Position numbers and translations under genes: made by a program. From Symbiodinium sp. CCMP2592 (taxonomy: Eukaryota; Sar; Dinophyceae; Suessiales; Symbiodiniaceae): 64,000 nucleotides of DNA. Numbering within the stretch: position 1 is the stretch's first letter; every line of letters starts with the position of its first letter. The stretch is from positions 124,001-188,000 of the forward strand of contig CAJNDT010006182.1 of assembly GCA_905221615.1 (NCBI GenBank), read 5' to 3'. This document shows positions 1-64,000 of the stretch, piece after piece. Under the pieces are notes generated by a model. The model ran no database searches and was not told where the DNA came from. It was given only the letters and a program-made list of their open reading frames with translations.

Positions 1-1293
1 CCAGGTGGTGGTTAGTCAGCTGCTGGGTGCGTGATGGCAACTGGTTGCGCTTGGGTGGCTGCTGTGGTCCCCGTTCCGGGTAAGCCGTAGTGTCTGTGTC
101 TTGGTCGAGGTGTGGACCATCGCTGCCTGGTCTAGGGTTTGCGCGGTGGCTGTGGTGGCTGTGGTACTGTGGTGGTTGTGGTTGTGGTTGCTCGTGGTTG
201 TGCCAGGGCTGTGGTGGGGTCCCTGCTAGGGGCCGTGGTGTTGGGGTTGCTGGTGTTTGCAGGAGCTCCGTTCTGTCGTCCTCCGCCGGGGGTCCCCCGC
301 TTTCACTCCCGTCGCTGCTGGGCCAGCTCCGTTCTGTGTCATCCCCGCTGTCGGCGGTGCCATTGGTGGGTGCTGTGGGTGCGAGTGGGGGTCTGGCTTT
401 GGGCACGCCTGGGGCATGTAGGGAGCCCCGTGGGTTCCTCTGGAGCTCGGTGGGCACTTCCATGGGGGTGGGAATTTGAAGTACACCCCGGAAGGAGAGG
501 TCCCCTGCAGTTCTCTCGACCAGGGTCCAGTCATCCTGGTCCCATACTATGAGGAAACTGTCTCCTCGTCGTATGTCGATGCTGTCTGGTAGGGGTTGCT
601 CCAGGCCTGGTATACGCGCCGGCCCCTCATCTATTTCGATGAGCCACGCCCTTGGTAGCAGGGATGTCATCAGGTCCCACTTCTGGTGGGCACAGCTTGC
701 GTAGTCCCCGAGCGGGGTTGCAAGCATGGACACACCCTCCGGCAGGAAAAGGTCGTGGCCAGCAGTGTTGGTTGGATCGAGAAGGACTTGTGGATATGTC
801 CCTTGCGCTACAAAGGGGCGGCCCCCTGGAGAGGTCAGTATGACCCGCATGTCCCAGCGCCCGTTTCCCCGATAGAGGCACACCAAGTTATTGTTTCGCC
901 TCAGTGGAAACGTTGGAGGGAGGGTGGGAGGGGTGCCATTTTCCAGCCACGTCACAAGCGCCTTGTGGGGTCTGAGGTGGAGGCGCTGGCGGTACTGCCT
1001 GGGGCGTCGGGGGTCCCCCGGTTGTGTGCGGTTCGCGGCCGCTTGCTGCGGGCGGGGCCTTGGGTTGTGGCCAGGGGCCTGTGTACTTGCTGTATTGGGG
1101 AAGGTAGGCTCCGCAATTCCCCTGGCTTCCGCGGTCGCCCGGGCTGCTGTGCCTTGCTTGCTTCGAGGGTCCTCGTGTGGTGTGGGGGCATGTTGTAGTC
1201 GTAGTCTTCTGTTGCTCTCGCTGCAGTGGCTGTGGATGCGGGCGGTGGTTCGTGTGGTTGGGGGGTGTCCCGGTGAGTAGCTGCTGCCGTGGT

Positions 1294-1334
<41 letters not shown>
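1..1334 (-). CDS. Partial Pro/Gln-rich protein, open at left window edge
   Basis: Read by hand on the minus strand, one frame stays open for about 444 codons from just after a TAA at 1335-1337 to the window edge. The first roughly 150 residues are low complexity: an Arg-Glu run encoded by the GA microsatellite, then Pro, Gln, Thr and Ala. A central block of about 170 residues (roughly 985-475) looks globular, with Trp and hydrophobic residues in segments such as LVTWLENGTP, LVCLYRGNGRWDMRV, HDLFLPEGVSML and DDWTLVERTAGDLSF. The remainder is Pro/Ser/Gln/His-rich and acidic. I see no catalytic motif and do not recognise the family. The layout, disordered then globular then disordered, would suit a gag-like or RNA-binding protein, but that is inference. 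The true start is unknown: the first ATG in this frame lies near 850, and an upstream exon is possible. The stop lies outside the window. Confidence 0.6.
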
Positions 1335-1335
<1 letters not shown>

Positions 1336-1336
1336 T
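1297..1336. repeat. CT dinucleotide microsatellite
   Basis: About 40 bp of CT, interrupted near its right end. It lies inside the open end of the left-edge minus-strand frame, where it would encode alternating Arg and Glu. Confidence 0.9.
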
Positions 1337-1918
1337 AGTAAGTACATGAACTTTGGATACACTGAGAATTGCCCGGTACAAGCGTACCGGCTCTACCGGA
1401 TCCATGACTTCACCATTTCCTCCACTCAAACATGTTGAATTCTTTCCAGGAAACCCGCCCTTCAGAATCTGAGCGAAGTCCCTGTTAACATGCTGTCTGC
1501 GACCCTGACTAGGCAACTTGTTGCGCTCCCTTGTATTTTCCCCGGATATGCCCCAACATTCATACTATAGCATTCAAGCCCATATTGACCTTTGCAGCCA
1601 GATTGTCCCGATTGCTAACCTGAAGCACTGGCCACTTCAATAAAGTCATACTCTTGAAACTCTGTCTGTCGAAACACCATCATTCCTTGAGTATCGAGGC
1701 GCATGTCTAGATCCAGTCCCTACTAATATGCAATCTGCTGCAACCTACTTCGCATAATATAAAAATCTGAACCCCGTGTGAGCAGAAAGTCTATATGACG
1801 GCCCTCTTAAGACGATGTATGATGAAACATGCAAATCACAATCTCTATAACCCTTCATGGCCAAAAGTCTATCTCGTATCCTGGCATCCTCTGGGTAATT
1901 ATTTGCTCGGGGGTGGCA
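1337..1918. other. No gene seen
   Basis: Only short unsupported frames are present. I see no repeat or RNA gene here. Confidence 0.5.
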
Positions 1919-2303
1919 GACATAAATACACACGCTTGTATACATATATGCACACATAAAAGTACATACACATACACGTACATGTACACGTACACATTCA
2001 CATCCGCATTCGCATTCGCATACACACACATACAGCTACACCTACACCTACGTACACAGACACATACACAGACACATACATACATGTCCACATACACCTA
2101 CACGTACACATACACATACACGTACACATACACATACACGTACACATACATGCAAAATGCACAGCCACATACATGAAGTACATACAATGCATACCATACA
2201 TACAATATATACAATGTAAACAATACACTACATACCGTACTAGACTACATACACCCCACTACATACGATACATACAATACATGCATGCATGCATGCATGC
2301 GTG
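1919..2303. repeat. CATA/CACATA microsatellite with GCAT end
   Basis: Imperfect ACATA and CACATA units run for almost 400 bp and end in a pure GCAT run at about 2280-2300. The Tyr/Thr/His/Cys-rich frames here come from the repeat. Confidence 0.9.
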
Positions 2304-3454
2304 CACGCACATACAAATGTGCACATATCAGCCCATCTGGTTCACAGCGGTATCATGCGATTTTGGGCTTGGGGTTTGGGTTTAGGAGCTGCTACATGCT
2401 CTGCATCAATCGGGAGACAGGCCGCGTGGATTCGCCCAAGGGCGAACCAAACATACATGTCCTGCTGGACTTAACAAAACTGGACCTAACCAGCTGCTGC
2501 TGCGTGGTGCATGGAAAGACCACCCTGACTGGCTGGGGAAGTAGGCCGTAGTCCAAATCCTCTACCCGCGTGGATCAACTCGACAAACACTTCCTGACTA
2601 TTTCTTCCGTCCTGGTTGTGCTAAGCTACGGGCCCTCACAAATGTTTAGAACCCCATAGCCCGAGCCATCAATGTGTAAAGTTTGGATCTATGCGGCTGC
2701 AAGGTTTAGGATTTGGCTTGAATTCTGTCCAGGCTTCAAGCTTCGGGCTTGGAGTTCAGTCGGACAAGGGGAAGCAAACTTTCAGTCCTCAGATATTCGG
2801 GATGGCATTCGAGCACCTGCTCGGGTTGAGATGTTAGGATTCAGAGCTTAGGGTCAAGAACCGCACGTTGCTGGGCCTTCCATCCCCCTGCTCAGACCTG
2901 AAGCGGAATCAGCCGCAGTGTCGCAGCAGCCGGCAGAATACTCGGGAAGCCGCGTCGCTGAGGGAGCTCCGCTTCCATTGCAGTTGAAAATTCAGGGTTC
3001 ACGGGTTAGGACAGGATTTTCACTGTGGAGTTTACAGTCTACCGGTTGGGGTTCTGAGTCCATCGGTTGTAGGTGAAGGGCTTAGAAGCCATGGATCCAG
3101 AGCCCGGCGCCTCGTCTGGGCTACAAGATGAATCAAGAGCCTCGGGGAAATGCACCACGGACGTGGCAAGCATGATAATATGTTCTCTCGGTTCCGTCCC
3201 CCAAGCATGCTCAAGGTGTAGCTTGGCTGGTGATGGCTTGACGTTTAGGGTGGCATGCTGACACATTTCATAAGGTTACATAGACATAGCCGATGGTCCG
3301 CTCGGATTCAGGACTGAGCGCGAGGATGCAAACAAATGGGAGCGTGTTTAACTCGGTCGTGTGCAACGCAAAAGGCTTTCGGAAAACACGGGAATAGTAG
3401 GATCCTTGTTGTAGTGACATCTAGAGGTGTCAAGACTCCTGGCCATCATCCCCG
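2304..3454. other. No gene seen; scattered TTTAGGG-like words
   Basis: Unique-looking DNA with short overlapping frames and occasional degenerate telomere-like words, for example near 2360-2390 and 2700-2860. No supported gene. Confidence 0.5.
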
Positions 3455-3665
3455 ACCCTCGACTACTACCACCACTGCTACTACCGCCACTGCTTTTGCT
3501 GCGCTCCTCAACTCCTCCTCCTCCGCATTCTCCTACTCCTACAGCCACTACGACTACGACTACTACTAGCACCACCACCACCACTACAACTACCACTACC
3601 GCTCGCACTAGCACGAGCACGAGCACTAGCAGTAGCGCTGCCGCCACCACCACCAGCACTGTTAC
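3455..3665. repeat. ACT/CCA trinucleotide microsatellite
   Basis: Mixed ACT, ACC, ACG and GCT triplets. It is the first of several blocks of this type in the window (also near 10.2, 30.0, 36.0, 49.6, 52.2 and 52.85 kb). Its Thr/Val/Ser-rich frames are artefacts. Confidence 0.85.
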
Positions 3666-4476
3666 TCCTCCTTCTCCCCATCATTTCAACTTCAGCGGTT
3701 CCTTACATGGTGGGGCCTTCGCTAGCTGAAACCTCAAAGGCAGTTTCTTCTACATGAGGGCTCCCTCGAAGCGGGTGCATGATGACGATAACATCAGCAT
3801 TGAAACCCCAGCCCTGCGCAGGGCAGTGGTCGGCCCCCTTCAGGCTTTCATGAGCACCGGGGACCAGCGACGCTCGTCTTCTTCGTCGCCTCAGGCACGG
3901 AGACGGTGCAGGCCGTGGATCCCAAGCCCAACACACCCTACTTGGGTTGCGGTTTCAGAAAGAATGGCAACTGTTTCAAACAGACATTTGGCGACCTGGA
4001 AGCCGAAAGTAAGCCGAAAGTCCACCCAAGCCAAAGTCGCACGAACTGCAAAGCTTCGCAACAGGGCCCCAAACGACCAAGCTCCAAGTGATTCCAAACC
4101 AGAAACATCGGAATACCCCTGAGCCGTTCAACCTGAGCGAACCGCTCTTCCTTTCTTAGAGCCGGAGGGCTTTCGAGCCCACGAAGGTCTGCGACATCAT
4201 CTTCACTAGCGGTGGTGGACCGGAAATCCTTTGGGGTTTGGGTCTTAAGGCATCGGGATCGGGGGATGGGGATAGAGATTCAGGTTCAGAAGAGCTAAAC
4301 TCTACAACTGCTGGCGCAGGTGCTGATGGTGGTAGGGGGATGTATTCTACTTCATGTTAGTGAAGTGCGCGATCCGATCACCCCGATAACTACATGCGCC
4401 AGTTGTCATCGCTACAGTATTTCAGCTGCGGATGTTCATCAGCTGCAGACGCTGCCATGTTGCTAGCTAGCATCCT
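3666..4476. other. No gene seen
   Basis: Short frames on both strands without recognisable protein character. Confidence 0.5.
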
Positions 4477-4555
4477 TGTTTTGCTACTGCTGCTGCCGCT
4501 GCTGCTGCCGCTGCTGCTGCCGCTGCTGCTGCGCCTGCCGCTGTTGTTGCTTGCG
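4477..4555. repeat. GCTGCTGCC-type trinucleotide repeat
   Basis: About 80 bp of CTG and CCG triplets with a local nine-base period. Confidence 0.85.
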
Positions 4556-4679
4556 CAGCCCAAGCAAGCGACAAACCTTGACGCCGTCAAATTCACCACT
4601 ATCATAACCACAACCACCGCGACCACCACGGTTCGTCGGAGGTGCGGCCCGTAGGTTGGGTTTCGGGGCTTTGGTTCTG

Positions 4680-5092
4680 TTGGCTGTATGTGTATGTGTG
4701 TATGTATATACGTATGTAGACAGTTACTTTTGCATACATATATATATATGTAAACATACATATGACATATGTGCATACACACACACATATATATATATAT
4801 ACATATATATATGCGTGTGTGTGTGTATGTATACATGTATGTACCTGTCTGTATGTATGTATGTATATTGCATATATACATACATACATACATACATACA
4901 TACATACATACATACAAATACATACATACATACATACAGACAGACACACTTATACTTGTACATATCAATAGGTATACACAAACATGTACACACACACATA
5001 CAGCATCTACATGAGCATCTACGTATATATGTATTTACATACATACGCATATACATGCACACATATGCAAGTGCACATGCACATATACTTCA
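4680..5092. repeat. TATG/CATA/TATA microsatellite
   Basis: A long compound tract: TGTA units, then TA runs, then pure CATA near 4877-4940, then interrupted units. Frames rich in Tyr, Ile, His and Cys arise from it. Confidence 0.9.
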
Positions 5093-5227
5093 TTGAATAA
5101 ATATTTGTTGCTTCGCTTACGTGTGTAGTGTATTGTGAATTGTGACTTATCCATATACCCGTTTATGCATGCATTTGTCGGTTCACTCATTCATTGACTT
5201 GTTTGCATATATCTATCACTGTCTACG

Positions 5228-5470
5228 CGCATCATCATGCGCAAGCACATACAGATATATATATATATATATATATGTATGTATTCGTATATATATATAT
5301 ATACATGTATATATGTATGCGTGTGCAAACATGCATGTATGCATCTATGTCATATGTTGGATGAATGGATGGAATGATAGATGGATGTATGGATCCATGA
5401 ATCTGTATGTGTATATATGCATATGCTGATCGACAAATAGATAGATATATAGATAGAGAGGTGGACGAAT
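5228..5470. repeat. TA and GATG-type microsatellites
   Basis: TA runs at about 5253-5330, followed by degenerate GGAT and GATA tetranucleotides to about 5460. Confidence 0.8.
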
Positions 5471-5699
5471 AAGTATTGTGTATACATACGGATATAGATA
5501 CATATACATAAAAAATCTATTTGATCAGTTTATCTGCAATTGTGTTGTTTGCTTTAACGATTATGCAGCTGCCTGTTTGGTGGCCTATTGATTTCTCAAG
5601 TGATTGATTTGTTTATAGATTTGTGTTTACCCATGCTTTGCTTGTTGTATGCTACGGTTTGCTATTGTGTGTGCTTATTTGTTTATCCGTAAACCGTAC

Positions 5700-5842
5700 C
5701 TGTGCAAAACATGCACAAACACATAGTTACATGCATGCATACCTACATACTTACATTCATACAATACATACAATACACAGCATACAGTACGTACAACAAC
5801 ATATCACACATAATATATATATATATATATATATACATATAC

Positions 5843-5877
<35 letters not shown>

Positions 5878-5948
5878 TATATATATGTACATGTACACAC
5901 ACATATATGTATATATATATATATACATACACATATACATACATACAG

Positions 5949-5979
<31 letters not shown>

Positions 5980-6045
5980 CATACATACATACATACATAC
6001 ATGCATATACATATTCTACATATATATATATATATACACATATGC
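5700..6045. repeat. CATA/TA compound microsatellite
   Basis: Alternating CATA blocks and long TA runs (5815-5834, 5872-5886, 5952-5978, 6020-6036). Confidence 0.9.
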
Positions 6046-7360
6046 CCCCAGGGTTAAGGCCTGGCTGTAGTGTAGCTTTGTAATGAAGCATCTACCAGAA
6101 TGGTAAAGTGTCAAGGATGTGAAGATTCCTACAAACATGGCTTCGAACCCTGGCATGCAAACAAGATGCCGCCATGGCGAGGTCGATCTCACAGTCGCTA
6201 CCTGAACGAGGGCGGTGGATTGAGTGGAAGGCAGTGGGAGCGGGACAAGGTCTCATCACTGCTCCCCTAACTATAGCTACGCACCAGGCCCTGAAACCTG
6301 TACCCTGACAAAGCTTCATCCGACATCGTCTGCCATCTCACAGCCCCGGCACATTGAAAGATAGGATTGTGTTGGAGGTTCGGGGCTTCGGATGCGGAGT
6401 TTTGGGATCCGACGGTCATAGGCTAGGTTTCAGGATAAGAAAGACTACCAATAACACTCCAATAACAACACAGAATGAACAATAAGAATCAAAACTAAAG
6501 CTAAAGTAAAGCTGAGCGTTATCATAGCAGCAATCATGATCATCATCGCCATTAGCATCATCAGAATCATGGAGACTCACGAAGGTCCGCTTGAAAAGGC
6601 CTGGATTACAGGACTAAGCTCGTGGAAAAGCGAGAAAACCTCACCTGCACACCCCGAAACGACCGCAATGGGACTTGGGCCAGTTCGTTCAGTTGCTGCG
6701 CAATGTTGGACTAACGGTACCGAGGCTTGCGTGAGAACTCAAGAGTCTGTCAAGCGGCTAGGAGCTGGTACATGGTATCGAGGGGAATCGACTCAAGAGG
6801 CCTGAAGTCTACGGCCGGAGAAGCCCATAAGCAGCCTGTAAACGTTGGAAGGTGGGCAGCAGGAAATCAGATAAAACCTAGGGCAGGCGATGCGAGGACC
6901 TGGCACATCATAGCCGAAGAGGATTCAGGGTTGGTTTCGCGTCCCGGTGCGAAACCCCGACACCCACCTTGTCGCCGCCAGAATGACATGTTTAAGCCCG
7001 GAAAGGAGCAGATCGAGGAGCTGCAGCTCATCACCCCCTTGGCTCCGGTTCCATGTGGCTTCAGAAGGCTGCAAAGAAACCTCATGCATCATGCACGACG
7101 GTAGCACAATAGACAGAAGCATGAAAACACTGCTCAATTGGCCGGATTGTGAGTGGACCTCATGGCTTGGGGAAGGCCACACACTCCATGCCTCACTCCG
7201 CTCCCTCTGAAGTTAAACCTGAGAATAAACACGAGTAAGATCTTGCATGCTACGTGTCAGCCCATGCCGAGATGCCCCATCCGAGTGAACAGGCCCGAAC
7301 CGCAAACCTCAAGAAGCATCAATTCCGAAAACCTGTTAAACAAGAACTGCCGTCTCCATG
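6046..7360. other. No gene seen
   Basis: Unique-looking DNA. Frames of 60-125 codons overlap on both strands without domain signals. Confidence 0.5.
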
Positions 7361-7520
7361 GGACACCACGGCCCTGGCACCAAACCCCTCAAACCCAAAA
7401 CCTCCCAAACACCAACACCCTTTAAACCCCATAAACCCCCAAATCCCTGAAACCCTAAACCCCCTAAACCCCCCTAAACCCCCAACGCCTGAGCACCCTA
7501 AACCCTGAATCTCAAAACCC
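7361..7520. repeat. Interstitial degenerate CCCTAAA telomere-like tract
   Basis: A run of AACCCTAAACCCC-like words with variable C counts, best at 7440-7506, which is the complement of TTTAGGG. Plant-type TTTAGGG telomeres are known in dinoflagellates. Its position and degeneracy mark it as interstitial, not a chromosome end. Confidence 0.75.
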
Positions 7521-10109
7521 CCAAGGCCCTTGGCCCAGTCACCCTCTCACCCTCCTGCTTCCAAGAGAAAGGCTCCGCCTGACCAAGCTGAATCCTGAGC
7601 CCAAGGACCCTCAAAGGTTCGAAAACTGGACGTCGGGTTTAGGTGGACTCGGAGGTCTTGGGATTATCAAAGGGATCTGTTAGGGTCTGTAGGGATTTGC
7701 TGGTCTTGGGGGGCTTGGGCGGGGTAGGGCATCTGGGGATGTCGGCATGCAGAAAAAGGTTTAGGGTCTTGGGTTGATTTAAGGCGCAAAGTTTAAGGAT
7801 TTCGATGTCCGGTTAGGGTTCAGGATGATAGATGCGGCATGATGCCTCGATGCAATTTTTATGGATGCCTAGGAATCCGAGGGTAATCAGGAACCGTGGC
7901 TTACACGAGGCTTGCTAGCACCTCAGTACGGAGCAATCAAGCGTCTGGCGTCCGTGCTCTAGTCGGCAAAGGCTGGGAGCTTAGATTCAGCCGAGTAAAA
8001 CCGTCCAGTCAAAGCTACGGCATGCAAAAGACAGCTCAGCTGCCCCAACAGCGAACCCTCTACCCTTCTGCAACTTGTGCCCGCCAAAACCTCAAGACTC
8101 AAGGCTGGGAATGTTTCGGGTTCAGGTGCCTGACCCTCTTTCAAGTCCTCTCAAGCAAGCCCCAAACCCTGAACTCTGAATCTCCCTAACCCCCGTCCCG
8201 GTCAAAATTGGACCGGGGTGCACAAACTCCGCCAACCGATGTGTTCTTTCGACCTGAAGAAAGCAAGGTTCTCGGGCTGGCACAGTAAAGAGATTTTAGA
8301 GCACAGCTACAACTATGTCTTTATGATGACATTGTAGGATAGTAAGAAACAATCGTCATGACCGACTACTCGCGATTATGGTTTCGGAGGTTGGTTTCAG
8401 AGTTCAGAGGGCGCAGGATCTATATTTTAGGATTCTGGATCAATTCGGATGTTCGCCTTTCGGCGCTGATTGATCCGAGTAGGGCCTGATCGATGGCTAC
8501 ATAGGAGATACAGGACCACTGCAGAGATGGATCACACACTCTTCCGTCCACACCAACTGACTGAACCCTTCGGTCACGGCCCCTTCGCCGCTCGAAGACC
8601 CGAGCAATGTCTGGCCTCATATTCCGAAAGCCTCGAATATAAACTCCAAAGTCGTCCTCACTCAGACCCTCAGCGCCTAAACCCCTGAAGCCGAGACCGC
8701 TCAGGCTCTGGGTCCCCCTGCCCGGTCCTCGTCCAGGACACTGTTGCTGCCTGGCACTGGGGGTGGGGGGTGCCGTGCATTGCATTTGTGAGAAGGCTGA
8801 AAGATTGCCGAGCTCAAAATCCGAAGCTTTGGCTTTTCGAGAACCAGAGGGCCCTCCTCGTGCTGGCACGTTTTGCGGGGCCTAGTTTCAAGTTGCTTCG
8901 CGGCTCTGAAACCTTTCGGCTCATGAGATTCGTCGTTTGAGTTCCACACTTTGGTTTTTAGCCTGGGGCTCCGGAGCTAAGGATCGTGTCCAAAACTGTG
9001 GGTCCGGGGTCAGGGTTACGATTATCCGAACCCCTACCAGGCACCCGCATTGGAAAGAGCATCTGAGAACGCGTAAGCTTAGGGATCAATACCCCTCCGA
9101 GCCTGTGAACGAGAACGAAGACGAAAGATCTCCTCGACACGCACCGTTGGGCTTGAAGTTTCTGAGGTTTAGGGAATATGGCTTCCACTTGTAGGAGTTG
9201 CACTGCACGGCTAGCTGCTGCACATGCGAAGATGCCATCCCGAAACAGAAAAAACACACACAAGTACTTCGACAGGACCCTATGTGCGGTACCAGATGGT
9301 GCACGAGATGTCACCGTCGCACAGTGCCAACGAGGAACTCAGCCGATGCATTTGCGGATTTGGCTGTGCAATTCACACCCTGAGTAAGCTGCGATTTGAC
9401 TTATACACCCTAGAGCGTGGACGTGGTGTCGAAGCGTCTCCTCGGGTGGCAGAGCTCGCCGTGGTGCTCACATCGCCAAATGCATTGCGTGCCTCCCCGC
9501 TGCAGCCACTACAAGGCCGGCTACCACCACTTGTTGCTGCTGTTGCTACTAATGCACCATGCTGCTGCCAGACACTAGAACACTGAAGCTATCATTGCCC
9601 ATGCAACTATTATTGGTTTTCCCCAGAATCTTTGAGAACTTCGCCTTGCTCTTCTCTGCCATGGGCACCTGGAGTGTCTGCGGGCGCTGCATCATCTCAC
9701 CTCGGAGTATATGCTCAAACCTTCGCCTCGACCCGAAATGCACCTTAGGCTTCGGGGAGCCATCTGGGTCCATGGATGACAGCCGAGTCACGGTCCAGCT
9801 CGCGCGCCCACGTGGGTATCTGCTCCTGGTTCGCCGGTAAGCGCATCCCTGGCATGGCCGGTACCCGGCTGTAAAGGCCGATGCGCGCTGCAACGTCCCT
9901 GTAGGACTAAGCTACGCACGTGACTAAACACTGCGAGCCAGCACGGCGGAAATCGCGGACGAGCGAAGATCCATCTTGCCCTCCAACCCTAAATCCCACA
10001 AGCCAAACCTCCTGTTCCGAAGCAGACCAGAATGAAAAGCTCGCCCTTCGGCCGTAGCCTCAGAGAATAAACCTCCAACCCTGAGTCCACAACCTGCTAT
10101 CGCGCTGCC
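7521..10109. other. No gene seen; scattered TTTAGGG-like words
   Basis: No supported gene. Degenerate GGTTTAGGG-like words occur near 7620-7850. A minus-strand frame at 9549-9893 lacks domain features. Confidence 0.45.
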
Positions 10110-10390
10110 AAATACAAATCCACTACCACTAGACTACCACTGCCTCTGCCACTGCCACTACCACTACCACCAGCACCACCACTACCACCAGCACTACCAC
10201 TACCACTACCACTGCCACTACCACTACCACTACCACTACCACTACGACTACTACTACTGCTGTTGCTGCTGCTGGTACTGCTGCTACTACAGTTACTACT
10301 GCTGCTACTGAGCCACTGCTGCTGCTGCTACTATCACGGCCACCATGGCCACCATCACGACGACCACTACACCCTCAGTATTGCTGCTGT
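10110..10390. repeat. CCACTA/TACTGC trinucleotide microsatellite
   Basis: Long imperfect ACT/ACC triplets grading into CTG/CTA triplets. Confidence 0.9.
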
Positions 10391-12900
10391 TACACTCATG
10401 GAGCCCGCCTGCTTCCCGAACGCAGCTGGCGGGGTGTCCCAGAGCCAAACGCTCCGAGATTGCGGCGAACAGCGGGCTTTGGCATATCTTCGAGCTGAAT
10501 GGGGCATACAAAGGCCACGCCCTAGTCTACCCCAACGTTTCTTTCATACACAATGCCCACTAAATTGACTTCTCTAAGGTTGAAACAATGGGCCCCTAGC
10601 ATGGACCCTTAACCCTGGGATCCTCATATACCTAGTAGATACCCTAGAGGTGCCCATGAGGGCCCACACAACACCCGCCCTATTTGCCCGGGCGATGCTA
10701 CAGGCGGCCATGTCTGCTTGGCCCGGGGATGAAAGCAGCAAACCGCCGTCAATCGCGGGAGGACTGCTAGCGACCCCAATCATCATAACAACCATGCCAA
10801 GAGCACCGCAAAGAACCAACTGCAAACAGCCCTCGCCTCAAACCTGGTTAGGCTTCGATGATGCTTCGGTTCCTTAGCCTTAGTTCTGCAGGAGCCCTCA
10901 CAAGGCCATTGCACCCCCTGCCCACCCACCAAAGGCTTGCGGGAAGGTGGGAGGCACCAGCCATCCTCTGAGAGGACGTACAGCATGCGGCATTTGGCCT
11001 CTGCATACCTGGGGTGCATCGTTTCGGACGCTGGGTCGCTGCAGATTGGCGGTTAGGCCACTACCTCTACGCCTTCGGTGTCAGGATGTCTTCCGGGTGG
11101 TTCAAATGCGGTCGATGACTCGATCGCAAACGAACTTCAAAGATAGAAAATAAGATTCCAGAGCGGTGTGATGCGACGTTCGGCTTCCACCAGCTTGCTG
11201 AAACTGCGCGTAGGGTCTAAGGCTACCGCAGGTATGCAAATTATATAGACGTGCCTTTCTGCAGAACACATTCTGGCAAGTTCTTCGATTCAAGATAATA
11301 GGAGGCACGGCAACAAAGCTCCATCAACGAAGCCATCGACGAGCACAACTTAACTCTGATAACCTGAAGCATCCTAAAGCCTAAACCGTCCTAAACGGGG
11401 TTGGTTCGCAGCACAGAATCTCGGCCCCTAGCGTGCTGCTGGAATGGCCGGTGCCCTGCACCGACACCTTGTCACATCGGCTCGGCATGAGCCAGTCGGG
11501 GCTCTGTTTGTGGCCATGCATACTTTTGATGATAAGATTTTGGGAGAGCTTATGGGTGCACCGCAGCCGATGGTAAACCTGACGGTTGACCTTAAAGCCC
11601 CGTTGGATCAAAAGACGAAGCCCACCACAGGGCCCCATAAAGTGCCCAAGCCCGAACCCAGACCTGGTACACCCCAAACACTAAAAGGCCCTACCTCCCA
11701 AACCCCAAAACACATGCACACGCTCATGCCGACTAATACCACCAAACCCGCGAAGCCTGCAGCCCCAAAACAGGGGTCCGAGACTTCGGCGGATGCCGTG
11801 AAGTGCCCCAGGCCGGACGCAGCTTCGGCCAGCTGCGAGGTTTGGGGCTTTCGAGTCGTTTGGGGGTCTCAGGGTTTAGGGCTTAGGGGTGTTTGGGGGT
11901 TCGATATTTGGGCAGGGTTCCAGGGATCGGTCGGAAGTTGTTTTAGGTTTGGGGTTTTAGAGCTCTGATCTTTGCAGGGCTTTAACGAAATCCTTGCTCA
12001 ACTGGTATCTCGTGTCGACAATGGACTTGCGGGCTTTCTTGTACTGCCCCGACCAGTATCTGGAAGCACTTGTAGGGTGTCTCTCGTTTGTTGCAGGGCT
12101 CGAAACTTCAGAGTACGGACGTACATGTGCGGATTAAGGTTAAAACTTCGTAGCAACTCTTTCAGGTCGCCAGGGTTGTATCATCATGGTGTCATGGTGT
12201 CGAAAGTCGGGTAGAAAGCTTTTTACGACAGTTTGCAGGTGCCTCTTTGTTGGCCTGGGGGCTGTTTGTGCGGGGCTTAGGCTTTTGCCGCAGCTGCCAA
12301 AGAAACTTACGACGCGCAAAGGGACAGGAGGACCAAAGAAACTTACGATCTGCAAAGGGACAGCGAGGAGAAAGGAACGCAGATCGTGCAGCAACATTAT
12401 TTCACTTGTCTGGGGCCGCAACACTTAATTCCCAACCCCTGTCACCACCTTGCAATATGTGTGTCGGCATCTGAACACCAATATCGAAATGATCGCACTG
12501 CACCCGAGCAGATATGCTTGACCCACGATAGAAGTGTACAATTTAGAACTCTGGGGTTTACGGTTCAAAGTCTAAGGAGGCAGCAAGAATAAGCTCTACC
12601 GGGCTTTGCATTACTTTTGTTTCCTCCTCACGACGCACGTGACACATCCAGGACTCTCTGGCCAACATGATCCGCGACTGCACCGGCTGATTTTCAAAAG
12701 CACACAACAGATCACTCTACTTGGAAGATACAGTGGGCTCTTTCTTCAAAAGCCTCTTTGGAGTCTTGTTTGGGGCTTGGAACAGGTGCAGTTCGCAAGT
12801 TCCGTGTTGGGGCGGGGGTTTTGCGGTGATTGGTGTGTTTCTATGCACGGTGTGATCGAGATGTTTATCTCATTGGCTTGCTTCTTCTAACTAAACCGCC
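10391..12900. other. No gene seen; degenerate telomere-like stretches
   Basis: Degenerate telomere-type words occur on both strands at about 11640-11970, CCCAAAC-like on the left and GGGTTTAGGG-like on the right. The 174-codon plus frame across this stretch is low complexity and I do not accept it as a gene. Confidence 0.45.
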
Positions 12901-13065
12901 GCGGTGATGCTGATGGGGATTCTTTGATGCTGATGATGATACTGCTGGTTATTGTCGTTGTCGTGGTGAGAGTAGGGGCAGTGGAAGCAGTCACGCTCAC
13001 ATCATCAACATCATCACTATCCTCATCACCGTCATCATCACCAGCAACACCATGGTCATCATTAC
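12901..13065. repeat. GAT/ATC trinucleotide-rich tract
   Basis: Imperfect GATGATG then ATCATC triplets on the two sides of a short unique core, giving a loose inverted arrangement. Confidence 0.6.
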
Positions 13066-16000
13066 TGCAACCTTTCGGAGCAACCTCCGCACAGATCTGC
13101 ACAGGGACCCGGACCCCGGGGAAGAGTGCTGAGAGCCCTGAAAATTAGACTACTAGAATCGGCTTCGCGTGTATATGACAGAGTGTACGGTACCCGGCCG
13201 ATTCGTCGCGATGTGCATCGCTGGGCTTCATCCGTCCTGAAACATGCCTGCTGTGCATCTGAACAGAAGTTCACACGACAAGACGATCTCGCCGATGTTT
13301 TGCTGACACTTGAGGACCTAGGGTTCAACGTTGTTTGTGTCAGCGCCTCTGCGCACGAAGGAATCGTCGCTCCTTGTTTTAAGCCTCTGGTCTTGAAGCT
13401 AAACCCGCCTTGACCTCAAAGCGACGAAACCATGATGAGCCCTATGATTCCCGTTGGAACCTGAGTACCGTCAGTACCGTTCACAACTATGCCACAACCT
13501 GTCGGAAGAAGAACCGATCGACTCCAGGACAAAGACAACTTACACGACACGGGACCATACATCAATTCCTGTCTCGTCCTGTGTTGCTCAGAGGTTGTAA
13601 ACAATCAGGAGTTCAGTTGTTGGTCCCTTCCCGACATGGGGGCGTGCAACTGTCATCCTAAGCCTAGCGAATCATAGGAGTTGAGATGTGCCAAACTGAC
13701 ACCGAAACGTCTTTCCTAAGCTCTAAACCGTCTGTCTTCTACCCTCTACCACAAACTTCAGTGGTCTCGAATCCCCATGTCGGAACAGGAGCCAACCTAG
13801 GAGGGGCTAGTTTGGTGCCAAACACCACTGCACACAGTGGCTGATGTTGCCGAAGAGAAGGCACGCGGCTCGGGACTCGGGACTGAGTCTTCGGGATTCA
13901 ACGTCAATGCCGTCAGCGTTCAATGCTCCGGGTTTGGGATTCCATCTCAAAAGCCCCGTTGAAAGAGTCGAGGTTTTCAGAGCTAAGGGTCCGAGGGCCC
14001 TGTGTTTGAATTATCTCAGCCCCGCACACTAAGCTGCAGAATGGATCGACACGCAGGAACCTACAACCTGCGAAGCCCTGAATCCATGATTGCACCTATG
14101 CCGATGGCTGAAGCTCGCCATGTGTAGGGCCTGCAGCTGTGCGTTTTTGGGTGGAGGTTGCCTGCTCCTATGCTGTGAGGCCGGCAGAGGAAGTTTTGGT
14201 TTCGAGCTTTTGAAGCCCCCTCATGACCCAGGAGCCTGATTTAAAACTCAAAGCGGGCAAGAACTGAACCCTTGGTCGAAGATTCTGTTAACACAATGTA
14301 TCGACCAGGATGGTCTGGGTAAGAGGCTTGCCTTCAAGCCTTAACCTCGAGCCTAAAGCCGTCGTCCTCATCGGCCCTACTTCTTCGCTGCTGCTACCAC
14401 GCGATCGTGGAGGTTCGTGCCGTCCAGGATCTCAAACTTGAGCGCCTTGCTTGGGGATTCGGCTTGGAAGACTTCGAAATTCAGATGTCGAGCTTGTTCA
14501 GTCTGTAACTCAGGATCCAGGACGTGGTGTGGGATGTGAAGTATCTTGAGAGAGTACCTCGATTCTTGCTTCGGCCAAAGCAGCACGTACCCCTTGTGGA
14601 GGGATTCAAAGTCGCGATTCAGGCTGAAAGTCCTCCATGCTGAACCACCCACCCACACCCAAACTTTCTCGCTGGAGCCCTTTGACTCTATGATTCTTTG
14701 ATGCCTTGGCATTCTTCACCCTCCAGCCCAAGCCCTGAACCAGCTCACAAGAGGCGGTTCGACTCAACTCCGTTTTATCATGCACCCAACATTCACCCCA
14801 AGTCGGTCCTCTCAGGACTTTCGGAAGCTCTAAACCGAAAACCCTACACCTTCCAACCTCCTGCTTTTCAGACCTCTCCTTTTCATGTCCCAGCCGCCCG
14901 CGGAGGACCGAGAGCGCTACCGTCCCAGACAGGCTTTCCTGGGAGCTTCACAATATTGGGGCGCCTTTTTGGGGTTTAGGGCTTAGAGTTCACAGTGAGT
15001 TATGGTTTAGGCTTAGGTCTGTGCATCAGGGTTCCCTACCTTTGAATCTCCATCCTGGGCTTTGGGGGTCAGAAACCTCAGCGAAGGTTTCGAGTTAGGC
15101 TTTGAGGGTTCAGGAAACTGAGGGAAGGGGGTGTGTTTGGGTTCAAGCGTTTGAAGGTCTGACTGGTCTGAGAAGGTTTCTGCAGGTTCGGGGTTGAAAA
15201 TGTGCGGATAGTGGGCGCTCGGCTTTTGACTAGTCCGAGCCATCATGGAACAAAGTGGCTTGACGCTTGCCCAGCTTCCGTCCAGCTGCACATCGAAGGC
15301 ATTGCGCTTATTCACAACCTGGCGCCAACGCGGCGCAGGAAGGTCGACAAAAGCCATCTAGACCCCCAGTCATCCGAAATCCTTGTCCCCAGAGAATCTC
15401 AAAAGCCTCATAAAGTTTTTCCTGTATCGACCGCGGATTTTGCTTTCTCTGCTTGGAGCTGGATCACCCACTTGCAAAGTCTGAACTTCAAACCTGAAAG
15501 TCGAAAGCATGCATACTCTCTTGCCCTTCGTCCCCAGTCTCAGGCCCGCCTTCAAGCTGGCCTCCGTACCGAGGGCTCATTGCGGCTTGGGTTTTGACAA
15601 AGCTTCAAAGGACGGTCTGAATGTTCGGAAGAACAGAGTTCACCTCGGCATACTTGACATTATCTTTGGCAGCGGCTACTACACTACTATATCCCACAGG
15701 GCACGGACTACCCAGCCATTTTCTTCGGCCCCTAGCACTCTCATGCTCTCTCTGTGACTCTTCGAGCGTGGTGCGACCCCGGCTTGGCACGGTCATCTTT
15801 AGGAGGCTCTGAGGCTTCAAGGCTTCGGCTCCGGGCTTCGGGTTGGGCAGGTCGGGGTCAATGTTGTATCAGACGCCTTTGGTTCAGCCGTATGTACGCT
15901 GCTTCGTCCCGAGCACGACGGCTCTAGGGAGACTTTGCTCGTTCCGTGAAGACCTGCTCCGAACTCGTCCCGGTATCTTGCACACAAATCTGTGGGGTTC

Positions 16001-16757
16001 GGTCGCCAATGAAGGCTACGCTTGGCTGGTGCCAATGGCCCTGGAAGTCTTTCGCTACAACCACGGTACCTCAAGTCTGCGTCTCAGGCCAACTCAGCCA
16101 AGTGTCTCCGGGAAACATCTCCTTGAGGCCAGAGACCAGGGAAGCACCACGCTTCTGGTACGTGCTTCAGCTGACCTTAGGTTTAGATGGGGATCGGAGT
16201 CAGTCTTCCCTAGGGCCCTGGCAAAGGGAGCGCAACATGCACAATGTCAGTGCGGCTCGTAGTGTCTTTTCTGGTTATTAACACTGCGGCCCACACTGTG
16301 AGATTCACGGTTCACTTCACCTCATCGGTGCCCTGCACGTACATAGCGAGTCTAAACAGAAGGATGTCCTTCCCTCACGACATGTTAATGCTTCAAGCGA
16401 CGCAGTGAGCAACCTCCAGCTTTCCCTTCACCCACGTCTCCTGCGCGGTTTGCGCTACAGAAATGGAACCCAAACCTGTGAAATCCGCGACAAGCTTGGG
16501 TCAGCAAGTCAGCAAGGTATGCAATCTAACAGCTATGTGTTACTATGTCACGCCCCGTTGTTCGATCTTGGAATGCGACATTCGTCTTCACTGCGTGCCC
16601 ACTTCGTGTCTTCATCTGGCATCTGCATCCTGTTTATCTGGCTATGAATGTGATTAAACTACTGAGGAGACACAATGGAATTTCGCATGGTTTTTGTTGC
16701 AATGATCAGGACAAAAAACCAGATGTAAGTGTCCCCGTCTCGCTGGTTCTCTCCTTC
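13066..16757. other. No gene seen
   Basis: Overlapping frames up to 139 codons near 15.8-16.3 kb are open on both strands. None shows a motif I can defend. Confidence 0.45.
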
Positions 16758-16813
16758 TCACTATCTTTTGCTCCCCAACTCACTCACTCACTACCTCACT
16801 CACTCCCTCACTA
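16758..16813. repeat. CTCA tetranucleotide microsatellite
   Basis: A short interrupted CTCA tract. Confidence 0.75.
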
Positions 16814-16918
16814 ACGTTTGCTCTGGCAGCCCTGGCCCCAGCAAAAACTGTGCCGTGCTGGGCTCGCCGCAAGGAAATGCAAACGGAGGGAGCGGAGTGC
16901 AGTGACCCGGACGTCTTT

Positions 16919-18647
16919 CTACGCAAGGTCACGAGTCACGGGTCCGTGCAAACACAAGGAACGTTTTTCTACGTCCTCTGATCGGACAGAAAGGGATGGC
17001 AGGAAAGGGAGGAGCGAAGGGCTCATTCCGAACCCTGTTACTAATTGCACAAAGGGATCCATGAGGCATCCTGAGGCACAGGTCAAGAACAAACGTTGAA
17101 AGTGGAAAAGACAGAGCCGGTCTTTTGCGATCACGGCTCCGTAGTTCAAGCCGCCACTCAGACGCAACCCTGGTACCCGCTGTCCCTGAAGTAGCCTGGG
17201 GCTGCCCCTGGCGGCGTTTTTCCGCACGTCGGGCCCTCCACATGGCACGGTCCTCTTAGTTCCTTTGCTTTCTCCATGCTTCAATGGGCCTGCATTTGGG
17301 CGTGGCTGTGTCCCCGACATCCGTCTCTCTTGCGCTGTGTCCCCTGTGTCTTGTAGGCAGGGTCCCTCTGGTTGGGCTGAGCGTTGATGTCCAAGGGATA
17401 CTGCAGGTCCTCGTGCCCGGTCTCGCCGTCTCCAGGCTTCGTTGCAGCTTCGGTTTCGCTGTTGTCTTCGGTTTCGGGTTTGGCGCTGCCCCCAATCAGG
17501 CTCCTCGGTCTCCTGCACGTCGACCTGGTAGAAAGGCTCGTTGTTGGGCAAGCGCTGGATCGTGCTCGGCGCGTCGTTCTCGCTGTCCGCTGCTTGTAAT
17601 GGAGGCCCCGCGTTCTGTTCCGTCCGCCTTGGTTTTGTCTCAGGCTCCTGCACGTTGACCTGGCAGTAGGGCTCGACGTTGGGCAGGTTCTGGATCGAGC
17701 TCAATGCATCGTTCTCGTTACTCGCTGCTTGTAGTGGGGCCCCGCATTCTGTGCCGTCTGCCCCGGTTTTGCGAGGGGGGCTGTGTTCTCCTCATTGGAG
17801 ACCGAGGTGGGGGGAGCCGCATCGTTGGCGCTGGGTAATCCGGTGCCTGTCATGAACTGGTAGTAGGCCTCCGTGTGTGGGTAGTACTCGGCATTGTCGG
17901 TTTGAGGGTGCAAGCCCGAGAGTGGTGTATTCAAGTCCTCCCCCGTCACTGGTACTGCGGCATCAGCTTCACTCGGTTCGGACTGGGTCTCGTTGGTGGG
18001 CAGAGCACTGTCCCCGCTTCCCCGTTGGTTGTGCTGAGGCTGGGTGTGGTGGCGGTGCACGGGACAGCTCTAGCAGCTCCCGCTTCAGGGGGCTGCGGCC
18101 TCGTAGGATTCTGTGTTGCACTGGTTCAGGGGCGCTCGCCGGGCTCAAGTGGCGGATCCGGTGGCATCGAAGTGTTGGCCCCGTTCTGTGTCTGAGGCTG
18201 GTTCTGCTTGGGTTTGGCTTTCTGGCTTTGCGCTTCTTTTTCCGCCCAAGGTCGGGGGGCTCAAACTCGAGGATGGCGGCCCATGCTTTTTGTTCATCGC
18301 GCTTGTCCTGGGTCCCCCAAGTCTCCTCAACCACACGTGTTGTGGTCGACGTGGGGCCGCTCTGCACTGTCGTAGGTAAGCGAGGGCCTCTCCGCCGTTG
18401 CTGGCTGTCGAGCCGTGGAACGGATCTGACCGTGTGCGCCCTCCATGCCAGGAAAGGCCCTGGAGGCACTTCCGACACTTCTGTGTCCCCGGAGTGCCAG
18501 GCCGCCGAGGTCGAGGTAGGTGTCTCGATCGTGCCGTAAAAGGCGCTCTGGGGGCGCACGAACTTCTAAGCCTACAGGGTCCTGAGCTGTAGACGGCGGC
18601 GTCGGATGGTCTCAAGCCATCCCCACTCGGGCAAGCGTCCACCCCCA
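16919..18647 (-). pseudogene. Frame-broken coding relic with 135-bp tandem units
   Basis: The minus strand carries protein-like sequence whose coding character jumps between frames. Residues such as ETWGTQDKRDEQKAWAAILE, then a Lys/Arg patch, are encoded near 18330-18230. Acidic repeats with the theme IQ-LPN-EP-QV-VQE follow near 17720-17490, and a further acidic stretch (KPETEDNSETE) continues in another frame to about 17285. Two tandem 135-bp units (17511-17645 and 17646-17780) align closely. The second lacks one G near 17737, which splits the frames at 18060-17701 and 17704-16919. I do not recognise the protein. The right end meets the inverted-repeat element at 18648, so a 5' part may have been cut off by that insertion; this is inference. 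Orientation matches the spliced-leader relict beyond the element. Confidence 0.5.
17511..17780 (-). repeat. Two 135-bp tandem units
   Basis: The words for CTCCTGCACGT and CTTGTA recur exactly 135 bp apart (17511/17646 and 17593/17728). The period is 45 codons, so an intact copy would keep frame. The second unit has lost one base. Confidence 0.8.
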
Positions 18648-18684
18648 CTTGGAGGGTCGCTCTGCTTATAAGTGGTTGCTGGAC
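18648..18684 (+). repeat. Left terminal inverted repeat
   Basis: Pairs with 28907-28871 on the opposite strand, 24 of the first 26 bases identical. It passes into the subterminal TAAGT array. Confidence 0.75.
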
Positions 18685-18975
18685 TTAGTAAGTGGATGAT
18701 GGACTTAGGTTGGACTTATAAAAGTGAAGACTAAGTGAGTTACGGAGAGCACGGACTAAGTGAGTTAAGATCTACTTATGTTGCGGTTATTAAGTGGGAT
18801 ACGGCGGACTTACAAAGTGGCGTAAGTCACTTAGGGTTGCACTTACATAAGTAGGCTAAGTAGGACTTAGAGGATTTACATAAGTAGGATAAGCGCACTT
18901 ACATAAGTAGGATAAGTGCACTTACATAAGTAGGATAAGTACATTTCCGTAAGTAGGCTAAGTAGGTTCAGGGGC
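18661..18975. repeat. Left subterminal ACTTA/TAAGT array
   Basis: I count about 15 TAAGT and 10 ACTTA words in 315 bp. The inner half is a tandem of roughly 31-bp units containing CTTACATAAGTAGGATAAG (about 18840-18970). Clustered short motifs next to terminal repeats are the usual layout of transposase-binding sites in En/Spm-like elements; that function is inferred. Confidence 0.8.
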
Positions 18976-19297
18976 CTGCAACATGGGGAGTGTTTGGGAC
19001 TACGGAAACCACTTCCAAGGGCCCAATATTACTATATACTTATACATATATACATGCATAATATCAAAACGTTTCAGAACACCACAAGAGAAACCCCGAA
19101 AGCAGCGACTCCAAGTAGTAGACGACATAGGCGGCAGCCTGCGACAGGGCGATGCTCAACGTCAGAAAAGAATACATTATATACGAGACTTCGCTGACGT
19201 ACATGGGTTTGCAGGTTTCACTTGAGATTTGATGGGCTTGCACGCAGGAGACAGCATGCAAGGCTTCGAGTTGCGAGGGTTTTTTTGCTTGCAAGGG

Positions 19298-19435
19298 CAC
19301 GGGAACGTTTATCGAAGGTTTGGACTTTGCGGGGATGCATGTACATACAAGGTTGAAGGCGGCCTTAACACGGGAACGTTTATCGAAGGCTTGGGTTTTG
19401 CGGGGGCATACATACAAGGTTGAAGGTGGCCTTTA
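19298..19435. repeat. Tandem duplication of a ~70-bp unit
   Basis: Two adjacent copies begin CACGGGAACGTTTATCGAAGG (19298 and 19369) and share the words ACATACAAGGTTGAAGG and GGCCTT. The second is about four bases shorter. It lies between the left subterminal array and the gene's 3' end. Confidence 0.8.
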
Positions 19436-19663
19436 AAGCATGGCCTATTTTGCAGGTGACAAAATTTTTGACGACCATGCAACGTTCATTTTTTCAATTC
19501 ATGATCCGTGCAGATACTTCCCTCGAAGCGGCTGCATGGGCTTAAAAAAGAAATGACATAACGTGTCGATCACATACATCATGGGCGGCTCTGCATGTCC
19601 GCGAAGCACATATATGCTCCTGCAGACCCGTCTGCGAGCGGAATGCCCTGCAGACGGTGTTTC

Positions 19664-20628
19664 CTATAGAGGGCCTTTTAAAGGAATGACCAAGGCATCG
19701 TCGCCTTCAGGGCGGTGAATGCAAAGAGAAGATATGTCCTGGGTAGGCACAAAGAGTGGCCTGCTGTTGTCCATCCGAAACATGTTATTCCCCAAGTTCC
19801 TCCACGAGGAAAGGCATGTGTAGCCATGGCCGCAAAAAGACACATGAAACCATACCTGTGCCACTGTCAATGTACCGTCGACAAGGGCCACCACTACATC
19901 CCCTCGCTTGCAAATGCGGCCCTGTCCCACGGCCGCTTCGTTGCAGCTTTCCAAGCCAAGGCATTCGTCCAAACCAAAGCAGTGGCAAAATGCTTGCTGC
20001 ACTGGAACAGCAGCAGACCGCGGTGTAACCAGCCCTTTGCGACCCACAGAATAGGTTCACAGGTTGTTGGGATGGTTCTCCACAGCCACTTGCATGACAT
20101 GCTCTTCGGAACCGGCCTTCATAGAGTCCAGCTGGTCTGCGATTTGTTTGACGGATCTGCGGCGCCTCTCGTGCACGAAGCATGAAAGAAGAATCTGATG
20201 ATGGCGGAGCGAATCCGCAAGATGGAGGGCATAGTGTCCCTTGGGGAGCACTTTTTCTGCACCGTACACCTCCACATATTTGCGCATGTGCCTGCAAATT
20301 TTCTCTTCCAAGTCGTCGGCAGCAACACGCCCAGTGGCGCTCAGCTGCAGTGAATCCAAAACATCGCAAAGGAGGAAAAAACTTTGGATGGCTTCTCGAC
20401 ACTCTTGAGATGCAATGCCAGGCAGGCGCCGCTGCAAAAAGGACTGCATGACAGGGTAGAACGCAAGCCCCTCGGATGCCGAGCACTTGAACTCTTGATC
20501 CTTCTTCTCCATCTTCTGGAACAAGTTCTTGTCCGACACACTCCGTCCACCAATGTATGCGGGCCACTCGCAAACTTGAAAGAAGTTGTGCCTGCATGTG
20601 CACCCATGGATGGAGTTCAGAAAATGTA
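19664..20628 (-). CDS. Exon d of the element gene, interrupted by TGA
   Basis: After a CTTGCAG acceptor (20630-20629) the frame encodes HFLNSIHGC, WPAYIGGRSVSDKNLF, FKCSASEGLAFYP, LPKGHYALHLADS and CFVHERRRR up to a TGA at 20059-20057. The same frame then continues for about 130 codons (VGRKGLVTPRS, KRGDVVVALVDG, GNNMFRMD, CIHRPEGDDALVIPLKG) to a TAG at 19664. No splice is needed to link the two halves. A CGA-to-TGA change is the simplest explanation. Confidence 0.65.
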
Positions 20629-20809
20629 CTGCAAGCATATAGTTCTGATGGTTAACATATATACGTATGTATACATATGTTGTATATCTTTCAATACAGT
20701 CTACATCCCATGCTTACACAAGAACTCAGAAGAACTCTTTTTTCCAGAAAGAAACGCAAACAATCCGACACTGCTGTTAATGGACAGCCGGGGCACATCT
20801 GCTCTGGTC

Positions 20810-21250
20810 CTATAGATTCCTTCTTCAGCAAGTCTCGCAACAAGTTCATTTCAGTTTGCATCACCCCTCCAACTAGGAAGCAATGCATCCAGTCAAACAT
20901 AGAAAGCGAGATCGGCTTGAGCTTGTCCCGAAGACTCTCCGAATATAGACAACCATGCGGAACGTAGTTCAAGCCCAGGGCCATTTCGCGGGTCTTAAAC
21001 TGCCCTTTGTTGAGCAAAGGTTGCTGTTCGGCCAGATGCTTTGCAGCGTCCAGCATGCCGCTGTCGGTTTGCAGGATCATCCTATTCTTGTCAGGGTTGG
21101 CATGGCTCATAAGAACACCTGCTCTATCATGGCTGTGTAGATCAGAGGGTTCGGAGACCACGTTTGTGCATTTGAAGCACAGCTTGTTTCCTCCAGCGCC
21201 CTTGTCCTCCCAAAGCTGTTTCAAGGCCAGCTCATCTGCGATGATAAGAC
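20810..21250 (-). CDS. Exon c of the element gene
   Basis: It follows ACATACCAGAG and completes a Gly codon with the last G of exon b, giving NGLIIADELALKQLW. It encodes KLCFKCTNV, a possible zinc-binding Cys pair, HANPDKNRM, LGLNYVPHGCLYSE and SMFDWMHCFLVGG. The intron before it (21419-21251) contains a TATG microsatellite. The 3' end at 20810 is the least certain junction. Confidence 0.65.
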
Positions 21251-21419
21251 CTCTGGTATGTTTTCTGCATTTTGTTTGGAACACATATACATACATACAG
21301 ACATACATATATAGACAGAAGACACACATATAGTCAGACATACAAATACACACATGAAGTCAGTAAGCAGGATAAACCTCAATCGGAAGCATAAACATGT
21401 TGCATAAGAAAAGTACATC
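21251..21419 (-). other. Intron with non-canonical GA donor and TATG microsatellite
   Basis: Joining AACG to GTCTT restores a continuous frame. The intron then begins GATGTA and ends CAGAG. G|GA donors are known from dinoflagellate genomes. Confidence 0.55.
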
Positions 21420-21882
21420 CGTTCGCCAAGATTCCCAGCTTGCAGCACAGCGTCATGTTAGCACCGTTCTTCAGAGGCAGCAGAAGGCCGTAGTGCAACA
21501 AGTCATGTCGTGCAACCAGGAAAACCTCCAGGAAGCGCTTCATGACTTGTGCCATGCCGTTGGCACATCTCTTGACATCCACGGATCGGATGCAACTTAC
21601 CAACAGCCAGCTGTCCTCTTTCGAAAGCGCCAACCCCCCGAGTTGCTTCAGAGACATGTAGATCACCTGAAGCTTCCTCTCATTCGAGGGTTTCAGCTGG
21701 TTCCCTGGCGAAACCTCGTCTACATACAAGCACAGGGACCAGGGCTGGGACGGAGCGCTCGGATGAAGGCCGTTTCGCTCTTCCAGAAACTCGGCGAAAC
21801 CTCCGCCTTCCCGGCACACGGCCCACAGCAGGGCAGCCGGGTCTAAGTAGGACACTGTCAAGGGCTTGCCCTTTTCCATCAC
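21420..21882 (-). CDS. Exon b of the element gene
   Basis: It starts at GTG ATG GAA after an AAAAAAAGAG acceptor and encodes about 154 residues, including LYVDEVSPGNQLK and KEDSWLLVSCIRS. Acidic residues in these motifs are candidates for catalytic positions, which is inference. The donor fits as AACG|GATG, a G|GA site, at 21420/21419. Confidence 0.65.
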
Positions 21883-21992
21883 CTCTTTTTTTCAACAACA
21901 TGGACCCCCAAAAGATCGAATATTCTAAGGTATAAAGCGAATATATACGTCCAAAAAAAGATTTAAAGTTCCCCGTTCACAATCTAAGTCAC

Positions 21993-22209
21993 GAACCCAG
22001 TCATCGTTCGCCACAGTGGTCCGTACGGTGTGTCCATGCGCAGGTCCCGCTCTCTTTTGCGCTTGAGCGTTGTTCTCGAAGTAGCCAGGTGCTGTTCATC
22101 TTCGTCTTTAACAATGCTCAAAATTTCAGCCAAAGCTCGTTGTGACACAAAGGATTTCCGCTGCGCCGTCAGCAGTCTTTCGGCGGCCATGATGCGAGCT
22201 ATTTCAGCC
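21993..22209 (-). CDS. Exon a of the element gene
   Basis: It begins after a good acceptor (TGTTTTGTTGCAG, AG at 22211-22210). It encodes an Ala/Arg/Lys/Glu-rich, probably helical stretch that ends PYGPLWRTMTGF. The donor is read as GTGAC at 21992, phase 0, which joins exon b without a frame change. Unspliced, a TAG follows at once. Confidence 0.6.
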
Positions 22210-22554
22210 CTGCAACAAAACACAGGCGATTCCTTGTTGGAACCTGCCTGTGTAACGCTGTCTGTGGATGTATAAAGTATATCTTGACATCCTACGATAC
22301 TGTCGGTTTCCGTGGGGCATTTGCATTTTCATTGGTGCATATCTGCAAGCTAAGAAACACACCTACATACATACAGGCATGCCTGCATACCTATATACTT
22401 ATGTAGATAAACCTACACATATAGGTATACAAACATATACATACATTTCGATTTTCAGGTTTATGACACATATAGAAGTAATTTGTTACAAATGCTGTTT
22501 TACAGAAGGGCCCAGAGGAACCTGTGAGCAAAGATAGCTGCAGCTGCACAGAAC

Positions 22555-23062
22555 CAAGTTCTAATATGCACATGTTCATGTATATATATAGATACATATA
22601 TGCATACATATACACACATATACATATATACATATATACATATACACATATACACATATATACATATATACATGTATACATGTATACATGTGTACATATA
22701 TACATATATACATATATACATATACACATATACACATATATACATATATACATATATACATATATACATATATACATATACACATATATACATATATACA
22801 TATATACATACATACAGAAAAACATATATACATATATGTACATATATACACAGATACATACATACATATACATATACATATACATACACACACATACACA
22901 TACGTATATGTGCATATACATATACATGTACATATACATGTACATATACATATACATATTCATAATATATATATATATATATATATGTATATAAATTCAC
23001 ATATGTTTATATACAGATATGCACATATATATATATATACAGATACACACGTATCCCATGCA
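22555..23062. repeat. TATACA/CACATA microsatellite
   Basis: Over 500 bp of ACATAT and CATATA units with a TA run at 22966-22986. It lies just upstream of exon a, so probably within an intron of the element gene. Confidence 0.9.
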
Positions 23063-23301
23063 CCTGATTCCTTCACGGTTTAATTCACAAACCAATGACC
23101 TTCAACCAATGCTCGGTGCACATGCATGCAATCATCCAGAATATAAACCACGGCATGGTCACCACACCATTGATGGACAAGGCTCTAAACATACGTACAT
23201 ATAAAGACCTATATAAGAAGAATAAGACAAACCTACATGTTCTGTATGCATCGATAAATGGGTACATAGATGACTCCGGCACCCACGATATTTCTTGCAC
23301 G

Positions 23302-23308
<7 letters not shown>

Positions 23309-23336
<28 letters not shown>
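23309..23336. repeat. TA microsatellite
   Basis: About 13 TA units in a row. Confidence 0.9.
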
Positions 23337-23338
<2 letters not shown>

Positions 23339-23600
23339 TTGCGAGGCACTCGAGACACATACCATGAACAGCTACATCATGCATGGCCACGGGGGTAGGC
23401 CCCCCCAAGGGAAACTCTGGCCTTTTTTTTCCTGCAGACCAGCAGGAAGCCGGTCGATGTTACCTCCAGCAAGCTGCTGTGGCAGAGGGACTGCTGCTCA
23501 ATTGTAGTAGACGTGCTGTTCCGGCGGAGCCCTGCGCACGTAGTGTAGGTTTTTTTTTCTCCCTTAGGCTTGCTGTTTGCTGCCGGCGGCCTCCGGCCGC

Positions 23601-23781
23601 CAATGTCCATCGACATTCGGGGCTCGCCGCCGAATGTCGTTCGACATTGGCGGGTTTTTTTCAATATCGAACAACTTTCGAGGCACGCCCGCTGCAACGC
23701 CCAATGTCGATCGACATTGGTTGCTCGCCAACAAATGTCGATCGACATTCTGGTGTTCACACAAATATCGTTCAACATTGG
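23601..23781. repeat. Array of six palindromes based on AATGTCGATCGACATT
   Basis: Near-palindromic sites start at about 23602, 23633, 23662, 23702, 23733 and 23763, so spacing is mostly 29-31 bp with one 40-bp step. The copy at 23701-23720 is a perfect 20-bp palindrome (CCAATGTCGATCGACATTGG); the others differ at 1-5 positions. The spacers do not resemble each other. Each unit could bind a dimeric protein or fold as a small hairpin. It sits in the upstream half of the transposon, on the 5' side of its gene. Confidence 0.85.
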
Positions 23782-24205
23782 CCTTGTATCATGGGGTTGC
23801 TGTGAAAGCAAAGGGAAGCAGGCCGCGGGACTGTCACAAACTACAAGGACAAGCTTTCCTAGGCGAGCCATTGTAGTTAAGGGACCGTGCTTTGCTAAGT
23901 CTTATCTATTGGCCAAGCACAGCAAACTTGCCGTGAGCTCCGCTGTAGAGATGCCGCTTCCTTAAACTATGCCCTTGCCGCCTGGCTGTAGAGTGCCCAA
24001 AGATGACGCCGCTACACCCCTGAAACCCCAGCCCCAGCTGCTGCCCGAGTGCCTCCAGGGCGACAGCGACAGCATCAGAAGGCTGTGACCTGAAAGGTTC
24101 TTGGTCCCAATTTTGGTTATATAACCCCCCATGCAATTACAGCATGCTGCGTCGACAGTCCCATTGTTTTCCAGAGCTGTCGCAACGTGACAAGGTATAA
24201 TGCTT

Positions 24206-24252
24206 GTTTGCACGCAAAACTGCAGACTCTCAAGCAGCAGCAGCAGCAGCAC
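24206..24252. repeat. Short CAG/CTG run
   Basis: A few AGC triplets at 24234-24252 within the transposon. Confidence 0.6.
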
Positions 24253-24272
24253 AGCATATACAAATCATGATC

Positions 24273-24408
24273 CGGACTTTGATTCCGATGAGGAATCGGA
24301 CTCGGAGTCTTCAGCAGCTACCTGCCCATCAGCTACCGGCGCTTGCTCCGCTTGCTCGGCTACCTGTTCCGGTGGCTCGGCAGCCGGAGCCAAGGGCGCA
24401 GGCTCCTC
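24273..24408 (-). CDS. Candidate upstream acidic exon of the element gene
   Basis: After a TA microsatellite and a GTGCACAG acceptor, a 136-nt frame encodes Ala/Pro/Glu/Gln-rich then Asp/Ser-rich residues (AAEDSESDSSSESKS). It ends at a possible G|GATC donor before a TGA. A disordered acidic N-terminal exon is plausible, but the exons linking it to exon a are not identified. Confidence 0.3.
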
Positions 24409-24418
24409 CTGTGCACGG

Positions 24419-24438
24419 GGTATATATATATATATATG
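24419..24438. repeat. TA microsatellite
   Basis: A short TA run directly upstream of the candidate acidic exon on the minus strand. Confidence 0.8.
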
Positions 24439-24440
24439 TA

Positions 24441-27400
24441 AACCCTCAGAAACGTTATAATCACTACAATATGATGCACTATAACACACCAAACAAACCT
24501 CCTTCTAACCAAACAAACCCTCTGCTGGGCCCCCTTACATTGAAAGGGTCCCTAAAAAATGATAGCACGTGTGTGCATTTGTGGATATATGCATGCGATG
24601 TTGCATGACCCCAAAGACTCCCGAATCATTAAAGTTTGTATATGGAACTGTAGGTATACATACATATACTCATGATCTATAGAAGCCCGTACGTGTATAT
24701 ATGTTTGTATGCGAACCCATGCACGCACCCTCGAATTTTATACCTTTTCCTATATATAACCAAACATGACCCCCGCGGCCCCAGTACTGTGCGGCCTTGT
24801 CCACGCATCGGCAGCGACGGCCGCGCGAAGAGCCCCCCCTCGGCAAGGACGGACGTTGCGCTTGCATGTGCTACATGTGTACATATACGATACACAGCAC
24901 ACCGTACCAATATATGCAGTGTAAGTGCACGGTGTATTGATATATAAGAAATAGATATATGTGTAGATATATGTGTACAGATATAGATAGAAAGATAGAT
25001 ATCATATGTGCATGCGGATGCCTATATATACATATATATATATATGTATATACAGGTGTGCATTTCCTTCATGCAAGCATGCATTCCGCACGACATATAT
25101 ACCTTGTACAGTACAGATACATATATACAAAATGTATTACAAGCGAATGTGAGTGTATATATATATATATATATATATATGTTTTTTATATGCCATCTAT
25201 ATGCATTGCCGATCGATGCAGCCGTTGTGCATGTATGCATGTGGCACACTAAAGGCCCGTTATACAACATAGGTAGATGTCTACACAAGGAACGAATGCA
25301 AATCCCAACATGCACTCTGTTTTAATGCTTGCATGCCGGACTCCTAGAACACAATTGTAAATGTCGTAACACATAACAGGCATCCAGCTACAAAACCCAT
25401 AAACAATCCCGGTAACAATCTATATGTATATATACATATATAAACACCCAAACTCTGTACACCACCATTTGCATTCCCCATGCAAGCAGCCCTGAAAAAA
25501 AGATCATACACATGTGTCGGATTCTGTGGCCCCGGCCATCAGCATGGAAAACGTCTTCTGTCGAGAACCTCGCGGTTGCTTCACAATTTGAGCCGTGTAA
25601 ACATTGATCTACACATGTATTATATACACACCTAAAATCTTCAATGTATAAACAGTATGTATGTATAAATATGCCGACAGACATTATTTTCATGCATGGT
25701 ACATGCATATGGTCCTGCTTGCATTCATGTATATGCATGCATGACACCACCAAAACTGTGTGACATCTTGTTCTTTAGTATGTATATATCTATAATAATA
25801 TTTATGAGAATGTAAATATGTAATATTTGTACCATGCAACGCACAAAACCTATATGCTTGCATATCCCGTGGGATATGTATGTGTGCACGTGCAGCTTTA
25901 TCTACAAACTGAATTGTACGGCTATGTATTATAAAGGAGGCTTCTCACGAACAAAACCAGCAGGTGATCCCGACCCAACCAGCAACATAATCGCAGCAAC
26001 CCTTCATTCCGCGATCAAATAAAGAGTACTTGGGCTCCAGCTGCATCGGCCTCGGGATCTGTGTGGACTAACCTCGGCCAAACTTTTCTCGTGCTGCTGC
26101 ATAGATTGAATCTAGATCTTCCGTCCTTATATCTACTATATAGAGGGAACTACAAACAATCTTCATGGTCCTACTTTATGTCGTGCTCAAATCGAAACAT
26201 GCAGATCGCATGGGAAGTGCTGGGTTCCAAGCCTGGCAACTGTGCACAGCTGGACGAGACACCTGCAAAACAGTCGTGGTTCAAGCAGTCCTACAAAGCT
26301 GCGAGCACGAAGCCCTGCATGCTTGCACACGCGAGTAACAAACTCTGCATGCACTCCTGACTCTGATTCACTCGCAGCTGGCCGGCCTGCGACTCTTGGT
26401 GATGGAGAGTCGGCTTCAAGATCCTTGCCAAAGAAACCAGCATGCTGTATGTCATGTCCACATGAGTATATATACAAGAAAAGACTCAACACACAGAGCC
26501 GAACACACGAAAATCCCACAACTTACAACCAAAAGCTTATAAACCCTTGTAGAAGCCCCGGGCTGGTCTTATATAACATGTAAATATAATCGTGTAAACT
26601 TTTATCGACTTCCATGGTATTTGTACATACATTGGTATACAGCTTTATCGAAAATATACTCAAGCAATCCTTCTACATTACAGGTGTATATGTATATGTG
26701 CATGTACATGTATATGAATATGTATATGCATATGTATACTGTCTATATCTCCATTTTTCTTTATACATATGTATGTATATTATAATACATCACCAGTTTA
26801 CAACTATCACCGAAATGCTTGCTTCCTGGGCAAGATATTTTATCTTGCCTTGCATTTCGGGTCTAAGGATATATTGCTAATGGTTCATGGGGTTGCGCGT
26901 GTGTATACACGGCAGAATCGCATGCGTTGTATGTGCCTCCGTTGGGTTGCCAACCCAGTCCCTTGAATCCTGGAACCCGAGCTTGAATTTCAATATCAAC
27001 AGTGTTTGTGTAAAACCTACATAAACCCTCCCGTCACCCATATGCTTCCAAGAACGAAACACATAGGAGCCCAAACATCACAGACCAAGCCAAAACAAAT
27101 CGCAACCCGATTTGAGCTTACTCAACTTGCACTCTCCATGCCTCATATACATCCCTTTAAGATATACATCTCGAACACAGAGAACCACGGCATCAGCCTC
27201 TTTGCATGCGGTGACCAATGCATACACCCATAATTCAGGAGCCCTGTTTAGAATTCACTTATGTACTCGAACTCACTCCCCAAACCCCGACACCTTAACC
27301 CCAACCCCGAAACTCTCATCCTTATAGATCCCGAAACTCCCTTACAGTTGTTTTCGGCAGCTTTATAGCCTGGAAGATTGTTTACAGTGTTTTCTACTTA

Positions 27401-28238
27401 TACTCAAGTAATGAGGTTCAGTGGTATAAGCGAAGTATGGCTCAAACAACAACTGCTCATGCCCAAATATATAGACGGTTTTTACTACAAAGTCTACATA
27501 CGATGTCCAGGAATCCAAAACGACCTTTGTGTGTGGGGGCCTATATGTAGGAAGATAAGATAGCTGAAACAATATGTTCTCGGTCACCTCTGTGTATACC
27601 ATATTTACACCCAGCCTGAACCCTGCTGTGTATTTCAAAGCCTATACTGTTTGGGCCTTCGCACCCAGGAACTGAACGTTTTTTGTTAAGGCTTTATTTC
27701 GACAAACCTAGAGCCTGTTTGAATAACCTAATATGTGCTTTAACTATATACCATGTAGCCTATATAAGCCTCCTTGAAACAAAGCGCCGCAGCCCAACAC
27801 CTTCAAAACCTTCAAGACTCTATAAAGATCCCGGCAGCAATCCACTATTTTTCCCAAAGCAAGCGAATCTTCCAAAACAAACCCCGCCCAAACAATTCGA
27901 CCCCCCCCCCGCCTCAAGCAGGGGCTCGAAGATGTTGCGGCCGCAGCCACACATGCATGGGCTTGGAGGGGAGCATCTCTAATTATATGACGAGGCATTA
28001 ATGGGGCTTCCTTGTACAAGAGAGTCATAGTTATACTCCCGCCGTTTTCCCAAGTTTGAATTTCATCCCTTTGACATTCATCACACTGCATGGGCAGAGG
28101 TCACATCGCGCCAACACCTTCCTGATGCCATTTGGTATGGGGTCTATTTGGCTTTGGTGTTTCTGTGAATATATGCATGATATATGTGACAATACATGCT
28201 CTCGCACCGACCAAGTGTTGTTTCTTGTCTGGAAAATG
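24441..28238. other. AT-rich right half of the element, no gene resolved
   Basis: AT-rich DNA with many small TA/CATA microsatellites (25019-25060, 25153-25183, 26680-26790) and degenerate CCCAAACCC-like words near 27270-27340. A GC-rich patch at about 24770-24870 could be a missed exon. No frame is convincing. Confidence 0.45.
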
Positions 28239-28425
28239 CAAACATACATACATACATACATACATACAAAAATACATACGTGCAAAAATGCATACATCCA
28301 TGCATGCATATATATATATATATGCAACCAAAAATGTCATACATTTTTCTACAATATACATATATATACACATATGCATACATAAATATGATCAGGCAAT
28401 ATATATATATATACATTTCTAAACT
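28239..28425. repeat. CATA/TATACA microsatellite
   Basis: A pure CATA run at 28242-28266, then interrupted TA/CATA units up to the right subterminal array. Confidence 0.85.
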
Positions 28426-28458
28426 ATTACATACGTATATATTGAACTGCCGACCATC

Positions 28459-28890
28459 CTACTTATCGGACTTAGCCAGACACGCCGCGGATCCTACTTA
28501 TCGGACTTATCCGGAACCCACTTAGCGGACTTAGAAGCTGACCCACTTAGCCTACTTACTCGGAGGCCCCGTCGCTGGACTTATGTCCTACTTAGCCCCT
28601 AATTATAACTGAGTTATAAGTTGACACGAAGTCGATCACAACTCAGTTGTTCAGGTTGTTTTATAAGCGCCTTAAGTACAACGTAAGTCCAGTATCTGGT
28701 TACCACAACTACAACTTAAATACACTAATGTTTAAGTAATTATAAATCAACAACAAAACATCGTCGGACTTATGGTCCACTTAAAGCACTTGGAGGTGTG
28801 GTTACTGAACTTATAACTCAAGTTACTGTACTTAATAAGTTACTTAGTAACCAGAGCATAACTGATGCAAATGCATCAATTACTTATAAA
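28459..28890. repeat. Right subterminal ACTTA/TAAGT array
   Basis: About 17 ACTTA and at least 4 TAAGT words. The inner part repeats CCTACTTATCGGACTTA-like units. In reverse complement the left array opens with CCTACTTAGCCTACTTAC, and this array contains CCCACTTAGCCTACTTAC, so the arrays are in inverted orientation. Confidence 0.8.
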
Positions 28891-28907
28891 CAGAGCGATC
28901 CTCCAAG
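28871..28907 (-). repeat. Right terminal inverted repeat
   Basis: The reverse complement begins CTTGGAGGATCGCTCTG and matches the left end at 24 of 26 positions. Confidence 0.75.
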
Positions 28908-28939
28908 CAGGAACCCCCGAAGGAAGACGTGGCCGATGA

Positions 28940-28958
28940 CTTGAGCCAAAATGGCTAC
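28940..28958 (-). other. Relict dinoflagellate spliced leader (DinoSL)
   Basis: GTAGCCATTTTGGCTCAAG on the minus strand is identical to the last 19 nt of the roughly 22-nt leader trans-spliced to dinoflagellate nuclear mRNAs. The two preceding bases (GA) differ from the CC of the leader. A genomic leader copy that is not an SL RNA gene is the known mark of a reverse-transcribed mRNA reinserted into the genome. No SL RNA gene body or donor GT follows (next bases TCATCGG), so this is a relict. Sequence downstream on the minus strand runs 32 nt before meeting the transposon end. Confidence 0.85.
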
Positions 28959-28962
28959 TCTA

Positions 28963-29165
28963 TCTCGCTCTCTCTCTCTCTCTCTCTCTCTGTGTCGTGC
29001 TCGTGCTTGCACGTTGTCGTCCCGTCGTAAGCTTATCTCTCTCTCTTGCTTCCTCTCTCTCTCTCTCTCTCTCTCCCCTTCTTTCTCTTACCTTCTCTGC
29101 CTCTATCGTTGTTCTCTCTATCCTTCCTTTCACTCTGTCTCTCTCTCTCGCTCTCTTTGCTTTGC
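28963..29165. repeat. CT microsatellite (interrupted)
   Basis: Long CT runs with short interruptions. It abuts the 5' side of the spliced-leader relict. Confidence 0.9.
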
Positions 29166-29745
29166 TCTCTTTCTTTCGCCGGGGTTAAGGTGTAGAGGTT
29201 ACCCCCTACACTCTCCCTCTCTCCCCCGGTGCGGAATTGAAGTGCTGAATTGGTGAGGCTGCAACTGGTCTCAATACAGGAGCATAGCCGCCTCTCGTGT
29301 GAGAAGTTGCATGACAAAGGTAGACTGGTGCGCTTGAAGGAACTACCCCTGAAGTCATTTCGCAGTTGCGATGTCCTTACGAAGTTGCCGCGTGCCTCTA
29401 CACAACTGTGTGAGGAGACCGAGAAGCTCGCCAAGCCCACAGCCCCTAACCAAGCTGTGCTGAAAGATTGCTCGTGCCCAGCTACCAGTAGCAAGAAAGC
29501 TCGTGAAACGCCATTCAACCTGAGAGGATTAGAGCATTGAAGACGGAAACTGATCTCCTTAGATCCCCAAAAAACGCCCGCTTTTTCACGATCCACCTTC
29601 GTCCCCTGTGGTGTGAACTTCGTCGCGGCCGGCGCGGCCGCGGTGCTTGCGGCGCCCGCTGGGCGCTTCAGCGCCGTCTCGGGGTGGTCAAGCACATTGG
29701 TGACAGCACATGAACATATTTGTGTGCAGAATTACATCTTGTACA
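29166..29745. other. No supported gene; GC-rich patch
   Basis: Frames of 96 codons (plus, 29250-29540) and 220 codons (minus, 29695-29033) overlap. The second gains its length from the GA repeat. A CpG-rich patch at 29620-29680 holds short GGCGC inverted repeats. Confidence 0.4.
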
Positions 29746-29840
29746 TGCAAACATCTGTATACATATGTACGTATGTACGTACGTACAGATGTACGTACGT
29801 ATGTGTTTATATATATATATACACTATATTATATCTACAT
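29746..29840. repeat. TACG/TATG/TA microsatellite
   Basis: Imperfect GTAC and GTAT units followed by a TA run. Confidence 0.8.
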
Positions 29841-29914
29841 CTATCACTGTTGCAAGCATACTACCTCTGCTACTCTCATCGTAACTATCGTTCTTACTAG
29901 TTTGTAGAAGTGCT

Positions 29915-30135
29915 ATCACTACGTACCACTACCACTACCGCTCCGCTAGCAGTAGCTGCACTAGCAGTAGTATCACCACTGCCACTGCCACTACCACCAT
30001 TTCCACTCCACTACCACCACTACCACTCTACCACAACTATGACTCCTACCACTACTATCATTACAAGCACATCTACCATTACGACCACTACCTCCGCTAC
30101 CACTACTACGACTACCACCTACGCCACCACCAGTG
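29915..30135. repeat. ACT/CCA trinucleotide microsatellite
   Basis: Same triplet class as the block at 10.1-10.4 kb. Confidence 0.85.
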
Positions 30136-31807
30136 CTGCTACGAGGAACAGATGCACAGCGTTGGCTGCTTATGTTCCTCCCATTGCCACGATTATTACT
30201 ATCGTCCTGCCTTCTTGACCATCCGATCGGCCCCAGGAGGATCCTCACCTTGAGGGAGTTGCTCCACTCGGAGGATTGGGGGAGCGTACCCCTCACATTC
30301 ATACTTTTGCATAGCCCCGATCCACGAAGCGTTGTGAAAGGTTTTCGGATTTGAGCTGTTCAGGTTCATCACGGCTTGGACGAAACGGCTGGCTTCCAAC
30401 ATTCATCTTTGGAATTCCGGCCTTCCAGACGTCGCAGGCCGCCAAGCGATGCTTCTGAGCCCAAACGGCGCCGGGCACCTCACCTCCCCTGCTCTGCGTC
30501 TTGGGTTCTGGGCGCAAGCTCGTCTATTTCTAAGCCGAAGACCCTGAAATGTTCAACGATACCTCCGGCTCTCAAAAGCCAAAAACTGAAGCCCAAACAA
30601 TGCCAATGAACCAGAAGGCCCTTGAAAGCGCACGGTACCCGAAGGAGGCGGGAACCCGACCCCCTCGTGGGCCGAAGCCGACCAGGCCGAAGCGGTTGCA
30701 GCCCTTCGGGTGACGTGTTCCGGTTAGGGTTAAGGGCCGAGGGTTGTAGGCGTTTTGGGGTTGAGGGAGTTGGCGCGTGGGATTCGGGTCACGAGGATAG
30801 GGCTACAGGCTTCGTGTTAAAGTTTTTTTGCTTGTGATTTGAGGCTCGGGATGCAGGACTTAGGGATTCAGTGGGGTACTGGAGTTACAGGGCTTCGCGA
30901 GTGTATCTGCAGCACTGGAGGCCACTCGGGTATGTTCGGTGTCTCAGCCTAAGCCTAAGCACCAAACCAGTCACACAACCCCCCCACCGATTACCATCAC
31001 AGTATGCATCCTGAGCTCTGAGGCAAACCAAGCCTTGGGGGCAAGTCCTCTGGACATGATTTCTCTACGATGTATGAGATCAAGTGTGAGGCCTGCATAA
31101 GCTAGCAGCCACGGATAGCTCCTAGAGGGTCCTGGAAAGGCTTCCATCAACCCGCAACCTGACCCAAAGCGCTCTGGTTAAGCCCCGGTCTCGAAAACCC
31201 CAAGACAGCAATTCCAAGACCCTGCAAGACCCGAAACCTTAGCATAACTTCTGCCTGCTGGCGCAAGAATGCCACGGATGCCTCCACCTCGCAAGGCTCG
31301 TGGCTCGCTGCTTCCGGATCTTTTAAAAACCGTGGTGTCTATCCTCTTCTTCTGCTGTTATTCCGCCTCGGCGCTGCAAGTACTGCCCCGAACAAGGATG
31401 CTTCTATGATTTTCGACTCCACTAAGGGCTGCACAAGGACCTGAACCGTAGATAGCAGCTTGCTCGACATGAGCCTTACACCGCGAGCCCTCACCAAAGT
31501 CTCTGAAGCGTGTATGTACTCCCGCGTGGACGCACACCCCCACCAGTTTCGGCGAAATCCGCAGAGAAGCCACTAAACCCAAACCCTAAACCCTTAAACC
31601 CAAATCCCTACAGGATTCTGAGAAGCTTCCCTAAATCCCCTCCGAGGCCTCGGAGAGAACGGTCTCAAGAAGCCAGTCCTCTTGAGACTAAAATTAAAAC
31701 CTAAACCATATCTGAGATGGGCTTAGGAAGTGTGCGGGCTTTGGGAAAAAAGGCTTGAGGAACTCAGACTTTGCGCATGTCGATGGCTTTTTTACCGAAT
31801 GCGCGGT
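30136..31807. other. No gene seen; telomere-like words
   Basis: Degenerate GGTTAGGG words at 30720-30770 and a CCCAAACCCTAAACCC-like tract at 31570-31610. No supported frame. Confidence 0.45.
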
Positions 31808-32610
31808 TCAAGCCTCGCGCGGCGCAAGCGCGATGCGCCTGGCGCGGCCATAGAGGTCCACTCCCATTGCCTCAAAGGCCCGCGGGATGTCGATGATCAT
31901 CCAACCTGCAGCACTTAAATTCGATACACTCAGCTCCTCTTGTGCAAGACACGGACACGACACCCCGAAGCCCACATCCGAAATCACAGGCGAATCCCAA
32001 TCTTCAGCCCAGCAACCCTCGATGATTCGGCCCCCCACCACATGCGCATGCGCACCGCAGCGGATGGGCACACGCCGTCCGGTAGCCTGCTCACCCAGCC
32101 AGGTGCCTGTGTGATACCCCCAAAGGTAGAAGTGCGCCCCGCAGTATGGACCTTCGCAGATCACTAGGTCCGTCTCACGTGTAAGGTTCGAGAAGGCGGC
32201 GCGGAGAGGCGCCAGCCAATTCTTCCGGTACTCCTCACGCGAGGAGGCTGTGCCAATGCCACCCGGGCCGTACCAGATCAAGTTCTCGGCCCACAACAAG
32301 GACACAGCTACATCAGCTCTGTCATAGTCTTCTTCCAGGGCCGTCTTCCAGACCCGCTCGGACTCGAGCGCATCTTTCTCGGAATAGAGGAAGCTCAGGG
32401 GAGCGGTAAGTCCGTCCATGGCATGGGGAGCACGGTACCCGTAGCCATCAGTCCTCATTGGAGCTTTGGGCAAGATGTCGTAGCCCACTTGCTCGAAAAG
32501 GTGCACCACGTCGATCAAGCACCAGTTGATCTTGATCCGGGATTCCTCGAGCAGGTAGAAGTCAAGATCGCGGATGCGCACAATTGGATTCTCCGCCGGC
32601 GGCGGAACAC
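31808..32610 (-). CDS. SnoaL-like (NTF2-fold) protein, 3' part, one intron
   Basis: The frame encodes the end of one SnoaL-like domain (IVRIRDLDFYLLE, then KINWCLIDVVHLFEQVGYD) and a full second one: LLWAENLIWYGPGGIGT, REEYRKNWLAPLRAAF, HFYLWGYHTGTWLGEQATGR, GGRIIEG, then WMIIDIPRAFEAMGVD. SnoaL-like proteins share the NTF2 cone fold; some are polyketide cyclases or ester cyclases and many are uncharacterised. The sharp match of GGRIIEG to GWMIIDIP requires removing 32016-31906, a 111-nt intron flanked by GAGG|GT and GCAG|GT. Because 111 is divisible by three, an unspliced reading stays open. The 5' limit is set at a likely acceptor (CCACCAAG, exon from 32610); a first domain must lie upstream but was not located. 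The stop is TGA at 31810-31808. Substrate unknown. Confidence 0.75.
31906..32016 (-). other. In-frame 111-nt intron
   Basis: It begins GTTGCTGGGCTG and ends TTTAAGTGCTGCAG. Removal fuses GAG-G with GT-TGG to give Glu-Gly-Trp, restoring the family motif. Confidence 0.7.
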
Positions 32611-33180
32611 CTTGGTGGAAGGACCTAAAACCCTTGCGAACTTGCGAACTCTTACAAACTCACGTGTTACCCTTTTGGCTTTAACTCCCCGCACATGCAT
32701 GGGTCTCGCGTTAACAGTCGAATGTTTGTTTTTGACCATGGTATCAACGATTTGATACGGCTCCAGAGAACTTCTAACGAATCACACATCGGGCATGATT
32801 GTGCTAACACTCCAACACAAACGGTCTATTCTGGGCGTTTGGTAGGGTCACCGGGCAGGCAACTTACGCACACTGTCAAGACACCGGCGAACTCGGCCGT
32901 CCAGCGCGCCAAGCCGTATGAAGCCTGGACTGGCTCATTGAGCCTTGAGGTGCTCTTGCAAGGATGAGTCTGCAGGCGTTGGGTCGGCGGGACGGGCAGT
33001 CTCCCACCTTCACTACGCACGAAGGAAGATCAATGCCTTGAGGTGGAGGTGAGGGTGAAGTATTGGGTTTTGGCACCAGCCATTCTTGGCTTTGGACAGG
33101 ACCCCGGACCACCCCGAGCATCAGAGCACCCTTAAACTGCAAAGAGGAGCAGAGGTCACGAGAGGCCCCCGAGCTGCGCG
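32611..33180. other. No gene resolved upstream of the SnoaL-like exon
   Basis: The first NTF2-type domain expected for a two-domain protein was not found here in any frame I read. Confidence 0.4.
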
Positions 33181-33560
33181 GATGAAGTCCTTCCAGGGCA
33201 TGGCTTGCTCAGCCACCCAACAACCATCGGACTTAGATGTCAGCGCTTCGCTTCAGGAACCTCAAGATAAACAGGTGCCCTCGCTGTGTGTATAGGAGGT
33301 TTGCACTGTGATGAAGGCTGCAGCCACCTCACGAAGGAATCATACTCGATGCATATGTAGAGTCTCAGATTGCGCAGGATTTTGGCCCAGTGAGTTTCAT
33401 CTGAGTCATGCATGATACATTGACTGGAACCCGATTCCAGAAATCACACCACCCCCGTCGGGGCTGAACAGTGATGTAAGTCTTGTCGCGCAAAAGCACC
33501 GGCTCAAGCTCTCTATGAAAACAGCACGCATGATCAGTAACATAGTTGCCCCAGACACCA
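33181..33560 (-). other. Exon-like stretches of an unknown gene
   Basis: Three minus-strand pieces look protein-like and are bounded by plausible acceptors. RELEPVLLRDKTYITVQ follows TGCTGTTTTCATAG near 33508. HDSDETHWAKILRNLRLYIC then YDSFVRWLQ follows TTCCAG near 33423. SDGCWVAEQAMPWKDFIRAA lies near 33228-33168. I cannot name the family or prove the splicing. They could be upstream exons of the SnoaL-like gene or a separate gene. Confidence 0.25.
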
Positions 33561-33625
33561 TAGACCATAATTGTACCAATTCATATGTATATATATATAT
33601 ATATGTATAGATAGATAGATAGATG
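33561..33625. repeat. TA/GATA microsatellite
   Basis: A TA run at 33586-33608 followed by several GATA units. Confidence 0.8.
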
Positions 33626-35944
33626 AGTGAAGCAACCTGATTCTGGGTTGAGCCCCACACGGACAACGCAGCCTTCGGGCTTGCTACTCTGGTATTGTAC
33701 CAATTCACCACGAGGCCCTCGTCCGCGTGCTGAGCCTCTTGCATTACACGTAGCCAGGATCTGCCCTTGCACAGACCCTTGGAGCTCTCTTGCCAGGAAG
33801 CATCTTTCATTAATGTAGGCCTGGAACCCTGAAGCATTCTCGCAACCCTTGACACCGCAACACCACACCGAGACACCGTCCTAGTTAGAGCCTCCGACTT
33901 TCTGAAGGTATCCTAAACGCAATCTGCACCAACCTCTCAAGAGCCCGCCATCAACAAAAAAGAGATCTTGCCTGCCATTGGGAGTCGGGGATCGCACGGT
34001 TGAAGTGCATGTGCTCTCCTTGGTCCGCTTTTCGGGGCTGGACGGCCAGACGTGACGCTTTTTTCTCGAGTGTCTGGACATGGATTTTGCGCATAGGCGC
34101 AGGGAAACCTGCGCGGCGCAAGCTGCAGACATTTGGGACAAACCCTACAAGACTAGCATTCAGGGGATTGCTTCACGGTTTGACCGATCCAACTTCCTCA
34201 GAAGACAAAGTTCAGCCTGTGGTAACAGCGGTAGTGCATAGTAGAAACAGTGGATACGAAGTCCCATGCCATGGAGCTGCAGCTCAGCTTTCCTTGCTCA
34301 CTCTTCTAGCATCTAGCACTCTTCCGATGAAGTCGAAGTTACAAGCAAGAAGAAGTCCGGTGAAGCAACTGGAGAGGAATGAGCACTCAACACCAGCTTT
34401 GCCAAGGTATGGAGCACTGGCCCCTTCATATCACCACGAAAACCGGCAAAGCCACAGGAACACGAAATCCCCAATAAACGGCAAACGCCCCTCGTTGTCA
34501 ACGAGAGGCCCTCAAACCAGGCTCGGAGCCCGCGTGTGGCCGTGAAATTCCAAGGGCCGACCTGAAAAATGAGAGGTTGCCGGGGCTCAAAGTTGTGCGT
34601 CGGGGGCGATGATGGCGCTAGGTACTGTTTGTACCGGCATGCTTTGCAGTCGCCAATACTCCGGCGCATGCGCACGCCGGGAGTTCCCGAAGAAAGATCG
34701 GGATCAGCAGGAAATTTCACAAGGTCTACGGCAGGGTCTGCGACTTGAAAGGCTCCGATCTGACTTTACAGTTTCAGGCTCCAGGGGTTGGGCGCGGTTC
34801 GAAGAACTCTCGTGGTCTCTCCGACTTCGGGGTTTGGGCCTCACGCTCAGATGGGGCCTCAATATATGGAGAGTGGAGACTTAATGCAATGACTAAAGAG
34901 GAGCCCAGAAGCTGCACTCCATGACAAAGTTTCTCTTGACAGCAAAGGGCTTGCGATTCTTTGAATCAGTGTTTCTTTTGGGCAGCTATGCTGGAGAAGC
35001 CATTCGAGGGTGGCAACCGGGCTTGTGCATGAAGGGTTCGTTCTGGTGAGGAGCTGGCGGCTCAAAGGACTTGGCATGTCAATGGTGAGGGTAGGCTGCG
35101 TGCACCAGCGATTGCCAGCTTATGTAAGCCCCCCGCGGCTTCTGCCAAAGGAACCGCGACTACGTTGACTACGTTTAAACAAAAAACTGCCTTCCCAGAT
35201 TTCAAAGTAGAAGGAGACTCGCGCATGCTTTGACCAGAACCCCGAACACAAACTCTTCAAGAGCATGGCACATAGTTAAAGTCGTAGATGAAATCTTCCG
35301 TCCAGTACGGAGCCTGCCCAAGAAGGCGATTCGTGGTTTTCGGGACTCCGGCTAAGCATCTGCAGTTTGAAGTGGTCGGGACATGCGTTGGGGGAGTTGT
35401 TTTAGACAGGGTTCCGGCCGAGGGTTTGGGATTAGAGGTTTCTGGAGTGGAGCTCTTCCTTGACTGCCTGAACACGCTAGGCAAGCTAGCTCATTGAGCG
35501 AAGTCCTCTCACATACTTGCACATGCACCATGCCATGAAAATGTGAAGATCGTAGAAAGCCATGTCGCTGCAATCTCTGGGCTTAGGATGTTGACATGGA
35601 GGCTTGAATCAAGGTGCTCTATAGAACCAGCTTCAGTACCTGAGACTCCAGTCCGAATATTCCGGCAGAGGATGTGGAAACCCTGCAACTTGCGATCTTG
35701 CAACCCGACACCAATCTGAGGCATGTGGCCATATTTTTGGACCAGTCTCGCCAGTCATCCCAAGCCTCATGCTAGGACGCTAGGATCTGTGAGGGTGTCA
35801 GACAGCTCCACGTAAAGATGACAAGGCCAGTACTGCTTATCGCAATGCTGACAGTCTGCTAGTCCCGGTACTGGTAGCATCAACAGCATGGAGTTGTGCA
35901 GTAGCAGTACTTGCTGTGGTACTGCTACCGCTGGTGGCCGACCG
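33626..35944. other. No gene seen
   Basis: The longest frames (181 codons plus at 34000, 156 codons minus at 33876) lack domain features. Weak coding character on the minus strand at 33660-33830 is noted but not annotated. Confidence 0.4.
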
Positions 35945-36030
35945 GCTGACTGCTGGCTAGTGACTGTTGACTGCTACTGCTACTGCTACTGCTCCTGCTA
36001 CTGCTACTGCTACTGCTGCTTCTATTACCA
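35945..36030. repeat. TACTGC microsatellite
   Basis: CTACTG units, imperfect at the edges. A short CTAT-rich tract follows at about 36185-36275. Confidence 0.85.
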
Positions 36031-36279
36031 GAACGGCCGACGAAGAGCACCACCAGACCACCAACACAGTCGCCAGTTCTGCTGCTCGTGCTGGTGCAGC
36101 TGGCTCTACATCTGCATGCACCTGCGCATGTATATATGCCTATCCACTGCGACTGTGCGTCGGTCAATCCACCACATCTACTCGACCCTATCTATCTGTC
36201 TATCGATGCTTATCTACTAGCTAGCTATCTAACTTTCTCTGCCTTTCCATCTTTCCACTTATCTATCTATCCAGCGAGC

Positions 36280-39200
36280 ATTCTGCCGGTCTTCTGCAGG
36301 TCTAGACCAACTCATCCACATACCTATCCGTGCTCTTACCGACTCTGTGTGCAAACCTGGCGAACTGTCTGCTTGCACGCCCCGTACACAAGCATACCCG
36401 TTCATCAGAAGCTGTCAACCTTTATTTGTTCATGAACACTTGGAGCCACGAGACACCTATTACCGATACAGCACACATGCATTATAATGAGCCGACAGAC
36501 TGATTTACTAAGTCACTTCCTGCCCAACAGCATACAGTAGTACGACTCCGAAACTAGAAATCCCCACACTCAAGCTCTTAGGTTAGGATAAGATAATTCC
36601 TGAAGCAGCCCATCATGTTGCAGGAGCCACATCGTTGTGAGTCCAAAGCAGCCCGACAAGGCTGGACCGCAACAAAGCACACACATGCCCCGCGCACTCA
36701 CCACGGGCAGAGGCTGAACCAAAACTAGGCTCCCTGGCCACATGGAGGTTGACGTTGGTGTCCATGGCCAAGACAACCTTCACAATTCCCGTTAGACTTG
36801 TAAACGGTTTATCCGGACGGCAAAGCTTCATCTGTCAGCCTGCATCTCCAGGCTCAGGACGATTATAGGCCCTACAGTTTAAAGGCCTCGGGCTGGGGCA
36901 GTTGAGGGTTTAAGAGTCTCGTGGTGCGCAATCTAATTGTCTGGGGTTTAGAGCTTGGGCTGCGTCGGCATCGTCGTCCTGGTGTTGGCTGTGGTCGTTG
37001 TGAGTTGCAGTTGTGATTGCGTTCTGAAGAACTTACGCCCAGATGCCGAAAGGCCTCCACCCAACGGTCTAAGCTGTAAACACTGTAGACTCTAGCTTCG
37101 AATTCCTCCAGAGCCCGAAGCCCAACCCCTGAGGCTCCTCTTAGCCGGAGATCTTCGAAAGCCTTTCCCAGAATCCCCGGTTTGCGCCGCCTGCTTGGAG
37201 AGTGGCGATCCGGGCCCACCAAGAGGGTCCCTCCTAGGCTCAAGGAATCCGAGCCGAAGTACCGGTAGTTCTGCGCCCCCCCGCTCGTACGAAGATGAGG
37301 CTGGCAGTAATGGTACTGATGCTCATGACCATCATTCCCGTCACCATCATCATCACCTTGACCGTGGCCAGGGACATCCTGAATGCGATCGAAGCCATCT
37401 CCACACGCATTACTGTCTACTGGTACCAGTACCGCCTTATCACTGCTTCTCCAACTACTTTCATCCAACGAAGCCGTCTATAGGTGGCATATAATTAATT
37501 AGATTCGAACGAGGTGGGTTCCTTCTCGGCAAAGGGCTCAGAGTTCAAGGACCGGCAGGCTGACAACGTTCGATTCTCAGTCGAAGAAACAGTAAAATCA
37601 GAAAGAACAGCGGGGGTGCAAGAGTAGAACGGCACGTGCACCTAAAGATATGAAGAGAATACGGGGGCCTTTATGATCAGAAAAAGGTTTCGCGTACAGT
37701 ATAGTAGAGTATGATGTAATATGGCATAGTAAATGATAGTACAGTATACTAGAGCTATGGCGGGACTATAAGGGAACGGTATTTCCAATTATTTCCGACC
37801 TCTATGTTAGGGTCTGGCTCTTGGCATAAGAGGTAGCAGGTGGCAGCGCAACCCTATGTTTCAAACGGAGAGTCTCGTTGCATGGGAGCATGTGCAGAGG
37901 CCCAGAGACTCCATGCCATTGAACCGCATTTCTAGGAAGCCAAAGCCCTTAGAGCCCGGTTGCACACTGCATCACGAAATTTTGCCCCATGCCTCAGGCT
38001 AACCTTCAAGCCTGGAGCCCTTAGACCACCCTGGCAGATCCTATTCCCCACATGGAGTTTCTGAGCCTGCAAACTCTGCAGACGCCGCACTGATGTTCAA
38101 ACGCCACATCCCGAATCCTCATCCAAAAACCCGAGAAATGCTTAAAGCGAATCCAAAACTCCGGGAAACTCCGACCTACAGTGCCTCCCTGACCGAGCGG
38201 CTCCAAATCACTGGACATCAGAGTCGCCTGGCCGAAGCGCCCAAGGTGGAACATTGAGGTGCAGGGTACTGTTCTCAACCTCACCACGGAGGGGCCTTTG
38301 CAAACCTGCAGGAAGTCAGATCACGAGTACCTCATCGCCTTGCATTATCTGTTGTTCCCACAAGCCTCCCAAAATCTCTTGACCTGAAAAGCCACCCCAA
38401 CAGCTGATCAAAGGCCCTGTTTGCGAAAGAACTCCATGCCCTCAACACTAAAAGCCATGCCGAAATCTCAAGAAGAGATCGGCGCCTCCTTAACCCCGGA
38501 CATGGATTCCGAAAACACTCAACATGTTGAACCCACATCCAACAACGCGAGGCCAGAGGCCTCAGGTCCAAACGCGAACCTCAAGCCCCAAAATGGACCA
38601 AATTTCATATCACCGTATGAGGAGAATCGTCATGCCCGGATAAAAGCCTGATTAAGGGACATTGAAGACTGTAAAGCCTGCAACATCCCACGAAACTCTG
38701 TGAAGCCGTCTGAGGCCTACTAAACCTTTTGAAACGTCACCAAACCGAACAAACCCAAATCCCGAACTCCGAATCCCAAAGCCGAAACCCCGAAGAGCAA
38801 ACCCCAGACCATCTGAGCCCTAAACCCCAAAACCCTATAGCAAAAGATTCCCTCAAACCCCGAAGCCACCTTGCCCTTGGGGCCTCCACAGGTCCAGCAG
38901 CCCGCGAGGCGTTCAAGGCCAAGAGCGCGAAGACACTGCCGAGCCTGCATGGCTTCGACACCACAAAGCGACAGGCGTTGATAGGCACTAAGACTATGAT
39001 GTGAGTGCGCTGCATCAAGGTTCAAAGCTCCAAACACGAGATTGCACAATGAACTCGGAACCAGGGAAAGAACGCGATGTTCGTCAAAGTGTGCATCGGA
39101 GCACGGGGAGCTGCAGAAATGCCGGGGCGGGAAAGCCGCGCAAAGCGCAAGCTTTGCGTTGGCATTTGGTATAATTTGGTCAATGCGACAGATCCGCCAC

Positions 39201-40671
39201 TGCTGCACCCTGGAAAAGCTAGAATCGAAAGGCCAAAACTTGCAATTGGATCCCGAAATCCTCCGAAACTGGCCACGTCGCCCGCATAGCAGCAGCTTCC
39301 GCGCGATTCCGGCATCGCCGACTTCTGCACGACAGTTCCGAGACTCAGAATCGGAGCTGGCACGTTGGTACTCGAGATCGTCCGCCATGGCTGAGCTTTT
39401 GGCAACTGCTTCGGCGTTTCGAACTAGCAAAAGGCTATAGGGCCAGGTTCTTAGACGTCTGCAGCCGTGACACTGCTGTCACTTTCGTCCTGTCTTATCC
39501 AAAAGTTATCTTTGTTGCTGGCGCGAGATCCACGGCCAGACTTGCTCGCAACCAGTCCTAACTTCGTTGGCACTGGCCCAGAAGCCTACAAGCAATCCTT
39601 CAGCGAGAACTTGAAGCTGTTGGCTTCGCGGGTTGGCAAGCCTTGGGCCTGCGGGGCTTCGAGTTTGGCGTACTGGCTTCTGCAACGGCTTTCATGGCAA
39701 GTGAGACAGCCCACTGAGCCTGAAAGAGAGCACAATGGTGTCGGAAACTCGTCACAACTCTAGAGTCTGCCAAAAATCCAGAAGCTCCACGCAGGCTACA
39801 AAGCAAATCTGATCATGAGCAGGACTCCACGCTGCGTTTAACGCATACAACATGTTTGGAATTTTGTCCAGGGCGCTATACTCGAGGGCCTCGGATGGAC
39901 TGCTACGGTCCTTGGCCTGCTAAGTTTATCCCACAGTCCCTGCACAAACTTGGTTGCCAGGTCCTTTTCGGAGCTGCTGCCGGTAGAAGCACCCGACTCG
40001 ACCTACACGATGCAAAGATACGCGATTTCGGGTCTGGCGCTCGGGGTTGAGACTTCAGGGCTTATGGTCTGTCCTCTAAGTCTAGTCCACCACAGAATCT
40101 CTTTAAGGAGGACCGTCTGGTGCAGCTTCGAATTTTCATGCTAGTTTGGAGATGGATGCTGAACTGCTGAAAGGGAATACTGCAACCTCAAATCCCTTTG
40201 GGCCTGCAGCTCGCAAGAAAGAAAAGTAGAAACAGGAAGCAGACGGACAGATGCGAGGCCAGCAATCCTCAGGTCTCTCAGGTCCAGAAAGGCAGCCTTC
40301 TAACGAGTCAGCACCATCATCATCATCCAGATCAATAACGACCCCAGTTCGGACCCTTCCGAAAGCAGTGCTGCTTGATGATGCAGCATGCGCTAAGCCC
40401 AGTAAGCTTGACATCCCGAACCCAAGAGGAGAGCCATCGCTGAGCCTGCCCGGCGGCGAAGTCGAGCACAAGTCCAGAAAAGCCGCATGTAGCTAAGTGC
40501 TCTGCGGCGTGCCTTTGTTGAGGCATGGTCCGTCTTCGGAGCTGCTTGGTGTTCGAACCCCTCGATGTTGGGTCAGGGTGGGACAAGATCTCCTCGAAGC
40601 TTCCGGGTATCCTGCAGCGCTTCGGGCTTGGAACCTCTTGATGTCGGGTCAGGTCCAGAGAGTGGGTGGGT
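36280..40671. other. No gene seen; degenerate telomere-like words
   Basis: CCCTAAACCCC-like words lie near 38745-38860. A 236-codon minus frame (39430-38720) crosses them and carries no domain signal. A GTATA/AGTA-rich stretch lies at 37675-37760. Confidence 0.45.
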
Positions 40672-40785
40672 GGCCTGCCTCCTTCCGGCATCTTGCGCAC
40701 GCTAGCCTCTTTGCGGCGGCTGCAATTTCATTTGCACAGCCGCCGCAAAGCGGCTGATACGCAAAATGCCGAAAGGAGGCAGGCC
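40672..40785. repeat. 114-bp near-perfect hairpin (inverted repeat)
   Basis: Left arm GGCCTGCCTCCTT...CTTTGCGGCGGCTG (40672-40722) pairs with 40737-40785 on the same strand around a loop of about 14 nt. The outer stem (about 25 bp) has two mismatches, both allowing G-U pairs in RNA. The inner 14 bp (CTTTGCGGCGGCTG) is perfect. A bulge of about ten bases separates them. It could be a small foldback element or a hairpin RNA precursor; no transcript evidence exists here. Confidence 0.8.
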
Positions 40786-43700
40786 AAGCCTACAGTGGCG
40801 AAATCCGGGGCAGGTTGCCGAGGAGCACCAAAGTGCCTGGATGGAACCTTTACAGTCTTTATGTGGAAGGTCCGGGCACGTCAACTCGAGCGGGCACCGT
40901 TCCTCCGTCTGGAGGACGAATTTCTCAAAAGATGCAGAAAGGCTCCAGGGCCCCAGTTTGGGGGGCTTGAGCGTTGCTTGCTCCAGGATCTCGGGATTTT
41001 GGGGCTGACATGAAGTCCTCCCTCATGGGAGTGTTGGTCTTTGGGCTGGGCTATTCAATTTCGGGTCTCCGACCTCAGCTTCTAATGCCTTTGAGTGGAA
41101 GCCGCCTTCGGCGTTTCTACATCATCTGGACATGACTTGACCTGACTACCAGCAACTTCGACCGGCATCGTGCTGACAGTGTCATCATCACCGTCATTAT
41201 CAGATGGAATAGCTCAGCAATCTTGAAACCTGCACCACTGCTGCAGCTCTTTAGCACAGCTTCCTTTGAAAGGGACGTTGTGCAAAAGTGCATTGCAACC
41301 CGGAGACCCCGTAGACTTTAACGGTCGCACATGGTCTCAGCCGCTTTCTGGGAGCTTCTCGGCTTCGCGATATTCCGTGGTCCTACGAATCAAGGAAGAA
41401 AAACCGAAGGGGAAGACGATGTTCCCTCCAGGGCACCATGGGCACCTTACCCCTACACTTGTAAGGGGTTCCTGTAAGGGACACTATCAAGGCTACTGTT
41501 TGCTATTTATGGTCTTGGCTACGGCTAACCTGCAGCAAAGGAGCCGGACCTCTATCGCCTCGGATCCGGCAACCTCGGGGCGACGAGGTATCACGTTTTG
41601 CAAGAACAACATCCAAGAGAGATCTTGCCCAGGCATCTAGTGACGACGTATTTGGGGCATGAGCCCACAGGAAGGCCTGAAGCTGACGGGGCTTCAGAAG
41701 AGGAAGTTTACGCTTTCAGGATCTTGGACGGGCCGTAGAGGGTCATTAGGGTCTTAAGAAGATGAGTCTCTGTATGCTCCGCAAAAACCTTGATAAAGTA
41801 CCTACCGCGAAATAGTCGGAGATGAAAGGAGGCATACTCTTGCAACTCCTCCGGATTCGCGAACCTGGGGGCTGGACCAGCACAACACCCATTCGACGGC
41901 CGCTGTGCAGGCGCGGGGTGGTGTAGTAACCCTGGGACCAGAGGTTATGCTGTTCAATTTTAAGCAGGGTTCAGAGTGCATTTCTGCAAAAGCATCGAAC
42001 ATCCCTGTCGTGGAACGCTTCAGGCTGAAGCCTTGGCTAGGCGTTTGCATCTCGAAAAAGGCCTTCAGCGTGTCGGTGATGGACACATCCGCCCCTTGCG
42101 GCCTCTCGAGTCTACACGGGACTTCCTCTGAGTGGTCACCCGAAGCGGACCGCCAAGACCGATGAGGGAGGATCACTTGGACCATTAAGGCTATGAGGGC
42201 ATCCATCCTTGCTTTGGAAGCGCACCCCTGAGACTCTCCACCTTGTCTAAAAAACGGAGAAACGGCTTTGGGTTTAGGGGTAGAGAAAAGGACTGAAAGG
42301 CAGGGCTCAGGGCTCGAGGCCTTGAGCCGCTTGAGGCGGCCATGGCCATGGGGCAAAAGGGGCTCAGTGGCTCTGCTGGGGCCCCGGCCCGGCCCTGGGG
42401 CTCAGCTCCAGGGCTCTCAGCTGAGATCTTCTGAAAGTGTGTGGGGATGTGTTGAAGCAGGAGTTGGAGTGGGGAGCCACTCGCGGCGCCTTCAAACTGA
42501 ATGGTCAGAGTTGGGTCTGTGCATGGGCATAGTTGCTGTTGGTTGACAATGAAAGCTGTGGTGAGCTGGATGGGCTGGCGCAAAGTGTGTCCGGTCAATG
42601 TGGGGCTCTCGCATGTGGAGGCTTTGCTGTGAATGGCATGCTGCGCTTGAAGCGCAAAGCTGCATCACAAGTGCTTGTGCAAGCATGTTAACCGACGGTT
42701 TACTCGCTCCCTGGCTCCACTATCTTGCTTTGAAGTCTCGCCCAATCATGACACGATGTCTGACAGTGCACCACCTTCGAATGTCTTTCCTGGCAAACAT
42801 CCGCAGATCGTCCCCGCTGGCGTTTATCGGCATCGAACCCAAAATTGTCAAAGTGAAGGCACGTGAAGAAGCCTTTTCTGACTCCAAGGCTGCAGCTCTG
42901 GGCTCCCTCCATTCAGCCCTCTCCAGAGGAGGGAGAACATGCCTCTTTCGTTGGAGAGGTTCAGGCAACACTTTGGGGATTCTAGAAAAGAACGTACATG
43001 CCTGGGCAGGTAGGCCAGGCAGTGGGCATCCATTCGTTTCAAGTCTTGGTCCAAATAAGCGAAAGAGTGTCTAGCGCAGCACTGCTGCTACACGCCTACT
43101 CTGGAAGATGCGTGGCTTGGCTTTCAGGGGGTGGAGCTACTGCAGCAGCAGCCCAAGCTTCTCCAACGCTGTTTCCGCCACAGCTGCTCTTACAGACCCT
43201 CAACGCATTGTCAACTTCCACATCCTAGCATCTTGAAACAAATTTGCGATGTGCCTTTGGAAGTTTTGCATTTCGGAGCTGGGGCATGAGCTTCGGTCTC
43301 CTTACAAAATCAACCTTTGGAGCAAAAATCACCTTGAACACCAGTCGAAGATCAAGAAGCAAAGAGGCAAGGGCCAAAGGGCGTACTGGTCCCTATGTGA
43401 AATTCACATCGATTTCTAGCTTGGCTTCCCGCTCCGAACCACTCCCTGAAATAACCCCTCCAGACGGAAAGCCTCGTCAGCCATCAGGCGCCTGCCTCAC
43501 AGCCCAAGGCGGCTGTATTTTCGCAAGCCCCCCTGAAGCCCCAACCAAATCTGCTAGAACAACAGAACAACAACGGCCTTTTTCGATTCGTATGACCGCA
43601 CGAGTGCTTGGGGTAGCGCAGTTGGGAGTTCGGTGGTTAAAGTCCAAGGCCGGTGCGCGATCGGGAGCCTGAACCGAAACCCGAAGAGGACATCAGACCC

Positions 43701-46700
43701 TGGCGGCCGACGCTTCCAGAAGGGATTCCGAGAGTATAACCGCTATGCATCAGGGATCCTTGCCAGAAGCCCAAAGCTGGCCTGCGATCCAAACCAGAGA
43801 CTCCAAAGTGACGTCGACGCCGCAAGTTGGTCTTCAAAATCAGGGCCTTCAATGCCGCATCCCTGAAGCCTGCACGAGTCTCTTGCAATCCTCGACCCTG
43901 GTTTTGGCTCATGAGAATAAATAAGCATGGTTGCACAGTGTGTGATCTGGGTACAAATTTTTGCGGTAATCCTACTGCAGTCTTACTACAGTTACAGTTT
44001 CGAACTACACAGAGTCTCTGCCAAACGTGTTTATGATCTCGCGGGCTGGGGCCATGGCTGCATGTTGCCCTGTGCCCCTCGAGCAGCAGAACGCCGCACC
44101 TGAGTTTCGCGCAAACCTCCCAGAATGTAGTTTCGCTAGATACACAAATATTTGCCGGGCTGGTCCGTTCTTCTAGGGCTTAGGGTTTCGTGGTATCCAG
44201 ACACTAGGTTGTGACATGCACCTGTCTGTGCACACGAGCGATCCGCCAAGTGACCAGAGCCCAAACAAAGAAAAGTTGAAAGTCGAAATTGGCATCAGCT
44301 TGGCGAAAACGAACCCGAGTAAGCAATGCATGAAATCTTTTTCAATCAGCACGATTGATGAATATGGCTAGGTCCACCGCCACCCCTGCAGCCTATCGCC
44401 CACGCGGAAACGAAATTAGTTTTTGTCGTTAATCCAATCAGCGAGCTGAGTGTCTGGTGTCCGGAGTATGCTGGGATCGCCAATGTTTCTGGCATCGGCA
44501 ACTCTTGCTTAAAAGGTCTTTCATGCAAAACGGCTCGCAGTACATCCGTCAACAGGCCCGCAGCTGAACGACTTCCACCAGGTACAGGGGTCTCGGTACC
44601 CGGCTCTGGCACGTATGGTAGAGCTCTCCCTCGCCAGCTCCCTGTCTTTAAGGTTCAGACTAGAGGTTAAGGGAGTTGTGATTCAGGTTGGGGTTTTGCA
44701 GACTTGAGGCTCAGAGTTTAAGGAGTTTAAGGTTTAGGGCTCAGGGTGCAGTGTTCCGGATTTGGACACCTAGACTTTGAAGCTTACACCCGGCAGATAG
44801 TGGAGACATGAAGACTCTGGCAAGGTTAAAAAGCTTGTCATGGTACTTCGGGTTTCGTGCCTCCTAAATCCCAGCAAACAATCAACCAGCAGGGTTTTGC
44901 TGCTTGCTGCTGCTTTCGGCGCTCATGCAGCAGAGCAAAACCAAGGAGTCTTTAGTTCAACGACCGAGAAGTCGATGTGTTTTCCAGGCAAGCAAGCGAC
45001 AGCGCAAAGCTCCGGACAGACCCACCGAGCCAAAGACTTTCAACCCTAAGCCCCCGACAAGACCCTATAATCCCTCGGTCTTGACTTTTACCAGGCTGAA
45101 ACCTCAACGTCTTTCACTGAAGCCACAAAGACATGTCCCATGATGCTCCCCACAGTCCTCGTTTTGTCTTCGTACTGTAGGCAAGACCTGGTCACCTGAT
45201 TTGCGGACTGTAGATATATAATTCAGAGATCGGAAGGCTGGGCACATAAGAAAGAACTCAAGTGCTGATACTCAGTGGTGCAGGATTTCAGGGTTTCGGC
45301 TCTTGGCAGCGATGAGGTAGTCTCCATACCTCAACCGTCACGCTCTTCAAAACATTCCCCTGTACCCCCAAATGGGCTCTTGAGCTTCAAAAACTTTCAC
45401 TCAAGTGCAAAATTGTAAAAAGCTCGAAGGTTCAAACCCCAGATGCGCTGCAACGCCCTAAAAGCTCTGGGGCCCCGTGCCATCAGTGTGAAGACCTTGC
45501 GTTGCGTTAGGAATGCTTCTTTGACTATGCATGAAGTCAGACTGTGTGTTGCAAAGAAAGGCATATCCGGACATATGTGTGTTCCAGAAAAGCCCAAGTT
45601 GGACACGTCTTGATTGCTGCCGCAGAACAAAGGCTACAATCCATACATAGTTTGAAGAAGAGGGACATCTGTCCAAGGCAGCTTGGCTTACAGCACTTTC
45701 GGAGATTCACGAAGTTGCTAGTCTCGTCTTCAACTCCTCTCATGCACTCGATAAGGGTCAAATCGTTTGTGACGCATCACCACCAAATCTCTAACAACAG
45801 ATCACTGACCCGGCTAGTGTAAGAAATTCTCCTGGTGTCATATGGCTCGAAGCCAGGCCGAACTTAAGATTTGTGCTTCAGGCAAACTGTCAGGGTGACT
45901 AATGAATCCTTGAAGTCCAGCCATCCGCCCAAGTTCCACCCTCCAGAGAGCCGAAATTTCACAAAGGGCGGGTCTGAGCGAAGACCCGAAGTCTGGACCA
46001 ACAGCCCCGAATGCCCGAGCCTGTTCCCAAACCCCTCAACGGATTCCGATCCGAACACACCCCTGAAGCTCCCTTTCTCGGGGCACCGGGCTACTGCGCC
46101 GAAGAGCAAGGCGGAAAGGAGGGACATGAGCCACATCTTGGCGCTGAGGTTCGGGGTGGACTTGCTGCTTGTTGGAGAGAATGGAATGCCAAAGTGCCAA
46201 TAGATTTTCAGCGGTTTCGGATGCAAGTATGACATGACCAGCATCTTCCTACCGATGCAAGTAGCTGCATGAGAAGCAGCCTCACTTCCCAGCAGCAGAA
46301 GCAGCAATTTCTTGCTACAGTCTTTTTGGCCGTCGTTGCAACGAAACAGCTAGCCGCGACGATCCTGAGTCTCGCGCGGCCAACCCACAAACACCCACGT
46401 CTTGATGCTTCCCCTCCTGGACATGACTTTGAAGATGTCGGAATCTTTCTTGGGGGTTCAGGTCGGCCTGAAGGTTTGGATCTACATACCGGCTGAAGGT
46501 TGGAGATCTGGGCCAGGATCGAAGGTGAAAAGTTTGGCTTCATCGTCCGGCGCGAAAGGTTGCAGCCTCTGGCGGGCCAGGTTGCCACAGGAAACCCAAT
46601 GCAAAAATCCCGAGCCGGAAACTCAAGTTGCAAGAATGCCTTTTTCAAGTATCGCACAAACCGACGTACCTGGAAAGGAGCTCTTCCCAATGACCCATCT

Positions 46701-49534
46701 TTGATAATACCGAAAACACATCCGAAGCATGCCGATGCCAATAGCGAGGTCATGGAGGTCAAGATCGAAAAGACTTCGCAGACCAGCGCACTTCTGGGAA
46801 CGACTTCTGCAATCAACTTATGAAGCTCCCATCATCTTTCGATGCTGCGACATCCGCATCGGTGCCTCCTTTTCAAACTTCGGGTAGCAGTGCCTGAAAC
46901 GGAAGGTACTGTGGGCAAAGAGAAGTACTGCCGCAGCTTCTAAGTTCATGAAGCTCACTGTCGGTCACTACCGGACTTCAGAAAGACATGGACCACAGCA
47001 AAAAGACGGTACAAAGCTCTGCACATGCTTTAAGGTTACGGACGGTATCCACCTCGCGAAATCCAATAACATGCCCAACGAAGACCACGTCGAAACAATC
47101 AGCACTTCTCAAGCCATTCAGGTAAAGCCTTAAAGCCAGTACGCAACGAAAGCTCTGGGCAGCATGCTGGAAGACAGAGCAAGTGCATCCGACAATCTTG
47201 CAGCCACTGCCTGAGTCGCATTTGCCAGGTTCATGGCTCGGCGGGAATTCAAGAACACCTGGGGCCTAGTATCTTTCCAAGGCTGGGTTTTGCAAAAACG
47301 AAAGAGGCCTGCAAAGTGCTTCATCTCTGAACCGATGAAGTCCGGACAATTCGAAGGCTCCCACTGTATCCTGATTTGTCCATGCCGCACGTGGAGGATC
47401 CATCCTGCAAAATGGAAGAAAGCACCGATGATCCCATACAATGAAGCTGCAATCGGTTCGCTACTTCGCTGCTTCGCGCAAGTCTGAATTCTCGTGTTTG
47501 CGGGTCGGGGTCTTGGGTCCGGCGATGTAGAGGACAAAGGGAGGGTCGACTTGACATCTGGGATGCGGCAAATCTACAAACTTGAAACCTGCGGCGACCA
47601 ATGTCGATACCAAGCTTTTTGAAACAGCAGGTGTTTCATGCCGGATCTGTTTGGAAAAGACGGTTGTTGCATCCGTCTGGATGCCTGGACCCTTCAACCC
47701 CAGTCCAACTTCCCAACAGGCCTCTGAACGTAGCATGCAACCTCCAGACACTTACACGGCACCTTGCTGTGGAGCGCCGGCTCCGTATGCAGCGCAGTCC
47801 TGCATGCCAGGATCCACGACTCGTTTTGGAGTTGCAGTGTACGGGGTGCGAGGTAGGGCCTCATTTGCAGTCCGAAGTTCGATCAGGGGTAAGTGAATAG
47901 AACACAGCACGGCGACACGCCCTTCAGAAGTAGCGTGCTCGCAGGTTGTGCGTAAGTTTGCCGCGGCCAGCCTCTGCCGAACAAGCCAAGCGGACAGTCG
48001 CGATGGTCATGGTCATAGCTGAAGTTTCTACAATGTTGCTAGTCTTCCGGTTTGACAACCTTCTTGTTGTTGGGCACCCTGTAATCCTACACACGCGAAG
48101 TTCTGCCTGTTCTCTGCCAAATGTTTGCGCGACCAAGACATCCGAAGCCAGAGTAGTAGCAAAAAAGAAGACCAACATCAGCAGAAGCAGGAGGATTTGT
48201 GCCTGCTTGCTTGTTCTGGCGGATGGCTTCCTGGGGCAGTGCTCCGGCGACGTTGACTGTCAAACTCAAGACAGCACGAATGAGAAGCCTTCGGGATCGT
48301 ACCAGGAACAACTAGCATGACAACCCAAACTTATCAGACGGTTGTAGACGGAATGAGAGCAGCAGTCCCATGCACTGAAGAATGACTACTACAATCCCAG
48401 CGACAGCTGCGTGTCCTTCCACTCGCGACTACCGGACTTGAATGAATGCCAGCTCGCATGTGCCTACAACTGCCAAAAAACCGCCTGTGCTAATTCTACT
48501 ATCCATCGCAGTTTGGTCCGGAGAGCAGAGAACATGGCGACAATTCCCTAGGTCAATCTAGGCCGATGCTTGTATGAGCACATACAACACCAAGCGCTGC
48601 ACCTCCAGAAGAAACAATCGCGCATAATGATTCCGAATGACGAAGATGATATGCACACTGCTAGTCAGCATTCTCAGCAGGAGATGAAGCAGCAGCAACT
48701 ACACCGAAACCGGCAGCGGCGGGCGGCGGCAGTCGTCCTAGCTGACGGACGGGTGATAGGTTCAGAACTGCGGATACATTATCTTCGGCTTATTTCCGCG
48801 CGTCGTGCACACACGCCGTACCCCAAAATTGAAACTCTCGGAATTAGCCGGAAAACATAGACACCTACATCATTACAGAGCAGGCCTATCGCGGATGCAA
48901 CCGGTGATGAAGAGCGATTCGGCTGCGAGCTTCTATTGGAAGCACTTGCCTCAAGAAAGCCTCCATACGGGATTTTGCCAAACCCTGGAGGATCCCAGTT
49001 GAACATCAAGTTCTTTTGCGGAACCTGATCTCTCAAGACAGCAATGGCAAGGTCCAAACACAGTCAAGCTGCCAACGCCGATGGAGGTCGCCGCTTGTGA
49101 GACGTTCCTGGAAACACGCGGATTTAGGGTTGGATTCGAGGCTTCAGATATGAGGGAATACCTTTCAACCTTGAACCAAATCCTTTGCTGAAGCCTGCAG
49201 GGTCGCATACAACCGCAGGGGCCCAGTCAAGGTTGCGTATGCCCAGAGCCGCAAAATGACTCAGCCTCCAGATGTCGGGCTCTTTCAAGCCCGTTACACT
49301 TTGAGCTTCAATCGCTCAGTTACTAAATCCTGAAACCCAAAAAACATCCCCGACCCTGCATCCCGGGCCGTCGTTTTCGCCGAGCCTAGACCGCTTCGAG
49401 AGGCCCTCTTGGGTGAAGCCATTTACGACCAAGACGTCGTGCTCGAGCCTTGAAGCAAACAGAAAACAGCCCGCACGAGATTGGAGTCGACCATGCCGGG
49501 TGCAGGTGCCTGAACATCTCGGGTGAAGTCTACG
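40786..49534. other. No gene seen
   Basis: Nearly 9 kb without a frame I can support. The longest are 184 codons (minus, 42356-41802), 202 codons (minus, 46816-46208) and 158 codons (plus, 42598), all overlapped by similar-length frames on the other strand. TTTAGGG-like words recur near 42265, 44180 and 44650-44760. Confidence 0.45.
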
Positions 49535-49705
49535 TACCAGTACTCGTACGAGTACTAGAACTGGTACTACTACTGCGCTAGTAGTAGTAGTAGTGGTAGT
49601 AGTAGTAGTTAATAGTAGCAGTAGCAGTAGCAGTGGCAGTGGCAGTGGCAGTAGCAGTAGCAGTAATTAGCAGTAGCAGTAGCAGTGACAGCAGCAGTAG
49701 CGGCC
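49535..49705. repeat. GTA trinucleotide microsatellite
   Basis: GTA/GTG/GCA triplets, the reverse-strand form of the ACT/CCA blocks. Confidence 0.85.
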
Positions 49706-52049
49706 ACCGGTCGTGCTAAGACGGGCAAAGCAGCAGGAATCACGACAGGATGGCCAATAATGGTAGCAGTACCGGTGTTACAGAAATCTGTCCTAAGATC
49801 GCGTCCGGTCCAAACTGCAACATGGGAAAAGTTGGATGGCAAGAAACTGCAGACAAAATGAAGTTCTGCCAAAACAAGAAAGAAACCTCAGACCCTAAGC
49901 CCTCAGTTACATGGCCTCCTCGGTAGCACCCTGCTTCCAGGATATTCTCTCTTGTTCGAAACGTGCACTCTCGGCTCACAGCCTCCACGCGATCGGGCCT
50001 GCTAGGATCGTGTTGATCCCTTCCAGTTGACTCCAAGTCAAACTTAACACATCCCTTCACCTGAGGGTGGCACTCAGAGCTCACATCGCGAAGTGCCCAC
50101 GAAAAATGGGCCCTGATCAGACACAGGCCGGCCACGAAGCCTGCACACACGTCCAGCGCTTCAAAGGCAAGGGTTTAGCTCTTTGGACTTCGAGTTCTGA
50201 ATTGCGGTTGGCGTGCATTCTCAGCGGCCTTCGCTATTGCTGCGCAACCTTTCCAACTTACTCAACGGCATGCATCTTTCAGACTTCGGGGCTGTCCTCA
50301 CGAGATGCTGAACAAACAACAACGTTGCGACTAATGCTGTACTTCATAGTCTCATACGAGAGTTTAGAGAATATGATGATACATGTGCACAAATTTTGAT
50401 GGGAACGCCTGATGGATCAGCGTTTCAAACTCAATGCATTTTATCCAAGGGCGGGATGCATTTCACACATTTCAAAACCTAGACTCACCGAAGACGACTA
50501 GAAACGAAGCCTCGTGTGAGAGATGACAGCATCCAATAGAAAGACGCCACTCAGGATGGCAGTGAGAATGACGTGACCGACTTCGGAGCTTTGACAGCTG
50601 TGGCTAACCTCCATCTGTATTTATTGGTCCCCTGTTGAAAGTATACTTTACCTAAGCAGTGCAGGCGACAAGCGGCCTGCTGGCACCATGAGCAAATTTC
50701 ACGCCATTCTGGGGCGAGCCGCGGCTGACAGCCTGTCACCCTGTCGTGCAACCTCGTCAAAACAGCAACATACTGAAGCTGATCTGCCTAAATGGAGCAA
50801 ACCGCATACGTTCCACACGATGGCATAAATCTCATGTGCGTCTGGAAAACCATACATTAAAAACGAATAGGCATGTATCGGGAGGAATGAGCTCCCAAAA
50901 ACACAGCTACTGCTGTAGCTTGAGCAAGAAGGGCCCGCATTGTGTGGCTCACCGCCTCATCTGAAAACGAAATGCCAACGAACCTTGGAACGGACACACG
51001 CGCTCAAAAACAAAGGAGTCGAGTCGACGCTTGCCCTCCGCTCCCAAGCCGATGAAGGGAAACTCTGTGCACCGAAGACTTTCAAGAGCTTGGAGCCAAC
51101 AGCACAACACCCCTAACTGTTCATTCTCCCAAGACGTGTTGGAAAACAAAAAAATCATACTGAACTGAGAGCTGGTGCTTTTTCCGAACTGAAAATCTGG
51201 TCGTGTACGCCACCTCTGCACAGGCAGTTGGGATTGGAAGAACAGGCAGTACTGTACAGGTCACTTGGCATGGCGTCAGTTCGTTTCTTGCTGCCTTTGT
51301 GCAATGTTGATATTTCTCACTTCCTTGCTCATTGTAGGTGCGAGGCTTTTCGGCAAGCAGCTGGGAGGTCGTGCGACAAGAGAATCGACTGCCGCTGGGC
51401 TGTGACCTCGTGAGGGCGAGATAGAGTGGTGTGGACGGTTCGAAGTCCTGTGTGAGGTCTGAATGTTCGATCCTTTGGACACGTCGCCCACCCCTGCACC
51501 ACGTTGTTCCAATGATTGAGTCCGAAGGTCGAGCTGGCGGAAGGTGGTTTTGAGTGTTTGAAGTCTCGTTGCTCTCTTGAGATAACATGAAGGGACCTCA
51601 AAGGCGGATTCAGATTTCACAATTGAGTAATTAATCATGATTTGACGCTTTACTTGTGTTTGGGATGTCGGGAATGTGTTGGCACGCGAAGTAGCATTGA
51701 ATGGGCTCCTCCATGCATCAAGTTTTGACGTCACAAATCTATGCAAGTCATTTGAACATTCAAGCATCGATCAAGTGGCTTTTAAACAGTTACTCTTTTC
51801 ACCTCCGCGTTGGAAATTCTTCAGCGTCAGATTCAATTAGTGAACTTCGAACGAAAACTTCTTTGTTGCATGCGATTGTCTTTGTGCTTGTGCAACACGT
51901 ACAAACTGTTTTTACTGCATACAGACTTCCACTATGCCACTATGCTATCTTTCGTGGTATTTGGTTGTTTCTAAACGTTCCTAGAAGTGCCTGTGCCACC
52001 GGAACACTCACCGCAATACACAGAGTAGGCGCGTCCCACTACCATTGAC
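49706..52049. other. No gene seen
   Basis: Frames up to 163 codons (minus, 51767-51276) without domain features. Confidence 0.45.
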
Positions 52050-52183
52050 CAAACTAACTAACCAACCAACTAACATCAACTAACTAACTAACTGACTGAG
52101 TGAGTGACTAACAACTACTACTACTACTACTACTACCACCACTACTACTACTACTACTACTACTGCTCCTGCTGCTGCTGCTT

Positions 52184-52222
<39 letters not shown>

Positions 52223-52285
52223 ACGACGACGACGACGACCACTACCACCACCACGACCGCTACCACTACCAAGACCGCTACCACA
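52050..52285. repeat. AACT and ACT microsatellites
   Basis: AACT/ACTG tetranucleotides at 52050-52110, then long ACT, CTG, ACG and CCA triplet runs. Confidence 0.9.
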
Positions 52286-52599
52286 ACCACTGCTATCCCA
52301 GATATCCAAGCCGATTTTTCTTCGCACAATCTCCAAGGCCAAAGAAGTGCAGGCTCAGCACAACTTGCTTGGCCAGTACCCAGGTTCTGGGTTCCAGAGT
52401 AGCACCCTTTTCCCCTTTTGGTTTTAGGGTTCCCTTATTTAAACCCAATAGTATCAAAACTAGTACCTTTATTATAAAGGGTCTCTGCAGGAACCTAGAG
52501 CCCGAAACCCCTCAACCCCAATGTAGACGCCGGCAGAATTACCGATATTATGGTTCAGATTCCTAATTGTAATTGTACTACAAAGGGGCCCAAAACCCG

Positions 52600-52790
52600 G
52601 GTCAGTGCTGCCTCCGGCGGAAGCCCATCATGGAGGGCTCCGCCCTGGGCAGGCCAGGAGGCGGCCCGGCCGTAAACAGCCCAGCCTTGGGATGCGCCGC
52701 TGGCCCGGCCTGCGCTGGCCCGGCCTGCGGCAGCGCTGGCGCGGCCTGGGCCCCGGCCTGCACCGGCCCAGCCTGACTTTCAGGCAATAG
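52600..52790. repeat. GC-rich CCGGCCTG-type tandem words
   Basis: GGCCCGGCCTGCG-like words recur at short spacing (52663-52775), giving an Ala/Gly/Pro-rich frame in every phase. No gene inferred. Confidence 0.6.
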
Positions 52791-52814
52791 ATGTAGTGAT
52801 GATCGTCGACCTCG

Positions 52815-52930
52815 CACTAATAGTAGTAACAGTAGTAGCAGTGACAGTAATTAGTAGTAGAAGGAGGAGGGAGTAGTAGGAGCACTAGCAGAAGCAGCAG
52901 GAGTAGTGGTAGGCGTCGTCGCAGTAGGTA
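52815..52930. repeat. GTA trinucleotide microsatellite
   Basis: TAGTAG and CAGTAG triplets. Confidence 0.8.
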
Positions 52931-53803
52931 CAGCCAACGGCACAGAGCAGCATGCAATTAGCAGTCGGAGTGCGCAAATGAACGAAAACGACTGAAGCCC
53001 GTGCCAGGAAGTCGGCCGCCTGGCCGAAGGGCAAAATACAACAAAACTGGCCAAAGTTCCCTTAAGGTGGGCTTCCGGAGTTCAGTGTTCAGGGGTTAAG
53101 GTTTAAGGGTCGTGCGAAAGATGGTCACTCGACCCCTTCGTGAGAGTTGTTCCAGCAGGACCCTGAATACCCCAACACCTTCAAAAGTACACCCCAAAAC
53201 CACCAAAAAAAACCTGACTGAGCGTTGGAGGCACTCAGGGTATCAGGATACATAGGGTCGGGTCTAGAATCCAGATCTTTTGAACGAGACTAGACATGTA
53301 TGACAAAAAGGCATAATCTCCTTGCTGTGGCCGCTCAAAACCAGTTCCTGAAGTTCAAAGCTCCAGCCATCGTGCAGGTACTAGTTACAACGCCGTCAGG
53401 AAGAACCAAACCCCCACCTCAACCAATGCTTTTCCTGAAGACATTCAAAGTCCCGCCTCTGCCGGAAGAGGGGACCCGAGCCCCTATGCCGCGAAAAACC
53501 CCCGCTGAAAATGCATGGGCGAGGCGAGTGCAAAAACCAAGGTTCTCAGCAACAAGGCGCTCAAAAGATGGCTCATGTGATGCAAGGACACTGCAAATGC
53601 AGAAGGCTTTTCAGCCTCATAGAAGCCGGATGCACTCACGGTCGGAGCTTGCAGAGCGAAAGGCGCCGCCAAATTGACAGCAAAATGCAGCGTCCCTCAT
53701 AGCCACCGAAAGCACGTGACTGCAAGCAAGGCTCAAGCTCACAATCACATAAGTCAAAAGGACAAGCAAAATGCTTCGTGTAGCAACCGAAAGCAGTTGC
53801 AAA
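52931..53803. other. No gene seen
   Basis: Nothing supported downstream of the 239-aa ORF on its strand. Confidence 0.45.
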
Positions 53804-54523
53804 TCAGCGCCTCCGTCTGCGACCGACGGCCATACTCCGACCAAAGCGGCCTGCTCGCAGAAGGCGAAGAACACGAGTCATGTTGTCGGCCACGGCATCC
53901 TCAATGGTGCTTTCGAAGGAAGCACATGTACCACATGAACGGAGGCGTATCTCGATCGCCTCCACCTGCCAGGCATCAAGAGGGGACCCGCAAGTTTGAG
54001 CCGCCGCATTGGTGAGTGCCGTCATGGTATCGCGCCCAGACCAAGATACACAAGACTCGTGAGCACCATCACGCACCACGCGGATCCAGCCCTGCTGCTC
54101 GCAGGTCCAAGGCAGAGGCGTGCCCATGTTCTGTAGCGATCGGCCGAAGGCGACCGCATCGGCGGTGAAAGCCTCAGGCTCGCACTGCACATCCACCAGC
54201 TCGGGAAGTTCCTCAGAAGAGATCCTGGCAGCGGTGATGTCAGCCCGACGAACGGAGTCAGTGTCGCTCACAGACAGGTCCACATCGCCCCAGGCAGGTG
54301 GGTCATCGTCGCTGAGAGGCATCACATCAGAAAGAAAGCCAGCCACGGGGGCTTCCAGCTGCCTTAGTCGCCTCCACAATTCCTCGTCAAAACTCCATGC
54401 CATAGCCGGGTCATCACCACCAGAGGCGCTGTTGAAGCGGCTCATAGCACGAGCCAGCGACTGAGCCAATGCCTCCTGGCGAACCAAAGCCAGCTCCATT
54501 GACAGATAGGGAAGAGCGGCCAT
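53804..54523 (-). CDS. Intact 239-aa protein of unknown function
   Basis: The ATG follows an in-frame TGA by two codons, and the frame ends at TGA, so the ORF is complete without splicing. Codon choice is even and protein-like, with Ala, Glu, Asp, Leu and Val prominent and few rare residues. The N-terminal 45 residues look helical (MAALPYLSMELALVRQEALA onward). A central acidic region holds LSDDDPPAWGDVDLSVSDTD and EELPELVDVQCEPEA. A Trp/Cys part follows (GTPLPWTCEQQGWIRVV), then DAWQVEAIEIRLRSCGTCAS and an Arg-rich tail ending RRRRR. There is no signal peptide or membrane segment. I do not recognise the family. The acidic core with a basic tail would suit a nucleic-acid-associated or mobile-element protein, but that is a guess. 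It is the clearest stand-alone ORF in the right half. Confidence 0.6.
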   Translation of the reverse strand: MAALPYLSMELALVRQEALAQSLARAMSRFNSASGGDDPAMAWSFDEELWRRLRQLEAPVAGFLSDVMPLSDDDPPAWGDVDLSVSDTDSVRRADITAARISSEELPELVDVQCEPEAFTADAVAFGRSLQNMGTPLPWTCEQQGWIRVVRDGAHESCVSWSGRDTMTALTNAAAQTCGSPLDAWQVEAIEIRLRSCGTCASFESTIEDAVADNMTRVLRLLRAGRFGRSMAVGRRRRR

Positions 54524-57119
54524 GTCAGCAGCTCAAGTCTAAAGCACTGGCTTAGGGGCCCGCAACCTGCTAGACGCTGCTAGAGGCGTAGAGGGCCCAG
54601 ACGAAGAAAACAAGGCCTGCAGCCAAACTTTGCCGTGAACAAGTTCGTGTTTTCTTCAATCGAAAAGCAAGCAAGAAATTCAAGAAGACATGTAAATTGA
54701 ATGAGTGTGAAAACAGTTCGCTTCATGCACGCGTGCGTGTGCGCGCGTGCAGTTTCGCTGTCGCCCGAGACAATGCCATCGCAAGCGAATGCACGCATAA
54801 TCGGAACCAGGGTATGTACTGGTACGCGGGAAGATTCAATAATGGTCACTAATTCTTGGGGCCTCTTTGTTAAACACTTGACCCTGAAACCCAAAATCCT
54901 TGCCCCTGAGCCGGAAAGCACGAGAGCCCCAACCCCAACACGTAAACGGCTAACTACGGGGCTCAGAGTTTGGGGTATCAGACCCTCAGTTCCCTGAGAA
55001 GAACAGTACACTGCTCGCTGGACTCTCAAATCTCAAGCAGTGCTTTCACACAAGTGGTTTTACAACTCCATATGCAGTAACTACGATGACGAAATTCACA
55101 GCCAGTCCTGGCGAATGCGCTCGGTCCTCTCGCCCTGATCCTGAGGCTCCTAGGCAGGATGGTAGAAGCTGGGTTGAGAGAGTTTTCTACACGTTCGCAT
55201 CAGCACATGTGCGATTGCTTGGAAAGCCCCACTATCTTTCGACATTTCTTAGGCTTCGGATCTCTAGTAAGTTGTACGGCCAATCCCAGAGACTCGATTT
55301 TGGAATCGCGGGTGTTTGGCATCTCTTGGTTCCTCATTCTCTAGTTACTCTAGTTGTCCAGTATCCCGGACGAACTAAAGGTTAAAATTTGGTAGCTATA
55401 TAGGAGTCGAAGCATCCCGAAAAGGTTCAAGGTCACCTACTCTACTACTGAGATTTCTGTGAAGCTCCTTGTCAGCGCCAGCGTTCACGGAGTTGGCGCT
55501 TTCCGGGGGCATGGCGCTCTCCTGCACAAGGGCTTGGATCTGAGCTGCAGAAGCATGGGCACATACGATCATCGCGATAGCAACAATGAGTCGGGACGTC
55601 CTCCAACTTTGCGATCATGTTCGTGACCCGCAGGTTCTGCACGGCCCTAGACACTCTAAGAAACGCAAAACTTCAACTTCAAATCTACACCAAACCTTTG
55701 TCCTGAACCCCAAGCCCCAATACCCTTACGACTCGAGGACCCCTCCAAAACCACCTAATGCGACGGAAAGCGGCAGGCCTGCTGGGGCAAAGATCGGGCA
55801 GGGGGCTGCGCAGACATGGCGTGGACGGGATCACAGCAAGTTGATGTCGCACCACCGGGCGCAGGGGACCTGCAAGACAAGGCCCATAGGAAGTTGAAGC
55901 CGTTTCACCGATGTGAGATCGACATGGGGTCTCAGACCAGTCTCTCTTGGTGCCCGGCGAGGCAGATGCAGAGCTGGAGGTTGTCGTAGTAGAGACTGGG
56001 TCAGAGGCACGCGCTGCGACTCCCGGATAATCAATTCAACAGGCCACCACCCGTCGGCGAATCTGATGGCACACTCACCAATCGTGGAAAATGGGCCCCA
56101 AGCAGTGGCACTCAGTTCTCTTCATGTTACACCATCGCCTACGATGCCTGCCAGTCCCCTGCTGCAGCCAGGGAGCTCAGATGTTTTGGAGAGTCCTCGC
56201 ATGGTTTGTTTCGGTTGAGGTAGAAATGTTGAGCAAAGGAACTTGGGACAGATGGCAGCCCCGAGGCTGCCACTGGCTTCTTGCAGACCGGCTGTCCAGC
56301 ACCAGTTTTCGGGACCGCCTGCTTCGGAATTGAAACTGCAGGACACGACTTGTGGCCTCTGAACCCTGGGAGTCCATCAAGCGAACCACCCTGTAACGTG
56401 CTCTGAATATTTTCAGCTCGTCTTGGTAGGCAGTTCAGACGTTGTTCATGATCCAGAGCCGCAAGACGTGATCCGACACACGAGAATGCCAAGAGCTTTG
56501 CATGCAGGGATGGAGCCGGGTAGGGTTTGCGGATTTTCGGGCTTTGGCTTTTCTACGCGAGGTCACGAGAGCACACGCTCTGGAGTGCAAGCTAGGCAGT
56601 CTGATCTATTACGAAAATGCCCTGAGCACTGAGCCTTACCCTTTGCAGGCCTGAACCTGACACCATTAACCGCTTCGGACTTACTGCCTCCATGTCAGGG
56701 ATGTAAATGTAAAGGGACAGTTGTCCGGACGAACTTTAGCGCTCGAGCCAAAACTCCAATCGAAGGAACAGCTCGGAACAACAACTGTGCAACACAGTCA
56801 CTGCATCTGCATTTGGCAGCAAGTCAGTCACCCGTGATCCCCTCAGGTGCACGCCGTCATGCCGCTTGGCCGTGCAATTTTTGCGTCTGAGCCGAGATCG
56901 TGCAGCTTCCGGAATTCAGCGGAGCCACGCAGTCAACATCGGGCAGAGGGAGCATTGGCATAATCGCAGGCGAATGGAAGCGGCACATGTGCCACTGCCA
57001 GGGCGTGGGACTTGGCGATGATGCCCTCGATGTTGGTCAAGGCCTGCAGTATCCCCAATGCTTGCAGGAGATGTCACAGCCGCCATGGCAAGTTGACGCT
57101 GAAACGGCAAGATCTGGAA
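54524..57119. other. No gene seen
   Basis: Short overlapping frames only. A brief GCGTGCGTGTGCGCGCG run is at 54730-54750. Confidence 0.45.
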
Positions 57120-57500
57120 GTTGTTTGGTACGCAGGCAGAGGCAGCTCTGCCCCTCCATCCGCAATCCTACAGTTGCATGGCTGCGGCCTGCCGCTTCTC
57201 AATCTCCGCGCAGATCTTCGGGCGACGCTCTGCCGGGAGCTCCAGCCGGTCCTCCGACAGTTGCCATTCAGGCACGAAGACGGATACAGCCTTGTCGGGT
57301 ATTTGGGAGAAAACACCGTCGCAGACTCTTACCAGTGCTGACAGTCTTACAGAGGGCCACAACCCGAGCCAGTGTCGGGGAAGATCAAAGACCGGTCCAG
57401 AGCAAACAACAGATAAGACCACACGAACCCCAACCGTGATGTCAACGAGCTGCTGGAGGTCTTGACGCTTTCGCACGCAGGACGTGGAAATGTACCTTGG
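57120..57500 (-). repeat. Diverged duplicate segment, copy A
   Basis: It shares many words in the same order with copy B at 60610-60990, including GCAGACTCTTAC, ATAAGACCAC and GATGTCAACGA. On the minus strand copy A is open as an ORF (57518-57168) containing SALVRVCDGVFSQIPDKAV, then EWQLSEDRLELP and PKICAEIEK. Conservation at the protein level between copies suggests a former exon; the family is unknown. Confidence 0.6.
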
Positions 57501-60500
57501 GAAGTCTGCATGAGGCACAGATCTCAGATCTCTCCTATCTCAGGCCTGGACCTCAGCCACAAGGTGTCGGCTCCTTCTCCTCTGGGAAGCAGATCTCCAT
57601 GCTCCAGAAGACAGAATTGTCTTGCACGCGAAGCGCGCGAAACAACCCTGCCTTTGTGCAGACTGCGCCTCTCGGTGCCGGTCGAAATCCAGACATCCAC
57701 AAGCTTGGGTTCAAGGTCAGAGCGGCTGCTTTTGTCCCGGCTTCCCAAGCACTCACGAACTAACCGTCCCCAATCGATTTCCCTACATGTCACCCAGCTC
57801 GAGTAAACAGGCTTCTCGCCGGCTCTGTGCAGAATGTACAAATGCAGTTCTTCAGATGCTTCTGCTTTTGAAGATTTTCAGACTAAGACGTGGTCAACTC
57901 GTGCTACCCGTTCCAAGGCTCAACGAGGGCAAGGTTGGCTTTTGGCACGCTTTGCGGAGCGTGGCATGCACGGCCTGTTCATTTCACAAGCTTGTAAATT
58001 GCGACGACTTTAGGTGGGCAGCAGGAGGTCGTGCAGACCACTGAGTCACGCTTTTGCAAGTGCGTTTCAGACTCCTCCCCGAAGCTAAGTTTCCTTTGCT
58101 TGTGCAGTGTCACTTCGGCCAGGTGCGCCAGCCCCCGAGTGATTTGTGTGTTTGGCGCCGCCAGGATCCGGCCTCAGTTGCGCGGGAAGACCTGAAAAGT
58201 CGCCTCCGGTAGTTACTTGACACTCCCCGTCATCGCGATATCGCCAGCGACCGGCCAGGCGCCACCATGCCCCCCGCCGCCGCAACCGCCGCCCCCACCG
58301 TACTATCGCCCGCCTTCATCGTCATCTTATCACGATCCTCCGAGTCCTCTTCCTCATCCTAGGGTTTTGGGACCACACGTCGACAAACGGCAATGCCAGG
58401 AAAAGATGAGGGAGCAAACTGTGAGTCCAAAGATGCGGGAGAAAACTTGCAAGCCACACCTGCACAGCCCATCACGTGGTGAGGATCTGCTGAACATCAT
58501 GGGCTTGCAAGACCCTCCCTGCCGAATCCTTAGTTTTTCCTCAACATCAAGACGGTATCGTTTGGGGGGCAGCAGAGGGGCAGCAGAGGAAACGTGCACA
58601 CTTGCAGAGTCTTTCAAAGTCTCGCTCTTTGTCGAGCATGTTGACCTACCTGTGTGCCAAGTACCAACCTGGCGGGTATCTACTCTTTGTTGGTCTGCCC
58701 GCCAGGATTGAGTTGCGCAGGTCCCTGTGAGAGCTGACGCATGTGCCCTCCGGATCTTTATGCGAACACTATGACAGCTCTCCAGTTCAGATTGAGAGCG
58801 AACATACCTTTGGTCAACAGTGCGAACCTCGTGATGATGTGGCCGGCTCGTGCCTTTGAGGAAACTCTTGTGACCTGAACTGCGGAAGCCATATACGTGC
58901 ACGAACTTCTGGAAAGATGCTGCTACTGCAATCGGCGTTGCAGGATGTCAATGTGCTACACGCACTGACGCACGTGAGCTCGGAGCGAGCGCACAAAACT
59001 TTGTCACGATTCTCGTCTTGGTTATCCACTCAGCGGTGTCTCTAGTCAGGCGCGGGACAGGTTGCTGCCCCGAAGCGTTCGCCAGCGTTCGCGAGTGGTT
59101 CAGAGTTCCGTCTTGAATGGCGTCGCCTCGCATGCTCGTGCCCTGACAGAGACTTAGACAGTGTTTGCGTTGCGGCAGACGATCCGAGTCCCTTCTCGCG
59201 CGGTTCTTTGTGGGACGGCGTAGAACGACCTCTCTAAGTCGTGTTCGAGGTTCGAAAGCCCGGGACTCCAAAGCCGGGCAGGCAGACAGGCTCTCATCAA
59301 GTTCCTGCGAGTCCTATGCAAAGCGACGTGACGCCGCATTCGTGTTCGCGGCGCCTATGGCTCCTGACGCCCGACAAGCTTCTTGAGGACCACGCAGCAT
59401 GCACCCAAAAGCAACAACACCGAAACGCGCTGTTCTTTCCCTGGTGGTTCTAATCCATCGGTTTTCAAAGATAGTTTTTGGCCTTGGCGATTTCTAGTCC
59501 AGAATGCGCTGCACTGCCGGTTCCGTGACATGCCATGCCACAAGACGCTTGCTTTCGCACTCCAGCTTCTGTCCCACCTCGCTTGGTGGCTTGCGGTCGC
59601 ATGAGATCTTAGTTCCACGGCTTCTTCGGGCTCGCATTCCGAAACCCTTGAATGCGCACACGTCTTGCTTGCGAAGATGGGTGGCTCTGCGCTTCTGTAA
59701 GGAAAGCTGATATTGAGTTCTATTTGCAGCAGATCTCTGCCAGGGTTTGCGGGTTTGCCTTCATGTGTTAAGTGTCAGACACACAGCCGGAGCGATGTGC
59801 GGAGTGCTTTCTACGATGGCTTGATGCCGAGGGAGCAGAGCGAAACTCGAGGTTTGAGCCTTGGGTGCCGGCGAAGCCGTGCAGAGAGTCACAGCCTCCT
59901 GCGAGGAGCTGGAGCCCGGGTGGAAGATGATGTTCGAGTGCCTCGGTGCATCGGGGGAGGAGAGCTCCACCGGCTTCAACGACGGCTGCCGGGCTCTCAA
60001 CACAAGGTATCCTGAGAGGATTCGTTAGGAAATGGCCTGGTGCAGGACTGGTTGGGTCCCGGAGCCCAACTACACGAAGGAAGTTGAGTCTGGTCATGGA
60101 AGCCCGAAGACGAGCCAGGATCGCAATGCTGGGGCGGCTTTGAGCACGTTCTTCGCTGCAACCACCCGATTCCAGGATCCACCAGACGAACCACACTGTG
60201 CTCGGTGTGGGCAAGGATCAGGTCGAGTTCATCAAGAAGTGCTCCGATGCACTGAAGGCCGTCTGCATGCCGCATACCTTTCCCCTCCCCCAGCAACTGT
60301 TGCATAATGCAGCTGTTGCGTAACCGTCCGTGTCCTGAAACACGATGATCTAGTCAGCATCCGCAAGGGTCGATAGGGTCTCTGCGTAATGCACTTGTGG
60401 TGCGCTGCCTTCAGGCTTGGCACTTGGAAGCTTGGGGTGTCAGACGTTGGGGTTAAAGGTAGGCGCTCCGACTCTCACGATGCTCGAACGGATCGGAGTA

Positions 60501-60609
60501 AGCTCCGACAGCAGAAGGTTATCATGGAAGTCCTTGACAAATGCACGATCACAGATGCAGGTTGTTCTAATTGGGAGTGGGCGAACGCACACCTTGTGAG
60601 AAGTGTGAA
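57501..60609. other. No gene seen
   Basis: The longest frame (minus, 58902-58354, 182 codons) has no recognisable domain. Nothing else supported. Confidence 0.4.
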
Positions 60610-60990
60610 CTTATTTTGTGCGCATCCGAAAGCCGACCATCCACGATCCAACAGTTTGCAAAGCTGTTGCCTCCAGCTTCTCTACCTTTGGGCAAATCTC
60701 CAGGCGACCGTCGGGATCTTCAGTTCGTCCTCAGACAATTGGCATTCAAGCACGGATAGAACCTGGTCGGGTTGTTGGTGGAACATTCCGCTGCAGACTC
60801 TTACAAGTGTCGAAACCGGGCCATATCTCGAAGTGGAGAGCAGCAAAACATAAGACCACTCGAATCCCAGCATAATGCAGCCATGCATCCATGATGTCAA
60901 CGACCTCCGGGAGGTCTCGACCCTCTGCACGAAGGACACGAAGCTCTGTTCGCAATTCTGCGTCGTGCACAGATCTCTCCTGCACGTGCT
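60610..60990 (-). repeat. Diverged duplicate segment, copy B
   Basis: Direct-orientation relative of copy A about 3.48 kb away. On the minus strand it encodes STLVRVCSGMFHQQPDQVL and CQLSEDELKIP. The part matching PKICAEIEK of copy A (here ICPKVEKLEATA) is in a different frame, so copy B is broken. Confidence 0.6.
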
Positions 60991-61026
60991 TCAGCCCTGG
61001 ACAGCACCCGCAAGGAAACTACGATC

Positions 61027-61743
61027 TTGAACCTCAGCACTTCCCATCCATTCGCCTCGGCGAGTTCCTACTCGGATTCCTTTCTTTTCCCCAGTCGTTC
61101 CTCCAAGCGGTGGAGTCGGCTGCCTGCGCTCCCCACTTTCCAGCTGCCCAAGAAGCGCATCCTTGCTCTTCATCCAGTGACTAAACGCAGCAATCCTTTG
61201 GATCCTTTCTGGAGGCACTGGCGCTTGCCTGCGACATTGATCCTAGCGGAGTTGCACACCTTGGCCGCCCCAATGGAACAAACATTTTGCCGCCACATCG
61301 ACTCCTGTGTGGACACATATCGGCCATCTGGCCGCCTAGACACAAGGACGCAGCTCGTTTTGCATCTTGGGGTGCGCGTAATCTTCCAAAACTTTCTCTC
61401 TATGCTGCGTCTTGGTCTGCATGGACGCTGTGTTGGAGCAAACTGTGTTTTGGACAGCACAGCAGCATTCAGCGCTCATCGCGGTCGTACGTATCGCCTC
61501 CAACCTCTTAGCCGATGCTCCAGATTGGCTGCGCCCGCTCGTTGTTGTGCGGAGGGTCTCTTTGGCACTTTCGCGATGGCTGCCTTTGGCCGCTGCTTAC
61601 TCTTGCAGTGGAGAGTGGAGAGGAGGACCTTGGCTGCGCTTTCCGGTTGTTGTGGCGCAATTTCGTCATCTGGTGTGACGGACCCGCAAAAGCTGGTCGA
61701 GTCGTCTCTGACCGACAATGCTTTCTTGTTGGAGCCGCTGTAA
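61027..61743 (+). other. 238-codon ORF, weak coding evidence
   Basis: Open on the plus strand from ATG to TAA. Another plus frame (61412-61678) has equal or better protein character in its middle (SALIAVVRIASNLLADAPDW), so this may be a frame-shifted relic and not one gene. No family recognised. Confidence 0.25.
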
Positions 61744-62107
61744 CCGACGACATACGTCGTTGAGGTTCTTCTCTCTCCTTGTTGCTCCTAGGTGCACGCT
61801 CTACTTGGACGACCCATTCTTGGGACCTCAAGGCGTTCCTCCGCTTGCGCTGCACTGGGTTTCGACACACAACAAGTTTTTCCCACGGTCATCCTGCCCG
61901 GCAGCGTGCTATGGCAGCTCGCTCGTCAGCAAAAGCGGTGAGAGCGCCGCGGCACTCGCCATGGTATCTTCCAGCGCGTCGACAGGAGCCCTCACACTGG
62001 GCATATTCCAGTGGCTATGGAAGCTTGAGAAGAGTGGGCCGGACATTGCACTGTGGTCCAAGGGTGCTAATGCCGCTGTGACAAGAAGACATGCTGAACA
62101 GGATTGA
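61718..62107 (+). pseudogene. Possible retroelement-like fragment with YLDD
   Basis: After a plausible acceptor (TTGTTGCTCCTAG near 61791) the frame encodes CTLYLDDPFLGPQG, then ALAMVSSSASTGALTLGIFQ and LWKLEKSGPDIALW. YLDD resembles the active-site box of reverse transcriptases, but no other transcriptase motif is visible, and short matches of this sort arise by chance. Confidence 0.2.
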
Positions 62108-62149
62108 TGCAAGCAGTCATGCAACTCACAACATCACACACCTACATAG

Positions 62150-62545
62150 GTTTTTGGGAGAGTGTTCAAACCCAAGGTTTGGAACTTAGAGTTCCGAACC
62201 CAGGGTTCTGGAACTCCGAACTAAGAGTTCGAAGCCTCGAACTCGAACCCAGGGTTCGAACATCGAAGTTCCCTCCGAACTCTGGGTTCGAACTTTGAGT
62301 TGAACTCCAAGTTGAACTCAACTCCGAACTTCTTGAACTCGAGTTGAACCTGGAGTTGAACTCTGAAGGTGAAGAGTTTGAACCCAGGGTTTGAACATAG
62401 AGTTTCCGAACCCAGAGTTCGAACATAGAGTTTCCGAACCCAGGGTTCGAACTCTGGCGGCCCTAAAGAGTTGAAACCCAGGTTTCGACATAGAGTTTAA
62501 ACATGGAGTTTCCGAACCCAGAGTTCGAATTCTTGTATCATTGCT
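62150..62545. repeat. GTTC/GAAC inverted-repeat tract
   Basis: Dozens of GAAC and GTTC words form small hairpins such as GAACCCAGGGTTC and GTTCGAAC. At about 62398-62456 they become a direct tandem with a period near 28 bp (CATAGAGTTTCCGAACCCAG plus GTTCGAA). A further short patch is at 62738-62785. The tract could extrude cruciforms. It lies just upstream of the right-edge gene. Confidence 0.85.
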
Positions 62546-62566
62546 TCTTGTTCTCTCATTTTATTT

Positions 62567-62961
62567 TCTTCGCAAAAACCATAAGCGATTTTGTGTGGCT
62601 TCTTCTTCTTCTTCTGTTTGTGCTTGCGTTTGAGTTTGTGGTTTCATTGTAGTGTGCTCTCGGTTAATTTTCTTCCCAAAACCCCCCACAAAGCGATTCT
62701 GTGTGGCTTCTTCTCCTTTTGTTTGGTGATTGTTGGTGTTCGAACCCCGTTCGAACTCTGGGGGGGAGTATAGAACCCGGGGTTGGGCGGTTCATTCGCG
62801 GCTTTAGCATTCTCGTAGGAGACTTCATGCCCCTTCTGAAGCCCCCTTTGAGAAGAAAGACTCCTCATTGACAATCTTTTTCTTTGTTTTGTCTTTCTTT
62901 GATTTCTTCGCAAAAACCACCATAAAGCGGTTTCGTGTGGCTTCTACTTCTTTTGTGGCAG
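62567..62961. repeat. Three copies of a 55-60-bp TTCTTCGCAAAAACC unit
   Basis: Copies start at about 62567, 62670 and 62904. Each reads TTCTTC(G/C)CAAAA, a C/A run, AAGCG, then TGTGTGGCTTCT or CGTGTGGCTTCT and a pyrimidine-rich tail. Spacing is uneven (103 and 234 bp), with GTTC/GAAC sequence between the second and third. Confidence 0.75.
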
Positions 62962-62999
62962 GGACTGGTCATTGGCAGCCTTTTTCTTTCGGCAGTTTC

Positions 63000-64000
63000 T
63001 AAAAACAGCGGGGGGGTTGGGGAGGCGCAGCCCCTTTTCGCCTTGAGCTCCAACCTCTGCCGAGTGTGCAGCCTGCCGGGACCCTACCTCTTCATGGCCA
63101 AAACGCTTCCCCCGGACAGCAGCTGCGTGGGTCCAGCGTTTGTCCACGGCTATGGAACTACCGGCAAAGCCCCGCTGGCACAACTGGAGAGCCTACGCTC
63201 TCTGCCTACCTTAGCGGAAGCGCTTTGGGGGTGGCGAGGAACCCCGCCATGGTGGGCTGTATCGGGTCTTGGCCTGATGGGCGCCCCTGGCTTCAGCGTT
63301 GTGGCTCCGGAGCACTTCCAGGGACCGGAAGCGCAGCGAGTCCTCCCTTTTCGTCGCACGACGAGGCCACACTTCTCGTACCACATGCGCACATGGGCGC
63401 GGTGGAGAATTTGGGTTCTCCTGCCGGAGGCTGAGTTGCAACGAGTGGCAGAGGCGTCCATCCTCCGCAGCGGGGGAGAACATGATGACCCTGCAAGTTT
63501 CCAGGACCTGGCAACTCTTTTTTTACAGAGCAGTCGAGGGCTTCGACATGATGCATGCGGATGAGGACGAATGCCCAGGGAGCGGCCCCTCGACGCTCGC
63601 TGAGGTGCGCATTGAGTGCTCAGGTGCCAGCACATTTCGCGCTCCGGCTCGCAACGACGCATGGCAGATCATGTGCTCCACGCAGTGCTACGGCCCCACA
63701 GGGTGTCTTGCGGAAATTTTCTCCAAGTTGTCTGCGACGGCTTCTGCGAGGCTCAGTTCGGCGGGTCGGTATACCAGCCTTTTGCTCTCTCCCCTGCCGG
63801 TCATCCAGTTGGCGCACGCCATGTTGGACGTTAAGTTCATTGCTTCCAGCCCGGAAGCTAGAACGATTGTCACACAGCTCCAGCGGGCACGGCGGAGCTC
63901 CCACTTGCAGGACCCACATTCTGCATGTCTGGCGGCCCTGTGCATTGGCTTTTCAAGTGTCGGCCCAGCGCGGCCCGCCGTCCGTGGATTCTCGGCAGGC
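63000..64000 (+). CDS. Unknown protein, frame-shifted once, open at right window edge
   Basis: Two plus frames form one protein-like reading. From about 63000 the first encodes MAKTLPPDSSCVGPAF (ATG 63094), ALWGWRGTPPWWAVSG, PEHFQGPEAQRVLPF, WRIWVLLPEAELQRV and ASFQDLATLF, but ends at 63564. At 63510-63528 the good reading passes to the next frame across CTC-T7-ACAG: YRAVEGFDMMHADEDECPG, CLAEIFSKLSATA, LLLSPLPVIQLAHAML, RTIVTQLQRA, then open to 64000. One T fewer in the T7 run would join them. Alternatively TTTTTTTACAG is a splice acceptor, but no matching donor is obvious. The likely 5' boundary is a CTTTCGGCAG acceptor-like site near 62998. I see no domain I can name. Confidence 0.6.

Follow-up and report, generated by a model that had tools for sequence, protein, structure and literature searches.

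Positions 18648-28907 of the 64,000-nt stretch analysed here (the window) very likely hold a copy of a giant two-gene DNA transposon that has lost internal segments and is probably non-autonomous; the transposon resembles the CACTA/EnSpm-Mirage-Chapaev-Transib (CMCT) clade and appears to represent a new lineage. No published description of such elements was found in the literature searched, and a first-pass annotation likewise named no known dinoflagellate family with these ends.

Ends, subterminal arrays and extent

The window transposon is a single element of 10,260 bp. The ends, the subterminal arrays, the target-site duplication (TSD) and a second copy support the earlier proposal of one large transposon with terminal inverted repeats (TIRs; Table 1). 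Recomputing the TIR pairing gave the same figure as the first-pass annotation, 24 of 26 bases. When the 64-kb window was searched with the TIR sequence, allowing up to three mismatches, the only two matches were the element ends, and 100 shuffles yielded none. The reported shift in composition was also recovered: the GC content is 0.443 inside the element, whereas the flanks, taken as 10 kb on each side, have values of 0.549 and 0.529.

The exact termini were defined by comparison with the second copy (C2946:486895-526231; 39,337 bp). Identity ends exactly at 28907 on the right, and on the left similarity extends five bases past 18648 because both flanks are C-rich plus A; the 2-bp duplication places the element start at 18648. 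The window element is flanked on both sides by CA and the sister copy by TA. A search for an empty allele of the window insertion site found none.

Table 1. Features of the window element (positions in the window)
Feature	Position	Strand	Evidence
Left TSD, CA	18646..18647		CA on both sides of element; TA on both sides of sister copy
Left TIR, CTTGGAGGGTCGCTCTGCTTATAAGT	18648..18673	+	24/26 with right end; start common to C2946 copy
Left subterminal array	18661..18975		25 motifs in 18648-18975; shuffle maximum 9
Predicted exon 4, in-frame TGA at 20059-20057	19664..20591	-	Fit to single-frame relatives
Predicted exon 3: second D, C(2)C, FDWMH	20797..21250	-	Fit to relatives
Predicted exon 2: first D, YVDEVSPGNQLK; next intron GA-AG	21435..21882	-	Fit to relatives
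Predicted exon 1, ATG start	21993..22190	-	Transposase-like gene model
Junction 1: C2946 has 20,193 bp extra, including Ty1/copia-like gag-pol	23386..23387		Collinear BLAST pieces and junction letters
Retained 3' end of acidic-tailed open frame	24265..24420	-	Frame runs on into 8.7-kb segment in C2946
Junction 2: 8,692 bp absent relative to C2946, including gene 2	24420..24421		BLAST pieces and junction letters
Right subterminal array	28456..28880		22 motifs in 28456-28907; shuffle maximum 9
Right TIR, CTTGGAGGATCGCTCTGTTTATAAGT (minus-strand reading)	28882..28907	-	24/26 with left end; stop in C2946 comparison
Right TSD, CA	28908..28909		Same CA as left side

Both ends carry dense ACTTA/TAAGT arrays, with 10 ACTTA and 15 TAAGT motifs on the left (shuffle mean for the total, 2.5) and 17 and 5 on the right (shuffle mean, 2.6), the maximum in 1000 shuffles being nine. 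The density described in the first pass therefore stands, whereas the opposite orientation of the arrays is a partial bias and not a pure one. The shuffle comparison refers to the window element; arrays of subfamilies F3, F4 and F5 were assessed by motif counts only, and by this measure those of F4 and F5 are thinner.

The two genes and the wider group of subfamilies

The internal multi-exon gene that had been noted earlier is predicted, from sequence alone, to comprise four exons on the minus strand, with one GA-AG intron and one premature TGA. This transposase-like gene model was fitted to single-frame relatives, comparison with which revealed wrong junctions in a previous five-exon model, now dropped. 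The premature stop had been concealed in the last intron of the dropped model, and two indels noted under it sit in introns of the corrected one. The transposase-like gene of the sister copy is also damaged, by a 5-bp frameshifting insertion, and these two damaged elements are the only full copies of the window subfamily that were found. They differ at 18 of 2028 exon positions and at 45 of the 1880 noncoding positions that were compared (p = 0.0002).

Searches with the transposase-like protein identified 155 matches, and a single locus often accounted for several of them. Many of the loci have an open frame of about 590-730 aa, and L065 and L070 have single frames of 693 codons. All seven elements for which both ends were located, 3.3 to 51 kb in size, start with CTTGGAGGRTCG and carry a 2-bp TSD (CA, TA, TA, TG, TA, CG and TG), in every case a pyrimidine-purine (YR) dinucleotide. 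YR adjoined 14/14 termini in a first count and 19/20 new termini (17/18 after the removal of two duplicated flanks), the exception adjoining TT; overall, 31 of 32 independent termini adjoin YR, against a background frequency of 0.226. A paralogous empty site for the C5335 element contains a single TG. The terminus pattern occurred at 256 sites and at none in the reversed control, and among 35 pattern matches in IMG/VR none was confirmed as a relative. The window element is part of a large set of subfamilies, and three groups of near-identical copies (about 99% over 3.7-4.0 kb) suggest recent activity.

For the C227 element, L078 did not contain the end expected less than 3 kb from the transposase; the partner end is located about 33 kb further on, at 53327. 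A TIR search with at most one mismatch returned 59 sites against 42 in reversed controls, so that these sites are mostly chance matches, although the CTTGGAGGGTCGCTTCG group found in this way corresponds to the second subfamily (F3). A zero-mismatch site in C2846 had no array and was taken as spurious. An array-bearing near-match (L041, C435) contained ACTTA motifs, but was excluded from the terminus counts owing to its different terminus and the 177-bp distance to its first ACTTA; its flank is GA.

The second gene of the larger relatives (gene 2) is present in the sister copy as a 481-codon frame in an 8.7-kb segment, and a 301-codon frame probably continues it. In the larger relatives, a DDE-type transposase-like gene lies about 8-26 kb downstream of gene 2 on the same strand. 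With 100 of 461 gene-2 candidates scored, 29 of the 61 listed transposase loci had gene 2 upstream at a distance of at most 30 kb, 28 of them on the same strand, where 0.33 would be expected by chance. Whether gene 2 is a passenger without a part in transposition was considered in this context, and we regard this as possible but less likely than not. It would agree with the 32 listed transposase loci for which the list gives no gene 2 in the 30 kb upstream, and with a Pfam search that identified no known domain in gene 2, including no recognized DNA-binding domain. Set against this are its position, upstream in 29/29 pairs less than 30 kb apart and at loci of several subfamilies, and its start, which at three F3 loci falls 1.13-1.15 kb inside the terminus. 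The persistence of gene 2 in subfamilies that have diverged suggests a role common to them.

Class assignment and comparison with known transposons

Five aligned transposase-like proteins, 31-55% identical in pairwise comparison, share eight invariant residues (D121, D227, C246, C249, H344, H530, H534 and E552). Their order corresponds to D, D, C(2)C, H(3)H, E, the pattern given for the CMCT clade; the catalytic role of particular residues is our own tentative assignment from this motif order. Neither the transposase-like protein nor gene 2 gave a hit at the Pfam cut-off, and five members of the transposase family had no Pfam match at E<=1, including to tnp2/TNPD-type domains. Weak matches to COQ7, DUF5327, OSBS_N and EAP30 fell below the cut-off and were discarded. 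A PDB search with the transposase-like protein produced no significant match, its single hit (an IS110-type transposase, E 1.5) being discarded. As no Pfam profile or PDB structure ties the protein to a named family, CMCT membership rests on the assigned motif order.

CMCT elements are described as having TSDs of 2 to 5 bp and, 'in most cases', 5'-CA..TG-3' termini. The TSD is 2 bp in 7/7 two-ended elements, and the termini are CTTGG..CCAAG in the subfamilies read; given the wording 'in most cases', such termini do not exclude membership. By its residue pattern, the lineage appears to fit this clade, and it has its own type of terminus. It is improbable that the elements belong to another TIR superfamily with 2-bp TA-type TSDs, such as relatives of Harbinger, and that their CMCT-like residues are coincidental. 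TA duplications are known outside the clade, in PHISTA of PIF/Harbinger, and the missing profile match to a CMCT family would suit such an origin, but eight ordered residues invariant across such divergent proteins argue against coincidence, and the large size, subterminal arrays and second protein are CACTA-like.

CACTA/EnSpm elements (En/Spm, Tam1, Tgmt*) are among the closest known systems, sharing large size, TIRs, subterminal repeats (which in the window element exceed shuffled expectation), deleted copies, a transposase with a second protein, and the D, D, C(2)C, H(3-4)H, E pattern. Soybean Tgmt* is described as a 20.5-kb element that has TIRs and subterminal repeats in direct and inverted orientation, gives rise to deletion derivatives, and encodes, besides its transposase, a second protein that presumably binds the arrays (PMC2613891). 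The elements described here differ from CACTA/EnSpm in their termini (CTTGGAGG and not CACTA, CAC..GTG), in a 2-bp YR TSD where theirs is 3 bp, in a transposase family without a Pfam match, and in a second protein from a separate upstream gene without a recognized domain.

The TSD of Mirage is TA. Plavaka, also of the CMCT clade, has TSDs of 2-3 bp, a range that includes ours, and termini TGT..ACA or CATCA..TGATG, unlike CTTGG..CCAAG. ESTA, another CMCT lineage, combines a TA dinucleotide TSD with the CMCT residue pattern (PMC12730594). Compared by description only, our elements share with ESTA and Mirage the residue pattern and the occurrence of TA duplications, but their TSDs also include CA, TG and CG. 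Dinoflagellate introners, as far as the accessible text describes them, are intronic, with short inverted ends, direct repeats at the target and no internal transposase gene; the ends and target repeats are similar, whereas the present elements are multi-kilobase and gene-carrying.

By analogy with En/Spm, the transposase would cut at the CTTGGAGG termini, excise the element and join it to the target at a YR dinucleotide; a 2-bp stagger in this step would produce the 2-bp TSD. Gene 2 or another element protein may bind the subterminal arrays and help to pair the ends. Such a cut-and-paste mode is what we infer from the TIRs, TSDs and motifs. We consider the odds about even for a broader reading, in which this is a superfamily-level, giant (up to 51 kb), two-gene lineage and a major DNA-transposon group of this genome, characterized by CTTGG termini, ACTTA arrays, 2-bp YR targets and a transposase with the CMCT residue pattern only, gene 2 being a new end-binding co-transposase unrelated to plant TNPA.

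The available parts of Symbiodiniaceae genome papers name DNA transposons or transposases without resolving families, and leave many genes 'dark'. Two large families of proteins that have no match in Pfam are now accounted for as parts of one mobile element, and the termini, target rule and gene order provide handles for screening other dinoflagellate genomes. Giant elements could provide transposase in trans to small derivatives, and what mobilizes small elements in these genomes thereby becomes a testable question.

Segments missing from the window copy

The ends of the sister copy are 98% and 100% identical to those of the window element, and the two are collinear at about 95%. A second locus with both ends, the check proposed in the first pass, exists, but there the ends are 39.3 kb apart and not 10.3 kb because the window copy is deleted: it lacks stretches of 20.2 kb and 8.7 kb (~29 kb together). 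The annotated 10.26-kb element was accordingly one transposon, but an incomplete one. From this alignment, the window copy is an internally deleted relative of a C2946-type element, and probably a non-autonomous relic.

The converse, that the compact window copy preserves the ancestral state and C2946 was enlarged by insertions at both junctions, is very unlikely. Part of the first extra segment may well be inserted, since its copia-like gag-pol (RVT_2 E 1.9e-5, below Pfam's cut-off) is bounded by 148-bp near-identical repeats, around which no clear target duplication was seen. However, the second segment carries gene 2, which distant relatives have beside their transposases and which is thus ancestral; insertion-type duplications are absent at both junctions, and an open frame is cut through at junction 2. 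A chance inverted repeat or segmental rearrangement involving no mobile element can be dismissed, since, despite just two full copies of the window subfamily, identical termini are flanked by different 2-bp TSDs at two unrelated sites, the ends are unmatched in shuffles, and other subfamilies have the same terminal design.

Some 20-22 other places resemble both ends at about 78-83% and are not independent transpositions. They contain a fused left-end/right-end remnant of ~740 bp without the terminal bases (three loci compared with the window), situated inside a different repeat that starts with GTGCCTTGGACGC after G/C runs (11/12 loci examined). About 33 bp outside the right end of the window element is a sequence with two mismatches to the DinoSL spliced leader; this presumed relic and the predicted GA-AG intron fit a dinoflagellate host.

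A bounded element and its sister copy

The first-pass annotation had placed a single transposon at window 18648–28907, and this bounding was correct. The terminal 26 bases form inverted repeats with 24 positions paired, as had been claimed, and the window holds no match beyond these two ends, while 100 shuffles produced none. The reported composition shift is also present (GC 0.443 inside the element versus 0.549 and 0.529 in the flanks). ACTTA and TAAGT motifs are dense inside both ends, with 25 in 328 bp on the left and 22 in 452 bp on the right (never more than 9 in 1000 dinucleotide shuffles). However, the opposite orientation claimed for the arrays held only as a bias: the left array leans towards TAAGT (15 versus 10 ACTTA) and the right towards ACTTA (17 versus 5 TAAGT).

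The check proposed in the first-pass annotation, a genome search for another locus with both ends, found one. End searches of the 1.098-Gb genome, in which the window is C5320:124001–188000, gave 24 matches to the left end and 22 to the right, the window's own counted, and both ends occurred at high identity (98 and 100 %) in one other place, on contig C2946. This sister copy lies in a CCCTAAACCATCC repeat (CCCTA/CTTGG...CCAAG/TAAACC), and each copy has a target-site duplication (TSD) of 2 bp. The copies are collinear in five aligned pieces of 87–96 % identity; the C2946 copy carries an extra 20,193 bp after window 23386 and 8692 bp after window 24420. It is without 142 bp of the window (26704–26845), the matches on either side having a 5-bp overlap in C2946, which reflects either a small insertion in the window with a 5-bp duplication or a deletion in C2946. 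A Ty1/copia-like gag-pol (RVT_2 at E 1.9e-5, short of the Pfam cut-off) occupies part of the 20-kb segment and sits between 148-bp direct repeats that are 99 % identical.

Other places matching both ends at ~78–83 % were rejected as separate insertions, being a fused end remnant in another repeat family; therefore, the window subfamily (F1) has two full insertions known in the assembly, both damaged. At L003–L008, L013–L017 and L022, the repeat carrying the fused remnant starts GTGCCTTGGACGC after G or C runs.

We conclude that the window element is a real transposon that has lost internal sequence and belongs to a large two-gene lineage resembling the CACTA/EnSpm–Mirage–Chapaev–Transib (CMCT) clade, with its own termini; the element itself presumably transposed. 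Repeated near-palindromes of the type AATGTCGATCGACATT occur at window 23590–23790. About 33 bp to the right of the element (28940–28960, minus strand) is what we take to be a dinoflagellate spliced-leader (DinoSL) relic with two mismatches; the insertion site of the window copy possibly adjoined the 5′ end of a retroposed gene.

The transposase-like gene and its relatives

The internal multi-exon gene noted previously is predicted to have four exons and 675 codons, with introns, in order, of GT-AG, GA-AG and GT-AG type. Alignment with single-frame relatives set the junctions, and a five-exon first model was dropped. An in-frame TGA lies at 20059–20057, downstream of the putative catalytic E, and the C2946 copy is damaged differently, its exon 4 carrying 5 inserted bp. 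Between the two copies, 18 of 2028 exon sites differ, versus 14 of 497 in introns and 31 of 1383 in other compared parts. Because exons diverged less than noncoding parts (p = 0.00019), past selection on the protein is suggested; counts at the codon level are low (8 synonymous and 9 nonsynonymous codons).

No Pfam family matched the protein at its cut-off, no PDB chain fell below E 1.5, and the IMG/VR search yielded no confirmed relative. Genome-wide, the first-model protein (E≤0.001; 64 of 774 candidates scored) gave at least 155 matches, of which one locus can hold several. The matches listed include relative groups at ~63–65 % (residues 1–190) and ~34–39 % identity, many with uninterrupted frames of ~590–730 aa. 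Within three groups, copies are at least 99 % identical over 3.7–4.0 kb; those of the related subfamily F3 are 95–97 % identical.

Five aligned proteins (window F1, L062 of F3, L065 of F4, L070, and L073 of F5) share 31–55 % pairwise identity, and D121, D227, C246, C249, H344, H530, H534 and E552 (numbered by the 690-aa first model) are invariant in all five. This residue pattern, in which our assignment of catalytic residues is putative, agrees with the CMCT clade, as does TSD length, whereas the termini disagree. The protein would be catalytic. Directly upstream of the L073 transposase (C402:459176–463207), a 340-codon frame ends basic with GCSKCRWSPGCRPCC, possibly an extra zinc-binding protein of the element. 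Degenerate TTTAGGG-like arrays lie directly past the L065 frame.

In titles, abstract starts and inspected passages of the literature (subscription journals, Repbase and supplements being outside this scope), we found no description of such elements in dinoflagellates; the passages came from PMC12730594, PMC8045281, PMC7789003, PMC11453091, PMC2613891, PMC11114475, PMC3229502 and PMC8101967. These passages report one 119-bp RepeatMasker match to plant EnSpm in Alexandrium (PMC3229502), Merlin, a different superfamily, in Symbiodinium (PMC8101967), little-diverged and perhaps active DNA transposons in hybrid Symbiodiniaceae assemblies (PMC8045281), and transposase sequences, their families unnamed there, from most Symbiodiniaceae (PMC11114475).

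A second gene upstream

The 8.7-kb C2946 segment missing from the window holds gene 2, as a frame of 481 codons that is probably continued by one of 301 codons on the same strand. A search with 420 aa of the former returned many single frames of 450–770 codons among the 100 scored of 461 candidates. Taking one place per locus, gene 2 lay within 30 kb upstream at 29 of the 61 listed transposase loci (28 on the same strand). No locus had it at that distance downstream; a uniform spread predicts 0.33 per side. For the other 32, the window's included, the listing gave no gene 2 in the 30 kb upstream; on C90 it lies 58 kb upstream of the transposase in the same orientation, and at four other loci it shares the contig at a distance of at least 100 kb. 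At three F3 loci, gene 2 begins 1131–1151 bp inside the terminus. Gene 2 was not found in the window, and we interpret it as most probably an ancestral partner that this copy has lost. The En/Spm transposase is TNPD, while TNPA is the protein that recognizes the subterminal repeats, according to the passages inspected (PMC2613891); by analogy with TNPA, we propose that the gene 2 protein binds the subterminal arrays.

Termini and target sites

Predicted exons and two-ended elements
Feature	Location	Strand	Length (bp)	TSD
Transposase-like gene exon 1 (predicted)	window 22190–21993	minus		
Transposase-like gene exon 2 (predicted)	window 21882–21435	minus		
Transposase-like gene exon 3 (predicted)	window 21250–20797	minus		
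Transposase-like gene exon 4 (predicted)	window 20591–19664	minus		
Two-ended element	window 18648–28907		10,260	CA
Two-ended element	C2946:486895–526231	minus	39,337	TA
Two-ended element	C46:70356–90505			TA
Two-ended element	C5208:375941–394932			TG
Two-ended element	C227:53327–104372		51,046	TA
Two-ended element	C615:95789–99119			CG
Two-ended element	C5335:137285–151137			TG

The C615 element was placed in F3 by its terminus alone, and the C227 F3 element was judged by both ends and its duplication, its interior being seen at two gene places only; its paired end was 33 kb past the place first sought, with none in L078. At C5335, a repeated copy of the adjoining flank holds the uninterrupted site with a single TG.

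Seven more single termini adjoin TA, CG, TG, TA, TA, CA and TG. In a test sample of 20 new termini (the 10 exact F5 ends left over and 10 listed F3/F4-pattern places, the other six with one mismatch and four with two), a pyrimidine–purine dinucleotide (YR) adjoined 19 (14 TA, 3 TG and 2 CA) and TT the other, against a background of 0.226; one flank is a repeat of L074 and one pair is identical, leaving 17 of 18. Overall, 31 of 32 termini adjoin YR, a count that excludes L041 (a near-match, flank GA) and end remnants with eroded termini. The F3/F4 pattern occurs at 256 sites with up to two mismatches, and the F5 terminus at 14, versus none for either reversed control; flanks at these sites were read only for the termini in the YR counts. 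Telomere-like flanks were seen at some insertions.
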